Under the pieces are notes generated by a model that made no database searches, was not told the DNA's origin, and was given only the letters and a program-made list of their open reading frames with translations. Positions 1 through 64,000 of a stretch of 64,000 nt of DNA are shown in pieces. The stretch's first letter is position 1; the number at the start of each line of letters is the position of its first letter. A program made the translations under genes and the position numbers. The stretch comes from Streptomyces sp. NA02950 (lineage in GTDB: Bacteria > Actinomycetota > Actinomycetes > Streptomycetales > Streptomycetaceae), in NCBI RefSeq assembly GCF_013364155.1, contig NZ_CP054916.1:1356001-1420000 (forward strand). The letters are read 5' to 3'.

Positions 1-276
1 GCAGACGGTGACGCGGTCGCGGCCGACGGCTTCGGCCAGTCCCTCCCGGTAGGTGTCGGCCTGGACGTAGACCACCCGGTCGCCGAGTTCGGCCGCCCGG
101 TGGCGCATGGCGGAGAGCAGCAGATGGGCCTTGGCCCGGTGGAAGCGGCGGCGGCGCAGCACCGAGCGGGCCTCGATCATCACCAGTGGGGCCCGGGTGT
201 CGGGGCCGTTGTGGCGGGGGTCGGGGAAATGCGGCCCGAGCTGATCGCCGAAGAGCCAGTGCGGACGTGCTGCCAT
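1..276 (-). CDS. Cryptochrome/photolyase-related protein (DPRP family), N-terminal part
   Basis: The gene runs off the left edge; 92 codons of its start are present. The protein begins with an LFGDQLGPHF segment followed by an IEARSVLRRRRFHRAKAHLL segment, which match the start of the deoxyribodipyrimidine photolyase-related (DPRP, iron-sulfur bacterial cryptochrome/photolyase) family of about 500 residues. Members bind FAD and usually an iron-sulfur cluster and repair (6-4) or related photoproducts, or act as light sensors; the catalytic half is outside the window. Start is the ATG at 276; no strong ribosome site is obvious. It points away from the broken XRE gene at 425. The family call is firm, the activity is inferred. 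Confidence 0.75.
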   Translation of the reverse strand, partial: MAARPHWLFGDQLGPHFPDPRHNGPDTRAPLVMIEARSVLRRRRFHRAKAHLLLSAMRHRAAELGDRVVYVQADTYREGLAEAVGRDRVTVC

Positions 277-424
277 TCGGCTCAGGCTAGGCGCGCGCCC
301 CGGTTCGGCCATGGCGGCGCGCGCGGAGGGCACCGGGTGCCGAGTAAGGATTTCTGAGTTCTCGCTTCAGCATCTTGTACTGGCCGTTCAGCCGTCTCCA
401 CGGTGACGCGCCATAAAACCCGCC

Positions 425-730
425 GTGGAACACGGACTTCCCGCCCGGCCGTCCTCCGGGAGCGAGGACGAATCCGTGGGCGAGCGGCTGCGCACCCTGC
501 GCAAGGCCCGCCGTCTCACGCTCAAGGCCGTCGCCGGGTCCGCCGGGATCGGCGAGGGCTGTCTGAACCAGACGGAGCGCGGCCGGGCCAACCCCAGCAT
601 CGCCACGCTCCAGCAGATCTCCGCCGCGCTCGGGCTCGAGGTGGCCGATCTGTTCGGCGACGACTTCACCAGCGGGCCGAGTGTGCTGCGGGCCGATGAG
701 GCGCCACCGCTGGCCCTCGGGGTGCTCGGG
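425..730 (+). pseudogene. XRE-family regulator, N-terminal half only
   Basis: From a GTG at 425 (or GTG at 476) the frame encodes a typical cro/C1 helix-turn-helix, residues about 18-75, with VGERLRTLRKARRLTLKAVA and an NPSIATLQQISAALGL segment. It then reaches VLRADEAPPLALGVLG, the linker that in this family leads into a C-terminal cupin sensor. The expected cupin never appears: at about 730 the sequence switches to DNA that reads as another family on the opposite strand. The frame stays open to 1102 but the rest is Arg/Ser-rich and not protein-like. The gene therefore looks truncated by a deletion or recombination junction. Any remaining product would be a DNA-binding domain without its ligand domain. 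Confidence 0.7.
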
Positions 731-890
731 ATGTCGTTGAGGTGGTTGAGGTGGTTGGCCACCGAGCGCCGCACATACTCCGACGGGTCCGGTACAGCGC
801 GTCGGGGAGGGGCAGGGTGGCCTCGGGCCGGGCGAAGGCGCCGGCTACCCCGGAAAGGGGCAGTGGCAAGGCAATCGAGTACCGACACCT
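731..890 (-). pseudogene. Decayed DNA alkylation repair (AlkC-like HEAT repeat) fragment
   Basis: On the minus strand one frame contains PDPSEYVRRSVANHLN followed by HLNDI, the hallmark segment of AlkC-type DNA alkylation repair proteins, in which alpha-helical HEAT repeats grip DNA. The immediately upstream residues (PEATLPLPDALYR) lie in a different frame, so there is at least one frameshift near 795-800. A short duplication (gaggtggtt twice, 738-755) makes NHLNHLND instead of NHLND. No full-length gene is present: the fragment stops at the junction with the XRE remnant at about 730. It is a relic; the family assignment rests on this one motif. Confidence 0.5.
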
Positions 891-1340
891 CCCTGCGGCC
901 CGACGACGAGGACGCCTTCCGCAGGCGCTCCGGTCGGTCCAGAAGCGTTCACGGCTCCCGGTCGTCTTCGGCGGCCAGGTCTGCGAGGGCGCCCTTCGGC
1001 TGTCGCAGTTCGCCGGGGTGCGGACGGCGGCGCCGCGCGGGCTCGGCCTCACGGTGCGCCGTTCCATGCGGTCCATGCCGCGACGGCCGATGGCAGCAAT
1101 GACAACTTCCCCACCTTTTCCGCCATGGCATACCGCGTGATGATCGCCACAGTGGTGTGCGGACGGTGGGCCCGCGCCCCGTCGGCGTACCCGGGTCCAC
1201 CGGAAGGGGACGTCCTCCGCACCCCCTCTCCCGGCGTCCACCCGTCCGGGCGGGCGTTGACTCCCGGTGCCCGGCCCGACCATGGTGGGCGAATCCCGGG
1301 GTGGCGTCCCCATGAGAATCCCCGAGGGAACGAGGCTGAG
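891..1340. other. Gene-poor stretch between the relics and the STAS-ANTAR gene
   Basis: About 450 bases follow the decayed genes without a convincing coding region. Open frames exist on both strands but give Arg/Pro/Ser-rich products with no recognisable motif, as expected of out-of-frame reading in GC-rich DNA. The promoter of the gene at 1341 must lie in the last part, and a purine-rich ribosome site (gagggaacgagg) precedes its ATG. No RNA gene was recognised. Confidence 0.4.
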
Positions 1341-2540
1341 ATGTACCAGATGAGTGGTCCCGAGAGACCGGTGCGTCCGGACGGCGACCTGGACCGACCG
1401 GACCATCCGCTGTTCTCCGCGGTCCTGCGGGCCGGGCTGGAAGCGCGGACCGGCACGGTGGTCGTGGACCTGTCCCGGGTGCAGACGATCACGGCGGACG
1501 GTATGCGCGGACTGCTCGACTGTGTGCGTTCGCTCCACGAGACCGGCGGCAGACTGTTCCTGGCCGCCGCCCCCGAGGCCGTGGCGCAGCTGCTGCGGCT
1601 GACGCTCGTCGAGACCGGCGTCCAGATCTTCGCCACCGTGGCCGAGGCCCAGCGGGCTGCGCCGAAAGCCGCGGCGGCCGTGGGGGCCGAGACGGCCGAC
1701 GCCCCGAAGACCGAACTGGAGCGGCTGCGCCGGGAGACGGCGGATCTGCGCGGAAAGCTGCGCTCGCATCCGCTGATCGCCCAGGCGCAGGGCATCCTCC
1801 TGGAGCGCTACCGGCTGGACGGCCCGGAGCCGGCGTTCACCCTTCTGAAGGAAAGCTCACAGGCGCACAACGTCAAACTGCGCACCCTGGCCGCTGCGCT
1901 CGTGAACGTGCCGCGGCCCGAACCCGGCAGTGCGCTGTGGTTCCCGGACCGGGTCCGCCGCCCGGCGCCCGCACTGCCACTGCTGCCGGAGCTGGAGACC
2001 GGCGGCACCAACCGGGGCGCCGTGGTGAAGCGGGTGCTGCACCAGGCAATGGAGACGGTGGGCTCCGGGATGGGGGACCTCCAGCTCGTCGACCCGGCAC
2101 GGCGGCTGCGGATGGAACAGCACCACGGCTTCGACCAGGAGTTCGTGGACTTCTTCGCCGTGGTCGGCGAGGGCGAGACGCCCTGCGCCCAGGCGGCCGA
2201 ACGCGCCCGCCACGTCATGTCGGACATCGCCACCGACCGGGTGTTCTCCGACGCGGCCCGCACCCTCATCCTCTCCACGGGCTCCCGCACCGTGCACAGC
2301 TTCCCGATGACCGGCGGTACGGGCCGGGTCGTCGGCGTGTTCTCCCTCCATGTGGCGCAGGCCGGCCGGAGCCTGACCGCGGGCGAGGAGCGGATCCTCA
2401 CCCATCTCGCCGGGCAGAGCGGCGCCTGGCTGGAGTGGCACGAGGGCACCGTCGTCCGTGACGCCCTCGAACATCTGCATCAGCGGGCCACCCGCGACCG
2501 CGGTACGCCGTCCGCCGCCTCCGGCCCCCCGCACGGGTGA
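1341..2540 (+). CDS. STAS-ANTAR-GAF signalling protein
   Basis: This 399-residue protein combines three modules. A STAS-like domain (about 25-105, VVVDLSRVQTITADGMRGLL) resembles anti-sigma-factor antagonists. An ANTAR domain follows (about 126-188, with HPLIAQAQGILLERYRL and NVKLRTLAAAL), an RNA-binding module that usually acts as an antiterminator. The C-terminal GAF-like region spans about 225-375. The conserved STAS phospho-acceptor Ser is not evident; the loop reads TITADGMRG, so regulation by serine phosphorylation is uncertain. The start is the ATG at 1341 with a purine-rich site just upstream; a longer frame to 1125 lacks coding character. The domain mix suggests a cytosolic stress or redox sensor that acts on transcripts or on partner-switching; targets are unknown. 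The next gene lies 82 bases downstream. Confidence 0.8.
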   Translation: MYQMSGPERPVRPDGDLDRPDHPLFSAVLRAGLEARTGTVVVDLSRVQTITADGMRGLLDCVRSLHETGGRLFLAAAPEAVAQLLRLTLVETGVQIFATVAEAQRAAPKAAAAVGAETADAPKTELERLRRETADLRGKLRSHPLIAQAQGILLERYRLDGPEPAFTLLKESSQAHNVKLRTLAAALVNVPRPEPGSALWFPDRVRRPAPALPLLPELETGGTNRGAVVKRVLHQAMETVGSGMGDLQLVDPARRLRMEQHHGFDQEFVDFFAVVGEGETPCAQAAERARHVMSDIATDRVFSDAARTLILSTGSRTVHSFPMTGGTGRVVGVFSLHVAQAGRSLTAGEERILTHLAGQSGAWLEWHEGTVVRDALEHLHQRATRDRGTPSAASGPPHG

Positions 2541-2622
2541 GCATGGCCTTGGTCCCCGGTCCGGCCGGGTATTCCTGGACGCGAACGGGTTCCTCGGGGC
2601 CCCGGCGTTCGGGAGGACGATC

Positions 2623-3195
2623 ATGGCGGTACCGGCCCTGGCCCGCTCCGGCAGCGCCTCGGCGCCGCGGATGCTCCAGATCTATCTCAACGACCACCTG
2701 GCCGGTGCCACGGCCGGTGTCGGGCTCGCCCGCCGGATGTCCCGTGAGCACCGGCACACGGCGTACAGCGGTGAGCTGACGAGGCTCAAGGCGGAGGTCG
2801 CACACGACCGCAAGGCGCTGCTGTGGTGCATGGCCGTGCTCGATGTGCCCATCCGCCGCTACAAGGTCTACGGCGCGTGGGCGGGCGAACGGATCACCCG
2901 GCTCCGGCCCCGCGGCCGGACGCGCCGCCGCTCCGGGCTGAACACGGTGCTGGAGCTGGAGGCGATGCGGCTGGGCGTGGAGGGCAAGGCCCTCCTGTGG
3001 CGCACCCTGCTCGCCACCGCCGTCCACGACTCCCGCCTGGAGACCGGCCGCCTCGCGGAACTGCTGGACGCGGCGGGGCGGCAGCTCACAACCCTGGACT
3101 CGCTCCACGCCCGCGCCGTCTCGGCACTCGTCTCCCCCGGCACCCCGGAACCCCACCCCGAGGCGGCACCCACGGCCGAGCCGCCGTCCAACTGA
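2623..3195 (+). CDS. Conserved actinobacterial hypothetical protein, helical
   Basis: A 190-residue protein with no recognised catalytic motif. It starts at ATG 2623, eight bases after a gggagga ribosome site. The sequence is almost entirely helix-forming, with a YLNDHLAGATAGVGLARRM segment near residue 20-40 and repeated Leu/Ala heptads (for example KALLWRTLLATAVHDSRLET), giving a four-helix, ferritin-like impression. Metal-ligand carboxylates in ExxH spacing are not obvious. A Pro/Glu-rich tail ends it. It follows the STAS-ANTAR-GAF gene on the same strand and may be co-transcribed. Function unknown; the gene itself is well supported by codon usage and start site. Confidence 0.7.
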   Translation: MAVPALARSGSASAPRMLQIYLNDHLAGATAGVGLARRMSREHRHTAYSGELTRLKAEVAHDRKALLWCMAVLDVPIRRYKVYGAWAGERITRLRPRGRTRRRSGLNTVLELEAMRLGVEGKALLWRTLLATAVHDSRLETGRLAELLDAAGRQLTTLDSLHARAVSALVSPGTPEPHPEAAPTAEPPSN

Positions 3196-3213
3196 AGACC
3201 GTCAAAGGGCGGT

Positions 3214-3640
3214 TCAAGGCCCGCTGCCAGGGGTGCCCGTGGGCTGGGGCGGCGGTGTGGGCGCGGCCGGTTCGCGGGCTTGCGGGGGGTGTGCGTAGCG
3301 CATCGCGGCCGGACTTCCCGCGCCCTGCCGCCACAGCCTGCTGAGCTCGGCGTTGGCCGTGCGCTCGGCGGCGCGGTCGTCGGGCAGCGGCAGCTGAAGT
3401 GCGGTCAGCAGGTCGAAGCGGTGCAGATCGAAGGCGACGGCCAGCACCTCCCCCGGCGGGCCGCACCACCTCGAATCCGGCCTGGGCGAGCAGGACTTCG
3501 GCCTGGGCGGTGCCGAGGCGGCGGGCCAGCCCCTTGCCGAAGCGGCCGCACCAGACCGAGCGTGCCCGTTCGGCCGCGAGTCCGGCCAGGCTCGGTGAGA
3601 CGAGTTCGATCGGAGAGGCGGTGGGGGTCGCCACGGACAT
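3214..3640 (-). pseudogene. Small hypothetical protein, frameshifted by one base
   Basis: Reading from the ATG at 3640 gives a clean N-terminus (MSVATPTASPIELVSPSLAG ... AEVLLAQAGFEVVRP). The frame then degenerates, while the adjacent frame carries on sensibly (GEVLAVAFDLHRFDLLTALQ ... ELSRLWRQG) to the stop at 3214. The switch coincides with a run of five C on the plus strand at 3450-3454. Removing one base restores a single ~141-residue frame reading VVRPAGEVLAV. The length, 427 bases, is one more than a multiple of three. No family was recognised. Either the gene has a homopolymer indel or the sequence has an error there; the latter is quite possible in such a run. Confidence 0.6.
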
Positions 3641-3916
3641 GTGCTCTCAGCAGCCGGATCGCTCCCGTCCGCCGGTCCGGTCACCCATCCGGACGATCTT
3701 GCGGACCGCCCGGGGCCGGTTCCGCCCGCCGCGGCCCGCACCGGGGCCGGATCCGGCTCGCGCACGGTGCCTTCGGGGGTGGCGGCCACCTTACAATCAC
3801 CGGGAGAACGAAGCCCTGTTCAGCACGGATGTGAGGCTGCACCATGGCACCCGGCGCCCGGCGGACACGCCGCCCGCCACCGTGGCGGGCCGCGGTGTAA
3901 CGAAAGGCCGCAACCC

Positions 3917-5239
3917 ATGCGAATCCAGCACCCGCGCCACGCCGATCCCTTGGCCGCGCTGAGTCCGGCCGAATCGGCCCGTCTGATGGCGGTCATGCGT
4001 GACACCGCGCTGAGCCGCGGTCGGCTCCCGCTGCCCGCGCGCCCGGTGATCGGGCAGTCCTGGGACCGGATGCTGCGGCTGGGACTCGATCCGGACCGCG
4101 GGGGCGCTCCGCGTCCGTTGAGCCTGGACGAACTGGAGCTGCGGCGGCGGCAGACCCGGCTGACCGATGTGCTGCCCACCCTGCACAGCGGGCTGCTGGA
4201 GGCGGCGGAGGCGGCGGGTCATCTGATGATCATCGCTGATGCCGAGGGGCGGATCCTGTGGATCGACGGCCATCGCGGCATCCGCCGGCACGCCGACGGC
4301 ATCGCGCTGGTCGAGGGGTCTCAGTGGGCCGAGGAAGTCGCCGGAACGACCGGGGTCGGCACCGCGCTCGCCGTCCGCGCCCCGGTCCGGGTGCACTCGG
4401 CGGAGCACTTCGTCCACGCCTTCCACACCTGGAGCTGCGCCGCCGCGCCGGTGCGCGACCCGCGGGACGGGCGGCTGCTGGGCGTCATCGACATCAGCGG
4501 ACCGGCCTCCACCGCCCATCCGACCGTGCTCTCCCTGGTCACCGCGACCGCCCGGTGGGCCGAGGGCGAACTGCGGCTGGCCCACAGCCGGGAGCTGGAC
4601 CGGCTGCGCGCGATCGCAGCGCCGGTCCTCGCCCGGATCCGGGACAAGGCCGTCGCTGTCGATCCGCACGGCTGGGTCGCCGGGGTCACCGGGGTGAACC
4701 CCCAGGACCGCCGGCTGCTGCTGCCCAAGGCGGCGGACGGACCGGTGTGGCTGCCCGCGCTGGGCACCTGCACGGTCGAACCGCTCCCGGGCGGGTATCT
4801 GTTGCGGGTCCTGGAGGGCGAGTACGGCGAGGACGGGGCCCCCGCCGCGGCCGGCCGACTGCTGCTGGACGTGCGCCATCCGCACCACTGGTCGCTGACC
4901 TTCTCGGGCCCCGCGGGCGCCTGGACCCATCAGCTGGGCGCCCGCCACGCCGAAGTGCTGCTGGTGCTGGCCGCCCACCCCGAGGGGCGTACGGCGGCGC
5001 AGCTCGCCCTGGACCTGTTCGGCGATCCGACGCGCACGGTGACCGTACGGGCCGCGATGTCCCGGCTGCGCCAGCGGCTGGGGGCGGTGCTGGCGCACCG
5101 CCCGTACCGCATCGCCGACGGGATCCGGCTGGAGGTGACCCGGCCGGACCGGCCCCGGGACCTGCTGCCGCTGAGCGCGGCCCCGGCGGTGGTCCGGCTG
5201 CGGGAGGCGCCGGGGGCGACACCGGCCGGGCGGGAGTGA
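3917..5239 (+). CDS. GAF-domain transcriptional regulator with C-terminal winged helix
   Basis: A 440-residue regulator of the type often found next to alcohol/aldehyde metabolism genes in Streptomyces. The N-terminal part (about 1-60) resembles the AcoR-type helical lead. A GAF domain follows (about 70-215, with GHLMIIADAEGRILWIDGHR and a GVGTALAVRAPV segment). After a linker, a C-terminal winged-helix region lies at about 345-425 (TVTVRAAMSRLRQRLG). The sigma-54 AAA+ domain of true AcoR proteins is absent, so it probably works with the housekeeping polymerase. The start is ATG 3917, with gaaagg nine bases upstream; the frame is open earlier but not protein-like. The gene ends convergently with aspA. 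Its effector and targets are not evident from neighbours. Confidence 0.75.
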   Translation: MRIQHPRHADPLAALSPAESARLMAVMRDTALSRGRLPLPARPVIGQSWDRMLRLGLDPDRGGAPRPLSLDELELRRRQTRLTDVLPTLHSGLLEAAEAAGHLMIIADAEGRILWIDGHRGIRRHADGIALVEGSQWAEEVAGTTGVGTALAVRAPVRVHSAEHFVHAFHTWSCAAAPVRDPRDGRLLGVIDISGPASTAHPTVLSLVTATARWAEGELRLAHSRELDRLRAIAAPVLARIRDKAVAVDPHGWVAGVTGVNPQDRRLLLPKAADGPVWLPALGTCTVEPLPGGYLLRVLEGEYGEDGAPAAAGRLLLDVRHPHHWSLTFSGPAGAWTHQLGARHAEVLLVLAAHPEGRTAAQLALDLFGDPTRTVTVRAAMSRLRQRLGAVLAHRPYRIADGIRLEVTRPDRPRDLLPLSAAPAVVRLREAPGATPAGRE

Positions 5240-5249
5240 CACCGGACCG

Positions 5250-5269
5250 GAGGCCACCGTGGCCCTCCC
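5250..5269. terminator. Short convergent hairpin between regulator and aspA
   Basis: The 45-base gap between two converging genes holds ggaggccac-c-gtggccctcc, a dyad with one bulged base. It could end both transcripts, but there is no T-run and the loop is very small. Confidence 0.35.
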
Positions 5270-5284
5270 CCGCCCGGCACCGTC

Positions 5285-6688
<1,404 letters not shown>

Positions 6689-6739
6689 GGCTGTACGTGC
6701 TTCCTTGTGTCGCGGAGGAGCGGGTGGCGGAGGGGCGGG

Positions 6740-7774
6740 TCAGACGGCGGGCGGGGCGAGGGTGTCGACGGCGGCAAGCCGGCCGACGGTGGCACCGCCG
6801 CCGATCACCGGGGCGGTGGCGAACTCGGCGAGCAGCTCGGGGCCGACGCCGCAGCGGGCGAGGAGTGCGGCGGTGACCGGCATCCGGGCCCGGTCGGCGC
6901 CGTCGGAGATCTTCACGGCGACGGCGTGCCCGTCGGGCAACGCGGCCATCTGGACGCCCTCGAAGCCGTCCTTGGCGATCAGTCCGGGAACGGCGCGCAT
7001 CAGCCGGGCGACATCGCGTCCGGTGCCGGAGAGCATCTCGGGGTGGGCGCGCAGGGCGGCCGCGACCCGGCCCTCGGGGGTGTCCGGGGCGGCGGTGGCG
7101 ATCCGCGCGGCGGCCCGTGCCAGTCCGTGCAGGGATATGGAGAACAGCGGTGCGCCGCAGCCGTCGACCGTGACCCGGGCGACCCGCTGTCCGGTCAGGT
7201 CCTCCACGGTCTCGGCGATCAGCTGCTGGAGGGGGTGGGCCGGATCGAGGTATCCCTCCAGCGGCCAGTCGTTGAGGCGGGCGGTCAGCAGCATCGCCGC
7301 GTGCTTGCCGGAGCAGTTCTGGGCGAGCCGGGTGGGCCCGTGTCCGGCGCGCAGCCATGCCTCGCGCTCGGCCGCGCCGTAGGGCAGATCGGGGACGTTG
7401 CGCAGCGCGTCCTCGGTCAGTCCGGCCCGCTCCAGGATCTGCCGCGCCCCCTTCTGGTGGCCCTCCTGCCCGGAGTGGCTGGCGGCGGTGAGCGCGAGCA
7501 GTTCGCCGTCCAGCGGCAGTCCGGCCCGCGTCAGGGCGACGGCCTGGACGGGCTTGAGCGCGGAGCGCGGATAGAACGCCACCTCGATGTCGCCGGTCGC
7601 GCACACCGCGCCGCCGTCGGGCCCCAGGACCACCGCCGAGCCGTGGTGCACGCCCTCGATGACCCCGCCGCGTACGACGTGCGCCAGCGGCACATGGCGG
7701 GGCGCACGGACGGCGGGGGGCTCGGCGGGGGTACGGCGGGCGGCGTCGGTCGGCAGCCCGAGTGAGGTGGTCAT
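6740..7774 (-). CDS. L-asparaginase (asparaginase II family)
   Basis: The 344-residue product belongs to the Rhizobium/actinobacterial type asparaginase family (asparaginase_II), unrelated in sequence to the E. coli enzymes. Family landmarks visible are HVPLAHVVRGGVIEGVHHGS near the N-terminus, YPRSALKPVQA (about 67-77), the NCSGKHAAML block (about 151-160) and a VDGCGAP segment. The Ser-Lys pair in the SGKHA block is probably catalytic. It hydrolyses L-asparagine to aspartate and ammonia, feeding the aspartase encoded downstream. Start ATG 7774 is chosen because upstream codons lack conserved sequence. It is preceded by a 92-base gap that holds a strong hairpin separating it from the permease gene. 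Confidence 0.85.
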   Translation of the reverse strand: MTTSLGLPTDAARRTPAEPPAVRAPRHVPLAHVVRGGVIEGVHHGSAVVLGPDGGAVCATGDIEVAFYPRSALKPVQAVALTRAGLPLDGELLALTAASHSGQEGHQKGARQILERAGLTEDALRNVPDLPYGAAEREAWLRAGHGPTRLAQNCSGKHAAMLLTARLNDWPLEGYLDPAHPLQQLIAETVEDLTGQRVARVTVDGCGAPLFSISLHGLARAAARIATAAPDTPEGRVAAALRAHPEMLSGTGRDVARLMRAVPGLIAKDGFEGVQMAALPDGHAVAVKISDGADRARMPVTAALLARCGVGPELLAEFATAPVIGGGATVGRLAAVDTLAPPAV

Positions 7775-7813
7775 CACGGTGCTTTCGTGGTCGGAGGGGT
7801 GGGTGACGGGAGG

Positions 7814-7843
7814 CTCCCCGGCCGGGTGATCCCGGCCGGGGAG
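7814..7843 (-). terminator. Perfect 13-bp hairpin between permease and asparaginase genes
   Basis: Arms 7814-7826 and 7831-7843 are perfectly complementary (ctccccggccggg / cccggccggggag) with a TGAT tetraloop. It lies inside the 92-base gap of an otherwise co-directional run. There is no T-run, so it may be a partial terminator that lowers expression of the downstream enzymes, or a transcript-stabilising 3' end for the permease mRNA. Confidence 0.6.
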
Positions 7844-7866
7844 TCGCGGATCCTGAGGGGGACGGT

Positions 7867-9309
7867 TCATCGGGGGTTGCGCATCCGGGCGCGTACCGCG
7901 AACCAGCCGATGACCAGGGCCGCCACGATCGCCGGTAGCGACATGACGGTGATCCGGCTGGGTCCGCCGTCCGCCCACATCAGGACCAGGACGGTGGCGA
8001 GGAAGCCCAGGGTGACGATCTCGGTGTACGGGGAGCCGGGCAGCCGGTAGCCGGGCCGGGTCAGCTGACCGGTCTGGGTGCGCCGCCAGAAGAGCAGATG
8101 GCAGAGCATGATCATGCCCCAGGTCGAGAGGATGCCGAGCGCGGCGAAGTTGAGCACGATCTCGAACGCGTCGCTGGGCACCACGTAGTTGAGGCCGACG
8201 CCCAGTACGCAGAAGAAGGAGGTGAGGAGGATGCCGCCGTAGGGGACATGGGTACGGCTCATCGCACCGGTGAACGTGGGCGCGGAGCCGGACATGGCCA
8301 TCGAGCGCAGGATCCGGCCGGTGGAGTAGAGACCGGAGTTGAGGCTGGACATGGCGGCGGTGAGCACCACGAGGTTCATCACTCCGCCGGCCGCCGGTAC
8401 GCCCAGCTTGGACAGGACGGTGACGAACGGGCTCTCGTCGGCGGAGTAGGAGCCGGAGGGCATCAGCAGGGAGAGCAGCACCACGGAGCCGACGTAGAAC
8501 AGGGCGACCCGCCACATGATGGAGTTGATCGCCTTGGGCATGACCTTCTCCGGGTTCTCGGTCTCGCCCGCGGCGACGCCCACGAGTTCGACGGAGGCGT
8601 AGGCGAAGACCACGCCCTGGATGACCAGCAGCATCGGGAGCGCACCGTGCGGGAACACCCCGCCGTGCTCGGTGATCAGGCTGGGTCCTGTGCTGTGACC
8701 GGCCACCTGCTCGCGGGTGACCAGCAGGAAGATCCCGATCGCCATGAAGACGACCAGTGCGCCGACCTTGATGATGGCGAACCAGAACTCCAGCTCACCG
8801 AAGATCTTCACGGAGATGAGGTTGACCGAGAGCACCACGGCGAGCGCGATGAGGGCGATCACCCACTGGGGTATGTCGGTGAACATGCCCCAGTAGTGGG
8901 TGTAGGTGGCGACGGCCGTGATGTCGGCGATCCCCGTGGTGGCCCAGTTGAGGAAGTACATCCACCCGGCGACGAAGGCGCCCTTCTCCCCGAGGAATTC
9001 CCGGGCGTAGGAGACGAAGGCACCGGAGGACGGCCGGTGCAGCACCAGCTCCCCCAGGGCCCGCACCACCAGGAAGGCGAAGATGCCGCAGACCGCGTAG
9101 GCCACGGCGAGCGACGGTCCGGCGTCCTTGAGCCGACCGCCGGCGCCGAGGAAGAGCCCGGTGCCGATGGCGCCGCCGATGGCGATCATGTTGACGTGCC
9201 GGGCCTTGAGGGACTTGCTGTAACCGATGTCTCCAGCGTCGATGTGCCGCGGGGGCGGCTCGGTGGGGGTCTGGTGGCGTACTTCCTGCCGGAGGGACTG
9301 CTCGCTCAC
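7867..9309 (-). CDS. ansP: APC-superfamily amino acid permease, probably L-asparagine permease
   Basis: A 480-residue, about 12-helix transporter of the amino acid transporter (AAT) branch of the APC superfamily. It shows the diagnostic first-helix motif [19 protein letters not shown] (about 42-60), the second-helix [15 protein letters not shown] block, and [19 protein letters not shown] after helix 6. The N-terminal [18 protein letters not shown] is typical of AnsP/CycA-type permeases. Its place directly upstream of asparaginase and aspartase, on the same strand, points to asparagine as substrate; other polar amino acids cannot be excluded. Start ATG/GTG at 9309. The FadR-type regulator gene lies 96 bases upstream, also on the minus strand. 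Confidence 0.85.
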
Positions 9310-9405
9310 GCCTGCTGTCCGCCTTCCGTTTGGTGCGCTTGGTGCGTTCGGTACGTGGTGCCTTCGGTACGTGACGGGGCTCGGGGACCGGGGGCTTGGG
9401 GGGGC

Positions 9406-10137
9406 TTACGGTGCGTCCGGGGCCGTGGGGCCGTCCGCCGCGGCGGGCCGCACGATGGAGGTCAGGGTGGTCTCGACCCGTTCGAGGTGGTGGGCCATGG
9501 CCTCCACCGCGTCGTGTTCGGAGCCGTCGGTGAGCGCCTCGACGATCGCCCGGTGTTCCCGGTTCGACTGCTCGCGGCGGCCGCCGAGTTCGTTCAGGAA
9601 CGCCGACTGCCGGGCCAGGGCGTCGCGGATCTCCTCGATGACCCTGCGGAAGACCGGGTTGCGGGCCGCCTGGGCCACGGCGAGGTGGAAGAGGGTGTCC
9701 ATGGCCACCCAGGCGGTGGTGTCGGTCTCCCGCTCCATCCGCTCCAGCAGATGGGAGAGGTGGTCGAGGTCCTCGGCGGAGCGGCGCAGCGCCGCGTATC
9801 CGGCCACCGGGATCTCGATGTGGCGGCGTACCTCCATCAGGTCGCTGGCGGCGTAGTCACCGAAGGTGGGGTCCTCCACCGGGCCGCTGGAGATGACGAA
9901 GGTGCCCTTGCCGGTGCGCGAGGCGGTGAGGCCCATGGTCTGGAGGGCCCGCAGGGCCTCGCGGAGCACCGGACGGCTCACTTCCAGGCGCCGGCACAGC
10001 TCCGCCTCGGAGGGGAGTTTGTCCCCCACCGCGTAGTCACCGCGCTCGATGGCGCTCCGGAGGTGGGCGAGCACCGCTTCCATCGCGCTGACTCGACGGA
10101 GCGGGCTCCCGCCTGTCTGGCTGTCTGACAAGTTCAC
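9406..10137 (-). CDS. FadR-subfamily GntR regulator, likely controller of the asparagine genes
   Basis: A GntR winged helix (about 20-85, LPSEAELCRRLEVSRPVLRE and GLTASRTGKGTFV) is followed by an all-helical FCD domain (about 100-230) with the usual Asp/His metal ligands in HLAVAQAARNPVF and NREHRAIVEA. FCD domains bind small organic or amino acids. The first gene of a minus-strand run with permease, asparaginase and aspartase, it probably senses asparagine or aspartate. The GTG at 10137 is preferred because gaggatc lies just upstream; the frame is also open from an ATG at 10173. Two direct repeats of gagattccgg lie just upstream and may be its own operator. Confidence 0.75.
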   Translation of the reverse strand: MNLSDSQTGGSPLRRVSAMEAVLAHLRSAIERGDYAVGDKLPSEAELCRRLEVSRPVLREALRALQTMGLTASRTGKGTFVISSGPVEDPTFGDYAASDLMEVRRHIEIPVAGYAALRRSAEDLDHLSHLLERMERETDTTAWVAMDTLFHLAVAQAARNPVFRRVIEEIRDALARQSAFLNELGGRREQSNREHRAIVEALTDGSEHDAVEAMAHHLERVETTLTSIVRPAAADGPTAPDAP

Positions 10138-10173
10138 GGGCCGATCCTCGATCGCACACCTGAACGTTGTCAA

Positions 10174-10198
10174 GAGATTCCGGACGATGAGATTCCGG
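10174..10198. promoter_or_regulatory. Direct repeat, possible operator of the FadR-type regulator
   Basis: gagattccgg occurs at 10174-10183 and again at 10189-10198, 15 bases apart. The pair lies between the regulator (minus strand) and the SpoIIE-type gene (plus strand). GntR sites are more often inverted repeats, so the operator role is a guess. Confidence 0.3.
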
Positions 10199-10322
10199 GA
10201 GGCGGTACTGGGCGGCCTTGGATCACTTCCACCGTCCCGCGCCGTCGGAGGTGAGCACCGGGACCAGAAGGGAAAGAAGTCATAGTATTAAGAGAAATGT
10301 ATCCGCAGATGGGACGGGTGCG

Positions 10323-12788
10323 ATGGCCATCCCCGAGGGAATCGCGCCGACCGAGACGCATGTCCCCTTCGACATGGCGGATGCGGCTACGGCACTGATC
10401 GACGCGACGGGGGCCGTCATCGGCTGGACCGCCGCGGCGGAGGAGCTGCTCGGCTATCCGTCGGCCGAGGCGCTGAAGCGGCCGGCCACCACACTGCTGG
10501 CGACACCGGAGGACACGGCGAAGGCCCTGGCCGTCGCCGAGCGGTGCCGTACCCACGGCAGCTGGGGCGGTATGGAGGAGATCCGGCACCGGGACGGCCG
10601 CCGGATCGACGTGGGCCTGCGGGTCTGCTCGATGCCGGGACCGGACGGCGGGCAGTGCTGGCTGGTCTCCGCCATCGACATGGCGAAGATCCCGACCTGG
10701 GCGGTGAGCGGCTCACTGCTCACCGCGTTCCTCACCCGCGCCCCGATCGGCATGGCCGTGCTCAGCCCCGATCTGCGGTACGTGTGGATCAACGACACCC
10801 TGGAGCGCTACGGCGGGGTGCCGCGCACCGAGCGGCTGGGCCGCCGGATCGCCAGCAGCATGCTCCCCGGTCTGGACACCGAGGCGATCGAGGCGCAGAT
10901 GCGGCAGGTGCTCAAGACCGGCGAACCGGTGATCGACTACGAGTACCAGGGCTGGACGTTGGCCGACCCGCACCGCGAGCACGCCTACTCCACCTCCTTC
11001 TTCCGCCTCGACGGCGCGGACGGCAACGCGGTGGGCGTGTGCTACATGGGCATGGACGTCACCGACCGCTGGCGGGCGCGGGAGCGGCTGGCGCTGCTCA
11101 ACGACGCGAGCGCCCGGATCGGCAGCACCCTGGACGTGATGCGCACCGCCCAGGAGCTGGCCGAGTTCGCGGTGCCGCACCTCGCCGACTTCGTCACCGT
11201 CGATCTGCTGGAGTCGGTGCTGCGCGGTGAGGAGCCGCTGTCGGAGCCCGGTGAGACCCTGCCCGCGTTCTGCCGCGCCGGGCAGAGCTCCATCCGCGAG
11301 GGGTGCCCGGAGTCCATCGCGGAGCGCGGGGACGGTGTGGCCATCTCCCCCGCGTCCCCGTTCGCCTGCTGCTTCTTCTCCGGGGAGGCGCTGCTGGACC
11401 CGGCCATGGACGCGTCCATCGGGGCGTGGAGCGGGGACGACCCGGCACGTACCGCGAAGGTCCGGGAGTTCGGGATGCGTTCGCTGATGGTGGCGCCGAT
11501 CGGCGCCCGCGGCTCCATCCTGGGCGTGGCCTCGTTCATCCGCTCCCGGCATCCGGTGCCGTTCGAGGAGGACGATCTGCTGCTCGCCGAGGAGCTGGTG
11601 GCGCGGGCGGCGCTGTGCGTGGACAACGCCCGGCGGTACACCCGTGAGCACACCGCAGCGCTGGCGCTCCAGCGCAGTCTGCTGCCGCACGCCCTGACCG
11701 GCGGCCAGGCCCTCGAGGTGGCCTCGCGCTATCTGCCGACGGACGCACGCAACGGGGTCGGCGGCGACTGGTTCGATGTGATCCCGCTGTCCGGGGCGCG
11801 GGTGGCGCTGGTGGTCGGCGATGTGGTCGGACACGGCCTCAACGCGGCGGCCACGATGGGGCGGCTGCGCACCGCCGTGCACACCCTCGCCGATATGGAC
11901 CTGCCCCCCGAGGAGTTGCTGGCGCATCTGGACGACCTGGTCATCCGGCTCACCGAGGAGGAGGCCGAACAGGCCGGGGTCGAGACCGGGCAGGAGGGCC
12001 TCGCCGCCGCCGTGCTGGGCGCCACCTGTCTGTACGCGGTCTACGACCCGGTCACCCGGCACTGCACGATGGCGCGGGCCGGCCACCCCGCCCCGGCGCT
12101 GGTGGACCCCGACGGCGAGGTGTCCTTCCCGCCGCTGCCCGCCGGTCCCCCCCTGGGTCTGGGCTCGCTGCCGTTCGAGTCCGCGGAGCTGGAGCTGCCC
12201 GCGGGAAGCCTGATCGCGCTGTACACCGACGGGCTGATCGAGACCTGCGACCAGGACATCGACGTGGGGCTCGAGCGGCTGAAGAACACCCTCGGCCAGC
12301 CCGGGATGCCGCTGGAGCAGCTGTGCTCGACGGTGGTGGACACCCTGATGACCGGGCGGCAGAACGACGACGTGGCGCTGCTGCTGGCCCGCACCCGCGC
12401 GCTGGGTCCCGGCCATGTCGTCTCCTGGGATCTGCCCTCGGACCCGGCCGTGGTCGCCAACGCCCGCTCCCTCGCGGTACGCCAGCTCGCCGAATGGGGG
12501 CTGGACGGGCTGGTGCCGACCACCGAGCTGATCGTCAGCGAGCTGGTCACCAACGCCATCCGGCACGGCACCGGTCCCATCCGGCTGCGGCTGATCCGGC
12601 ACGACATGCTGATCTGCGAGGTGGCCGACACCAGCAACACCTCGCCGCGGCTGCGCCACGCCCGCACCACCGACGAGGGCGGCCGCGGACTGTTCCTCGT
12701 CGCGCAGATGACCCGTCGCTGGGGTACCCGTTACACCGAGGGCGGCAAGCTGATCTGGGCCGAACAAGACCTCCCGGAAGCGGTATGA
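10323..12788 (+). CDS. PAS-PAS-GAF-SpoIIE phosphatase with C-terminal HATPase (RsbU/RsbW-like)
   Basis: An 821-residue cytosolic signalling protein common in Streptomyces. Two PAS domains (about 15-115 and 130-240) precede a GAF domain (about 255-440), then a PP2C-type SpoIIE phosphatase (about 455-670, with GVGGDWFDVIPL and VVGDVVGHGLNAAATMGRLR carrying the metal-binding Asp residues). A GHKL ATPase follows (about 695-815, ELIVSELVTNAIRHG N-box and DEGGRGLFLVAQMT G-box). Such proteins combine an anti-sigma-antagonist phosphatase with an anti-sigma kinase-like domain and feed into SigB/SigF-type control. No cognate sigma or STAS gene is adjacent; the STAS protein at 1341 is a distant possibility. 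ATG 10323 is chosen because earlier codons are not protein-like. Two Cys (FACCFF) in the GAF domain could sense redox. Confidence 0.85.
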   Translation: MAIPEGIAPTETHVPFDMADAATALIDATGAVIGWTAAAEELLGYPSAEALKRPATTLLATPEDTAKALAVAERCRTHGSWGGMEEIRHRDGRRIDVGLRVCSMPGPDGGQCWLVSAIDMAKIPTWAVSGSLLTAFLTRAPIGMAVLSPDLRYVWINDTLERYGGVPRTERLGRRIASSMLPGLDTEAIEAQMRQVLKTGEPVIDYEYQGWTLADPHREHAYSTSFFRLDGADGNAVGVCYMGMDVTDRWRARERLALLNDASARIGSTLDVMRTAQELAEFAVPHLADFVTVDLLESVLRGEEPLSEPGETLPAFCRAGQSSIREGCPESIAERGDGVAISPASPFACCFFSGEALLDPAMDASIGAWSGDDPARTAKVREFGMRSLMVAPIGARGSILGVASFIRSRHPVPFEEDDLLLAEELVARAALCVDNARRYTREHTAALALQRSLLPHALTGGQALEVASRYLPTDARNGVGGDWFDVIPLSGARVALVVGDVVGHGLNAAATMGRLRTAVHTLADMDLPPEELLAHLDDLVIRLTEEEAEQAGVETGQEGLAAAVLGATCLYAVYDPVTRHCTMARAGHPAPALVDPDGEVSFPPLPAGPPLGLGSLPFESAELELPAGSLIALYTDGLIETCDQDIDVGLERLKNTLGQPGMPLEQLCSTVVDTLMTGRQNDDVALLLARTRALGPGHVVSWDLPSDPAVVANARSLAVRQLAEWGLDGLVPTTELIVSELVTNAIRHGTGPIRLRLIRHDMLICEVADTSNTSPRLRHARTTDEGGRGLFLVAQMTRRWGTRYTEGGKLIWAEQDLPEAV

Positions 12789-12907
12789 GGGCACGGAGAT
12801 CCGCTCGGGCGCGGCCGTGCCCTATCGATGATCGGCTTCCTGTCGCACACTGGTCGTCTGCCTGGCCGTCCGCCAGGACGAAGTCCGTGCGGAGGGGGGC
12901 ATCCGGG

Positions 12908-14452
12908 GTGCGGTGGTCGGTCGGTGGCGGGGACCGGTGGGGGCCTCGGCTCGCCTCGCGGTGGTGGCGCGGCGGGATGGCCGTGGCGGCGGGTGCGCTG
13001 CCCGCGCTCGCGTTTCCCGCGCCATCGCTGTGGTGGCTGGCGTACGTCGCGCTGGTGCCGTGGCTGCTGCTGGTCCGTTCGGCGCCCACCGGCCGCCGGG
13101 CGATGCTGGACGGCTGGCTGGGCGGGGCGGGTTTTCTGCTCGCGGTACACCACTGGCTGATGCCGAGTCTGCATGTGTTCATCGTGGTGCTGGCCGCGCT
13201 GCTGGGGCTGTTGTGGGCGCCGTGGGGCCTGCTGACCCACCGGCTGCTGCACGGGCGGCCGGGTCCCGGCCGGGTGGCGGCGGCGCTGGTGCTGGTGCCG
13301 TCGGCGTGGCTGATGGTCGAACTCGTGCGGTCCTGGGAGTACCTGGGCGGGCCGTGGGGGCTGCTCGGCGCGAGCCAGTGGCAGGTCCCGGCCGCGCTGC
13401 GGCTGGCCTCGGTGGGCGGGGTCTGGCTGATCGGCTATCTGCTGGTGCTGGTGAACGTGGCGCTGACCGTGCTGATCGCGGTGGAGCGGGCCCGTGCGGT
13501 GGCGGTGGCCGGGATCACCGCGTGCGGGATGGCCGCGGGTGCGGTGTGGGCCTGGGCGCCGGTGGCGAAGGAGTCCGGTACGGCGCGGATCGCGGTGGTG
13601 CAGCCGGGGGTGATCCGCGGCCCGCTGCCCCGTTTCGAGCGCAGCGCGGAACTGACCCGGCAGCTGGCCGGGCGCGGCCTCGACCTGGTGGTGTGGGGTG
13701 AGAGCAGTGTCGGTGAGGACCTGGGGCAGCGGCCGCGGCTGAGCCGCGAACTGGCCGCGCTCTCCCGCACGGTGGACGCCAATCTGCTGGTGAACGTGGA
13801 CGCGAGGCGCAGCGACCGGCCCGGGATCTACAAGAGTTCGGTGCTGATCGGCCCCAAGGGGCCCACCGGCGACCGCTACGACAAGATGCGGCTGGTGCCG
13901 TTCGGCGAGTACATCCCGGCGCGGCCGCTGCTGGGCTGGGCCACCTCGGTGGGCAAGGCCGCGGGCGAGGACCGCAGGCGCGGCACCGAGCAGGTGGTGA
14001 TGCGGCTGCCGGAGGCCTTCCGGATCGGGCCGCTGGTGTGCTTCGAGTCCGCGTTCCCCGATATGAGCCGCTCCCTGGCGCGGGACGGCGCCCAGGTGCT
14101 GGTGGTGCAGTCGGCGACCTCGACGTTCCAGCAGAGCTGGGCGCCGGAGCAGCACGCCTCGCTGGCGGCACTGAGGGCGGCGGAGACCTGGCGGCCGATG
14201 GTGCACGCCACCCTGACCGGGGTGAGCGCGGTCTACGGGCCGCGCGGTGAGCCGGTGGGCGACCGGATGGGCACCGACGCCAGTGCGGCCACGGTCTACA
14301 CGGTGCCGCTGGGACAGGGCACCAGCCCGTACGTCCGCACCGGGCCGTGGATCGTGTACGGGGCGCTGGCCGCGCTGGCCGGCTACGCCGGGTACGAGGG
14401 GGTACGGGCGCTCAGGAGGCCGTCGGGCCGGCGCATTCCATCGCGTCCCTGA
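12908..14452 (+). CDS. lnt: Apolipoprotein N-acyltransferase
   Basis: A 514-residue membrane enzyme that N-acylates the lipid-modified cysteine of lipoproteins. About six membrane helices occupy roughly 20-220, followed by a nitrilase-fold domain facing outside. The catalytic triad is visible as Glu265 (VVWGESS), Lys326 (YDKMRLVPFGEY) and Cys378 (LVCFESAFPD); a final helix sits near 480-500. The GTG at 12908 is selected because ggagggggg ends nine bases upstream; an ATG overlapping the preceding stop is possible but has weaker support. No Ppm1-type partner gene is present. The end overlaps the converging oxidoreductase gene by 41 bases. Confidence 0.9.
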   Translation: MRWSVGGGDRWGPRLASRWWRGGMAVAAGALPALAFPAPSLWWLAYVALVPWLLLVRSAPTGRRAMLDGWLGGAGFLLAVHHWLMPSLHVFIVVLAALLGLLWAPWGLLTHRLLHGRPGPGRVAAALVLVPSAWLMVELVRSWEYLGGPWGLLGASQWQVPAALRLASVGGVWLIGYLLVLVNVALTVLIAVERARAVAVAGITACGMAAGAVWAWAPVAKESGTARIAVVQPGVIRGPLPRFERSAELTRQLAGRGLDLVVWGESSVGEDLGQRPRLSRELAALSRTVDANLLVNVDARRSDRPGIYKSSVLIGPKGPTGDRYDKMRLVPFGEYIPARPLLGWATSVGKAAGEDRRRGTEQVVMRLPEAFRIGPLVCFESAFPDMSRSLARDGAQVLVVQSATSTFQQSWAPEQHASLAALRAAETWRPMVHATLTGVSAVYGPRGEPVGDRMGTDASAATVYTVPLGQGTSPYVRTGPWIVYGALAALAGYAGYEGVRALRRPSGRRIPSRP

Positions 14453-15329
14453 TGACCCGTTCGCACAGCTCATGGGTGCGCAGGGCGTCCTCGGCGGTGA
14501 GCAGGGTGCCGCCGCGCACGGCGTCGAGGAAGGCGTCGGTGATCTGCTCGATACCGCGCTGCCGGGCGACGGGCACCCAGTCGCCGCGGCGGCGCACACT
14601 CGGCTGGCCCTTGTGGTCGACGACTTCGGCGAGGTTGAGCACCTGGCGCTTGGTGTCCTGGCCGGAGACCTCCAGGACCTCTTCGGCGGAGCCGCTCATC
14701 CGGTTCATCACCCCGAGCGCGGTGAATCCGTCGCCGGACAGCTGGAGCACCACGTGGTGGATCAGCCCGTCGCGGATCCTGGCGCGGACGTCGATGTGGT
14801 CGGCCGGGCCGGGCGCCAGGAAGCGCAGGGTGTCGACGACGTGGATGAAGTCGTCCAGGACCAGGGTGCGCGGGTTCTCGGCGAGCCCGACGCGGTTCTT
14901 CTGTATCAGGATCAGATCGCGCGGATGGTCCAGGCACTGGGCGTAGCCGGGGGCGTAGCGCCGATTGAAGCCGACCATCAGGCTCACCCCGCGCTCCGCG
15001 GCCAGCCGCACCAGCCGCTCGCTGTCGGCGAGCTGGTAGGCGAGCGGCTTGTCCACGTAGGTGGGCACCCCGGCCTCGATCAGCCGGGTGACGAGGTCGG
15101 CGTGGACGGCGGTGGGGGCGTGCACGAAGGCCGCGTCGAGCCCCGTCGCGAGGAGTGAGTCCAGGTCGGTGTGGCGCTGGGCGTCGGGCACGCGGTGGGT
15201 GTCGGCCACCCGCTCCAGGGTGGCGGCGGTACGGGTGTGCAGATGCGGTTCGATGCCGGGGCGGGCCATCAGCACGGGCAGATACGCCTTCTGCGCGATG
15301 TCGCCGAGGCCGATGCAGCCGACCCTCAC
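14412..15329 (-). CDS. Gfo/Idh/MocA-family oxidoreductase
   Basis: A 305-residue NAD(P)-dependent dehydrogenase. The N-terminal Rossmann fold has VRVGCIGLGDIAQKAYLPVL with the GxGxxA/G nucleotide loop, and the family's EKP-like motif appears as DKPLAY at about residue 92. The C-terminal alpha/beta domain binds substrate (DDFIHVVDTLRFL). Members oxidise or reduce sugars, inositols or related cyclic substrates; the substrate here is unknown. Its GTG start overlaps the stop of the FAD monooxygenase gene (GTGA), which implies translational coupling, so the two enzymes may act on one pathway. A ggagg site precedes the GTG. The 3' end overlaps lnt tail to tail. Confidence 0.8.
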   Translation of the reverse strand: MRVGCIGLGDIAQKAYLPVLMARPGIEPHLHTRTAATLERVADTHRVPDAQRHTDLDSLLATGLDAAFVHAPTAVHADLVTRLIEAGVPTYVDKPLAYQLADSERLVRLAAERGVSLMVGFNRRYAPGYAQCLDHPRDLILIQKNRVGLAENPRTLVLDDFIHVVDTLRFLAPGPADHIDVRARIRDGLIHHVVLQLSGDGFTALGVMNRMSGSAEEVLEVSGQDTKRQVLNLAEVVDHKGQPSVRRRGDWVPVARQRGIEQITDAFLDAVRGGTLLTAEDALRTHELCERVIRDAMECAGPTAS

Positions 15330-16588
15330 AGTGCCTCCTGGTCCGTCCCGCCGTCCGGTCGCGCGTCCTGGGGTCGCTGTGCCACCGCGTGTGCCCCCGC
15401 GCCTGCCCCCGAAGGATACGCGGGCCGCGGGGGCCGCCAGTCGGCGATGCCGTCGAAGGCGCGCAACGCCAGGTCCGGCCGGAGCCTGCTGACGGCCCTG
15501 ATGGCGGTGTCGCGCAGGGCCACGGCGGGGCCGCCGGTCAGAGTGATCATGCGGGCGGCGCGGGCGGAGCGGCGCACCACGTCCAGGGTGCGGGGCAGCC
15601 GGTCGGCCGTGTAGGCGGCCAGGGCGGCCGAGGGGTCCGCGGTGTCGGGCGCCAGGTGGTGGGCGAGGACCACGGCGTCCTCGATGGCCTGGTTGCCGCC
15701 CTGCCCCATGGTGGGGGCCATGGCGTGGGCGGCATCCCCCAGCAGGGCGACCCGGCCGCGGTGGTGGGCGGGCAGCGGACATGTCATGTGCCGGATGTCA
15801 TGGCGGAGGATGTCGTGCGGGGCGACGGCCGCCAGGATCTCGGGAACCGGCCGGTGCCAGTCGCCGAACAGCCGGATCAGCTCGGCCCGTTCGTCGTCCG
15901 GGGCACGGCCGTCGGGCGGGGTGACGGCCGCGGCGTAGACGTAGACCCGGCCGTCCTTCAGCGGCTGGGTGCCCCACAGCCGCCCCCGGCCCCAGGTCTC
16001 ATGGGGTGCGAAGGCGCGCTCGGGCGCGGGTACGACCATGCGCCAGGCGGTGAACCCGGTGTACTCGGGCCCGGGGTGGCGGGGGAAGAGCGTGCGCCGG
16101 ACGCCCGAGTGGACACCGTCGGCCGCGATGACGAGCTCGGCCTCCAGCACCCCGTCCCCGGTGCTGACCAGGGCGGAGCGGCCGGGGGTGCCGGGGTCGG
16201 CCAGCTGGGCGGCGACCCCGGTGCGTACGCGTCCCTCGGGCAACCGGGAGACCAGCAGAGCGACGAGGGTGGCGCGATGGAGAAGGACCATCGGCCCGCC
16301 GAACCGCTCGGCCATCGCGGCACTGTCGGTCCGGGAGAGCCAGCGGCCGTCGGGGGCGCGCAGGCCGCCGTCGCCCTGCCAGGCGGCGAGCGCGCGGACG
16401 TCGTCCCCGAGACCGATCGTGTCCAGGGCGCGCTGGGCGTTGGGGGCGAGCGAGATACCGGCGCCGACCGGTTCCAGGGTGGCCGCGCGCTCCAGGACGG
16501 TGACGGACCAGCCGCGGCGGTGCAGGACCGCGGCGGCGGTGAGGCCGCTGATTCCGGCGCCGATGATCACGGCACGGGGGTGGTGCAT
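15326..16588 (-). CDS. FAD-dependent aromatic-hydroxylase-type monooxygenase
   Basis: A 420-residue group A flavoprotein monooxygenase. It has the FAD-binding GAGISG loop at 10-15 followed by the acidic ERAATLEPVGAGISL, an internal AADGVHSGVR motif, and the GDAAHAMAPTMGQGGNQAIED motif that holds the flavin ribityl. Such enzymes hydroxylate phenolic or related compounds with NAD(P)H. It leads a two-gene unit with the Gfo/Idh/MocA oxidoreductase and faces a TetR gene across 75 bases that carry two matching palindromes. The likely picture is a small TetR-controlled detoxification or catabolic unit. Start ATG 16588 follows ggaggagcc. Confidence 0.85.
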   Translation of the reverse strand: MHHPRAVIIGAGISGLTAAAVLHRRGWSVTVLERAATLEPVGAGISLAPNAQRALDTIGLGDDVRALAAWQGDGGLRAPDGRWLSRTDSAAMAERFGGPMVLLHRATLVALLVSRLPEGRVRTGVAAQLADPGTPGRSALVSTGDGVLEAELVIAADGVHSGVRRTLFPRHPGPEYTGFTAWRMVVPAPERAFAPHETWGRGRLWGTQPLKDGRVYVYAAAVTPPDGRAPDDERAELIRLFGDWHRPVPEILAAVAPHDILRHDIRHMTCPLPAHHRGRVALLGDAAHAMAPTMGQGGNQAIEDAVVLAHHLAPDTADPSAALAAYTADRLPRTLDVVRRSARAARMITLTGGPAVALRDTAIRAVSRLRPDLALRAFDGIADWRPPRPAYPSGAGAGAHAVAQRPQDARPDGGTDQEAL

Positions 16589-16603
16589 GGCTCCTCCTGA
16601 ACG

Positions 16604-16643
16604 ACTACGGGTGTAGTGGATCTCAAGCTACTACACCTGTAGT
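16604..16643. promoter_or_regulatory. Pair of TetR-type operator palindromes
   Basis: Two related dyads lie between divergent genes: actacg-gg-tgtagt at 16604-16617 and actaca-cc-tgtagt at 16630-16643. The second is perfect with 6-base arms, and the first differs by one base. Centres are 26 bases apart, so bound dimers would sit on nearly the same face of the helix. They abut the starts of both the monooxygenase and the TetR gene, consistent with autorepression and repression of the enzymes. Confidence 0.7.
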
Positions 16644-16663
16644 GAGAGGGGTAGATTGGCCCC

Positions 16664-17449
16664 ATGACCGCTGATCGACCCGCCGCCCCCGGCGGATCCC
16701 GGTCCGGGCCCCGGTCCGGATCCCGCGCCGAGCTGATCGCCGACACCGCCCTCGCGCTGCTCGTCGAGCGCGGGATGAGAGGGCTGACGCACCGCGCGGT
16801 GGACGAGGCGGCCGGACTGCCGCTGGGCTCGACCTCCAACCACGCCCGCACCCGCGCGGCACTGCTGAAGGCGGCGGTACGGCGGCTCGCGGAGCGGGAG
16901 GCGCGGGTGCTCACGCCCGAGGAGATGCCTCCGCTCTCCGGCGGCCCGGACCGCCCGTCGGCGGGCGGAACGGCGACCGGTGGGACGGCGGCGGGCGGAA
17001 CGGCGACCGGTGGGACGGCGGCGGGTGGGACGGCGGCGAGCAGGACGGCGGCGGGTGGGACGGGCACGGACCCGATCGGGGCGCTGGCCGACACCCTCGC
17101 CCTCGCCCTGCACCGTTCGCTGACCATGCAGCGCGATCTGCTGATCGCCCGCTACGAGCTGGCGCTCGAAGCGACCCGGCGGCCGGAGCTGCGGGAGTTC
17201 TACGACGCGGCGGGCCGGGGCTTCCGGAAGCCGCTGGAGGCGATGATGGCGTCGGTGGGCTCCACCGAACCGCGCCGCCACGCCCGCTCGTTGACCGCCT
17301 GGTGCGAGGGGCTGATGTTCGGCTGCGCGGCGGGGGCGGACCACGCCGATGTCCCCGGCCGTGCGGAACTGCGCACCGGCTTCGAGGAGTTGCTGCGCGG
17401 CATGGTGCCGATATCGCCTGGCGGCGCCGGAAACACCCGGTCATGCTGA
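16664..17449 (+). CDS. TetR/AcrR-family regulator
   Basis: A 261-residue repressor. Its N-terminal helix-turn-helix (about 20-70) reads [23 protein letters not shown] then a [18 protein letters not shown] recognition region. The C-terminal ligand domain begins at about 140 ([15 protein letters not shown]). Between them is a Gly/Thr/Ala insert at about 100-133 encoded by a 30-base minisatellite; typical family members lack it. It is transcribed away from the FAD monooxygenase/oxidoreductase pair across two TetR-like operators, so it most likely represses them and itself. The ATG at 16664 is close to the operators. The gene ends overlapping the ATG of the broken DinB-type gene at 17443. Confidence 0.85.
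16961..17060 (+). repeat. 30-base minisatellite inside the TetR gene
   Basis: Two perfect 30-base units (16961-16990 and 16991-17020) are followed by a diverged third (17021-17050) and the start of a fourth. They encode [14 protein letters not shown] repeats in the linker between DNA-binding and ligand domains. The length is a multiple of three, so copy number can vary without breaking the frame. Confidence 0.85.
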
Positions 17450-17978
17450 CCGTCACGACATCGACCGAACGTTCCGTACCGCCCCGTGTCGCCGATGAAC
17501 GCACCATGCTCGAGAGCTGGCTGGACTTCCACCGCGCGACGCTCGCCCTCGCATGCGAAGGGCTGGACGACAAGGCCCTGCGCCAGGCACCGCCCTGCGC
17601 CAGGCATCCGCGCCCCCTCCGGGCCGACGCTGCTCGGACTGGTCCGGCATAGGGCCGAGGTGGGGCGCCCCTGGTTCCGGCGGGTGCTGGACAGTGAGGA
17701 CATCCCGCCGATCTGGTACAGCAGGGAAGACCCTGACGGAGACCTCAACGTCGCCGACGGGGACACCGCGGAGTGGGTGCTTCGCCATCTGGCGGGAGGA
17801 GATCGCCGAGGCCAGGAAGGCGGCCGAAGGCCGTTGCCTGGACCACGTCGGCCGTCGCCACCGCGACCTGGACCACTGCCTGCGCTGGATCTATGTCCAC
17901 ATGATCGAGGAGTACGCCCGCCACAACGGCCACGCCGATATCGTCCGCGAGCGGATCGACGGGGTGACCGGCGACTAG
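17443..17978 (+). pseudogene. DinB-like/DUF664 protein with two frameshifts
   Basis: Three frames must be joined to recover a DUF664 (DinB/YfiT-like, mycothiol-dependent transferase fold) protein: [20 protein letters not shown] from the ATG at 17443, then [20 protein letters not shown] through [17 protein letters not shown], then [20 protein letters not shown] through [19 protein letters not shown] to the stop at 17978. The first shift coincides with a 17-base tandem duplication near 17578-17611 (ctgcgccaggca repeated). The second lies between about 17772 and 17786. Apart from the shifts the sequence is well conserved, including a His in the [11 protein letters not shown] segment, so decay is recent or the indels are sequencing errors. 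The start overlaps the TetR stop. Confidence 0.75.
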
Positions 17979-17999
17979 GGCGGTCTCAGGCGGCCCGTC

Positions 18000-18524
18000 T
18001 CAGGCAGCCCCCTCCAGCCGTAGGGTCAGCCGGGCGATGGCGGCCCGTACGCCGTCGCCGTGCGGATCGTCGCCGAGCGCGCCCGCGCTGGCCCGCGCCA
18101 GGGCCAGCTGGCCGCGTGCCGCCTCTTCCCGGCCCAGCTTCACATAGTCGGCCGCGAGGTTGAGGTGGAGGGAGGGGTAGAGGGCACGCACCGCGGCCGC
18201 GCCGGGCCGCCGCTCCCCCGCCCCGCCGCCCGCGTCCCGCTCGCAGGTCGATCCGCCCGTCGCTCCGCCGGTCAGTGCGTCGGCGGCGGCCAGCGCCAGC
18301 AGATCCCAGATCAGCTCATCGGCCGGATCGTCCTGGGTGTCGGCCATGTAGTGGGCGAGGGCGCAGCGGTGGAACGGCTCCCCGCCGCGTCCGAGTTCCC
18401 GCCACAGCAGGGCGAACCGGTTGCGCGCCTCCTCCCGGTCGCCGCCCCGGTGGAGCATCACCGCCTGCCCGATCCGGGTCAGCACGGCGTCGCCCTCCGG
18501 CGCCGTCCGCTGCGCTTCCGCCAT
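18000..18524 (-). CDS. Conserved hypothetical protein with TPR-like helices
   Basis: A 174-residue protein rich in Ala/Leu helices: ARNRFALLWRELGRGGEPF and HLNLAADYVKLGREEAARGQ look like tetratricopeptide hairpins that bind partner proteins or peptides. A Gly-rich loop at about 92-112 separates the two halves. No catalytic motif is seen. The stop at 18000 lies 22 bases from the end of the frameshifted DUF664 gene; the two converge. Start ATG 18524. Homologues are, from memory, widespread in Streptomyces, but no role is known to me. Confidence 0.65.
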   Translation of the reverse strand: MAEAQRTAPEGDAVLTRIGQAVMLHRGGDREEARNRFALLWRELGRGGEPFHRCALAHYMADTQDDPADELIWDLLALAAADALTGGATGGSTCERDAGGGAGERRPGAAAVRALYPSLHLNLAADYVKLGREEAARGQLALARASAGALGDDPHGDGVRAAIARLTLRLEGAA

Positions 18525-18582
18525 CGCGGCCTCCCGACTGCGTCGCTCGCCCCAGCACCCGCTGCTCGGGTGCCCGGACTTC

Positions 18583-18606
18583 GTGCTCAGGTGCTCAGGT
18601 GCTCAG
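18583..18606. repeat. Three tandem copies of gtgctcag
   Basis: An 8-base unit is repeated exactly three times in the 175-base gap between the TPR-like gene and the WYL gene. Its meaning is unknown; it may be simple slippage. Confidence 0.6.
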
Positions 18607-18699
18607 CGCGACGCTAACCGCCCGCGCGGGTACGCCCGGCGTGTTGCGGTCCGGCCGGGTGGCCGCCGTGCCGACCGGGGGCGGACGCGACCGCGGGGG

Positions 18700-19671
18700 T
18701 CAGTCCGACGGCCGATAGCGGCGGGCCAGTTCGGTGACGGCGCGGGCCACGGCGTCCCGTAGCTCCGGCGGCCCCAGCACCTCGGCCTCGGTGCCGAGCC
18801 GCAGCACATCGTGGACGGCCACCGGCAGCGACTCCACCGGCAGTGTCACCCGCACCCGCCCCTCCTCGTCCGGCGGGCCCGCACCGGCCGCCGCCACCGC
18901 GCCGACCCCGCCGAACTGCATCGGCAGCAGCTTCCGTCCGCGTTCGGTCAGCAGCAGTTCGGCCTCGCCCTGAAAACGCGAGGACTCCAGTCGCCGGGAC
19001 GTCTCCTGCCAGTGGGCCGCGAGATCGAACCCGGCCGGGCGCTCGAAGTGTTCGTCCAGCACCTCGGCGGCCAGGATGCGCGAGACCCGGTAGCTGCGCA
19101 CGCTGTCCTCCGCGCGCGCCACCAGGTACCAGATGCCGCCCTTGAGGACGAGACCCAGCCCGTGCAGATCGCGCCGCACCTCACCGCGCCAGCGCCGGTA
19201 GTGCACCCGCAGCACCCGCCGCTCCCATACGGCCTCGGCTGCCGCGGCGAGGTGGGGCACCGGTTCGGCGTCCCGGAACCAGCCGGGGGCGTCGAGGTGG
19301 AACCGCTCCTGGATGCGGCGCGACCGCTCCTCCAGCCCGGCCGGGAGCGCGGCCCGCAGCTTCAGCTGGGCGGTGGCCAGGTCGGCGCCCAGTCCCAGTT
19401 CGGCGGCCGGGCCCGGCATCCCGGCCAGGAAGAGCGAATCGGCCTCGTCGCCGGTGAGCCCGGTCAGCCGGGTGCGGTAGCCGTCGAGCAGCCGGTAGCC
19501 CCCGGCCGGGCCGCGGTCGGCGTAGACCGGCACCCCGCTGGCACCCAGCGCCTCCACATCGCGGTAGACGGTGCGGACCGACACCTCCAGCTCGGCGGCG
19601 ATCTCCGGCGCGGTCATCCGGCCCCGGTGCTGGAGCAGCAGGAGCAGGGAGAGCAGTCGGCCGGCGCGCAT
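18700..19671 (-). CDS. HTH/WYL-domain transcriptional regulator
   Basis: A 323-residue YafY-type regulator. The N-terminal HTH_11 winged helix (about 1-60, RAGRLLSLLLLLQHRGRMTA and VSVRTVYRDVEAL) is followed by a WYL domain (about 130-215, GIWYLVARAEDSVRSYRVSR) and a WCX C-terminal extension. WYL modules bind nucleic acid or nucleotide ligands and regulate partner genes. Upstream of the start is a perfect 15-base-arm palindrome, probably its own operator, also placed to control the gene beyond, which before the IS110 insertion would have been the DUF3224 gene. ATG 19671 gives the usual start MRAGRLL; an ATG at 19680 is also possible. Confidence 0.85.
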   Translation of the reverse strand: MRAGRLLSLLLLLQHRGRMTAPEIAAELEVSVRTVYRDVEALGASGVPVYADRGPAGGYRLLDGYRTRLTGLTGDEADSLFLAGMPGPAAELGLGADLATAQLKLRAALPAGLEERSRRIQERFHLDAPGWFRDAEPVPHLAAAAEAVWERRVLRVHYRRWRGEVRRDLHGLGLVLKGGIWYLVARAEDSVRSYRVSRILAAEVLDEHFERPAGFDLAAHWQETSRRLESSRFQGEAELLLTERGRKLLPMQFGGVGAVAAAGAGPPDEEGRVRVTLPVESLPVAVHDVLRLGTEAEVLGPPELRDAVARAVTELARRYRPSD

Positions 19672-19684
19672 GGCTCCCATTGTG

Positions 19685-19719
19685 CCGCCGTACCTGACAA
19701 AAGATGTCAGGTACGGCGG
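19685..19719. promoter_or_regulatory. Long palindromic operator beside the WYL regulator
   Basis: Arms ccgccgtacctgaca (19685-19699) and tgtcaggtacggcgg (19705-19719) are perfectly complementary around aaaga. It starts 14 bases before the WYL start codon and so overlaps its promoter. A dimeric regulator site shared by the divergent genes is the simplest reading; a terminator is unlikely at this position. Confidence 0.7.
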
Positions 19720-19789
19720 GCACCGTGGTTCTCACAGCCCGGACCACTCGCCGGGCGAGGCTCCGCCGAAAGGAATCTCAATGATCGTG

Positions 19790-20995
19790 TCAAGCCGCCT
19801 GCGTGACCGGTGGGGCGGGGGTGAACGGCCTTTTGTCACGCAGCATCGCCCACAGCACGTCGACCCGGCGGCGGGCGAGTGCGAGCAGGGCCTGGGTATG
19901 CAGCAGGCCCTCGGATCGTTTCTTGAGGTAGTAGTCCCTGGACGGACCGGGCCGCATCATCGCGGTCTGCGCGGCCAGGTAGAAGATGTGTCGCAGGCGC
20001 CGGTTGTAGCGCTTGGGCCGGTGATAGTTGCCGCTGCGGCGGCCGGAGTCCCGCGCGACCGGGGCCAGGCCGGCGTGGGAGGCAAGTCGGCCGGCATCGC
20101 GGTAGCCCGACAGGTCCCCGACGATGGCGACGAACTCGGCGCCGAGGATGGGCCCCATGCCGGGCATGGACTCGATGACCTCGGCGCGGTCGTCGTCGCG
20201 GAAGGTTTCGCGGATCTCCCGGTCGTTGTCCTTGATCCGCTCGTCCAGCGTCAGCAGCTGGTGGGCGAGGTCGCAGACCAGCTTGGCAGCCCGTTTCTCG
20301 CCGGGCAGCACGGTCATCTGGGACTGGGCGGCCTCCACCGCCTTGGTGGCCACGGTGTCGGCGCTTCGGACCTTGCGGCGTTCCAGCCAGGTCGTCAGCC
20401 GCTTGACGCCGATCCGGCGGAGGGCTGCCGGGGTCTGGTACTCGGTCAGCATGACGATGGGCCCCTTGGCCGCGGAGTAGTCGAAGGCCCGTTCCAGCGC
20501 GGGACAGATCCCGACCAGCAGGTCGCGGAGCCGGTTGATCAGTCTCACCCGGTCGGCGATCAGGTCGGCCCGGTAGTTGGTGAGCACCTGGAGGGTGGTG
20601 ACCAGCTCCGGGGGTGTGTTCAGCGGGGCGAAGTCCTTCGGGCGCATGCGGGCCTGGTCGGCGATGACACGGGCGTCCTTGGCGTCGGTCTTGCCCTCCC
20701 CACGGTAGGCGCCGGACATACGGTTGACCGTCCGGCCGGGCACGTAGACCACCTGCTGGCCGTGGGCAATCAGCAGGGCCAGCAGCAGGGTGGAGGCCCT
20801 GCCGGAGATATCCACCGCCCACCGCACTTCATCGGCCCGCTCACGGGCGGTGTCGATGAGGGCGAGAATCTGCGACTCGTCGTTGATCACCTTCGTCGAG
20901 AAAAGTGTCTCGCCGTCGGCGTCGACCGCCACCGCCCAGTGATGCCCCTTGCCGGCGTCGATGCCGACCCATATCCGCGTGTGAGACGTGCTCAA
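19790..20995 (-). CDS. IS110-family transposase (DEDD recombinase)
   Basis: A ~401-residue recombinase. The N-terminal RuvC-like DEDD domain (about 1-160) shows HTRIWVGIDAGKGHHWAVAV with the first Asp, WAVDISGRAS, and GKTDAKDARVIADQARM with the last Asp residues. A coiled-coil linker precedes the C-terminal Tnp domain (about 270-370) with ESMPGMGPILGAEFVA and the SHAGLAPVARDSG segment that carries the catalytic Ser region, then GNYHRPKRYNRRLRHIFY. IS110 recombinases are guided by an RNA from the element's non-coding end and cut via this composite site. The TTG at 20995 gives the usual start; the frame extends to 21055 but that part overlaps the presumed RNA. All key motifs look intact, so the element may be active. 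Confidence 0.9.
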   Translation of the reverse strand: MSTSHTRIWVGIDAGKGHHWAVAVDADGETLFSTKVINDESQILALIDTARERADEVRWAVDISGRASTLLLALLIAHGQQVVYVPGRTVNRMSGAYRGEGKTDAKDARVIADQARMRPKDFAPLNTPPELVTTLQVLTNYRADLIADRVRLINRLRDLLVGICPALERAFDYSAAKGPIVMLTEYQTPAALRRIGVKRLTTWLERRKVRSADTVATKAVEAAQSQMTVLPGEKRAAKLVCDLAHQLLTLDERIKDNDREIRETFRDDDRAEVIESMPGMGPILGAEFVAIVGDLSGYRDAGRLASHAGLAPVARDSGRRSGNYHRPKRYNRRLRHIFYLAAQTAMMRPGPSRDYYLKKRSEGLLHTQALLALARRRVDVLWAMLRDKRPFTPAPPVTQAA

Positions 20996-21039
20996 ACTCG
21001 TTGCTCCGTTCCACCGTGACCAGCACCTTTCGTGGTCCG

Positions 21040-21180
21040 AGGAACACTCCGCCAACAGGTCCCTAACCAGCGATGACCGCAGTTCTCAATCAGTGGTCGG
21101 AGCGTCCCGGAGGACCGGGCGGCCATTCCTTTCGAGCCACGAACGGCAACCCACCATCAGCCACACCCGGTCCTCCCGGA
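21040..21180 (-). ncRNA. Candidate IS110 bridge RNA
   Basis: The non-coding stretch before the transposase can form two stem-loops in the RNA sense (minus strand). The 5' one has a lower stem 21166-21179/21106-21119 (13 of 14 pairs), a 46-base loop and a small inner GCC/GGC hairpin. The 3' one has a lower stem 21098-21105/21044-21051 (8 pairs, one G-U) and an inner GCG/CGC hairpin. The 5' loop carries UGGCUGAU (7 of 8 identical to the left target) and CGAAAGG (complementary to the right target). The 3' loop carries AUUGAGA and UUAGG, matching the element's right and left ends. This is the order known for IS621 bridge RNA. Folding was done by eye. Confidence 0.6.
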
Positions 21181-21205
21181 CCGCCAACATTCTTAGGGAT
21201 CCGCC

Positions 21206-21616
21206 ATGACCACGCACGCCACCGGCCACTTCACCTTCGCCGACTGGCGGGAGACGGACACCGGGCAGGCCGGGGACGGGGCGAGGATCGCCCGCGCCCA
21301 GGTCGTCAATGGCTACGCGGGCGCCATCACGGCGCCGGACACCGTATGCCAGTACTCGATCGTCTACACCACCGAGAAGACCGGCTCCTTCACCGGCCAT
21401 GAGCTGGTGGAGGGCGAGCTCGACGGCCGCCGGGGCGGCTTCGTGCTGGCGCAGCACGGCAGCTTCGGCGAGGACGGCACCGTGCACTGCTCGTTCGAGG
21501 TGGTGCCCGGCTCCGGCAGCGGTGAGCTGGCCACGCTCACCGGCCGGGGCTCCTTCACCGCCCCGCACGGCGTCCAGGAGGTCGCGTACTCCTTCGACTA
21601 CGAGCTGGCGGACTGA
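21206..21616 (+). CDS. DUF3224 domain protein
   Basis: A 136-residue beta-rich protein of the DUF3224 (lipocalin/allene-oxide-cyclase-like barrel) family, with HFTFADWRETDTGQ at the start, CQYSIVYTTEKTGSFTGHEL in the middle and a closing SFDYELAD strand. Function is unknown; relatives often sit beside WYL or MarR regulators in actinomycetes. It probably formed a divergent pair with the WYL gene until the IS110 element inserted 8-10 bases before its ATG. The remaining agggatccgcc still offers a ribosome site, but the original promoter and palindrome are now 1.4 kb away. Expression may therefore be lost or depend on the element. Confidence 0.75.
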   Translation: MTTHATGHFTFADWRETDTGQAGDGARIARAQVVNGYAGAITAPDTVCQYSIVYTTEKTGSFTGHELVEGELDGRRGGFVLAQHGSFGEDGTVHCSFEVVPGSGSGELATLTGRGSFTAPHGVQEVAYSFDYELAD

Positions 21617-21622
21617 CCGGGA

Positions 21623-22309
21623 TCAGCCCTGGGCGGCCAGGTCGGGGATCCGCCAGTCGATCGCGGTGTGCCCCTGGGCCTTCACCGCCTCGTCGATCTG
21701 GGTGAAGGGGTGCGAGCCGAAGAACTTCTTCGCCGACAGGGGGGAGGGGTGCGCCCCCTTCACCACCACATGCCGCTCCTCGTCGATCAGCGGCAGCTTC
21801 TTCTGGGCGTAGTTGCCCCACAGGACGAAGACGGCCGGGTCGGGCCGGGAGGCCACCGCGCGGATCACCGCGTCCGTGAACTTCTCCCACCCCTTGCTCT
21901 TGTGGGAGTTGGCCTCACCGGCTCGGACCGTCAGCACCGCGTTGAGCAGCAGCACACCCTGCTGGGCCCACGGCATCAGATAGCCGTTGTCCGGGATCGG
22001 GTGGCCCAGCTCCTCCTTCATCTCCTTGTAGATGTTGCGCAGCGACGGCGGGGTCCTCACCCCGGGCCGCACCGAGAAGCACAGACCGTGGCCCTGGCCC
22101 TCGCCGTGGTACGGGTCCTGCCCGAGGACCAGCACCTTCACCTGGTCGTACGGGGTGGCCTCCAGGGCGGCGAAGACCTCCTCGCGCGGCGGGTAGACCG
22201 GACCCCTGGCCCGCTCCTCCTCGACGAACTCGGTGAGCTCCTTGAAGTAGGGCTTCTCCAGCTCCTCGCCGAGGACGCCGCGCCAGGACTCGGGCAGCTC
22301 GTAGGGCAC
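21623..22309 (-). CDS. ung: Uracil-DNA glycosylase, family 1
   Basis: The 228-residue product removes uracil from DNA as the first step of base-excision repair. All family-1 motifs are present: the water-activating loop GQDPYHGEGQ with catalytic Asp65, the GVLLLNAVLTVR segment, and the minor-groove loop HPSPLSA with His187. Length is normal for Ung. The start is a GTG at 22309 (GTG-CCC-TAC). It converges with the DUF3224 gene, leaving only six bases. Streptomyces genomes usually hold more than one Ung-type enzyme, so this may not be the only copy. Confidence 0.9.
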   Translation of the reverse strand: MPYELPESWRGVLGEELEKPYFKELTEFVEEERARGPVYPPREEVFAALEATPYDQVKVLVLGQDPYHGEGQGHGLCFSVRPGVRTPPSLRNIYKEMKEELGHPIPDNGYLMPWAQQGVLLLNAVLTVRAGEANSHKSKGWEKFTDAVIRAVASRPDPAVFVLWGNYAQKKLPLIDEERHVVVKGAHPSPLSAKKFFGSHPFTQIDEAVKAQGHTAIDWRIPDLAAQG

Positions 22310-22392
22310 GTCAACAACCTCCGGTCGGTGTTCCGTTTACGGGCACAGAACCTACCGGCGGTCACTGACAACGCCTCATCCGGAGTCGGCTC

Positions 22393-22466
22393 CCGGCGCC
22401 CTCCCGCCACTCCGTGCCGTGCGGCCGGGAGCCCGCCGCACGGCACGGGTGGCGGGAGGGCGCCGG
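22393..22466 (-). terminator. Very long hairpin downstream of the SDR genes
   Basis: Arms 22393-22425 and 22435-22466 pair over 32 bases with one bulge and a 9-base loop. It lies 42 bases beyond the stop of the SDR gene on the minus strand and upstream of ung. It has no T-run, as is common for Streptomyces terminators. Confidence 0.75.
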
Positions 22467-22507
22467 ATCCGGCAGGCACGGGGGAGGCCGCCGGATCCGG
22501 CGCGTGC

Positions 22508-23269
22508 TCAGCCGGCTCCGGCGTTGAGGTAGATCCCGCCCTCCACCGCCAGCGTCTGACCGGTGATCCACGCCGCCTGGTCGGAGGTGAGGAAGGCGGC
22601 CGCGCCGCCGATGTCCTCGGGCGCCCCGAGCCGTCCCAGCGGATACCGCGCGGTGACCTCCTCCTCGCGCCCCTCGTAGAGCGCGGTGGCGAACTTGGTC
22701 TTCACCACGGCGGGGGCGATCGCGTTGACCCGCACCCCGGGCGCGAACTCATGGGCGAGCTGCACCGTGAGGTTGATCATGGCTGCCTTGCTCACCCCGT
22801 ACGCGGCGACGAACGGCGAGGGCGACAGCCCGGCGACCGAGGCGATGTTGACGATCGTGCCGCCGTTCTCCCGCTGCCACGCCTTCCAGGTGTGCTGGGC
22901 GAAGCCGAGTGCCGAGACCACATTGGTCTCGAAGACCTTGCGGATCACCCCGAGGTCGAGATCGGCGAGGGGTGAGTAGACCGGGTTGGTCCCGGCGTTG
23001 TTGACGAGGTGGTCGATCCGGCCGAACGCCTCCATCGCGCGCTCGACGGCGATCGCCTGGTGGGCCTCGTCATGGGCCTTGCCGGCGACGGCGATGACCC
23101 GGTCGGCGCCGAGCCGCGCCACGGCCTCCTTGAGCGAGTCCTCGTTGCGGCCGGTGATGCACACCCGGTCCCCGCGTGCCACCAGCGCCTCGGCGATGGC
23201 GAGTCCTATACCGCGGCTGGCCCCGGTGACGAGTGCCGCCCGGCCGCTGTCCTTGATCTCTGCGGTCAT
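22508..23269 (-). CDS. SDR-family oxidoreductase
   Basis: A 253-residue classical short-chain dehydrogenase. It has the NAD(P) loop TGASRGIG (about 14-21), the NNAG motif, the catalytic Ser in NIASVAGLS, and the YGVSK Tyr/Lys pair. The arginine after ITG (CITGR) suggests NADPH use. Together with the adjacent FabG-type gene (18 bases upstream, same strand) it forms a two-gene unit that could act on beta-hydroxyacyl substrates. The ATG at 23269 is taken; a GTG at 23278 is the alternative. A strong terminator follows. Confidence 0.8.
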   Translation of the reverse strand: MTAEIKDSGRAALVTGASRGIGLAIAEALVARGDRVCITGRNEDSLKEAVARLGADRVIAVAGKAHDEAHQAIAVERAMEAFGRIDHLVNNAGTNPVYSPLADLDLGVIRKVFETNVVSALGFAQHTWKAWQRENGGTIVNIASVAGLSPSPFVAAYGVSKAAMINLTVQLAHEFAPGVRVNAIAPAVVKTKFATALYEGREEEVTARYPLGRLGAPEDIGGAAAFLTSDQAAWITGQTLAVEGGIYLNAGAG

Positions 23270-23286
23270 GTGGTTCACGGCTCCAG

Positions 23287-24048
23287 TCAGTTGAGCGGGC
23301 CACCGGCCACGTACAGGACCTGTCCGGAGACAAATCCGGCCGCGTCACCGGTGAAGAAGGCGATGGCGTTGGCGATGTCCTCCGGGTGCCCGACGCGGGC
23401 CACCGGGATCTGGGTGGCGGCCGCCTTCTGGAAGTCGTCGAAGCCCATGCCGACGCGCTCGGCGGTGGCTGCGGTCATGTCGGTGGCGATGAAACCGGGC
23501 GCCACGGCGTTGGCGGTGACCCCGAACTTGCCGAGCTCCTTGGCGAGGGTCTTGGTGAAGCCCTGGAGACCGGCCTTGGCGGCGGCGTAGTTGACCTGAC
23601 CGCGGTTGCCGAGCGCCGAGCTGCTGGAGAGGTTGACGATTCGGCCGAACTCCGCGTCCACCATGTGCTTCTGGCAGGCGCGGGACATCAGGAACGCGCC
23701 CCGCAGATGGACGTTCATGACCGTGTCCCAGTCGCTGTCGCTCATCTTGAAGAGCAGATTGTCGCGGAGCACACCCGCGTTGTTGACCAGGATCGTCGGC
23801 GCGCCGAGCTCCTCGGCGACCCGCGCGACCGCGGACTCCACCTGCGCGGCGTCGGACACGTCGCAGCCCACCGCGATGGCCTTGCCGCCCGCCTTGGTGA
23901 TCTGCTCCACAGTGTCCGCACAGGACGCCTCGTCGAGGTCGAGCACGGCGACGGCGCGACCCTCCTCGGCCAGACGCACGGCGGTCGCCGCGCCGATGCC
24001 GCGGGCCGCGCCCGTCACGATGGCAACGCGCTGCTCGGTGGTGGACAT
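23287..24048 (-). CDS. fabG: 3-oxoacyl-ACP reductase-like SDR (FabG family)
   Basis: A 253-residue SDR with TGAARGIG, the long NNAGVLRDNLLFKMSDSDWD segment characteristic of FabG-like ketoacyl reductases, NLSSSSALGNRGQ with the catalytic Ser, and YAAAK. It would reduce 3-oxoacyl thioesters or oxidise 3-hydroxyacyl groups with NAD(P). It is not in a fatty-acid synthase cluster, so it may serve beta-oxidation or polyhydroxyacid metabolism; another SDR follows immediately. The ATG at 24048 is preceded by gaggagaacc, a good ribosome site. Confidence 0.85.
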   Translation of the reverse strand: MSTTEQRVAIVTGAARGIGAATAVRLAEEGRAVAVLDLDEASCADTVEQITKAGGKAIAVGCDVSDAAQVESAVARVAEELGAPTILVNNAGVLRDNLLFKMSDSDWDTVMNVHLRGAFLMSRACQKHMVDAEFGRIVNLSSSSALGNRGQVNYAAAKAGLQGFTKTLAKELGKFGVTANAVAPGFIATDMTAATAERVGMGFDDFQKAAATQIPVARVGHPEDIANAIAFFTGDAAGFVSGQVLYVAGGPLN

Positions 24049-24206
24049 GCGGGTTCTCCTCGCCTCGGTAGCGGCTCACCACCCCGGTTCCGGCAGGTGA
24101 GCAACCGCTTAGTCGCTTCAGCAGCTGAGACGCTATGAGGACCGTCCTCGCCTGTCAACGACCCCCTTTTATGCACTCGCTCACCTCCGGGTGTCCGGTG
24201 CGCCGC

Positions 24207-24602
24207 TCAGCGCACCAGCAGGTCGAGCAACCGCTCGGCCTCCGCGGCCGGGTCCGCCGTCAGCCCGGTGTGCACCGGCCCCGGCTGGACGACCGTGGAG
24301 CGCGGGGCCACCAGCCAGCGGAACCGCCGGCCCGCGTCGTCGCCCGCCGCCTGCCCGGCCCGCTCGCCCCCGCTGCACATCCCCTCCACGGCGCACAGCG
24401 CGGCCCGTACGCCCGCCACGTCCGCCGAGGGGTCGAGCGCCAGCAGCCGGGCCTCGTCCAGATGGATCCGGGCGGTGACGAAGGACCGCGCGCGGCAGTA
24501 GACGACCACCCCCGCGTTGATCAGCTCCCCGCGCTCGACCCGGGGCACCACCCGCACCACCGCGTACTCGAAAACATCCCGGCCGTTGTGCAGCCCGCTC
24601 AC
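24207..24602 (-). CDS. DUF3037 domain protein
   Basis: A 131-residue protein with the DUF3037 opening FEYAVVRVVPRVERGELINA followed by GVVVYCRARSF and DEARLLALDPSADV. The family is nearly always found next to a HipA-like kinase, as here: its GTG start overlaps the kinase stop (GTGA), so the two are translationally coupled. The function of DUF3037 is unknown; a substrate or regulator of the kinase is the natural guess. No signal peptide or membrane segment. Confidence 0.75.
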   Translation of the reverse strand: MSGLHNGRDVFEYAVVRVVPRVERGELINAGVVVYCRARSFVTARIHLDEARLLALDPSADVAGVRAALCAVEGMCSGGERAGQAAGDDAGRRFRWLVAPRSTVVQPGPVHTGLTADPAAEAERLLDLLVR

Positions 24603-25423
24603 GTGCCCGCCTTTCCGTCGACCCACACCCGCAGCCAGTCCGGGGCCCGGGAGGGACCCGTTCCGGCGCGTTCGCCAACGGTGATCCTCTCGCCCACCGT
24701 CGCGGCGCGCTCCACAAGCACCTCGACATAGGCGCGGCGCACCGCCGCGGGCCCGTCGAAACCGGGCTCGTCGACCAGCCATTCGTCGGGGACGTCGGCC
24801 ACCACCTCGGTGAGCAGTTCCTCGGTGATCCGCGGGGCCAGGGCCTCGGCGGCCGCGGCGATGTCCGGGGCGAAGGGCGCCAGGACGTGGTCGGAGGCGT
24901 CGTAGGGCTTGGCGGCGGCCGCCTCGAGACCGCGCCAGCCGTGGTGCCAGATCATGGTCGCGCCGTGGTCGATGAGCCACAGCTTTCCATGCCAGACCAG
25001 CAGGTTGGGGTTGCGCCAGGACCGGTCCACATTGCCGATGAGCGCGTCGAACCACACCACGTGTCCCGCCTCGGCCGGGCCCACCTCGAAGGCCAGCGGG
25101 TCGAAGCCGAGCGAACCGGGGAGGTAGTCCATGCCCAGGTTGAGCCCGCCACTGGCCTTGAGCAGCTCCTGCACCTCCTGGTCCGGTTCGCTCAGGCCGA
25201 TCACCGGGTCCAGCTGGATCCGCACCAGATCCGGGACACGCAGGGACAGGCGGCGGCCCAGCTGACCGCAGATGACCTCGGCGACGAGGGTTTTGCGGCC
25301 CTGCCCCGCGCCGGTGAACTTCATGACGTAGGTGCCCAGATCGTCGGCCTCGACGATGCCGGGGAGCGACCCGCCCTCACGCAAGGGCGTGACATACCGC
25401 GTCGCGGTGACTTCAGGAAGCAT
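24599..25423 (-). CDS. HipA-like kinase family protein
   Basis: A 274-residue relative of the HipA Ser/Thr kinase fold. The ATP-binding Lys is likely in GTYVMKFTGAGQGRK (about 30-44). The catalytic loop is FDALIGNVDRSWRNPNLL with Asp and Asn, and the metal-binding Asp is in LWLIDHGATM. It lacks the N-subdomain-1 of true HipA, and there is no HipB-like DNA-binding antitoxin nearby. Instead it is coupled to DUF3037, a widespread but uncharacterised two-gene arrangement. Substrate unknown. Start ATG 25423 diverges from the S9 peptidase with 55 bases between. Confidence 0.8.
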   Translation of the reverse strand: MLPEVTATRYVTPLREGGSLPGIVEADDLGTYVMKFTGAGQGRKTLVAEVICGQLGRRLSLRVPDLVRIQLDPVIGLSEPDQEVQELLKASGGLNLGMDYLPGSLGFDPLAFEVGPAEAGHVVWFDALIGNVDRSWRNPNLLVWHGKLWLIDHGATMIWHHGWRGLEAAAAKPYDASDHVLAPFAPDIAAAAEALAPRITEELLTEVVADVPDEWLVDEPGFDGPAAVRRAYVEVLVERAATVGERITVGERAGTGPSRAPDWLRVWVDGKAGT

Positions 25424-25478
25424 TTCCCCAGGCTACTGAGGGGCGCAACGCGATTTCCGGCATGGCATAGTCCCCCGC

Positions 25479-27584
25479 ATGGATGCCTCCCGAGTCTCCG
25501 CGGCCGTCCACGGGTTCCCGCGGGTACTGGCCCGCAGCCGCCGCTTCGCCCTCGGTGCGCCACGGCACTTCAGCGTCTCGCCGGACGGGGAGCGCGTGCT
25601 GTTCGTCCGCACCGGTGGCGGCACCGATCCGATGAGCCTGCTGTGGCTGCGCGAGGTCGGCAGCTGCGACGGCCCGGACGGGGACGACCGGCTGCTGGCG
25701 GATCCACGGCGGCTGGCGGGCGGCGGCGCGGTCCCGGCGGCCGAACGCGCCCGGCGGGAGCGGGCCCGGGAGCGCTCCGAGGGCGTGGTCGGCTACGCGG
25801 CCGACCGTGACCTGCGGGTCGCGGTGTTCGCCCTGGGAGGGGCGCTGTGGGCGGTGCGCACCGACAGCGGCGCGCCGTTCCCGGTGACGGCCGCGGGTCC
25901 GGTGACCGATCCCCGCCCCTCCCCCGACGGACGGCTGATCGCCTATGTGACCGGCGGCGCGCTGCACGTGGTCGGCCTCGACGGCGGCGGGGACCGGCCG
26001 CTGGCCGTCCCGGAGGAGTCCGAGGTGACGTACGGGCTGTCCGACTACGTCTCCGCCGAGTCCATCGGGCGGCAGCGCGGCCACTGGTGGGCACCGGACG
26101 GGAGCGCCCTGCTGGTCGCCCGGACCGATCCGAGGGCGGTGGGCATCCGCTATCTCACCGATCCGTCGGACCCGGCCCGGCGGCCCCGCACGATGCGCTA
26201 TCCGGCGGCGGGCACGGCCAACGCGGAGGTGTCGCTGCACCTGGTGACGGTGGACGGACGGCGGGCCGAGGTCGACTGGGACCGCGCGGCGTTCGAGTAC
26301 CTGGTCGACGCGGGCTGGGACGCCCACGGTCCGACGGTCACCGTGCAGAGCCGGGACCAGCGCACCGTGCGCACCCTGGCGGTGGACCCGGACACCGGGG
26401 CGACCCGGTTGCTGGCGGAGCGAAGCGATCCGGCGTGGGTACATCTGGTGCCCGGCACCCCGGCCCGTACCGCCTCCGGCGTGTCGGTCGACGTGGTCGA
26501 GCGGAACGACACGCGCGGGCTGCGGATCGGTGAGGCGCTCTCCCCGCCGGGGCTCCAGGTCCACGAGGTGGCCGGGGTGACCGGGGAGCGGGTGCTGTTC
26601 ACCGCGAGCGAGGAGCCGACCGAGCGCCATCTGTGGTCGTACCGGCCCGGCCACGGCTTCGTCCGGCTCAGCGAGGAGCCGGGGGTGCACCACGGCGCGG
26701 CGGGCGGGCCGACGACGGTACTGACGAGCCTGACCCCCGACGGCGGGTCGGTGACCGTGCTGCGGGACGGCGCGCCCGTCGGCCGGATCGCCTCGCTCAC
26801 CGAGGAGCCGGGGCTCTCGGTCGCGCCCCGGCATCTGCGGCTCGGCGAGCGGGATCTGCGCGCCGCGCTGTATCTGCCGTCCTGGTACGAGCCGGGCGCG
26901 CGGCAGCTGCCGGTGCTGCTCGACCCGTACGCCGGTGCGGGGCTCCAGCTGGCGGTGCGCGCCCGCGGCTGGTGGGCGTGTGTGTCCCAGTGGTTCGCCG
27001 AGCACGGCTTCGCGGTGCTGGTCACCGATGGCCGCGGCACTCCGGGGCGCGGTCCGGCGTGGGAGAAGGCGATCCGGGGCGACCGGTTCGGCCCGGTGCT
27101 CCAGGACCAGTTCGACGCGCTGCGCGCGGCCGCCCGGCACTGCCCGGACCTGGACCTCGGACGGGTCGCGATGCGCGGCTGGTCCTTCGGCGGCGCACTG
27201 GCCGCGGCGGCCGTGCTGCACCATCCGGACATCGTGCACGCCGCCGTCGCGGGCGCCGCGCCGACCGACCGGCGGCTGTACGACACGCACTGGGAGGAGC
27301 GCTTCCTCGGCCATCCGGACGAGGAGCCGGAGAACTACACGCGCAACTCCCTGCTCGGCCACGCGCACAAGCTGCGCCGCCCGCTGCTGCTGATCCACGG
27401 GCTCGCGGACGACAATGTGGCCCCCGCCCATATGCTGCGGTTCTCCGCGGAGCTGCTCGCCGCCGGGCGCCCGCACACCGTGCTGCCGCTGCCCTCCTCG
27501 GCCCATCTGCCGGCCGACGAGGCGGTCACCGAGAACCTCCTCCGCTTCCAGCTGGACTTCCTCCGGAAGGCGCTCGCCGTCTGA
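25479..27584 (+). CDS. S9-family prolyl oligopeptidase (DPP-IV-like)
   Basis: A 701-residue serine peptidase. The N-terminal beta-propeller (about 30-440) includes DPP-IV-like SDYVSAESIGRQRGHWWAPD. The C-terminal alpha/beta hydrolase domain (about 450-700) has the triad Ser569 (RGWSFGG), Asp645 (GLADDNV) and His676 (SSAHLP). It removes dipeptides or cuts short peptides after Pro/Ala. No signal peptide is visible, so a cytosolic role in peptide turnover is likely. Start ATG 25479. The paired Glu of the DPP-IV substrate pocket may be the SAES segment near residue 196, but this is tentative. Confidence 0.85.
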   Translation: MDASRVSAAVHGFPRVLARSRRFALGAPRHFSVSPDGERVLFVRTGGGTDPMSLLWLREVGSCDGPDGDDRLLADPRRLAGGGAVPAAERARRERARERSEGVVGYAADRDLRVAVFALGGALWAVRTDSGAPFPVTAAGPVTDPRPSPDGRLIAYVTGGALHVVGLDGGGDRPLAVPEESEVTYGLSDYVSAESIGRQRGHWWAPDGSALLVARTDPRAVGIRYLTDPSDPARRPRTMRYPAAGTANAEVSLHLVTVDGRRAEVDWDRAAFEYLVDAGWDAHGPTVTVQSRDQRTVRTLAVDPDTGATRLLAERSDPAWVHLVPGTPARTASGVSVDVVERNDTRGLRIGEALSPPGLQVHEVAGVTGERVLFTASEEPTERHLWSYRPGHGFVRLSEEPGVHHGAAGGPTTVLTSLTPDGGSVTVLRDGAPVGRIASLTEEPGLSVAPRHLRLGERDLRAALYLPSWYEPGARQLPVLLDPYAGAGLQLAVRARGWWACVSQWFAEHGFAVLVTDGRGTPGRGPAWEKAIRGDRFGPVLQDQFDALRAAARHCPDLDLGRVAMRGWSFGGALAAAAVLHHPDIVHAAVAGAAPTDRRLYDTHWEERFLGHPDEEPENYTRNSLLGHAHKLRRPLLLIHGLADDNVAPAHMLRFSAELLAAGRPHTVLPLPSSAHLPADEAVTENLLRFQLDFLRKALAV

Positions 27585-27668
27585 ACACCACGTCTGAAGG
27601 CCATCTGAACAAGGGGGCCGCCGTCTCCGTATGGAAGGGCGAATCGTCCCCTGACAGGAGGCACCACC

Positions 27669-28196
27669 ATGACGCAGCCGACCAGCACCGGGCGGGGTTC
27701 CACCCGTCGTGCCGTGGTCTCCGCCGCCGGAGCCGCCGGACTCGCCGCCGCGCTCGCCGCATGCGGCAGTGACGACAGCGGGTCGGACAAGCAGGGCGGG
27801 GGCAGTGTTCAGGACTCGGGCTCCGGACAGCCGTCGCAGGGCGGCCAGTCCGGCGCCGACACCGGAGCGAACGACGCCGGCGGAGGCGGCGGCTCGGGCG
27901 GTGGCGGCGGTATGGAACTGGCCAAGACCTCCCAGATCCCCGAAGGCGGGGGCATGGTCTTCAAGGACCACAAGGTGGTGGTGACCCAGCCCAAGGCCGG
28001 GGAGTTCAAGGCGTTCTCCTCGGTCTGCACCCATGCGGGCTGCTCGGTCGGCGATGTGGCCGGCGGGACCATCAACTGCCCGTGTCACAAGAGCAAGTTC
28101 GACATCACCGACGGCAGTGTGAAGGGCGGTCCGGCCACCAAGCCGCTGCCCGGCGCGCAGATCAAGGTGCAGGGAAGCTCCATCTGGATGGCCTGA
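27669..28196 (+). CDS. Rieske [2Fe-2S] protein with Tat/lipoprotein signal
   Basis: A 175-residue exported iron-sulfur protein. The N-terminus has a twin-arginine region (GRGSTRRAVVSAAGAAG) leading into a lipobox-like ALAAC (Cys near 36), so a membrane-anchored lipoprotein is likely. A Gly/Ser/Gln-rich disordered linker (about 38-85) precedes the Rieske domain with ligands CTHAGC and CPCHKS. It is far shorter than cytochrome bc1 Rieske proteins. Such proteins probably carry electrons on the outside of the membrane; the partner is unknown. The ATG follows aggaggcaccacc. The 3' end overlaps the converging hydrolase gene by 35 bases. Confidence 0.85.
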   Translation: MTQPTSTGRGSTRRAVVSAAGAAGLAAALAACGSDDSGSDKQGGGSVQDSGSGQPSQGGQSGADTGANDAGGGGGSGGGGGMELAKTSQIPEGGGMVFKDHKVVVTQPKAGEFKAFSSVCTHAGCSVGDVAGGTINCPCHKSKFDITDGSVKGGPATKPLPGAQIKVQGSSIWMA

Positions 28197-28854
28197 CGGC
28201 CGATCCGCTCCAGTTGGAGATCACCTCGTCGGCCGTGGTGACGGCGGCGACGAGGGCGAGGGTGTTGCGTACCATCGCCGGGGTGTACGAGGCGGGCACC
28301 CCGGCGATCGCATCCTCGGGCACCACCGCCGTATAGCCCAGGTTGACCGCGTCGAAGACGGCGTTGGGGACGGCGATGTTCGCCGACACCCCGCAGATCA
28401 CCAGGGTGCGGCAGCCCAGATTGCGCAGCAGCGCGTCCACCTCGGTCCCGGCGATCGGCGACAGTCCGTGCAGCCGCCGTACCACCAGGTCCTCGGCCGC
28501 GACCGGGACCGGGTCGGCGATGCGCACCGCGTCGCTCCCGATGAGCTGCTGGACCGGCAGCCGTTCGGCGGCCCGGAACAGCCGGGCGTTACGGCTCGCG
28601 CCGCGTCCGTCGGCGCGCCGCTCGGCCACCGCGTGCAGCACCTGGACGCCCGTGTCGTGGGCGGCCGAGACCAGCCGGGCGACACGCCCGAGTACTCCGG
28701 ACTCCTGTGTCACGGCGGCCAGTTCGGGCAGTGCGCTGTCCGGTCCCACCACTCCGCGCTGGCACTCCACGGTCAGCAGCGCGCAGTGTCCGGGCGTCAG
28801 CAGTCCGGCCGAACCGGCTGCCCGTTGGGGTGGTTCGGTTGGGGGTGGGGTCAC
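28162..28854 (-). CDS. Isochorismatase-fold hydrolase, possibly inactive
   Basis: A 230-residue protein of the cysteine hydrolase/isochorismatase fold. Landmarks are TVECQRGVVGP near residue 30 (the family usually has D-x-Q, here E-C-Q), the Lys/Arg region RRLHGLSPIAGTEVDALLRN, and CGVSANIAVPNAVFDAVNLG. In nicotinamidase-like members the position of the second Ala in SANIAV is the nucleophilic Cys. Here it is Ala, so a thiol mechanism is ruled out; isochorismatase-like or no activity is possible. Start taken at GTG 28854. It converges with, and overlaps, the Rieske gene. Confidence 0.7.
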   Translation of the reverse strand: MTPPPTEPPQRAAGSAGLLTPGHCALLTVECQRGVVGPDSALPELAAVTQESGVLGRVARLVSAAHDTGVQVLHAVAERRADGRGASRNARLFRAAERLPVQQLIGSDAVRIADPVPVAAEDLVVRRLHGLSPIAGTEVDALLRNLGCRTLVICGVSANIAVPNAVFDAVNLGYTAVVPEDAIAGVPASYTPAMVRNTLALVAAVTTADEVISNWSGSAVRPSRWSFPAP

Positions 28855-28941
28855 GGCGCGGGAGGCTAGCGCCCCTTGCGGGTGGAAGGAAGAGCCTCCA
28901 TCCTGTGCCGCACCACACCAGCCAGGGAGGTGCCGGAACGG

Positions 28942-29451
28942 ATGGCCGTCACCCAGCGGCGGGGCCGCCGCATCATGATGACCCGTGACGAGCTGGACAC
29001 CTTCCTCACCGGGCAGCGGGTGTGCCGGGTGGCGACGGTGGGCGCGGACGGGCGGCCGCATGTGAGCGCGCTGTGGTTCGGCTGGGACGGCACCGCGCTG
29101 TGGCTGTACTCCCTCACCCGCAGCCGGCGCTGGACTCAGGCGCGCGGCGATCCGCGGATCGCCGTGATCGTCGACGACGGGCACGACTACGGCGAGCTGC
29201 GCGGCGTGGAACTGTCCGGGGAGGCGGTGGCCGTCGGCGAGGCCCCGCGCTCCGGCGCGCCGTGTGCTGAACTCAACACGCCGGAGCGGTTGTTCGCCGC
29301 GAAGTACTTCGGGCTGGACGCCATGCCGTACGACGGCCGCCACGCCTGGCTGCGGCTGATTCCGGACAGGATCGTCTCGTGGGACTTCCGCAAGCTTCCC
29401 GGAGACCGGCCGGGGAGCACTTCCGGAGACCGGCCGGGGAGCGGGGGCTGA
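28942..29451 (+). CDS. PPOX-class F420-dependent oxidoreductase-like protein
   Basis: A 169-residue split-beta-barrel flavin/F420-binding protein. It shows MMTRDELDTFLTGQRVCRVA and VGADGRPHVSALWFGWDGTAL, typical of pyridoxamine-phosphate-oxidase-like F420 reductases that act on quinones, tetrapyrroles or drugs. The start ATG 28942 has gggagg eleven bases upstream; ATG 28975 is possible. The extreme C-terminus repeats GDRPGS twice, encoded by a ~22-base direct duplication near 29398-29445. Cofactor specificity (F420 versus FMN) cannot be settled from sequence alone. Confidence 0.75.
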   Translation: MAVTQRRGRRIMMTRDELDTFLTGQRVCRVATVGADGRPHVSALWFGWDGTALWLYSLTRSRRWTQARGDPRIAVIVDDGHDYGELRGVELSGEAVAVGEAPRSGAPCAELNTPERLFAAKYFGLDAMPYDGRHAWLRLIPDRIVSWDFRKLPGDRPGSTSGDRPGSGG

Positions 29452-29467
29452 GCGGCCCGCGGCCAGA

Positions 29468-30376
29468 TCAGTCGCCGATCTTCTCCCCCACCGAGCGCAG
29501 CACCTCGACGGACGCGCGGATCGAGGGCCTGCGGTCGGCGTCGGCCCGCCAGATCGCGTAGATGTGCCGCAGCATCGTGGGCGGGCTGACCGGCACCATC
29601 CGCACCCCCGGCGGCACCGGGCCACGGCCCAGCCGGGGCACCACGGCGACCCCGAGCCCGGCGGCGATCAGCGCGAGCTGGCTGTGGTGCTCCCGCGCCG
29701 TGTGCCGGATCCGGGGCTCGATGCCCTTGCTGCGCAGGGTCACCATCAGCCAGTCGTGGCAGAACCCGCCCTTCGGCCAGGAGATCCACTCGTCCTCGAC
29801 GAAGTCCTCCGGCTCGACCGCGAACCGGTCGGCGAAGGGGTGGCCCTCGGGCATCGCCACATCCACCGGGTCGTCCATCAGCGGTGCCTTGACCAGCCCG
29901 TCGGGCATCGGCAGCGGCTTGTTGTACCAGTCCAGGACCACCGCGACGTCGATGTCGCCGCGCACCACCGCAGGCACCGACTCGTCCGGCTCCATCTCCT
30001 GCAACCGGGCGCGCAGCTGGGGGTGCTCGGTGCGCATCCGGGCCAGCGCCTCGGGGAAGAGGCCGCGGACGGCGGTGGGGAAGGCGCCGAGCAGCAGCTC
30101 GCCCACGGCGTGTCCGCGCTGGGCCTCCAGATCCGACTGGGCCAGCTCCACCTGGGAGAGGATGCGCGCCGCATGGTCGGAGAGGAGTCTTCCGGCGTCG
30201 GTCAGGCGCACTCCGCGGCCGTTCTTGGCGAGGAGCTGCTGACCGGTCTCCCGCTCCAGCTTCGACAGCTGCTGGGAGACGGCGGAGGTGGTGACGTGCA
30301 GCCCTTCGGCCGCGCCGCTCACGGAGCCGTGGCGAGCCACGGCGTGGAGGGTCCGTAGGCGATCCAGGTTCAACAT
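29468..30376 (-). CDS. LysR-family regulator
   Basis: A 302-residue LysR protein with an N-terminal winged helix (about 1-60, LDRLRTLHAVARHGSVSGAA then TTSAVSQQLSKLERETG) and a periplasmic-binding-like effector domain (about 90-290). It is transcribed divergently from an EamA exporter 74 bases away and probably controls that gene. Effector unknown. Start ATG 30376. Confidence 0.85.
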   Translation of the reverse strand: MLNLDRLRTLHAVARHGSVSGAAEGLHVTTSAVSQQLSKLERETGQQLLAKNGRGVRLTDAGRLLSDHAARILSQVELAQSDLEAQRGHAVGELLLGAFPTAVRGLFPEALARMRTEHPQLRARLQEMEPDESVPAVVRGDIDVAVVLDWYNKPLPMPDGLVKAPLMDDPVDVAMPEGHPFADRFAVEPEDFVEDEWISWPKGGFCHDWLMVTLRSKGIEPRIRHTAREHHSQLALIAAGLGVAVVPRLGRGPVPPGVRMVPVSPPTMLRHIYAIWRADADRRPSIRASVEVLRSVGEKIGD

Positions 30377-30450
30377 ATAAGCAATGCTACGCGATGCCTC
30401 GCACAGAATCTCGCTTGTTCTAAGAGGTTCGCGTGCCTCATGGTGTTGCC

Positions 30451-31431
30451 ATGACCACAGCGCCCGCCCCGACGACCGCCCCCGCCCCGGTGGTCCCGGC
30501 CCCCTCCCCCGCTCCGCACCGCCCGCTGCTCGACTGGCGGATCCGGTTCGGTGTGCTCTCCCTGATCTGGGGCTTCAGCTTCCTGTTCATCAAGGTCGGC
30601 AACGAGGCGTTCGCGCCGCTCTACGTCACGCTGGGGCGGATGCTGTTCGGCACGGCCGTCCTGTTCGCGGTCCTGGCGGTGAAGCGGGAGCGGCTGCCGC
30701 GCGGAGTGCGGGTGTGGGGGCATCTGGCGGTGTCCGCCTTCTTTCTCAACGCCCTTCCGTTCTCGCTGTTCGCCTACGCCGAGCTGACCATCCCCTCGAC
30801 CCTCGCGGGGATCTGCAACGCGGCTTCGCCCCTGTGGGCCATGCTGCTCGCCGTGGTCGTGGTCTCCGACGACCGGCCGACCCGCCAGCGGGTCGCGGGC
30901 CTCGGCCTCGGTTTTGTCGGCGTGTTGATCGTACTCGGCGCCTGGCAGGGGTTCTCCGGGCAGGACCCGCTGGGCACCGTGCTGGCGCTCGTGGCCTCGG
31001 CGAGCTACGCGGTGGGCTGGCAGTACGTCCGCCGCACCCTGGGCGGCGCGGGCGGTTCGCACCTGTCGAAGTCCGGCACCCAGCTGCTGCTGGGCACGGT
31101 GCAACTCGCCGTGGTCGCCCCGGTGTTCGCGCCGACGCCCGGTTCGTTCCCCGCACTGCCGCTGCTGTCGGTGCTCGCCCTCGGCGCGCTGGGCACCGGG
31201 GTGGCGTTCCTGATCCAGTACGGCCTGGTCGAGGAGGTCGGCCCGACGACCGCGATGATGGTGACGTACTTCGTCCCGGTGATCGCCACCGCCGCCGGTG
31301 TGGCGATCCTCGGCGAACACCTCACCTGGAACACACCGGTGGGCGCGCTGGTGGTGCTCGCGGGCGCGGCGCTGACCCAGAGCGGGACACGAAGGCCGCG
31401 CGCGCCGCGCACGAAGATCCCTCGGACCTGA
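30451..31431 (+). CDS. EamA/DMT-superfamily transporter
   Basis: A 326-residue inner-membrane protein with about ten helices arranged as two EamA repeats (FGVLSLIWGFSFLFIKVG and LGTVLALVASASYAVGWQYV open the two halves). The family exports amino acids, metabolites or toxic compounds by drug/metabolite exchange. A Pro/Ala-rich cytosolic N-terminus precedes helix 1. Its divergent LysR neighbour is the probable regulator. The ATG at 30451 is used; a GTG at 30433 is in frame. Substrate cannot be inferred. Confidence 0.8.
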   Translation: MTTAPAPTTAPAPVVPAPSPAPHRPLLDWRIRFGVLSLIWGFSFLFIKVGNEAFAPLYVTLGRMLFGTAVLFAVLAVKRERLPRGVRVWGHLAVSAFFLNALPFSLFAYAELTIPSTLAGICNAASPLWAMLLAVVVVSDDRPTRQRVAGLGLGFVGVLIVLGAWQGFSGQDPLGTVLALVASASYAVGWQYVRRTLGGAGGSHLSKSGTQLLLGTVQLAVVAPVFAPTPGSFPALPLLSVLALGALGTGVAFLIQYGLVEEVGPTTAMMVTYFVPVIATAAGVAILGEHLTWNTPVGALVVLAGAALTQSGTRRPRAPRTKIPRT

Positions 31432-31504
31432 TCCGCCCTGATCCGCACGGGCGCGCCACGCGAAGAGCCCCCGGCCCCGACCCGTCGGCCGTACCGCCGC
31501 CCAC

Positions 31505-32839
31505 TCAGTCATAGCGCCCCGCCGGGGCCGGTCCGGTCGCCGCCGCCAGCGCGTCCGCGACGGGGCCGATGTCCCGCATGCTCAGCGGTGAGACCGTCAG
31601 CCGCACCCCCTGCGGCGAGGCCAGCCGGAACCGCGCCCCGGGCGCGACCGCCCAGCCCGCCTGGAGCAGCCGGGCCACCGCGCCGGTCTCGTCGGCGACC
31701 GGCACCCACACATTCATCCCGCTGCGGCCGTGGGCGGCGATCCCCCGCTCCCGCAGGGCCCGCACCAGCGCCTCGCGCCGCTCGCCGTACGACGCCGCGA
31801 CCGCCTGGGGATCCACCGCCCCGGCGCGCCAGAGCTCGACCACCGCTTCCTGCAACAGATGGCTGACCCAGCCGGGGCCCAGCCGCTGACGGCCGCGCAC
31901 CCGGTCCAGCGTGACGTCGTCGCCGGTCAGCACGGCGAGTCGCAGATCGGGACCGTACGCCTTGGCGGTGGAGCGGACCAGCACCCAGTGCTCGGTGCCG
32001 CCCGCGAGAGGGTGCAGCGGCAGATCCACGATGCCGTGGCCGTGGTCGTCCTCGATCAGCAGCACCTGGGGGTAACCGGCGAGGACGTCGCGCAGTTCAC
32101 GCGCGCGCCCGGCACCGATCGCCGCGCCCGTCGGATTCTGCGCCCGGTCGGTGACGACCAGCGCCCGCACCCCCTGGCGCAGCGCCCACTCGACCCGTTC
32201 GGGCAGCGGCCCGTCGTCGTCGACCCCGACGGGGACGGCGCGCAGTCCGAGCGCCGGGATGATGTCGAGCAGACTGCCCCAGCCGGGGTCCTCGACCGCG
32301 ACCGCGTCACCGGGCCGGAGATGCGCGGTGAGCACGCGCTCGATGGCGTCGAGCGAGCCGGAGGTGACGGCGACGGGCCCACCGGGCACGCCGTCCGCGT
32401 CCAGGGCGGCGCGGGCCCGCTCGGCGAGTCCGGGAGCGACGTCCGGCGCACCGTAGAGCGTCGGCCGCTCGGCCGCACGCGCGGCGGCCGCGGTGAGCGC
32501 CTCGCCGAGCGGGGGCAGCAGTGCGGGATCGGGGTTGCCCGTCCCCAGGTCGCGCGCGCCCGCGGCCTCGACCCGGATCCACTCGCGGGGTGTGCTGGCG
32601 GGGCGCGGGCGCACCCGGCTCCCCCGGCGGCCCGCCGTCTCGATCACGCCCCGTTCGCGCAGCACGCGATAGGCGGCCGCGACGGTATGGGGATTCACCC
32701 CCAGCCGTTCCGCCAACTCCCGCAGGGGCGGCAGCAGTTGACCCGGTGACAGCTCACCGGTACCGACCGCGCGCTCCACACTGGCCGCGATCTCCGCTGC
32801 GCGGCGGCCTTCGATCGGATATTCTCCTAGCACAAACAC
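31505..32839 (-). CDS. MocR-type GntR regulator with aminotransferase domain
   Basis: A 444-residue MocR/PdxR-like protein. The GntR winged helix is at about 10-75 (LPPLRELAERLGVNPHTVAA) and the fold-type I aminotransferase-like domain at about 95-435. The PLP-binding Lys is likely in LVRSTAKAYGPDLRLA, and NPTGAAI carries the usual NPTG. Such proteins sense PLP or amino acids and often control B6 genes. It lies back to back with a PNPOx-like flavin protein, which fits. Start GTG 32839 immediately adjoins a perfect 14-base palindrome, so autoregulation is likely. Confidence 0.85.
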   Translation of the reverse strand: MFVLGEYPIEGRRAAEIAASVERAVGTGELSPGQLLPPLRELAERLGVNPHTVAAAYRVLRERGVIETAGRRGSRVRPRPASTPREWIRVEAAGARDLGTGNPDPALLPPLGEALTAAAARAAERPTLYGAPDVAPGLAERARAALDADGVPGGPVAVTSGSLDAIERVLTAHLRPGDAVAVEDPGWGSLLDIIPALGLRAVPVGVDDDGPLPERVEWALRQGVRALVVTDRAQNPTGAAIGAGRARELRDVLAGYPQVLLIEDDHGHGIVDLPLHPLAGGTEHWVLVRSTAKAYGPDLRLAVLTGDDVTLDRVRGRQRLGPGWVSHLLQEAVVELWRAGAVDPQAVAASYGERREALVRALRERGIAAHGRSGMNVWVPVADETGAVARLLQAGWAVAPGARFRLASPQGVRLTVSPLSMRDIGPVADALAAATGPAPAGRYD

Positions 32840-32843
32840 TATT

Positions 32844-32857
32844 TTGCACTAGTGCAA
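32844..32857. promoter_or_regulatory. Palindrome between MocR and PNPOx-like genes
   Basis: ttgcactagtgcaa is a perfect dyad in the 30-base gap between divergent starts, 5 bases from the MocR GTG. On the minus strand a second half-site, atagtg, follows (taGTGcaaaatAGTG), giving the direct-repeat arrangement MocR proteins often use. Confidence 0.6.
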
Positions 32858-32869
32858 TGGAGGGTGCAC

Positions 32870-33568
32870 ATGTCCGCGACCACCTCCCCGGACGCCTCCC
32901 CGGACGCCTACGCGGCCACCGACCGGACCGTGCCGACCCGTGCCCGCGAACGCGCCTCGTACGACCGCGAGGTGGTGCACGCGATCCTCGACGAGGGCTA
33001 TGTCTGCCACCTGGGCTTCATACGCGGCGGCGCGCCCGTCGTCCTGCCGACCCTCTACGGACGGGTCGGTGAGAGTCTCTACGTCCACGGCTCCACCGGC
33101 TCCCGCCCGCTGCGGACCGCGGCGGCCGAGCGGCCCGGCGACGAGGAGCCGGGGCTGCCGGTGTGCCTCACCGTGACCCATGTGGACGGCCTGGTGCTGG
33201 CCCGCTCGGCGTTCCACCACTCCATCAACTACCGCTCGGTGGTGGTGTACGGCACCGCCCGGCCGGTCATCGACCCGGTCGACCGCGCCGCCGCCCTCGA
33301 CGCGCTGGTGGACCACGTACTGCCCGGCCGCGCCGCCGACTCCCGCCGCGCCAACGCCAAGGAACTGGCCGCCACCGCCGTACTGCGCCTCGACCTCGCC
33401 GAGGTCTCCGCCAAGATCCGTACCGGCGGACCCGATGACGATCCCGAGGACGTGGCGCTCCCCTACTGGAGCGGTGTGCTGCCCGTCGCACCCGCCTACG
33501 GCGCGCCGGTGCCCGCCGACGACCTCGCGCCCGACACGCCCGTGCCCGGCTACCTCATCCGGCACTGA
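32870..33568 (+). CDS. Pyridoxamine 5'-phosphate oxidase family protein (NimA-like)
   Basis: A 232-residue flavin-binding split-barrel protein. It has YDREVVHAILDEGYVCHLGF and LYGRVGESLYVHGSTGSRPL in the nitroimidazole-resistance/FMN-binding pattern. The real B6 oxidase activity is unproven; many relatives only bind flavin. It is divergent from the MocR regulator and likely its target. ATG 32870 has ggaggg five bases upstream. The next reading frame starts with a truncated sibling sequence and then mobile-element debris. Confidence 0.8.
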   Translation: MSATTSPDASPDAYAATDRTVPTRARERASYDREVVHAILDEGYVCHLGFIRGGAPVVLPTLYGRVGESLYVHGSTGSRPLRTAAAERPGDEEPGLPVCLTVTHVDGLVLARSAFHHSINYRSVVVYGTARPVIDPVDRAAALDALVDHVLPGRAADSRRANAKELAATAVLRLDLAEVSAKIRTGGPDDDPEDVALPYWSGVLPVAPAYGAPVPADDLAPDTPVPGYLIRH

Positions 33569-33591
33569 CCGGCCCGGGAAGGAGACCGCCC

Positions 33592-34102
33592 GTGCTCATC
33601 CACCCCTGGGACGCCCAGTTGTACGGCGGGCGGGACGGCACGGCCCGTACGCACGCCGGGGAGATCCAGGAAGCCGGGGGCTGGCGGGACTTCACCGAGG
33701 TCCGCGAGGAGCCGGCGGCCCGGCTGGACGCGCGCGTGGACGACGGGGGACGGGCCGAAGGCGTTGTTCGACGCGGCGGCGGGCTGGCTGCTGGAGGGCC
33801 GGGTGCTGCTGCCCGGGGGCGGGCCGTCTGTCTCGGCTGGTGGGTACGGTGCGGGAGGCGGCGAACCAGCGGCTGCGGGACACCCTGTCGGCCGGGCGCA
33901 GGATGTGCACCCGCTACATGGACGTCGCCGTCGCTCAACTGCGCGGCGACGGCTTCGAGATCCGCAACGAGGACGTCGCCCGCCTGTCCCCGTCCGTCGC
34001 GCCACCACATCAACGTGCTCGGCCGGTACTCCTCCCAGCTACCCGACCTGCCCGGGTAGTCTGCGACCCCTGCGCGCCCCGGACGCCGAGGACATCGTGT
34101 GA
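33592..34102 (+). pseudogene. Tn3-family transposase relic fused to an FMN-binding start
   Basis: A GTG at 33592 (after ggaaggagacc) opens VLIHPWDA, the start of an FMN-binding_2 regulator, then breaks off. What follows is scrambled Tn3 transposase: LDARVDDGGR, then in another frame FDAAAGWLLEGRVLLPG, then RLVGTVREAANQRLRDTLSA, then HINVLGRYSSQLPDLPG and GSLRPLRAPDA, the last two from the far C-terminus. At least three frame changes and a deletion of most of the catalytic core are needed to relate these to a ~1000-residue transposase. It is non-functional. It marks the left side of a relic mobile patch containing the DUF2243 and CtaG genes. Confidence 0.7.
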
Positions 34103-34103
34103 T

Positions 34104-34133
34104 CCCAGGGCGCGGCTGCCCAGGGCGCGGCTG
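34104..34133. repeat. 15-base tandem duplication
   Basis: cccagggcgcggctg occurs twice head to tail, just after the transposase relic. It looks like slippage or a repair scar. Confidence 0.85.
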
Positions 34134-34242
34134 CGGTTGAGCCGCATGGCGGGCACGCGGCGCGCGTGGGCGCGGCGAAGAGGGGAACCTGCGGCTGAGG
34201 CACTTCCAGCAGACCCCCAGCCAGCAGGAGCGGAGACGAGCG

Positions 34243-34803
34243 ATGGCCACCACGACGGGCGAGGCCCGGGCTGGCACGGCACGGCCGGCGAGTATCCAGT
34301 TGCCGGGCATCGTGCTCGGTGTGGGGCTGGGCGGGTTCGTGGACGGCATCCTGCTGCACCAGCTGCTGCAGTGGCACCACATGCTCACCAGCACCAACCA
34401 CGACCACATCGGGGTGAAGTACTACAACCCCAAGACCGTCTCCGGCCTGGAGATGAACACCGTGTGGGACGGCATCTTCCACGCCGTGTGCTGGATCGCC
34501 GTCCTGCTGGGCCTGGCCATCCTGTACTCCCGCGTCACCCACAACCGTCGACGCGTATGGACCTCCCGCGTGCTGTGGGGCTGGGTCCTGGCCGGATGGG
34601 GCATCTTCAACCTCGTCGAAGGCGTCCTGGACCACCACGTCCTGGGCATCCACCACGTCTACGCCGGAGACGGGCAGGTCTGGTGGGACATCGGCTTCCT
34701 CGTCCTGGGCGCCCTGCTGGTCGTCGGGGGGTACCTGCTCCAGCGCAACGGCCAGCCCTTCGACCCGGGCGCCCCCACCACGCGTGAAGGCCGGCGCGCC
34801 TGA
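34243..34803 (+). CDS. DUF2243 membrane protein
   Basis: A 186-residue protein with four membrane helices, starting with LPGIVLGVGLGGFVDGILLH. His-rich loops follow (HQLLQWHHML, NHDHIG, DHHVLGIHH), a pattern that suggests metal or haem binding. The family frequently accompanies CtaG-like cytochrome oxidase assembly proteins, as here: its stop overlaps the CtaG start (TGATG). The pair may handle copper or help oxidase maturation under metal stress. It lies between a transposase relic and an integrase relic, so horizontal arrival is plausible. Start ATG 34243 after gagcggagacgagcg. Confidence 0.75.
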   Translation: MATTTGEARAGTARPASIQLPGIVLGVGLGGFVDGILLHQLLQWHHMLTSTNHDHIGVKYYNPKTVSGLEMNTVWDGIFHAVCWIAVLLGLAILYSRVTHNRRRVWTSRVLWGWVLAGWGIFNLVEGVLDHHVLGIHHVYAGDGQVWWDIGFLVLGALLVVGGYLLQRNGQPFDPGAPTTREGRRA

Positions 34804-35678
34804 TGGGCCACCACATGCACGAGCGCGGGCACGATGCGGGCAGCAGCCTTCTTCAGTGGCTGCTGCCCGCGCTCGTCCTGCTGGCCGTCGCCGGCACCTA
34901 CCTGCTGCTCGTCCGCCGGGCTCGCCGCCACAACCCCGCCCTGGACTGGAGCCGGTGGCGGACCGGGGGGTTCCTGGGCGGGATCTTCCTGCTCGGCGTC
35001 GCCCTGCTACCGCCCGTCGCACCCTTCGCGCAGCAGGACTTCCGCGGCCACATGGCGCAGCACATGCTCATCGGCATGTACGCGCCGCTCGCGCTCGTCC
35101 TGGCCGCCCCGGTCACGCTCCTGCTGCGCACCCTGCCCGCGGCCCGGGGGCGGCGACTGACCTCCTTGCTGCACAGCCCGCCCGCCCGTCTGCTCGCCCG
35201 CCCGGCGGTCGCGCTGGCGCTGTCGACGGGCAGCCTCGCGGTCCTCTACTTCACCCCCCTCTACAACGCGGCCATGGGCCATCCGGCCGGGCACTGGCTG
35301 CTGCACACGCACTTCCTGCTGTCCGGGTGCCTGTTCGCCTACGTCATCGCCGGCCCCGACCCCGCCCCCTCCCGGCCCGGAGTACGTGCCCGGCTGGTCT
35401 GCCTCGGTGTCGCCATCGCGGCCCACGCGGTCATCTCCCAGCTGATGTACGGCGGCTTCTGGGTCAACATCCACGCCCCGATCGACCAGGTACAGGAAGG
35501 CGCCGAGATCATGTACTACGGCGGCGACATCGCCGAACTGCTTCTGGCCGCCGCCCTGGTCGCCACCTGGCGCCCCGAGCCCCGGCGGACGGGCACCCGC
35601 GAGCCCGCCACTAGCGTGTTGCCCGGTGCGAGCAGACTGGTCAGCTCTGAGATCGCCTCGGGGGACGGCTTGACGTAG
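34803..35678 (+). CDS. Cytochrome c oxidase assembly protein, CtaG (caa3) type
   Basis: A 291-residue membrane protein with about seven helices and His residues typical of the caa3_CtaG family ([43 protein letters not shown]). It is thought to help insert copper into haem-copper oxidases. Its ATG overlaps the DUF2243 stop, so translation is coupled. The last ~20 residues (after TGTREPAT) are not CtaG-like: that DNA is the complement of the integrase relic's C-terminal codons. The original gene end seems to have been replaced when the integrase segment arrived. Confidence 0.8.
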
Positions 35679-36298
35679 CGGCGGACGTTCTCCGGCTTCT
35701 TGTGTCTCGACTTGGCCATCAGCATCAGCAGGGGGCGCCCTGCTCACCGAGGTGGGTGAGAGCGGAGTGGCGGTACTCGTGCGGGTCCCAGCCGGTCCCC
35801 GGCCCCCGCACAGCGGTGTGCTCATCCAGCAGGGCACGGGCCTGGCCGTAGGAGGGGGCCAGTCCGGTGTCCGGGCACACGTCGCGCAGACTGACAACCT
35901 TTCCCGGGCCCGGGCGGCGGTGGGTGACGAACACCGGCCCGCGGGTGCGGCCGCGCAGCAGGCGGGGCAGGAGCCGAGCGGTGCCGGCGTCCCCGTACAC
36001 GGTCTCCAGCACCAAGCCCTCCCGCGCCCGCCCCCGGCGGCCGGCCTTGCTCCGGGCGCCCTTAACCTTGACCGGACAACGTCTGACGGCGAGGTCAGGG
36101 TCCTCGAATCCGCGACCACCCCAGCGGACGGTCCTCACCGATCCGCACGGCGGTCTTGCCGACTCCGGTCGAGTAGCTGCGGACGTTCGGGTTGCGCAGC
36201 GAGTCGAGGAAGGCGCCGGCCGCCGCCCGGACGGTCAACGCCTTCCCGGCCGGCGGCTGAACGACGATGGGCACCGCCTCCCCCCTTGCCACGGACAT
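35620..36298 (-). pseudogene. Tyrosine recombinase (integrase) relic
   Basis: Three frames carry parts of one site-specific integrase. From 36298: [20 protein letters not shown], an N-terminal core-binding start. In a second frame: [20 protein letters not shown] and [19 protein letters not shown], which holds the catalytic HxxR. In a third: [20 protein letters not shown], around the final His/Tyr region. The middle, including the first catalytic Arg, is missing. The gene is dead. Together with the Tn3 relic it brackets the DUF2243-CtaG pair. No attachment site or tRNA was recognised beside it. Confidence 0.75.
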
Positions 36299-36510
36299 CG
36301 GGGCCGCTTCACGTCAGGCCCGAAGAACGTCACCGCAGGTGACGTACGAAGCTCCCGCAGATAATAGGGCGTTGTCCGTGGAGCGACTTCGGACCGGCCC
36401 CGCAGCCGACGCCCCGTCAGCCGCCCACCAGGGCCGGTGAACGCTTGGCGCACGATCCGACCCGGATGTTCCTCAGCCCCCGAATCGACGCGGCGGTGCT
36501 GGACCACCAC

Positions 36511-36548
36511 CCCCGGCCTGCGGTGACCATGGCCCCCGCAGGCCGGGG
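36511..36548 (-). terminator. Perfect 13-bp hairpin after the EamA gene
   Basis: Arms ccccggcctgcgg (36511-36523) and ccgcaggccgggg (36536-36548) with a 12-base loop. It lies 38 bases downstream of the EamA stop on the minus strand. No T-run. Confidence 0.7.
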
Positions 36549-36585
36549 CGCGTAGCCCGCGGGGCCTCCTCCGGCGGGCGGGGCG

Positions 36586-37551
36586 TCAGCCCGCCGGGGC
36601 GGTGGTCCGTGTCTCCGCCACGGCGAGCGCGGCGACGGCGCCGAGCAGAACCCCCGTACCGGCCACGGTCGCGGTGGTCAGCCGCTCACCGAGCAGCACC
36701 ACGGCGATGACCGAGGCCGTCACCGGTTCGATGAGCGTGATCACCGTGACCGTGGTGGCGCGGAGCGCGGCCAGCCCCGCGAAGTAGAGTCCGTACGCGA
36801 GGGCGGTGGGCACCGCGGCGATGTAGACCAGCAACACGAGCGTCCTCACCAGGCCTTGCGGCTGCGGCCACAACCCCTCCGCGGCGGCGAACGGCAGCAG
36901 CAGCACCGCGCAGACGGCGAACGACGTCAGGGTGGTGCGGTACGGGTCCACGGCGTCGCCGCGGCGGCCGAGGTGGCGGGCGTAGAGCGTGATGGCGGAG
37001 TAACCGGCGGCGGACAGCAGCGCCAGGGCGACACCCACGGGCCGTACGGTTCCCGCCCCGTCACCGCCGAGCACCAGCACCAGCAGCCCGGTGAGCCCGC
37101 CCGCGACGGCCAGCGCGCCACCGGCGCCCAGGCGTTCGCCCATGGTCACCCGCCCGGCCAGCGCCACCATCACCGGCGCGGCGCCGAGCGTCACCACGGT
37201 CCCGACGGCGAGCCCGGTCGCCTCCACGGCCGCGAAGTAGGCGCCCTGGAAGAGCGTCAGCCCGACCCCGGTGACCAGGATCCGCGCCGCCCGGCGCCGT
37301 GGCGGCTCGACCGGGCGCGATGCGTCGGTCCGCCCGTTCCGGCGACGCGCCCGCAGCGCGCGGACGGCCAGCAGCAGGACACACCCGCCCAGCGCCCGCC
37401 AGAAGGTCAGCGCGAGGGGTCCGAGCCCGCTCACGTCGTAGAGCACCGCGGCGGCGGCACCCGCGGTGCCCCAGGCGGTGGCGGCGACGGTGACGTAGAA
37501 CAGCCCCCGGCCGACGGGCAGGGCAGAGGACGGCGAAAGCGTTTGCAGCAT
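36586..37551 (-). CDS. EamA/DMT-superfamily transporter
   Basis: A 321-residue exporter with ten membrane helices in two EamA repeats ([20 protein letters not shown] and [20 protein letters not shown]). It most resembles RhaT/EamA-type amino acid or metabolite exporters; substrate unknown. ATG 37551 is chosen because ggagaactcctc precedes it; an ATG at 37575 is in frame. Upstream, the leader has a strong hairpin and a possible 11-codon peptide, suggesting transcription attenuation. A terminator follows. Confidence 0.8.
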
Positions 37552-37611
37552 GAGGAGTTCTCCCGCGGAAGACATGAATCGGATCGCGTCTTTCCGTATG
37601 CGGGCAGCGGG

Positions 37612-37638
37612 GACGCGCCCGGGTGGTCCGGGCGCGTC
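37612..37638 (-). terminator. Attenuator-like hairpin in the EamA leader
   Basis: Arms gacgcgcccgg (37612-37622) and ccgggcgcgtc (37628-37638) pair perfectly with a 5-base loop, about 60 bases upstream of the EamA start on the same strand. It lies downstream of the short leader frame at 37815-37850. No T-run follows, so it could be an attenuator or a simple structural element. Confidence 0.5.
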
Positions 37639-37814
37639 GCACAGGCCGATGGTGAACCGGCAGGGGGATCGGTGGTGCGCTCCGCCGGATCGCGTGGATC
37701 GTCAGCGGGCGCGGGTGTCGTCTGCCGGAGCCCTCCGTGGCATCGCACGCCGGAAACGGCCGGTCAACCGGGGATCATTCCCCGGGCCCGGCACCACGGC
37801 GGCGGCCGCCCGCG

Positions 37815-37850
37815 TCAGGCGGCGGGAGGGGGCAGCACGGTCAGTCGCAT
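37815..37850 (-). CDS. Possible 11-residue leader peptide MRLTVLPPPAA
   Basis: A 12-codon frame (ATG at 37850 to TGA) with three consecutive Pro codons sits about 260 bases before the EamA gene, ahead of the leader hairpin. Ribosome stalling at the Pro run could couple proline or peptide-elongation status to EamA transcription. No strong ribosome site is seen, and tiny frames arise easily in GC-rich DNA, so this is tentative. Confidence 0.25.
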   Translation of the reverse strand: MRLTVLPPPAA

Positions 37851-38452
37851 GCGCGGATGCTATCCCACGCCCCGAACACCGGTCCGACCAGGCCACATCG
37901 TGGACGGTGGAGGGGAGGGAGGGCAACCGACGCGCGGGCGGCTGCCGGTGCGGCACTGCGCGCCTCGACCCGAGGCCGGGCCCTGCCCGCCGTCCCGAGC
38001 TCTCACCGCGGCCCGACGCGGGGCTCCTTGAGGGCGGGTCCTGACCGCCCGAGGCGGTCGCTCGGACCCACCGAACCCGGGTCCCGCCCCCAGCGACAGG
38101 CAGACCGCCCACGCCGGGAGGCACACCGACACGTGGGCGGCAAGCCCGCGGTCGCCGCGGCCCGCACCAGCACCGCATGCCCAGGGTCGACCGAGGTCGA
38201 CCCTGCCCGCATCGAAGCCGGGCCGGCCCCGCGCGACAGCTGTACCGCCCCACCGGCATGCGGGCGGCCGACGCGTCGGCGGAAAGCCCGCGGCACTCGC
38301 GCCGCAAGCCGCGACAGCACCACACGCACCAGCCGTGCCAGAAGCCCGGTTCCTCCGGTACGGGCCGTGCCCGACCGAGGCGGGGCTCGTACCCGGACAC
38401 CCGCCCCAGCGACAGCCGGACCGACGTCCGCCCCGGCGCGGGAAGCGACATC
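37851..38452. other. 600-base gene-free stretch between the two EamA genes
   Basis: No convincing coding region. Long minus-strand frames run through it but are Arg/Gly/Pro-rich shadows continuing into the 38453 gene. It holds a perfect 11-base-arm dyad, cagggtcgacc-ga-ggtcgaccctg, at 38182-38205. The 2-base spacer favours a protein site over a hairpin. Two imperfect copies of a ~50-base segment also occur (about 38048-38107 and 38376-38424, sharing cagcgacag cores). The region may be the remains of a lost gene. Confidence 0.4.
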
Positions 38453-39481
38453 TCAGCGCGGCGTCGGGTCCTCCACCGACAGGTGCCGCTCCGCGTCCGC
38501 AGGCGCCGGTTCCCATGTCCCGCCGGACGCCGCCACCGGTTCGGTGGTCGCCGCCGCCTTCGGCGCCGAGGTCTGGGCGATCAGCGCGCCCGCCAGCACC
38601 ACCACACCGCCCACGACCTGGACGGCCCCCAGATGTTCGTCCAGCAGTACCCAGGCGAGCACGGTCGCTATGACCGCCTCCAGACAGGCCACCACCCCGG
38701 CCACCTGCGGGGAGAGCCGCCGTACCGAGAGGACCCCGGTGAGATAGGCGACGACCGTGGCGACCAGCACGATCCAGGCGAGGAGCAGCACCGCGGGCAC
38801 CCGGGCGCCGCCCAGGTCGGCGCGGCCGGTCAGCACCGACCAGTCCATCTGCCAGGGGCGGCCCACGACGGTCAGCATCGCGGCACCGATGAGGAGGCCG
38901 TAGGCGATGACGCCCAGCGGGTCGGCCTGGTCCCGACCATCGCTGCCGTGGTCCGAGAGGACGAAGTAGCCGACCTGGCAGCAGGCCGCGCCGAGAGCCA
39001 GCAGCAGTCCGACGGCGTCGAAGCTCAGCCCGGACCACACCTCCACCACACACGCGAGTCCGCCGACGGCCAGCACCACACCGACGGCCGCGGCGCGGCT
39101 GACCGGGCGGCGCTGGACGAACCGGACCCACCCCAGCACCAGGGCGGGAGCGAGGTATTCGACAAGCAGGGCGACGCCGACGGGGATGCGCGAGAGCGCC
39201 GCGAAGAAGCACGCCTGCACACCCGCGACAGCCAGCAGCCCGAACCCGACCAGCAGGGCCGGGCGCCGGGTGAGCAGACGGCGGTGGTGCCAGGCCAGGG
39301 GCAGCATGACGAGGGCGGCGCCCATCACCCGCAACCAGGTGACCTGGAGCGGCGCAAGCCCCGCCTCGATCAGCGGCTTGGCGGCAACCCCCGATCCGCC
39401 GAACGCGAGAGCCGACGCCAGGGCGAGCCCCAACGCGGCGTTCCGTTCCTGATTCCCACTCTGACCTTGCGATATGTGCAC
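38453..39481 (-). CDS. EamA/DMT-superfamily transporter
   Basis: A 342-residue exporter, again two EamA repeats (ALGLALASALAFGGSGVAAK and AVGLLLALGAACCQVGYFVL). The two are clearly different proteins rather than a recent duplication of the 36586 gene. A C-terminal hydrophilic tail of about 40 residues is longer than usual. Start ATG 39481; a short leader separates it from the Clp-N gene, which ends 32 bases upstream on the same strand. Substrate unknown. Confidence 0.8.
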   Translation of the reverse strand: MHISQGQSGNQERNAALGLALASALAFGGSGVAAKPLIEAGLAPLQVTWLRVMGAALVMLPLAWHHRRLLTRRPALLVGFGLLAVAGVQACFFAALSRIPVGVALLVEYLAPALVLGWVRFVQRRPVSRAAAVGVVLAVGGLACVVEVWSGLSFDAVGLLLALGAACCQVGYFVLSDHGSDGRDQADPLGVIAYGLLIGAAMLTVVGRPWQMDWSVLTGRADLGGARVPAVLLLAWIVLVATVVAYLTGVLSVRRLSPQVAGVVACLEAVIATVLAWVLLDEHLGAVQVVGGVVVLAGALIAQTSAPKAAATTEPVAASGGTWEPAPADAERHLSVEDPTPR

Positions 39482-39512
39482 CGGGACATCATGTCAGCTC
39501 CGGTCAGGACCG

Positions 39513-40097
39513 TCATCCCGTTGACTGCTGGCAGATGTCCCCGTCCACGGTCATGACCAGGGCCTCCACCTCGACCCCAGCCCGCCGCAGCACCTCCACG
39601 GCCCGGCAGCCACGATCGCGGAGGAGGGCGGCGAAGAGGTCGGGGCCGTGGGCGTGCGCCACTCCACGGGCCGCGGCCCGCCGGACGGCGGACTCCAGGG
39701 CGACCGCCGCCGCCGGTGACCAGCCGGGCGCGACCCAACCGGACGCCACCGGCGCCGCCTCGTCGTCCCGCCCCCCGTCGTCGTATCGCACCCCCGCCAC
39801 CCCCGCCCGCCCCGCGCCGGACTCCTCGACCGTGCCGCTCCACCGCAGGCCGTAGCCGATGGTGCGCTGCACCAGATAGCCGAGCAGGCGCACCACCTGC
39901 GGCGGGCCGCCCGCGAACGCGTCACGCACCCGCGGATCGGACTCCACCAGGGAGTGCAGCAGATGGGCGGTGTCGATGTGCTTGTCGCCGTCGCGGACCG
40001 CACGTCTGCGGGCACCCGCGACCACGGCGGTCAGGCACCCGCCGAGCCGGGCCTCGAATCCGGCGGCGGCGCCGGAGGAAAGGGTACGACTTCGCAC
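39513..40097 (-). CDS. Orphan Clp N-terminal domain protein
   Basis: A 194-residue protein made of Clp_N-type helical repeats: AVRDGDKHIDTAHLLHSLVE in the first and VAHAHGPDLFAALLRDRGCR in the second. The AAA+ modules of ClpC/ClpA are absent. Stand-alone Clp_N proteins in actinomycetes may act as adaptors or inhibitors of ClpC, or bind peptides. Start GTG 40097. A Gly/Asp-rich loop (about 95-120) joins the halves. Confidence 0.75.
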   Translation of the reverse strand: MRSRTLSSGAAAGFEARLGGCLTAVVAGARRRAVRDGDKHIDTAHLLHSLVESDPRVRDAFAGGPPQVVRLLGYLVQRTIGYGLRWSGTVEESGAGRAGVAGVRYDDGGRDDEAAPVASGWVAPGWSPAAAVALESAVRRAAARGVAHAHGPDLFAALLRDRGCRAVEVLRRAGVEVEALVMTVDGDICQQSTG

Positions 40098-40314
40098 GCT
40101 CTCACCCCATCAGTCCCTATGGGCTCGGAGCATCCTCGCCGGGAAGCATGTGCGCATCCCACCGTAGTTGGGCGCCAATGACCGGATCTCCTCCTCGGGG
40201 AGGAGGGGTTCGGGGACGACCGCATGCACATCACTGCAACCGCCGCCCGGCCATCGGACGTCCCTCACTGGCAACCGCGCCTTTCCGCCACGCGCGCCGC
40301 AGCGAAGGAGTCCG

Positions 40315-40947
40315 ATGACCGACCGGCCGCTGTTGTTCCTGGACATCGACGGTGTGCTCAACCCGGTGCTGCCCGCCGAGGGGTTCACCGGGTACGACAT
40401 CCTTGACTTCACCGTGCTGCTCTCGGCGACCCACGCCGACTGGCTGCGCGAGTTGTCGGAGACCTATGACCTGGTGTGGGCGACCACCTGGGAGCACGAG
40501 GCCAACCGCCATATCGGGCCACTTCTCGAACTGCCGCCGCTGCCGGTCGTCGAGTTCAGCGGCTACCAGGAACAGCCCGGCGACCCCAAACTGCCGCTCC
40601 TGGATCTGCTGACCGGCCGGAAGTGGGCGCCGATCCTGCGGCACGCGGCGGGCCGCCCCTTCGCCTGGCTGGACGACGTCATGCCGGAGCGGCTGGTGCG
40701 CCGATCCCGCTGGCGGCGGGATCAGTTGCTGGTGCCGGTCGAACCGGGGCGCGGGCTGCGCCGTCACCATGTCGACCGGCTGCTGGAGCGCCCGCCGGCC
40801 CGCCGCCGGTTTCCGCTGCCGCCGCGGCGCCGCCCGGCCGCCGCCCGGAAGACCGGACCTGACACCCCATCAGGCTTGAGGGTTGAGGCCCCCGGGGCTA
40901 CGGTGCGCGATGCCGCCGCGGCACCCGAGCCGCGGCGCCCGGCATAG
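40315..40947 (+). CDS. HAD-domain protein
   Basis: A 210-residue protein with the HAD nucleophile motif LFLDIDGVLNP (residues 6-16), the Thr of motif II in VWATTWEHEA, and a late acidic pair in FAWLDDVMPERL. It resembles the HAD domain described in Swiss-army-knife RNA repair proteins; phosphatase activity is likely, substrate unknown. The C-terminal 60 residues are Arg/Pro-rich and may be disordered. ATG 40315 is preceded by gaaggag. The SRPBCC gene follows by 57 bases on the same strand. Confidence 0.75.
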   Translation: MTDRPLLFLDIDGVLNPVLPAEGFTGYDILDFTVLLSATHADWLRELSETYDLVWATTWEHEANRHIGPLLELPPLPVVEFSGYQEQPGDPKLPLLDLLTGRKWAPILRHAAGRPFAWLDDVMPERLVRRSRWRRDQLLVPVEPGRGLRRHHVDRLLERPPARRRFPLPPRRRPAAARKTGPDTPSGLRVEAPGATVRDAAAAPEPRRPA

Positions 40948-41004
40948 CGGCCGTACCGCAGCGGTCGTACCGCAGTCGTACCGCATACGAAGGGATCCGC
41001 CCCC

Positions 41005-41433
41005 ATGGCCGAGGTCAGCGCGCAAGCACGTATCGAAGCACCGGCCGAACGGATCTGGGCCGCCCTCACGGACTTCTCCCGTTACGGGGACTGGAACGCC
41101 ACCCACACCGGCTTTCCGCACGGCGGCCCCGAACGCCTCGACGTGGCGGCGACACACTCGGAGAACATGAAGCTCATGGGCTTTCCCGCCGAGGTGAGCT
41201 GGACCGTGGAGGCCTGCGAACCGGCCCGGCTGCTCGCCACCCGGGGCAAGGGCCCGATGGGCGTGAACCTCGGAATGCGCTACACGCTGACGCCGGACGG
41301 CGCTGCCACGACGGTCCGTATCGACGGCCAGTTCACCGGGGGCGCGGTCTCCCTGATGGCCGCGAAGCTCAAGGAGTCGGCGACCAGCGCGCTCGAGGAG
41401 TCACTGCGCAGGCTGGGCGCACTGGTCGACTGA
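41005..41433 (+). CDS. SRPBCC-family protein
   Basis: A 142-residue START/Bet v1-fold protein: MAEVSAQARIEAPAERIWAA, TDFSRYGDWNATHTGFPHGG and LKESATSALEESLRRLGALV give the typical helix-grip ends. The fold binds hydrophobic ligands in a long cavity; some members are cyclases/aromatases, others lipid carriers. Nothing nearby defines a ligand. Start ATG 41005 after aagggatccgcccccc. Confidence 0.75.
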   Translation: MAEVSAQARIEAPAERIWAALTDFSRYGDWNATHTGFPHGGPERLDVAATHSENMKLMGFPAEVSWTVEACEPARLLATRGKGPMGVNLGMRYTLTPDGAATTVRIDGQFTGGAVSLMAAKLKESATSALEESLRRLGALVD

Positions 41434-41434
41434 A

Positions 41435-41466
41435 CGGGGGCCTGAGCCCATCGGCCCCGGCCCCCG
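41435..41466. terminator. Hairpin between converging SRPBCC and PadR genes
   Basis: cgggggcc (41435-41442) pairs with ggcccccg (41459-41466) around a 16-base loop that can itself pair partly. It probably serves both genes. Confidence 0.5.
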
Positions 41467-41500
41467 CTGTTCCGCCACTGTTCCGCATCCCCCTACGCGA

Positions 41501-42142
41501 TCAGTTCTCACCGCTCGCGGTGCCGTCGCCGCCCTCGTCGTCCTGTTCGGCGAGAATCAGATACATGCGCTTGCGCGACTCGTTGATGATGGCGACCGCC
41601 TTCTTGCGCTGCTCGGGCGAACCGGTCTTCCACACCTGCCCGAACGCCTCCATCAGCCCGAAACCGGCCTGCCGGATCTCCTGCATCGCCTCCCAGTCGA
41701 TGCCGCGCCCGGCCTCCTCCCAGGGGGCCTGTGCTCCGGCGTCGGCCTCGGTACGGCCCTCCTCGGTGAGCGCGAACAGCTTCTTGCCGCCCTCGCTCTC
41801 GCTGCTGATGAGCCCTTCGTCCTCCAGGAGCTGAAGGGTCGGGTAGACCGAGCCGGGGCTCGGCTTCCAGGCTCCTCCGCTGCGCTCGGCGATCTCCTGG
41901 ATCATCTCGTAACCGTGCATCGGGCGGTCCTTCAGCAGGGCGAGGATCGAGGCGCGCACATCGCCGCGCCGCGCCCGGCCCCGTGAGCCCCGACCGCCGG
42001 GCCCGCCCCGGCCGCGACCCCCGAACGGAGGCCCGCCGAAGGGGGGTCCGAACGGGCCGAAGGCCGCGCGCCGCCCCTCGCCGCCGCCCCGGCCCCGGTG
42101 GCCGGGCCCGCAGTGTCCATGTCGGTGTTCTTGGGAACGCAT
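41501..42142 (-). CDS. PadR-family regulator
   Basis: A 213-residue PadR protein. A long His/Gly/Arg-rich N-terminal arm (about 1-60, GPFGPPFGGPPFGG) precedes the winged helix (about 62-135, ILALLKDRPMHGYEMIQEIA and PSPGSVYPTLQLLEDEGLIS) and a helical dimerisation domain (about 140-200). PadR repressors respond to phenolics or drugs, often controlling themselves and an adjacent exporter; here the divergent neighbour is PhzF-like. Start ATG 42142, with gggagcc upstream. Palindromes resembling PadR sites lie 42 bases upstream. Confidence 0.85.
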   Translation of the reverse strand: MRSQEHRHGHCGPGHRGRGGGEGRRAAFGPFGPPFGGPPFGGRGRGGPGGRGSRGRARRGDVRASILALLKDRPMHGYEMIQEIAERSGGAWKPSPGSVYPTLQLLEDEGLISSESEGGKKLFALTEEGRTEADAGAQAPWEEAGRGIDWEAMQEIRQAGFGLMEAFGQVWKTGSPEQRKKAVAIINESRKRMYLILAEQDDEGGDGTASGEN

Positions 42143-42183
42143 CGTGAGGCTCCCTTCATCGTCGATCCATCACGATGTTTCGA

Positions 42184-42193
42184 CGATATATCG
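42184..42193. promoter_or_regulatory. PadR-type operator candidate
   Basis: cgatatatcg is a perfect 10-base dyad, with a further cgatata half-site at 42217-42223. The region is AT-rich against a GC-rich background and lies just upstream of padR, so autoregulation is likely. Confidence 0.55.
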
Positions 42194-42291
42194 GAACCGA
42201 TCGGATGACAAGGCCCCGATATAGCCCGGCCGGGCCACACCGCGAGAATTGGCCATGGTCAACATCGTCGGAGGCCGCCTACGGTCGAGCC

Positions 42292-43107
42292 ATGCGCATA
42301 CGAATCGTCGACGCGTTCACCGACCGCCCCTTCGCCGGGAACCCGGCGGGGGTGGTGCTCCTCGACACCGACGCCTTCCCCGACGACGACCGGCTCCAGC
42401 GGATCGCCGCCGAGGTCAACCTCTCCGAGACCGCGTTCGCCCACCCGCTGCCCGAGGCGGCCGAGGCCGACTGGGCGCTGCGCTGGTTCACACCGACCAC
42501 CGAGGTCAGCATGTGTGGTCACGCCACCCTCGCCACCGCCCACATCCTGCGCACCACGGGCGCCGCGACCGGCACCGTCCGCTTCGCCACCCTCAGCGGG
42601 GTGCTGTCCGCGACCGCCGAGGACAGCGGCACGATCACGCTGGACTTCCCGACCGCCGCACTGACCGAGATGCGGGTGCCGGATGCCCTGGCCGACGCGC
42701 TCGGGGTGAAGGTCCTCTCCGCCCGGGACACCGGGCCCCACGTCGGCGACATCCTGGTGGAGGTGGCCGACGAGAAGACGGTGCGCGCCCTCGCACCCGA
42801 TCTGGCACCGCTCGCCCACCTGGCCGGACGGGCCGTCATCGTGACCGCACCGGCCGAGGACCCGGCCCGCGGCTACGACTTCGTCTCCCGGGTCTTCGCA
42901 CCGGCCGTCGGTATCGACGAGGACCCGGTGACCGGTGCGGCGCACACCGCGCTCGCCCCGTTCTGGTCCGCCCGGCTCGGCCGCACCGAGCTCACCGGCC
43001 TCCAGGCGTCCGCCCGCACCGGGCTGGTGCGCACCGCGCTCCGCGGCGACCGCACGCTGCTGACCGGCGGCGCGGTCACGGTCATCGACGGAGAGCTACT
43101 GGTCTGA
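42292..43107 (+). CDS. PhzF-family isomerase/epimerase
   Basis: A 271-residue member of the PhzF/diaminopimelate-epimerase fold. It has IVDAFTDRPFAGNPAGVVLL, the catalytic Glu region NLSETAF (about 44-50), MCGHATLATAH and DEDPVTGAAHTALAPFW. PhzF isomerises trans-2,3-dihydro-3-hydroxyanthranilate in phenazine synthesis, but stand-alone relatives in actinomycetes are mostly of unknown role and no other phz gene is present. Start ATG 42292 with a weak ribosome site (gtcgag). It may be regulated by the divergent PadR. Confidence 0.8.
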   Translation: MRIRIVDAFTDRPFAGNPAGVVLLDTDAFPDDDRLQRIAAEVNLSETAFAHPLPEAAEADWALRWFTPTTEVSMCGHATLATAHILRTTGAATGTVRFATLSGVLSATAEDSGTITLDFPTAALTEMRVPDALADALGVKVLSARDTGPHVGDILVEVADEKTVRALAPDLAPLAHLAGRAVIVTAPAEDPARGYDFVSRVFAPAVGIDEDPVTGAAHTALAPFWSARLGRTELTGLQASARTGLVRTALRGDRTLLTGGAVTVIDGELLV

Positions 43108-43130
43108 GCGCCGTCCACCGTCCGGCCGGC

Positions 43131-43145
43131 GCCCCGCCGCGGGGC
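43131..43145. terminator. Small hairpin between PhzF and CPBP genes
   Basis: gccccg-ccg-cggggc (6-base arms) in the 42-base gap between two converging genes. Likely a shared terminator; the structure is short. Confidence 0.35.
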
Positions 43146-43149
43146 CCGG

Positions 43150-43950
43150 TCAGGCGGTGGGCAGCCAGTCCACCCGGCCCTCCAGCAGGGCGTATCCGAC
43201 GAACGCCACGATGTCGATCAGCGCGTGGGCGGCCACCAGTGGTCCGACCCGTCCCCACCTGCGGTAGAGCAGGACGAAGATCACGCCCATCGCCATATTG
43301 CCGAAGAAGCCACCGATCCCCTGGTAGAGGTGGTATGAGCCGCGCAGAACCGAACTGGCCAGCAGGGCGGCCATCGGGGTCCACCCCAACTGCCCGAGCC
43401 TGCGCAGCAGATAGCCGACCACGATCACCTCCTCCAGCACGGCGTTCTGTACCGCGGAGGCGATCAGGACCGGGATCTTCCACCACACCTCGGGCAGCGC
43501 CTCGGGCACGACCGTCAGATTGCCCCCGGCCGCCCGCGCGCCCAGGTAGAGCAGCAGCCCGGTGCCGCCGATGCACGCGGCGACCACCGCGCCCCACGCC
43601 AGATCGAAACGCGGCCGGGTCCGGTCGAAGCCGATCGTGCGCAGCCCCGCGCCCTCCCGCAGCAGCAGATGGGCCACCAGCACGACCGGGACCAGGGCGG
43701 TTGTGATCCCGAAGAGCTGCCAGACGAGGTCCAGCCAGGGCCGCCCCGGGGCCTCGGAGGCGTTGAGCGTGGCCGCCTGGTCCTTCAGCCCACCGGGCCG
43801 GGTCACCGAGCCGACGAAGTCGATCAGGGCGGACAGCGCGCTCGCACCCAGCGACAGCGCCAGCACCAGCAGCGTCTCGTTGCGCAGGGTCCGCCGCGAG
43901 AGCCCGCTCTCGTACACGGACAGCTCCGCGTCGCGCGCCTGTGACCGCAC
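43150..43950 (-). CDS. CPBP-family membrane metalloprotease-like protein
   Basis: A 266-residue membrane protein with about seven helices. The CPBP (CAAX protease and bacteriocin-processing) motifs are all there: NAVLEEVIVVGYLLRR with the EE pair, RGSYHLYQGIGGF with the HxxxH-like His, and AAHALIDIVAF with the last His/Asp. Bacterial members may act in protein maturation or bacteriocin immunity; targets unknown. The GTG at 43950 has ggagg five bases upstream and is preferred over the GTG at 43962. Confidence 0.8.
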   Translation of the reverse strand: MRSQARDAELSVYESGLSRRTLRNETLLVLALSLGASALSALIDFVGSVTRPGGLKDQAATLNASEAPGRPWLDLVWQLFGITTALVPVVLVAHLLLREGAGLRTIGFDRTRPRFDLAWGAVVAACIGGTGLLLYLGARAAGGNLTVVPEALPEVWWKIPVLIASAVQNAVLEEVIVVGYLLRRLGQLGWTPMAALLASSVLRGSYHLYQGIGGFFGNMAMGVIFVLLYRRWGRVGPLVAAHALIDIVAFVGYALLEGRVDWLPTA

Positions 43951-44080
43951 TCCAGCCTCCACTTCCTCCGCTCGCCGCGCCGGCCCGGCGACAGGGTCGC
44001 TCCGGTCGCTCGCGTCACTCCGGCCCCTTCCCGACCGGACAATACGGGGTCGCCGGTGAGGACGTGCGGCGAGCCCGGGA

Positions 44081-45583
44081 TCAGCCGGAGAGGTCGGTCG
44101 GCCAGGTGTGCACCGGTGCGTCGGTGCGCATCAGGGCACAGTAGCGGCGGGTCATGGCGGCCAGTGCCGCGTCCCGCCCCAGCCCGCTGTCCAGCGCCCG
44201 GTGATAGGTCGCGGCCTGCCAGGACGCGCCGTTGGTCCGCAGCTTGCAGCGCTCCTCGATCACGCCGAGATAGCGGTCGCGGTCGGCGGGCTCGACCCCC
44301 CAGCCGCCCAGCCCGGCCGCGGCCAGCGGCAGCAGTTCCTCGCGTACCAGCCGCACCGCGGGCGTACGGGCCAGGGCGGCCGAGCGGCCGGGCTTGGGCC
44401 ACTGGAGGACCGCGTCGATGCCATGGCGGCAGGCCGCGTCGAAGTTGGCCGCCGCGGCGGTGAACGGCAGCCGCGACCACACCGGGCGGGGCTCCTCGGC
44501 CAGCGCCCGGACCAGTCCGTAGTAGAAGGCCGCGTTGGCGATGACATCGGTGACGGTGGGGCCCGCGGGCAGCACCCGGTTCTCCACCCGCAGATGCGGC
44601 ACCCCGCCCGCCACGTCGTACACCGGCCGGTTCCAGCGGTAGATCGTGCCGTTGTGCAGCACCAGTTCATGGAGGGCGGGCACACCGCCCTCGTCCAGCA
44701 CCCGCAGCGGGTCCTCGTCCTGGCCGGCCGACAGCAGCGGGGGGAAGTAGCGCAGGTTCTCCTCGAACAGCTCGTAGGCGTCGCCGATCCAGCGCTCGCC
44801 GAACCAGGTGCGCGGACGGACGCCCTGGGCGGCGTACTCCAGTGGCCGCACATCGGTGGCCTGGAGGAACAGCGGTGGCCTGGACTCCCGCCACACCTCC
44901 CGACCGAAGACGAAGGGCGAGTTGGCGCCCACCGCGATCTGCACGGCGGCCACCGCCTGCGCCGCGTTCCACACCGCCGCGAACCGCCCCGGGGTTGTCT
45001 GGAGGTGGAGCTGCACGGAGGTACACGCGGCTTCGGGGGCGATCGAGGCGCTGGCGTAGGTGAAGCGCTCCTGGCCCTCGATGTCGATGAGGAAATCCTC
45101 GCCGCGGGCGGCCAGCATCTGTTCGTTGAGGAGTTTGTAGCGGTCGTCGTAGGAGAGGTTCGCCGATCCCAGGTCCCGGGCGGCGAGAGTCGGGAGAATT
45201 CCGATCATCACGATCTCGGAGGACACTTCCCGCGCCTTGCGGTCGGCATATGACAACCCGGTGCGGAGCTCCTCGGAGAGCTGGTCGAGAACACGTCCGT
45301 GCAAACGGTGCGGCACGATGTTCACTTCAAGGTTGCACTGCCCGAGTTCGGTCTGGAAATCGTGACTCGCGATGCGTTCCAGAACCTCCGCGTTCATCAT
45401 CCTCGGCATCCCGTCGGCGCCGGCGAGATTGAGTTCGATCTCCAGACCCATGAGATTACGCGGACGGTCGAATCGCTTCTCCGCCAGGAGCCGGCCGAGC
45501 CCGTCCAGGCACTGCCGGAGCCGACCGCGCTGCCGCTGCCGACCGGACGGGTCGAACTCACCGGCTACGACCTTCTCCCCCAT
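44081..45583 (-). CDS. GCS2-type glutamate-cysteine ligase family protein
   Basis: A 500-residue enzyme of the carboxylate-amine ligase/GCS2 family, with NLMGLEIELNLAGADGMP (about 47-64), SIAPEAACTSVQLHLQTTPG and GANSPFVFGREVWRESRPPL. It should form a gamma-glutamyl amide using ATP. Actinomycetes make mycothiol rather than glutathione, so the true amine acceptor is unclear; ergothioneine-type (EgtA) or other gamma-glutamylation roles are alternatives, but no egt genes are adjacent. ATG 45583 has ggaaggac upstream; an in-frame ATG at 45610 is less likely. It follows the CPBP gene in orientation, with 130 bases between. Confidence 0.8.
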   Translation of the reverse strand: MGEKVVAGEFDPSGRQRQRGRLRQCLDGLGRLLAEKRFDRPRNLMGLEIELNLAGADGMPRMMNAEVLERIASHDFQTELGQCNLEVNIVPHRLHGRVLDQLSEELRTGLSYADRKAREVSSEIVMIGILPTLAARDLGSANLSYDDRYKLLNEQMLAARGEDFLIDIEGQERFTYASASIAPEAACTSVQLHLQTTPGRFAAVWNAAQAVAAVQIAVGANSPFVFGREVWRESRPPLFLQATDVRPLEYAAQGVRPRTWFGERWIGDAYELFEENLRYFPPLLSAGQDEDPLRVLDEGGVPALHELVLHNGTIYRWNRPVYDVAGGVPHLRVENRVLPAGPTVTDVIANAAFYYGLVRALAEEPRPVWSRLPFTAAAANFDAACRHGIDAVLQWPKPGRSAALARTPAVRLVREELLPLAAAGLGGWGVEPADRDRYLGVIEERCKLRTNGASWQAATYHRALDSGLGRDAALAAMTRRYCALMRTDAPVHTWPTDLSG

Positions 45584-46048
45584 CGAAGCGTCCTTCCTCG
45601 AGTGGATCACCGGCGTCAGCCGCTTACACCACGCTCGATGATGCCCACCAATGTGATCGATAACGCCCCGTGCGGCCCGCCCAGCCGGTACGCTCTCAAC
45701 TACGCCGCAATGGGCCGGGTAAATGCACCGGTGAGATCCAGCCTACCGCGATGACGACAAAAAGCCAGGTCATATCCATGCATCTGGCACAGAATCGGGG
45801 AAAATCCCCACGCCTGCGCGGTCCTGAATACCCCTTGTCGGCAATATCGCGCACAGCTAGCGGAAACATGCCGGGAACATGGTTCGTATAAACTCGGTTA
45901 ACAAGGCGGAGAGATAACGCCCGGACAGTTCGTCCCGGCACCCTCTGACCCGCGTATGACCCCCGCACACCGACAGCGTTGTCGATGTTGTCGAACCATG
46001 ACTCCGCTGCCGCTTCACCGTGTCTCCTGAGTGAGAGGCCACACCACC
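45584..46048. other. 465-base divergent promoter region
   Basis: Relatively AT-rich for this genome, it separates the GCS2-type gene from the gene at 46049 and must hold both promoters. A minus-strand frame (about 45696-45968) ends in a hydrophobic stretch (MTWLFVVIAVGWISPVHLPG) but lacks a good ribosome site, so it is not called as a gene. No known riboswitch or tRNA was recognised. Confidence 0.4.
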
Positions 46049-46636
46049 ATGCCGCTGCATGTGCCCCCGGCTCCCGCGCCCGCCCTGCGCAGCGTCCTCA
46101 CGGCCCTCGGTTCCCCCACCGCCGTCCATGAGGTCCGCACCCCGGGGCTCAACGCCCTCGCGGGTCCCTTCGAACCCGAACTCCCGCTGCCCGTCCATGT
46201 CCTGGACGCCATCACCGCACCGGCCGGGGGACCCCGCACCCGGCTGCACGGATGGCGCTTCATGATCCGCGAGGAGGACCGTACGGTGGCCGCCGCTGAG
46301 GCGCGACTGACCGCCGACGGCTGGGCGTTCTCGCACTTCTCCGAGGGGCCGTATGTCGCGTCGGCCGAACTGGCCCTGCGCGAGGCTGAGTCGCTGCCCG
46401 TGACGTACCAGCCGCGGCTGCTGTCGATCCCGGAGATGTACATGGTCACGCTGTGGCTGCACGAGAACCCCGTGGCGGACGCCGCCGACGGCGGTCTGGG
46501 CGCGGGCGATCTGATGGTGCCGCTGGCCCCGGCCCCACCCGGGATCGCGGCCCACCGGGCGCACCGGGCGGCGGATCTGCTGCCCGCGCTCACGCTGCGG
46601 CTGACCCCGGCACGATTGTTGGGATCGCCTGCCTGA
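46049..46636 (+). CDS. Conserved hypothetical protein
   Basis: A 195-residue soluble protein; the N-terminal half reads LHVPPAPAPALRSVLTALGS and PELPLPVHVLDAITAPAGGP, the second half RLLSIPEMYMVTLWLHENPV. No motif or domain was recognised. Start ATG 46049 follows gtgagaggcc. A perfect 19-base stem terminator begins 17 bases after the stop, so the gene is a single-gene transcript. Confidence 0.65.
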   Translation: MPLHVPPAPAPALRSVLTALGSPTAVHEVRTPGLNALAGPFEPELPLPVHVLDAITAPAGGPRTRLHGWRFMIREEDRTVAAAEARLTADGWAFSHFSEGPYVASAELALREAESLPVTYQPRLLSIPEMYMVTLWLHENPVADAADGGLGAGDLMVPLAPAPPGIAAHRAHRAADLLPALTLRLTPARLLGSPA

Positions 46637-46653
46637 CCAGCACTTTCACCAGG

Positions 46654-46695
46654 AGCGAAGCGCCCTGTGACCACCGGGTCACAGGGCGCTTCGCT
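46654..46695 (+). terminator. Perfect 19-bp stem terminator
   Basis: agcgaagcgccctgtgacc pairs perfectly with ggtcacagggcgcttcgct around accg. It lies immediately downstream of the hypothetical gene. It is among the strongest terminators in the window. Confidence 0.9.
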
Positions 46696-46899
46696 GCGTC
46701 CTCGTAACAGTCCCGCCGCGATGAACCGTCCGAACGGGTGATGCGTCATTATCTAGCGAGACCGGTACCGCGAAATCCCTGCGGAATCCCGCCCGTAGGG
46801 CAACACTGGGAGCAACCGACCAACTCACCACGGGGGGCGGCCATGAATGCCGCGAAGAACCGCAGCACCTTCACCACACCGCAGCGAAAGAACCCTGCC

Positions 46900-47106
46900 A
46901 TGTGCCAGCACCAACCACCCTGCCCGTCAGCCGACTCCGCCGACCGGGAGGCCGCCCATCTGGTGGCGCACCATCCGGAGCAGGGCTGGAGCCTGCTGTG
47001 CAACGGCGTCCTGCTCTTCGAGGACACCGGTGAGCTGCTGCCGGACGGACGGGTCATCGCCCCGTGCCGGCCGCGGGGTTCCGAGCACATCGTGACGGCC
47101 GCCTAG
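46900..47106 (+). CDS. DUF5999 family small protein
   Basis: A 68-residue protein beginning MCQHQPPCPSADSADREAAH and continuing HHPEQGWSLLCNGVLLFEDT, with a GELLPDGRVIAP end. The Cys pair at 2 and 8 and His residues could bind a metal. DUF5999 proteins are common in Streptomyces; function unknown. The usual start is the ATG at 46900; an in-frame ATG at 46843 would add 19 residues. Two hairpins follow the stop. Confidence 0.75.
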   Translation: MCQHQPPCPSADSADREAAHLVAHHPEQGWSLLCNGVLLFEDTGELLPDGRVIAPCRPRGSEHIVTAA

Positions 47107-47156
47107 GCGTCGTCCGACCGCCGTTCAGGCCCCACGGCCGGAACGGCACAGACAGA

Positions 47157-47218
47157 CCGGGGCCGGCCCGGCGCCTTCGCCGAACCGGCCCCGCATCCGG
47201 GGTGCCTGATGGCACCCC
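47157..47218 (+). terminator. Two hairpins after the DUF5999 gene
   Basis: ccggggccgg (47157-47166) can pair with ccggccccg (47185-47193). Next, ggggtgcc-tgat-ggcacccc (47199-47218) forms a perfect 8-base stem followed by ttt. The second looks like a standard terminator. Confidence 0.6.
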
Positions 47219-47231
47219 TTTCGCGTCTCTG

Positions 47232-47419
47232 GTGCCGCGTCAGTCAAGGTGTGCCCGGCAGCGAGGCGGCCTGGTGCGTGCGCTCGCAAGGCCGCGGGGA
47301 GGCCCTCGTAGTGGGCCTGCTCGGGCTTTCGGCCGACGCAGCGAGGGGGGGCACCTCCCAGCGGTAGCTGGGGGAGCGTGCCAGGGCGGCGAGGGGGGCG
47401 AACCTTGGCTGACGCGGCA

Positions 47420-47420
<1 letters not shown>
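47232..47420. mobile_element. MITE-like element with 19-base terminal inverted repeats
   Basis: gtgccgcgtcagtcaaggt at 47232-47250 matches the complement of 47402-47420 with one mismatch. The ~190-base interior has no gene but holds a cccagc-ggta-gctggg hairpin that, from memory, recurs in Streptomyces genomes. The right end overlaps the first base of the gcvP stop codon. A non-autonomous element moved by a transposase elsewhere is the simplest reading; target duplications are not evident. Confidence 0.65.
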
Positions 47421-50332
<2,912 letters not shown>

Positions 50333-50404
50333 CTGCGGGGGCCTCCTGGTCTGTAACGACCGACGAGGGGCACCACGGCGCGGGTGCCCGGACGGCCTCC
50401 CCCT

Positions 50405-50615
50405 CTGTCATCAACCTGAGAGCTTCACCGGCCCGCGTTGTGCCTGACCGGCTTTCACCGTCGGTGAGGAGGGGTTTCGGAGCGACGCCCGCCCGTGGCC
50501 CACCCTGCTTTCCAGAGTGACCTCACCCGCACGGTACGTGTGCCTGAGAGATTCCGGGGAGGATTTGCTCCTTCGGCGCCTCCGACAACAATCGACGGAG
50601 AACTCTCCCGCACGG
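50405..50615 (-). promoter_or_regulatory. Tandem glycine riboswitch upstream of gcvP
   Basis: Reading the minus strand, the first aptamer has gcgggagagttc near its 5' end (about 50612-50598), the strongly conserved ggcgccgaaggagcaa and cctccccggaa core, then ctctcaggcac (about 50544). A second aptamer follows with ctctggaaagcaggg, gacggtgaaagccg and gctctcaggt (about 50412-50420). It ends about 75 bases before the gcvP start. Two aptamers in tandem with one target is the classic arrangement and would activate gcvP in excess glycine. Confidence 0.9.
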
Positions 50616-50745
50616 GGTCTACAGCCAAAGCCAGCGTACCAGCGCATCTGTCGCACGGGCGGGGCGCCGACCGCTCGAGTGGCCGCGCGCGGCGATGTGG
50701 CTTTTTGTAGTTATCACTGGACAATTGCCACCTGTGGGAGAGAGC

Positions 50746-51063
50746 GTGCAGACCGATATCGACCCGCGGACCCTGATCGGCCGCAAGGCATTCGACCGCG
50801 AGGGCGCCAAGATCGGCACCGTGGACGAGGTCTATCTCGACGACGCGACCGGCGAGCCCGAGTGGGCGGCGGTACGCACCGGACTGTTCAGCCGGGATGT
50901 GTTCGTACCGCTGGAACCGAGCGAGGTCGTCGGCGACACCCTCCGGGTGCCCTACGACCGGGCGCTGATCAAGGACGCCCCGGACTTCGGGGTCGGCCGC
51001 CATCTCTCGCCCGAGCAGGAGCTCCAGCTGTACCACCACTACGGACTGGACGTCACCGGCTGA
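50746..51063 (+). CDS. PRC-barrel domain protein
   Basis: A 105-residue protein with IDPRTLIGRKAFDREGAKIG and VDEVYLDDATGEPEWAAVRT, a PRC-barrel that binds partners or RNA in ribosome maturation and photosystem proteins. C-terminal YHHYGLD is typical of short stress-linked relatives. GTG 50746 has gggag seven bases upstream. It is the only plus-strand gene in this backbone block and overlaps dinB tail to tail by 25 bases. Confidence 0.75.
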   Translation: MQTDIDPRTLIGRKAFDREGAKIGTVDEVYLDDATGEPEWAAVRTGLFSRDVFVPLEPSEVVGDTLRVPYDRALIKDAPDFGVGRHLSPEQELQLYHHYGLDVTG

Positions 51064-52556
51064 CCCTGGTCACGGCCCTGTCCGTGGTCGTGGCCCTGTC
51101 CGTGGTCGTGATCGCGGTCGTGGCGCGATCGGGCACCCGGGCCGCCGCCGGGATCCCCGTGGGGGCCGGGGCCCGTTTCCGGACCCCCGGCGGGCTCCAG
51201 CAGCGGCAGCGGTTCGCCCGGTTCCAGCGCGGGGTCGTCCACGGCGAACGTCCGCACCCGGCCCGGATCCGACCAGGGCGTCTCGAAGCGCACCGTCACC
51301 CGGCCCACCCCGCTCCCCTGCACCCATCCCGCACCGAACTCGCTGTGTCGCACATCCTCCCCCGGCAGCCAGCGCCGCGGTCTCCCGGTGTGCTCGACGG
51401 CCTCCTCCGGGCCCGGCCCCGCGGTCTCGGCCCCACCGCCGCCCGGCGCCGCCTCCGCGTCCTCCAGCGCCTCGTGAGCGGCCTGCGCGGCCTGCGCGAA
51501 CAGATCCTCCTGGGTGAAGTCCGCCAGACCGCTCACACCCACCCCCAGCAGCCGCACGCCCGCGGTGGTGTCCACGCCCTCCAGCAGCCGGGCCGCCGCC
51601 TCCCGCACCACCGCGGGGTCGTCCGTGGGCCCGCGCAGGGTCTCCGAGCGGGTCATCGTCGAGAAGTCGTACCGCCGCACCTTGAGCACGATCGTGCGCC
51701 CCGAGTGGCCCGCCGCGCGCAGCCGCCGCACACAGCGGTCGGCGAGCCGCGCCACCTCCAGCTGCACCCGGGTGCGATCGGTCAGATCGACATCGAAGGT
51801 GTCCTCCACCGACACGGACTTGGTGTCGCGCTCGGCCACCACCGGGCGCTCGTCCCGCCCGTCGGCCATCAGGTGCAGCGACGCCCCGTGGGCCCTGCCC
51901 AGCAGCCGCACCAGCTCCGCCTCGCCCGCCTCCCGGGTCTCCGCCACGGTGTGGATCCCGGCGCGGCGCAGCGCCTCGGCCGTGGCCGGGCCGACGCCCG
52001 GCAGCGTGCGCACCGGCATCGGACCGAGCAGCTCCCGCTCCGTACCGGGCTCGATGACCACCAGGCCGTCGGGCTTGGCCTGCTCCGAAGCGATCTTGGC
52101 GAGCATCTTGGACCCGGCCAGACCCACCGAACCGGTCAGCCCGGTCACCGCCCGGATGTCGGCCCGCAGCCGCTCCCCCACCGCCCGCGCCGCGCCGACG
52201 GCGGGCTCGGTGCCACCCGCCTCCAGGTCCACGAACGCCTCGTCCAGACTGAGCGGCTCCACCAGCGGCGACAGCGCGTGCAGCAGCGCCATCACGGCGT
52301 CACTCACCTGGCGGTACACGGTGAAGCGGGGGGTGAGGTACGCGGCATTGGGACACAGCCGACGGGCCTGCGCCATCGCCATGGCCGAGTGGACCCCGAA
52401 CACCCTGGCCTCGTAGGACGCGGTGGAGACCACACCGCGCGGGCCGAGGCCGCCCACGATCACCGGTTTGCCGCGCAGGCTGGGCTTGGCCGCCTGCTCC
52501 GCCGCGGCGAAGAAGGCGTCCATGTCCAGATGCAGGATCGTCGGCGCACCCCTCAC
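51039..52556 (-). CDS. dinB: DNA polymerase IV (Y family)
   Basis: A 505-residue error-prone polymerase for lesion bypass. The palm has TILHLDMDAFFAAAEQAAKP with catalytic Asp11 and SLDEAFVDLEAGG with the Asp-Glu pair. The thumb/HhH region reads PVRTLPGVGPATAEALRRAG, and the little finger follows (about 235-345). The C-terminus, beyond 400, adds a FAGWVQGSGVGRVTVRFETPWSD-like small domain in shortened form, then a disordered His/Asp/Gly/Gln tail of repeated GHDHGQ units encoded by an 18-base tandem repeat. No clamp-binding motif was picked out. GTG 52556 gives the standard start; its ribosome site is weak (aggt). Confidence 0.85.
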   Translation of the reverse strand: MRGAPTILHLDMDAFFAAAEQAAKPSLRGKPVIVGGLGPRGVVSTASYEARVFGVHSAMAMAQARRLCPNAAYLTPRFTVYRQVSDAVMALLHALSPLVEPLSLDEAFVDLEAGGTEPAVGAARAVGERLRADIRAVTGLTGSVGLAGSKMLAKIASEQAKPDGLVVIEPGTERELLGPMPVRTLPGVGPATAEALRRAGIHTVAETREAGEAELVRLLGRAHGASLHLMADGRDERPVVAERDTKSVSVEDTFDVDLTDRTRVQLEVARLADRCVRRLRAAGHSGRTIVLKVRRYDFSTMTRSETLRGPTDDPAVVREAAARLLEGVDTTAGVRLLGVGVSGLADFTQEDLFAQAAQAAHEALEDAEAAPGGGGAETAGPGPEEAVEHTGRPRRWLPGEDVRHSEFGAGWVQGSGVGRVTVRFETPWSDPGRVRTFAVDDPALEPGEPLPLLEPAGGPETGPGPHGDPGGGPGARSRHDRDHDHGQGHDHGQGRDQGQPVTSSP

Positions 52557-52705
52557 ACCTACCGATGCTGCCGCACACCACTGACAATTCCCTACGACGC
52601 TCGGCTCTCCCCCGGCCTGGGGTGCCCCCGCCAGGGCGCCGAAGCCACTGTCGACGGTCGAGGGTGCGCCGCACACCGCCGGGACGCGCCCCCGGCTCCG
52701 GGCGG

Positions 52706-53335
52706 TCAGCCCGCCCTGTTGCGGCGGCGGGCCAGCTCGTCGGCGGGGTTGTGGCCGACCAGCGTCTCGCCGGTGTCCACACGCTCCCCGTGCAGCTGGG
52801 ACAGCGCGCTCTCGACGTCCCGCCACACCACGCCCACGGCGATCCCGAAGACACCCTGGCCGCCCTGGAGGAGGTCGACGACCTCATCCGGCGAGGTGCA
52901 TTCGTAGACGGTGGCGCCGTCACTCATCAGGGTCATCTGGGCGAGGTCGTCGAGCCCGCGGGTACGCAGGTGCTGGACGGCCGCCCGGATGTTCTGCAAG
53001 GACACACCGGTGTCCAGCAGTCGTTTGACGATCTTCAGGACGACAACGTCCCGGAAGCTGTACAGCCGCTGGCTTCCCGAGCCGTAGGCGGGCCGTACGC
53101 TGGGTTCCACCAGACCGGTACGGGCCCAGTAGTCCAGCTGGCGGTAGGTGATGCCCGCGGCCGCGCACGCGGTCGGCCCGCGGTAACCGACCCGCTCCGT
53201 CCCCCCCGCGGCTGGCTCGCCGCCCGGCGGCGCAATCTGTGCCGTGACCCGAGCCTTGAGTGCCGGTTCGGCCGATGCGCCCCCCTGGAGCGCAAACGGA
53301 CCGCCGGCCGCCGTGCCGTCGCCGGTGCTTCTCAC
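52706..53335 (-). CDS. MerR-family regulator, Rv1830 (ResR/McdR) type
   Basis: A 209-residue regulator. A disordered N-terminal part (about 1-45) is followed by the MerR winged helix (about 50-118, GITYRQLDYWARTGLVEPSV and FRDVVVLKIVKRLLDTGVSL) and a C-terminal domain about 125-195 that carries ECTSPDEVVDLLQGGQGVFG. The mycobacterial counterpart, next to the Rv1829 nuclease homologue, controls growth and division genes. The order here is the same. GTG 53335 has gagg five bases upstream; a longer frame exists but lacks coding character. Confidence 0.8.
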   Translation of the reverse strand: MRSTGDGTAAGGPFALQGGASAEPALKARVTAQIAPPGGEPAAGGTERVGYRGPTACAAAGITYRQLDYWARTGLVEPSVRPAYGSGSQRLYSFRDVVVLKIVKRLLDTGVSLQNIRAAVQHLRTRGLDDLAQMTLMSDGATVYECTSPDEVVDLLQGGQGVFGIAVGVVWRDVESALSQLHGERVDTGETLVGHNPADELARRRNRAG

Positions 53336-53534
53336 GCCGACCTCCGTCCTCGACCTGCCATCTTGAAGGTAGGCAGTCACCCGGGGTGCGTCAACGATCG
53401 CCACACTCGCCACGCCGAGTGATAATCACCCTAAGGGTGGTTTCCCGTGTCCCTCTTCCGGGAAAGGCTACTCGAATGCTCTAGCGAAGACCGGCAGACT
53501 TCAGCACTGGCCACTCATGGCCACTCACTTCTGG

Positions 53535-54008
53535 TCACTGGCTGCTGGTGCCGAAGTCCTCGGGCGAGATCTGGTCGAGGAACTCGCGGAACTTCTCCAC
53601 CTCGTCCTCCTGCTCGTCCGGGATCGCGATACCGGCGTCGTCCAGCACGCCGTCGCTGCCGTAGATCGGCGTCCCGGTGCGCAGGGCAAGCGCTATGGCG
53701 TCGGAAGGCCGTGCGCTGACCTCGACACCGCTGGCGAACACCAGCTCCGCGTAGAAGACCCCCTCGCGCAGATCCGTGATCCGGACCTCGGTGAGCTGCT
53801 GGCCGACCGCTTCGAGCACGTCCTTGAAAAGGTCGTGGGTCAGCGGGCGCGCCGGTGCCATGCCCTGCTGGGCGAAGGCAATCGCCGTCGCCTCCCCTGG
53901 TCCGATCCAGATCGGGAGGTAGCGGTCGCCTCCCACCTCGCGCAGGAGCACGATCGGTTGGTTGGAGGGCATTTCCACCCGGACACCCACGACGTCGAGC
54001 TCGTTCAC
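53535..54008 (-). CDS. Bifunctional nuclease (BFN/DUF151) family protein
   Basis: A 157-residue protein with NELDVVGVRVEMPSNQPIVL and YLPIWIGPGEATAIAFAQQG, and an ARPSDAIALALRTGTPIYGS segment, all standard for the DUF151 family. Plant and thermophile members have nuclease activity; the mycobacterial homologue Rv1829 sits in the same place between FtsR and Rv1830-type genes. GTG 54008. An acidic C-terminus (DEQEDEVEKFREFL) is shared by actinobacterial members. Confidence 0.85.
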   Translation of the reverse strand: MNELDVVGVRVEMPSNQPIVLLREVGGDRYLPIWIGPGEATAIAFAQQGMAPARPLTHDLFKDVLEAVGQQLTEVRITDLREGVFYAELVFASGVEVSARPSDAIALALRTGTPIYGSDGVLDDAGIAIPDEQEDEVEKFREFLDQISPEDFGTSSQ

Positions 54009-54060
54009 ACAGCAACCCTAGGACGTGCGCGGCCGGTTTGGATAGTCGGGGCCCGGCCGC

Positions 54061-54813
54061 TCAGTGTGCCTGGGCCCGCAGAGCGGTCTGCACCAGGGCC
54101 GCGTGAAGCCGTACGGAGAGGGTGGCCAGCTCCCGCGCACTGGCCTCCGCATGGGCCCTGGTCTGCGGATTTCGATGCAATCGCAGCGGAGCGACCACCT
54201 GCTCCACCAGCCCGGCCTCCCGCTCGGCGGACGCTTTCATGATCCGCAGATGACGTGGCTCCAGACCGAAACGGCCCAGCTCGGCGATGAGCCGGGCGAC
54301 GGCCACCGCCTCGCTGTCGAATCCGCCGTCCCCGGCCGCCGCGATCAGGCCGTACGACTCCCATTCGGCCAGCTCCGCCTCGCTGACCTCGGCCGCCGCC
54401 AGCAGCTCGGCACGGCCCATCCGGGCGGCCGTGGGGGCGCCCTGGGAGTCCTCGGCGGTGGGATCCAGCAGCTCACTCTGCCGCTCCCCCTGCGGCCCTG
54501 TGGGCAGCTGCGGCCGCTCACCGCGCTCCAGGGCCTCCAGATGCTCCCGGATGACCTTGAGCGGCAGATAGTGATCACGCTGCATCCGGAGGATCAGAGC
54601 CAGCCGTTCCACGTCCCCCTGGCTGAATTTGCGATACCCGGACGGGGTGCGCCTCGGCTCCACCAGCCCCTCCGACTCCAAAAAACGGATCTTGGAGAGG
54701 GTGACCTCGGGGAACTCGTCCCGCAGCAGATTCAGCACGGTGCCGATGCTCATCGTCCGGCCGCCCGCGGGGGCGGTGCCGGTGTCGGCACCGCCCGACG
54801 GTGTCTGAAGCAT
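54061..54813 (-). CDS. ftsR: MerR-family cell-division regulator, FtsR type
   Basis: A 250-residue MerR-like protein homologous by order and sequence to Corynebacterium FtsR (activator of ftsZ) and M. tuberculosis Rv1828. The N-terminal winged helix (about 20-95) includes IGTVLNLLRDEFPEVTLSKI and FLESEGLVEPRRTPSGYRKF. A second helical domain (about 140-245) replaces the usual small effector domain. A Gly/Ala-rich 20-residue lead precedes it. ATG 54813 follows ggggagg. It directly follows the FHA gene by 17 bases, as in mycobacteria. Confidence 0.85.
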   Translation of the reverse strand: MLQTPSGGADTGTAPAGGRTMSIGTVLNLLRDEFPEVTLSKIRFLESEGLVEPRRTPSGYRKFSQGDVERLALILRMQRDHYLPLKVIREHLEALERGERPQLPTGPQGERQSELLDPTAEDSQGAPTAARMGRAELLAAAEVSEAELAEWESYGLIAAAGDGGFDSEAVAVARLIAELGRFGLEPRHLRIMKASAEREAGLVEQVVAPLRLHRNPQTRAHAEASARELATLSVRLHAALVQTALRAQAH

Positions 54814-54830
54814 GGACCTCCCCTGACGGG

Positions 54831-55625
54831 TCAGATACCGACGCCCCGCTGGCTCGGGTAGAAGACCAGCCGGTACTTCCCGATCTGCACCTCGTCACCG
54901 CTGGCCAGGACCAGCGGCGCGTCGATCTGCTCACGGTTGACATACGTCCCGTTGAGGCTGCCGACATCCACGACGGTGAAGCTGCCGTCCTGGCCGCGCC
55001 GGAACTCCACGTGGCGGCGGGAGACCGTGACGTCGTCCAGGAAGATGTCGCTCTGCGGGTGACGGCCGGCCGTGGTCACATCGCTGTCCAGCAGGAACCG
55101 GCTGCCGGAGTTGGGCCCGCGGCGGACCACCAGCAGCGCCGATCCCAGGGGCAGCGCCTCGACGGCGGCCTGGGCCTCGGGGCTGAGCGAGGGCAGCTGC
55201 GTCTGCCCGGTGACCTCGGCGTCGTACGCCTCGAGGCCGGAGATCGAGATGGTCGAGGTGGTCTCGGAGGCGCGCTCGGAGGGCGCACCGCCCCTCAGTG
55301 GCGCGCCGCAGTTGGAGCAGAACCGGCTGGCCTCGGCGTTCCGATGCCCGCACCTCGTACAAACAGGCAAGCCGAACCCTCCACCACTCGAGGTCGATGG
55401 TTCTTCGAAACCTATGCGTCCGGCCGCCGAGGGGTCAACAGAAGACGCGCCCCGGCCGCCCGAAATGTCGCCACCCTGGGGACCGCCGACCTGGTCCCGG
55501 AACAGCGGGCGCTCCTCGCTCCCCCCTTCACTCTCTTCCGCGGCACGCGGGGCGCGGTGGCGAGCGGTGCTGCTGCCGCCGTCCTGGCGTGCACTCTTCC
55601 CGAACAACTTCCCGAACAACTTCAC
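54831..55625 (-). CDS. FHA-domain protein with zinc ribbon (GarA/OdhI-like)
   Basis: A 264-residue protein. A Lys-rich start (KLFGKLFGKS) and disordered stretch lead to a zinc ribbon with Cys89/92 and Cys103/106, then SETTSTISISG at about 120-130. There the ETTS matches the threonine motif phosphorylated by PknB/PknG in GarA and OdhI. The FHA domain covers about 165-255 (GRHPQSDIFL, SRRHVEFR, GSLNGTYVN). GarA-type proteins inhibit 2-oxoglutarate dehydrogenase and switch glutamate metabolism when unphosphorylated. The zinc ribbon is an addition absent from mycobacterial GarA. GTG 55625 after aaggggaa. Confidence 0.85.
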   Translation of the reverse strand: MKLFGKLFGKSARQDGGSSTARHRAPRAAEESEGGSEERPLFRDQVGGPQGGDISGGRGASSVDPSAAGRIGFEEPSTSSGGGFGLPVCTRCGHRNAEASRFCSNCGAPLRGGAPSERASETTSTISISGLEAYDAEVTGQTQLPSLSPEAQAAVEALPLGSALLVVRRGPNSGSRFLLDSDVTTAGRHPQSDIFLDDVTVSRRHVEFRRGQDGSFTVVDVGSLNGTYVNREQIDAPLVLASGDEVQIGKYRLVFYPSQRGVGI

Positions 55626-55815
55626 GGGCGATTCCCCTTGACTGAAACAGACCCGCCCGTGGGGCAGGACAAACCCTCGATGCACACACCAGACGGTCCG
55701 GACACCCTCACAACGTCCGTGACCACCAGACAGTTTCCATCACGCGGGACTCTTCCGGTGCGTTGACCCCCCGCGTCCACATGGTCTCCCTGAGAGACCC
55801 TCATTTCGAACCGCC

Positions 55816-57156
55816 TCACCGTGATGACGACCGAGCGTAGTCAGGCCGCTTCGTGGACCGCAAGGCATCCACAACGATCTTCTTCTGCCGCAGAATGGAC
55901 ACAGTGGCCTGCTCCTTCTCCAGACTCTGCACCACTCCGCCCGGAATGTTGAGCGCCGGCTCCAGATCCTCCGGCTTGCCGATCACCTTGACGACGTACG
56001 GGCGCGTCACCCTCTGTCCATCGATCTCCACCCCTCCGCCGGTATCCGCGAAGTAGGTGTTGGCGACCACCCGCACCTTGCCGATCTGAATCGCCTCGGC
56101 GCCCGCGGCCCGCAGCTCCTGGACCGTGTCCAGCAGCATGTCGGCCTCCACGGCACCCCGGGAGTCGTTGATCGTCATCGTGATACCCGGGCCCTGCGCA
56201 CCGACCGTACCGGCGAGCACCCCGAGCTGCTGCTCCTTCTGGAGCGTCTGCTTACGGGCCTCCTCGGCCTGGTCCGAGCTGTTCTCCAGCTCGGTCCGCT
56301 GGCCCTCCAGGCGGCGCTTCTCGTCCTGGAGCCGCTGGGTGCGGTCGTCCAGTTCGTCGAGGATCCGCACCAGGTCCTCCTGGCGGGCGCCGCGCAGCAC
56401 GCTGTTCTCGTTGGTCGAGCGCACCTGGATGGCCAGACCGAGACCGAGGCCGAACAGCAGCAGGGCGACGATCAGCTGGGCACGGGTCATCCGGGGCGGC
56501 CACAGGCCCTTCACCAGGCGCTGGCGGCCGGTCAGCGGCTTCTCTGCCTCGTCCTCGGCCGGGCGCTCGGGCGCGGGGCCCGCGGCGTCGTGGGCACCCT
56601 TCCGCGGGCCCTCGCCCGGCGTGGCGGCCGAGGGCTCGCCGCCGGTGCGCCGCGCCCCGGAGGGCTGAGCCCCGGACGGCTTGGCTCCGGACCGCTTCGC
56701 TCCGGGGGGCTGGGCATTCGGCCGCTGGGCCCGCCCGGGCCGGGCCTCCGACGGCTGGGGGCCGGCGGACCCGGCCTCCGCGCGCTCATGACTCGGCCGC
56801 TCCGGCGGAAGCGGTCGTCCGGCCGCGGCCCCTGCGGAGCGGCCCGGCGGGCCCGGTCGCTCGGGCTGCTGCCGGGGCGGCTGGGGCGACTGGGGTCCAC
56901 GGGGCTGCTGGGACTGCCGGGGCCTGCCGTTCCGTTCCGGCCGCTCGTCCTTGCCGGCCTCCGCACCGGGACGGTCGGGCCGCTCGGGGCGGTCAGGCCG
57001 CTCGGACTGGTCCGGTCGCTCGGGACGGTCACGCCGCTCGGGCCCGTCCGGGCGCGGTTCCGGCCGGGCCGGGCACTCCGAGGAACCGCGCTCCTCCGGC
57101 CGCCGCGCGGAAGCCTCGGACCGCTCCGGCTTCTCGGGGGTGTCGTCAGTCGTCAT
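55816..57156 (-). CDS. DUF881 membrane protein with long disordered N-terminus
   Basis: A 446-residue protein. Residues 1-205 are a Pro/Arg/Glu-rich, low-complexity stretch (repeated ERPDRPERPDRP, GAKRSGAKPSGAQPSGARR). One membrane helix follows at about 225-245, a coiled coil at about 262-305, and a DUF881 fold to the end (GPGITMTINDSRGAVEADML and IQIGKVRVVANTYFA). DUF881 domains are probably extracytoplasmic and accompany the small basic protein in all actinobacteria. The cytosolic disordered tail is far longer than usual and may interact with division or wall proteins. ATG 57156; the small basic protein gene ends 6 bases upstream. Confidence 0.8.
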   Translation of the reverse strand: MTTDDTPEKPERSEASARRPEERGSSECPARPEPRPDGPERRDRPERPDQSERPDRPERPDRPGAEAGKDERPERNGRPRQSQQPRGPQSPQPPRQQPERPGPPGRSAGAAAGRPLPPERPSHERAEAGSAGPQPSEARPGRAQRPNAQPPGAKRSGAKPSGAQPSGARRTGGEPSAATPGEGPRKGAHDAAGPAPERPAEDEAEKPLTGRQRLVKGLWPPRMTRAQLIVALLLFGLGLGLAIQVRSTNENSVLRGARQEDLVRILDELDDRTQRLQDEKRRLEGQRTELENSSDQAEEARKQTLQKEQQLGVLAGTVGAQGPGITMTINDSRGAVEADMLLDTVQELRAAGAEAIQIGKVRVVANTYFADTGGGVEIDGQRVTRPYVVKVIGKPEDLEPALNIPGGVVQSLEKEQATVSILRQKKIVVDALRSTKRPDYARSSSR

Positions 57157-57161
57157 CGGCC

Positions 57162-57494
57162 TCACGCCCGGAACACATGCCGCCGGATCGCGGCAGCGTT
57201 GGAGAAGATCCGGATACCGAGGACCACCACGACCCCGGTGGACAGCTGGGCGCCGACGCCCAGCTTGTCGCCCAGGAACACGATCAGCGCGGCCACCACC
57301 ACATTGGAGAGGAACGATACGACGAAGACCTTGTCGTCGAAGATCCCGTCCAGCATCGCGCGGAAGCCGCCGAAGACCGCGTCGAGTGCCGCGACGACGG
57401 CGATCGGCAGATAGGGCTCGACCACCGTCGGCACCACGGGTCGGACCACAAGTCCGACCACGACTCCCACGATGAGGCCCAATACGGCGATCAC
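57162..57494 (-). CDS. sbp: Small basic family protein
   Basis: A 110-residue membrane protein with three or so helices: IAVLGLIVGVVVGLVVRPVV, LPIAVVAALDAVFGGFRAML and VVVAALIVFLGDKLGVGAQL. The family is conserved across Firmicutes and Actinobacteria beside DUF881 and near division genes; a role in sporulation or division membranes is suspected but not proven. GTG 57494 overlaps the stop of the upstream DUF881 gene (GTGA), so it is translationally coupled. Confidence 0.85.
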   Translation of the reverse strand: MIAVLGLIVGVVVGLVVRPVVPTVVEPYLPIAVVAALDAVFGGFRAMLDGIFDDKVFVVSFLSNVVVAALIVFLGDKLGVGAQLSTGVVVVLGIRIFSNAAAIRRHVFRA

Positions 57495-58426
57495 GATGTG
57501 CCCTTCCCTGTGTCGGCGGTTTCGGCGCCGCCCTTGTCCGCGCCACCGGCTATCGGTTCCGCGGTACGTACGATCAGACTCGGCGCGGCCGGAAGCCGGA
57601 CCTTGTCCTGGGCGGTAATGCTGGTGCGGATGTCGTAGTTCTCCTTGAGGACATGGAGATACTGTCCGTCGGCACTGTCCTGGAAGCGGGTGCTCAGCCG
57701 CTGGCCGTCCCCCACCGCGAGCACCGTATAGGGCGGTGCCAGCGGCTTGTTGTCGACCAGTATGGCGTCCCCCGCGGCCCTGATCGCGGACAGTGCGGTC
57801 AGCCGCTGTCCATTGATCGAGACGGCCTCGGCCCCCGCCTCCCACAGACCGTTGACCACACGCTGCATGTCGTGGTCGCGCACCCGCCCGGTGTCGGAGA
57901 AGTCGGCGCGCTCCCGCGGTCCCCCGCCGCCGCTCTCGGCGTGCTTGGCGTCATTGACGACCAGCTTCAGACCGGGTCCGGTCACCTCGGTCGCCCCCGC
58001 CAGCAGCGCGAGCAGATCGCCCTTGGCCCCACCGTGCTTCTTCAGCGCCTGCCGCTGTTTCTCCCCGACCTCGCCGCGGAGCCGGTCCACGCTCTTGGCG
58101 AGCTCGTCCGCGTCGGAGTTCCCCCGCTCGATGCGGTCGATGAGTTCTTCCCGCTCCTTGGCCAGTGTGGGCGCCGATATCCGTGCTTCGGCGGCGCCGA
58201 TGGTCACCACGACCGCCACCAGGACAAGCCCCAGGGCCAGCCCCAGCTTGGCGCGCAGGGTCCGGGGCAGCCCCGACCGCCCGGTCTCCCCGCGCCGTGC
58301 GGCCGCCTCCGCGTAACCGTCGTCGAGACTGTGATCCATCACATTGGTCAGCAGCGACATGGACGCATCGAGACGCGGGCGCGGGCTCGGCGATTCTGTG
58401 CTCCGAACGGGGGGCTGCTGCGACAT
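57491..58426 (-). CDS. DUF881 membrane protein
   Basis: The second DUF881 gene, 311 residues. A cytosolic lead of about 60 residues, one membrane helix (LGLALGLVLVAVVVTIGAA, about 64-82), a coiled coil (TLAKEREELIDRIERGNSDA) and the DUF881 domain with GPGLKLVVNDAKHAESGGGG and AEAVSINGQRLTALSAIRAA. It shares the fold, not close sequence, with the 55816 gene; two paralogues around sbp are the rule in actinobacteria. ATG 58426 is used; GTG 58435 is close. Confidence 0.8.
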   Translation of the reverse strand: MSQQPPVRSTESPSPRPRLDASMSLLTNVMDHSLDDGYAEAAARRGETGRSGLPRTLRAKLGLALGLVLVAVVVTIGAAEARISAPTLAKEREELIDRIERGNSDADELAKSVDRLRGEVGEKQRQALKKHGGAKGDLLALLAGATEVTGPGLKLVVNDAKHAESGGGGPRERADFSDTGRVRDHDMQRVVNGLWEAGAEAVSINGQRLTALSAIRAAGDAILVDNKPLAPPYTVLAVGDGQRLSTRFQDSADGQYLHVLKENYDIRTSITAQDKVRLPAAPSLIVRTAEPIAGGADKGGAETADTGKGTS

Positions 58427-58542
58427 GCCGCACATCGTCGCACGTCGGGGGCGCCGTCACCCAATGGCCCCATCGGCGTGCCGGATCCGGGGCCGGGAGG
58501 CGGCGCCCCGACGCGCGCGAAGGCGCCGGAACGACCGCCGTA

Positions 58543-61038
58543 TCAGCGTCCCGCACTGTCCACGACGCCGGACCATTCGTCCAGCAGGGCCTGCGCGGAG
58601 GCGTCGTCCGGACCCTCCGCCCACAGGTGGGTGACCGCCTCGGCCGGATCGGGCAGCACCATCACCCAGCGCCCATCGGCCTCGACGACGCGCACCCCGT
58701 CGGTGGTGTCCACGGAACGGTCGCCCGCGGCCTCCACCACATGCCGCATCACCAGACCCTTGACCGCCCAGGGGGTGGCCAGATCGCGGCGCTGCACATG
58801 CGCACGCGGAATCCTGGCGTCGATCTGACTCAACGTCAACTGGGTGCGCGCCACCAGACCGATCAGCCGGACGAAGGCCGCCGTGCCGTCGAAGACACTG
58901 CTGAACTCGGGGATGATGAGGCCGCCACGACCGTCGCCGCCGAAGACGGTGGTCTCCGAGCGGGCGACACGGGTGAGGTCGTCCGCGGCCGTGGTCGTCC
59001 ACTCCACCTGGGTGCCGTGGTACGCCGCCACCTGCTCGGCGATACGGGTCGTCGTCACCGGAAGCGCCACCCGCCCGCTGCGCCGCTCGGCGGCCACCAG
59101 GTCCAGCATGACCAGCAGTGCCCGGTCGTCCTCCACGATGCGGCCCCGCTCGTCCACCAGCGAGAGCCGCTCACCGACGGGGTCGAACCGCACCCCGAAG
59201 GCCGCGCGGGCCGAGGCGACGATCTCGCCGAGACGGGCCAGGCCCGAGCGACGGGCGTCCGCGGTCTCCGTCGGACGCGACTCGTTGAGACCGGGATTGA
59301 TCGTCAGGGCGTCCACCCCGAGCCGGCCGAGCAGGCTCGGGAGCACCAGACCGGCACTTCCGTTCGAGGCGTCCACGACGACCTTGAGGCCGGATTCGGC
59401 GATACCGCTGATGTCCACGGCCCGCAGCAGTGATCCGGTGTACGAGTCGTAGACGCTCGACGGGAAGCTGAGGTCGCCGATCTCCCCGGGGAACGCCCGG
59501 CGGTACTCCTGGCGTGCGTAGACCCGGTCCAGCTTGCGCTGGCGGGCCGCGGACAGATCGGCGCCGAGTTCGTCGAAGAACATGATGTCGACCGAGTCCG
59601 GCACCCCGGGCGAGGTACGGATCATGATGCCGCCGGCGCTGCCGCGCGCGGTCTGCTGGCGGGCCACCGGCAGCGGTACGTTCTCCAGGTCCCGCACATC
59701 GATGGCGCTGGTCTGGAGGGCGGAGATCACGGCCCGCTTGAGTGCGCGCGCACCACGGGAGTGGTCACGCGCCGTGGTGACCGTGGAGCCCTTCTTGAGG
59801 GTGGTCGCATACGCGCCGGCCAGCCGCACCGCGAGCTCCGGGGTGATCTCCACATTGAGGATCCCGGAGACACCGCGGGTGCCGAACAGATGGGCCTGTC
59901 CGCGGGACTCCCAGATGACCGACGTGTTGACGAACGCGCCCGCCTCGATGGTCTTGAACGGATAGACACGGACATTCCCCTGGACGATCGACTCCTCGCC
60001 GATCAGGCATTCGTCGCCGATGACCGCGCCGTCCTCGATCCGGGCGGCACGCATGATGTCGGTGTTCTTTCCGATGACACAGCCGCGCAGATTGCTCTGC
60101 TGGCCGACGTACACGTTGTCGTGCACCACCGCCTTGTGGAGGAAGGCACCGGTCTTCACGACGACATTGGACCCGACGACGGTGTGCTCGCGGATCTCGG
60201 CATCCGCCTCGACCTTGGCGTAGTCCCCGATGTAGAGCGGACCGCGGAGCACGGCGTCGGGGTGGACCTCGGCTCCTTCGGCGACCCAGACGCCCGGGGA
60301 CATCTCGAAACCGTCGATCTCGACGTCGACCTTGCCCTCGAGGACATCGGCCTGGGCCTTCACATAGCTCTCATGGGTGCCGACGTCCTCCCAGTAGCCC
60401 TCCGCGACATAGCCGAAGACGGGCTTGCCCTCCTTCATGAGCTGCGGGAAGACATCGCCGGACCAGTCCACGGGGACATCGGGCTCGACGTAGTCGAAGA
60501 CTTCCGGCTCCATGACATAGATGCCGGTGTTGACGGTGTCCGAGAAGACCTGGCCCCAGGTGGGCTTCTCCAGGAAGCGCTCGACCTTTCCGCCCTCGTC
60601 GACGATGGTGATGCCGAATTCAAGCGGATTGGGGACACGGGTCAGACAGACGGTGACGAGCGCGCCCTTTTCCTTATGGAAATTGATCAGCTCGGTGAGG
60701 TCAAAATCGGTCAGAGCGTCCCCGGAGATGACCAGAAAGGCATCGTCCTTGAGTGCCTCTTCCGCGTTCTTGACGCTGCCGGCGGTTCCGAGTGGCTTCT
60801 CCTCGTTGGCGTAGGTGAGCTCCATGCCGAGCTCCTCGCCATCACCGAAGTAGTTCTTCACCAGGGAGGCGAGGAACTGGACGGTCACCACGGTCTCGGA
60901 CAGCCCATGCCGCTTCAGCAGCCGCAGCACATGCTCCATGATGGGCCGGTTGGCCACGGGCAGCAGCGGTTTGGGCATGGTCGAGGTCATCGGGCGCAGA
61001 CGAGTTCCCTCGCCTCCCGCCATCACGACGGCCTTCAT
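58543..61038 (-). CDS. Mannose-1-phosphate guanylyltransferase fused to a phosphomannomutase-like domain
   Basis: An 831-residue two-domain enzyme. The N-terminal nucleotidyltransferase (about 1-235, [20 protein letters not shown]) makes GDP-mannose. A left-handed beta-helix of hexapeptide repeats (about 245-355) follows. The C-terminal alpha-D-phosphohexomutase fold (about 380-820) should interconvert mannose 6- and 1-phosphate. The mutase active-site phosphoserine loop (TASHNP type) is absent: the matching segment reads [20 protein letters not shown], as in several actinobacterial fused homologues. The mutase half may therefore be regulatory or have shifted chemistry. GDP-mannose feeds polyprenol-phosphate mannose, lipoglycans and protein mannosylation. 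ATG 61038, ribosome site aggagga. Confidence 0.9.
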
Positions 61039-61148
61039 GTCGGAAGCGTCCTCCTTGAAGAGACGACGGTCATGCCGACCGCGCACGCCCGATGGCCCTG
61101 GAACGCGCTCCGGGCATCCGGCCTCAACAGGCTCCGGCTACGGCGAGC

Positions 61149-61757
61149 TCAGTCGGCCGCGGCGTCCGCCCTGACAAGTCGGCGGACCTGAACCACGTAG
61201 AGGACTCCTGCCCACCAATAGAGTGTTGTACCCCATCCGGCGAACGCCCATCCGAAAATAGCGGCGGTCGTGTGAAGCCAGCCACTTCCATCACTCAGAA
61301 GGAGCAACGGGAAGGCGTACATCAGGTTGAACGTGGCCGCCTTGCCGAGGAAGTTCACCTGCGGTGGCGGATAGCCGTGACGGCGGAGGATCCACACCAT
61401 CACAAGCAGCACCAGCTCCCGGGCGAGGAGTACCGCGGGCAGCCAGATGGGCAGGATCTCGCGCCAGGTGAGGCCGACGAGTGTAGACAGAATGTAGAGA
61501 CGGTCAGCCGCCGGATCGAGGATCCGGCCAAGGCTGGAGATCTGGTTCCAGCGACGGGCCAGCTTGCCGTCGAGATAGTCGCTGATGCCGCTGAGCAGCA
61601 GTACGAGCAGGGCCCAGCCATCGCTCTTGGGCCCGCCGAACTCGGGCCGGAGGATCAACCACAGGAAAAGCGGCACGCCGAGGAGGCGCGCGGTGCTGAG
61701 GATGTTCGGGATCGTGAGTACACGGTCCGTCTGAACGCGTGTCTCCTGGACCTCCAC
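61149..61757 (-). CDS. CDP-alcohol phosphatidyltransferase
   Basis: A 202-residue membrane enzyme with six helices and the full CDP-alcohol phosphotransferase motif at SDYLDGKLARRWNQISSLGR then ILDPAADRL (D-x2-DG-x2-AR-x8-G-x3-D-x3-D). It joins a CDP-diacylglycerol to glycerol phosphate, inositol phosphate or a similar alcohol; the family equivalent in mycobacteria is PgsA2 at the same position. It is the first gene of the minus-strand division/envelope block, just after the rRNA terminator. GTG 61757 has ggagg seven bases upstream. Confidence 0.85.
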   Translation of the reverse strand: MEVQETRVQTDRVLTIPNILSTARLLGVPLFLWLILRPEFGGPKSDGWALLVLLLSGISDYLDGKLARRWNQISSLGRILDPAADRLYILSTLVGLTWREILPIWLPAVLLARELVLLVMVWILRRHGYPPPQVNFLGKAATFNLMYAFPLLLLSDGSGWLHTTAAIFGWAFAGWGTTLYWWAGVLYVVQVRRLVRADAAAD

Positions 61758-61853
61758 CCGGGAGCCTCCTGCGAGAACGTTCCGATGATGCCTCATGACC
61801 TTACCGGTAGGGACGGACAGTCCTCGCACCGGGTCGGGGCGACAGTGACAACA

Positions 61854-61895
61854 AAAAGCCCCCGAAGGGAACATCACTTCCCTTCGGGGGCTTTT
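61854..61895 (-). terminator. rRNA operon terminator
   Basis: A 14-base-pair stem (gcccccgaagggaa, 61858-61871, with 61878-61891) with a 6-base loop. In the minus strand it is followed by a T-run (tttttgtt). It ends the rRNA operon just beyond 5S, and it is symmetrical enough to act in the other direction too. Confidence 0.9.
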
Positions 61896-61905
61896 GCACA
61901 ATTTG

Positions 61906-62022
61906 TTCGGCGGCGTCCTACTCTCCCACAGGGTCCCCCCTGCAGTACCATCGGCGCTGAAAGGCTTAGCTTCCGGGTTCGGAATGTAACCGGGCGTTTC
62001 CCTAACGCAATGACCACCGAAA
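61906..62022 (-). rRNA. rrf: 5S ribosomal RNA
   Basis: The complement begins ttcggtggtcattgcgttag and ends gtgggagagtaggacgccgc, matching actinobacterial 5S rRNA over its full length (~117 bases). It is the last gene of the operon and is followed by a strong terminator. The boundaries are estimated to within two or three bases. Confidence 0.95.
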
Positions 62023-62097
62023 CACTATAAAGTTGAACCGGACATGGACACGGTTCATTACTTCAGAACCAACACAGTGGACGCGAGCAACTGAGGA

Positions 62098-64000
<1,903 letters not shown>

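Follow-up and report, generated by a model that had tools for sequence, protein, structure and literature searches.

The insertion sequences closest to the element described here are IS621, IS900 and the IS1111/IS110 elements with seekRNAs. IS621 inserts at REP targets. IS900, from Mycobacterium avium subsp. paratuberculosis, is said, following work by Doran from 1997, to insert at translation signals, and its target consensus is CATGN4-6CNCCTT. An antisense ORF, hed, runs through IS900, as a passage of one report describes (PMC8141618). For IS621, passages of another report describe a handshake guide and a promoter at the circle junction (PMC11208158). In addition, parts of a third report mention longer right target guides (RTGs) in some IS621 orthologues and place the RNA of IS1111 elements in the right end (PMC11208160).

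Here we compare a locus of Streptomyces sp. NA02950 with these systems. Very probably, the locus is an RNA-guided IS110 insertion sequence at a gene start, in which a captured Shine-Dalgarno sequence opens an antisense ORF.

Results

The element, its copies and its core

The window, that is, the whole 64,000-nt stretch of DNA analysed, carries on its minus strand (19775-21199) an IS110-group element that encodes a DEDD recombinase and has ~200 non-coding bases at its left end. Matches to the DEDD_Tnp_IS110 and Transposase_20 models (Pfam, NCBIfam) place the recombinase in the IS110 family, and its gene probably starts at the TTG at 20995. With the TIGR-Tas endonuclease model NF052498 the transposase scores 43.7 bits (E 3e-11), below the cut-off of 100.

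19775-21199, minus strand: IS110-group element, ~1,425 bp counting one core copy
19790-20995, minus strand: DEDD transposase/recombinase gene (Pfam PF01548, PF02371; NCBIfam NF033542)
21198-21199 and 19773-19774: core, GA on the plus and TC on the minus strand, placed from five own copies and the TC-only relatives L014 and L019

Elsewhere in the window lie a glycine riboswitch (50522-50620, minus strand) and, at the window end, 5S and 23S rRNA genes (61905-64000, minus strand).

Five near-identical copies of the element are present in the 9.77-Mb genome. Their left flanks part at the target followed by TC-CCTAAGAATG, and their right flanks at CATTGAGAT-TC-CTTTC followed by divergence. Since relatives differ past the core, the CTTTC is read as belonging to all five targets and not to the element. 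The core cannot be placed from the window copy alone because TCC is common to both its junctions; in the relatives L014 and L019, TC alone is common to both. Our junction table took in 49 of the loci L001-L060, leaving out a duplicate (L011), three broken loci (L024, L026, L060), other families (L006-L010) and two loci with no recognised left end (L030, L044). The left core is TC in 44 of these 49 elements, and the right core is TC in the 40 of 49 that were scored. Judged by the junctions, the core is TC (GA on the plus strand), not GG.

Two sister copies, copies 2 and 3, have empty sites that confirm their junction. For copy 2, L061 reads GGTCATGGACG joined to TCCTTTCCGTCA (89%), and L070 is a further one (80%). 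For copy 3 there are L062 and L063, the latter CATGATGGTGGT joined to TCCTTTCGATTGCGG (88%), and others at 71-83%. These empty sites hold one TC where the occupied sites hold two. The empty-site check proposed in the first-pass annotation thus succeeded for these two copies, whereas for the window copy the sole empty site spanning the junction is L076, at a 74% match; copies 4 and 5 have no empty site among the loci kept from related genomes.

A bridge RNA backed by covariation

The first-pass annotation had proposed an IS621-type bridge RNA before the transposase gene on the minus strand. RNAalifold on 40 relatives gives two stem-loops, each with an internal loop, and both lower stems named in that annotation are present in the register it gave. 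RNA position p corresponds to window position 21200-p.

21032-21187, minus strand: bridge RNA, with the extent of the match to covariance model R1
21181-21159/21124-21104, minus strand (RNA 19-41/76-96): lower stem of the target loop, consensus of 40 relatives
RNA 53-55/62-64, minus strand: apical stem of the target loop, RNAalifold consensus of 40 relatives
21136-21147, minus strand: apical hairpin GCC...GGC separating the target guides, consensus of 40 relatives
21103-21095/21053-21046, minus strand (RNA 97-105/147-154): lower stem of the donor loop, consensus of 40 relatives
RNA 120-122/128-130, minus strand: apical stem of the donor loop, RNAalifold consensus of 40 relatives

The consensus of the 40 relatives has 34 pairs, with 99.0% of cells paired. 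Folding with homologues, the check that had been suggested, finds changes on both sides in 12 of the 34 pairs, against a shuffle mean of 4.4 (0/500 shuffles) and at most 3 in slid controls. Of the three pairs in the GCC...GGC hairpin, one is replaced on both sides, from CG to UA, in 3 sequences. We rely on covariation because the single-sequence minimum free energy fold has parts of the guides paired and reaches only moderate stability (z -2.74). The covariance model matches 79 of 80 loci fetched by their transposase. Rfam gives no bridge-RNA match at the locus, only sub-threshold, chance-like ones, and the consensus of 40 relatives has no separate 5' stem-loop. Covariation, the held-out families below and the empty sites of sister copies support the main proposal, an IS621-type bridge RNA whose guides specify the insertion site. 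The left end has a structured RNA with two internal loops, as in the IS621 type, and the bridge RNA of this IS110 element is real.

Target guides

To map the guides, every RNA column was compared with every target position (48 left-target and 39 right-target pairs after removal of duplicates; 300 permutations, repeated within clades). The left target picks RNA 43-52 (z up to 6.5, within clades up to 5.0, 0/300 permutations) and the right target RNA 64-73 (z up to 9.2, within clades up to 8.3, 0/300). Both target guides thus covary with their targets, as in IS621-type RNAs, and guides vary with targets across relatives in the way that the first-pass annotation had suggested checking.

21148-21157, minus strand: left target guide (LTG), AUGGUGGGUU, 10 nt, from guide-target covariation and held-out sets
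21127-21134, minus strand: RTG with core, CGAAAGGA, a Shine-Dalgarno look-alike, from guide-target covariation

The RTG had been proposed as CGAAAGG (21134-21128) and is found there. A 10-base identity noted at the same time, CGAAAGGAAT, also holds, being the RTG, the core and two bases that pair with the donor end; the GG core drawn from it does not. Aligned on the core, the element's own LTG fits its five targets unevenly (6, 3, 7, 5 and 4 of 8). Because of this uneven fit and an ATG spacing of 5-10 nt, the RTG and core may carry most of the specificity. Among re-aimed relatives, the guides AAAGCCGC, CAGGTCGCC and AGTAGGGC match their own targets exactly, and ACAACGCC is one letter off.

Searched with the RNA covariance model, the own genome yields 17 bridge RNAs, of which four other families account for 12, and in a class sample 22 of 296 genomes contain matches. 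Held-out families (21, being those of 39 loci that lay outside the modelled alignment and below ~135 bits, one per guide pair) were used with the LTG placed by the model alone. Compared with the upstream flank, these LTGs match 179 of 210 positions against 135.8 +/- 4.0 (0/2000). Two further held-out sets give 352/440 against 269.8 +/- 5.9 for 44 guides and 294/390 against 232.6 +/- 5.1 for 39 guides (0/5000 each). A candidate right end was at first seen in 8 of the 21 families and none was recognised for 13; longer stretches for 15 families gained no convincing right end. Among the eight, the RTG fits 7-9 of 9 in six, 5 in L103 and 4 in L110.

Some bridge RNAs occur without a transposase gene. 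L219 (G107:C1 ~10602925) and L179 (G238:C260 ~81408) have both ends and a complete bridge RNA within ~215 and 425 bases, and no transposase match; they are mini-elements, non-autonomous derivatives of IS110 with a guide of their own. In L167, L173, L174, L186, L191 and others, bridge-RNA left ends lie before start codons, again with no transposase match, and in one sample 22 of 57 bridge-RNA places had no transposase within 1.9 kb. Such left ends could be remnants kept for supplying the leader of the downstream gene.

Donor guides, handshake guide and a predicted circle promoter

The donor guides named in the first-pass annotation, AUUGAGA (left, LDG) and UUAGGGA (right, RDG), lie in the second loop where it had placed them.

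21084-21090, minus strand: LDG, AUUGAGA, matching the left donor (LD), nearly invariant
21060-21066, minus strand: RDG, UUAGGGA, complementary to the core and right donor (RD)
21125-21126, minus strand: handshake guide AU, pairing with the donor end AT, 36 of 40 elements
19789-19794, minus strand: TTGACA (-35) in the right end, joining TAAGAA across a 17-nt spacer in the circle
21195-21190, minus strand: TAAGAA (-10), partner of TTGACA at the circle junction

Pairing of donor guides with donor ends, another IS621-type feature, is seen in the RDG: in 43 of 49 elements, whose donor ends come in several variants (mainly TTACGGA, TTAGGGA and TTAAGGA), it fits core and RD at 7 of 7 positions. Being almost invariant, the LDG gives little covariation and is uninformative here. 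RNA bases 74-75 match the final two donor bases in 36 of 40 elements. When the element ends are joined, they give TTGAC[AT]-N17-TA.... in 37 of 40 elements, with an 18-nt spacer in one more, a sequence motif that predicts a circle-junction promoter of the IS621 type.

Insertion between Shine-Dalgarno sequence and start codon

The proposed insertion site, the ribosome-binding region of a DUF3224 gene, is borne out for the window copy. The copies together show what that annotation had missed, namely that a start-site signal of a general kind is targeted and not a single locus.

21200-21213, plus strand: left target, with the TCCGCC spacer and the DUF3224 start codon, ATG at 21206-21208
19767-19774, plus strand: right target, captured host Shine-Dalgarno sequence CGAAAGGA, 6 nt before the ATG at 19781
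21193-21199, plus strand: element end TTAGGGA, predicted from duplex energies to be a weaker Shine-Dalgarno sequence before DUF3224

All five own insertions lie directly after GAAAGGA, that is, with CTTTC past the core, and an opposite-strand ATG 5-10 nt beyond opens 61-465 codons. The host genes encode DUF3224 (window copy) and an MFS transporter (copy 2); those of the other three copies have no Pfam match above cut-off. A Shine-Dalgarno tetramer together with an ATG that opens 60 codons or more accompanies 23 of the 39 elements with two junctions, and 0.49% of 35,200 random flank positions; for the ATG and ORF without the tetramer, the figures are 30 elements and 4.0%. Insertion between a Shine-Dalgarno sequence and an opposite-strand start codon, the IS900-like arrangement, is thus found in 5/5 own copies and, counted strictly, in 23/39 elements. 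These flanks indicate that the target is a translation-initiation region read backwards, in which the RTG corresponds to the Shine-Dalgarno sequence (GAAAGGA) and the LTG pairs with the start-codon side. Viewed from the gene strand, the RTG copies the Shine-Dalgarno sequence, and the LTG is complementary to the spacer and to the letters with which the start codon begins.

For 31 start-site insertions, picked by hand, the predicted mean duplex energy with the anti-Shine-Dalgarno sequence (in what we take to be the 16S tail) is -9.1 kcal/mol for the native sequence; insertion weakens it to -6.1, and shuffling the element end gives -3.5. According to this modelling, the host gene would keep a weaker Shine-Dalgarno sequence after insertion and, we infer, residual expression.

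A second IS110 family of the own genome, F2, has six copies (L086-L091; G000:C1 1930394, 2601499, 3969113, 4668151, 4866432 and 9196645). With the guide AUCACUGG it sits before GTG codons, opening downstream ORFs of 400, 31, 136, 239, 384 and 18 codons, of which two are doubtful. Its antisense ORF has 487 codons in the copy examined.

In four loci with UCA guides (L192, L213, L221, L223), the insertion precedes a TGA by a few bases, and this TGA ends an ORF of at least 99-168 codons. Such TGA-adjacent insertion is seen in 4 of 6 scorable loci, L193 and L202 giving 10 and 14. The fit of guides to TGA stop codons is a weak signal, and the four may possibly represent stop-codon-targeting families.

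An antisense ORF linked to guide type

19781-21019, plus strand: antisense ORF of 412 codons through the transposase gene, with its ATG in the right end of the element

The captured GAAAGGA lies 6 nt before the ATG of this ORF, which at the sequence level is the hed-type arrangement. The first-pass annotation had not picked out this ORF. No Pfam or NCBIfam model matches it, and a protein database gave just four matches out of 7,987 candidates scored. In most elements the frame runs codon-on-codon with the transposase gene, so that it is closed solely by transposase TTA, CTA and TCA codons.

Sorted by target site, with near-copies still included, the frame is stop-free in 30 of 36 elements at start sites and 4 of 18 others. 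Subsequent tests were confined to distinct elements in which 330 or more codons could be aligned, in sets of 44 and 55, ten near-identical copies being left out by hand from the 44-element analyses. By guide, using the RNA alone, the frame is stop-free in 24 of 25 start-site elements and 2 of 19 others of the 44, for which the guide rule is post hoc, having been framed after the result of the site rule, which was set first. The 55 validation elements were taken from 79 model matches (15 already seen, 6 duplicates and 3 too short were removed) in named genomes with the rules preset. Many are relatives of the first 44, and in them the frame is open in 39 of 43 start-site elements and 4 of 12 others by guide (p 1.5e-4), and in 34 of 35 and 5 of 16 by site (p 1e-6; four elements without scorable site). 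A set of 18 elements, from 57 places of which 22 had no transposase match within 1.9 kb, shows no association by the guide rule (two-by-two table 1, 1; 7, 9), which was widened by one letter for this set and unchanged for the 55; the site rule gives 3, 0; 5, 10 (p 0.07).

The tree of 44 elements requires at least 10 changes of guide type. Of 7 pairs that differ in guide, 5.3 agree with the link and none goes against it (median p 0.06). A quick tree of 99 elements gives by guide 4.2 agreeing, 0.0 opposite and 2.8 without difference of 7 (median p 0.125), and by site 3.3, 1.0 and 6.7 of 11 (median p 0.625). With relatedness removed the link is not significant, and the tree-corrected tests lean the same way.

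Antisense-stop codons were compared with the number expected from each gene's own use of A-ending codons; the Poisson values treat related genes as independent and are not to be taken literally. Observed over expected, they are 1/86.3 and 11/153.1 with start-site guides and 62/88.9 and 26/54.4 with other guides, while the control codons CTT and TCT stand at 0.44-0.57 of expectation in every group. Shuffles of synonymous codons reach the observed ORF length in 0-11 of 200 for the own copies; for many relatives 200 of 200 do so, since these lack the closing codons entirely. Fourfold-site identity is higher in open-open pairs in four of five identity bands, the top band running opposite on 3 closed pairs; this could follow from GC3.

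Three further copies in the own genome (L095-L097) have a start-site guide and a right end with GATTGGGA in place of CATTG, and hence no ATG. The copy examined has a closed antisense frame, which makes it an exception to the coupling.

These comparisons make it likely, though not proven, that a start-site guide and an open antisense ORF are coupled, and that elements guided to start sites keep the ORF open, with elements re-aimed elsewhere mostly losing it.

Discussion

Alternative explanations

The first-pass annotation took UGGCUGAU (21163-21156) for the left target guide and GG for the core. In the window copy, the 8-mer is identical to the target in 7 of 8 positions and GG is common to both junctions. 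The 8-mer, however, turns out to be conserved scaffold: of 49 aligned relatives, 26 have it unchanged and 48 start with TGGC irrespective of target. Against the core-adjacent targets of the five own copies it scores 7, 3, 5, 4 and 4 of 8, and because the sister copies match only 3-5 the 7 of 8 looks fortuitous. The covariation signal lies downstream of UGGCUGAU, none of the eight listed best LTG windows beginning at RNA 37-41, which together with the scaffold conservation rules out this 8-mer as LTG; GG as core is ruled out by the junctions of L014 and L019, which share TC only. We therefore regard the combination as scarcely credible. Nor do we give much credit to recognition of start sites by the transposase protein, with RNA matches that are incidental or an RNA that is merely a regulatory leader. 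Most relatives examined do have one target type, and start-signal targeting by IS900 was described long before guide RNAs, but guides change with targets within clades, including the non-start guides AAAGCCGC and CAGGTCGCC, and the guides of held-out families fit their targets too. This makes recognition by protein very improbable.

More can be said for a third alternative, in which the antisense frame is no gene and stays open simply through high GC and codon bias; we consider it unlikely rather than remote. Start-site elements have the higher GC3 (0.878 v 0.840, p 0.02), a codon-on-codon frame leaves only TTA, CTA and TCA to close it, the tree-corrected pair tests are not significant, and the 18-element validation was negative by the guide rule. 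In addition, family F5 (L096) combines a start-site guide with no ATG and a closed frame. Base composition, however, does not readily explain why closing codons are nearly absent with start-site guides and common with other guides when the control codons are alike throughout. In the Rhodococcus element L296, with a start-site target and a GC3 of only 0.69, zero stops are seen against 5.9 expected, although the guide rule classes it as 'other'. We thus prefer an ORF preserved in step with the guides.

A model for guided insertion at gene starts

The sequence comparisons show the RNA structure with its guides, the junctions, the preference for start sites and the association of an open ORF with guide type; what they suggest is RNA-guided recombination by this element and translation of its antisense ORF. 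In our model, the left end of the element would encode the bridge RNA. Excision as a circle would bring the two ends together into the TTGACA-N17-TAAGAA promoter, presumably driving the bridge RNA. In the first loop, the LTG AUGGUGGG(UU) would pair with the strand opposite the left target and the RTG CGAAAGGA with the right target; the second loop would pair with the element's own ends, and exchange would take place at the TC core. With an RTG that is itself a Shine-Dalgarno sequence and an LTG spanning the spacer and first start-codon letters, the element could insert between the Shine-Dalgarno sequence and the ATG of many genes, its transposase gene facing away from the gene. The host Shine-Dalgarno sequence, left before the ATG of the right end, would then open the antisense ORF, and the left end would supply a weaker one to the host gene.

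We lean towards a general view in which this actinobacterial IS110 family reaches many genes by start-site guides. Coupled to these guides would be an antisense gene encoding a protein, which the captured Shine-Dalgarno sequence would turn on and which would decay once guides are re-aimed. This offers an RNA-guide explanation for the start-site targeting long known from IS900, and an example of a natural guide that accepts many start sites through a near-universal signal. The 'hed' ORF becomes a testable question, as guide type predicts a preserved antisense frame. Many copies and empty sites allow the guide rules to be tested without new sequencing.

Comparison with known systems

Relative to the literature searched, two points are new: that guides account for start-site targeting, and that start-site guides go with an open antisense ORF. 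In the open-access literature, searched by title and start of abstract with subscription papers and preprints mostly outside its scope, no paper joined bridge or seekRNA guides with Shine-Dalgarno sequences, start codons or hed, and no paper describing an IS900 guide RNA was found. The main text of Durrant 2024 does not contain 'start codon', 'Shine', 'Streptomyces' or 'mycobacter'.

IS900 resembles our element in inserting at translation starts, reportedly and as the title of Doran 1997 has it. Its hed, in the passage of the report describing it, resembles the antisense ORF found here (PMC8141618). Guides, covariation and re-aimed relatives belong to the present family, IS900 being compared by description only. 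Like the seekRNAs of IS1111/IS110 elements, which parts of one report describe as selecting the target from the non-coding end (PMC11187229), the present RNA lies in a non-coding end, which here is the left one, outside the IS1111 group.

The target, a start site here, differs from the REP target of IS621, as does the lack of a separate 5' stem-loop in the consensus. Other differences, by the passages of PMC11208160 that cover them, are the core, TC here and CT in IS621, and the RTG, ~8 nt including the core here, with 4 paired in IS621. Likeness to IS621, in those same passages, extends to the left-end bridge RNA, its two internal loops and the order and polarity of LTG/RTG and LDG/RDG (PMC11208160). 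It also includes the core dinucleotide, the handshake guide and the circle-junction promoter, predicted here (passages of PMC11208160, PMC11208158). In every feature that sequence can test, except the 5' stem-loop, the element thus appears to belong to, and to work like, the IS110 group with an IS621-type bridge RNA.
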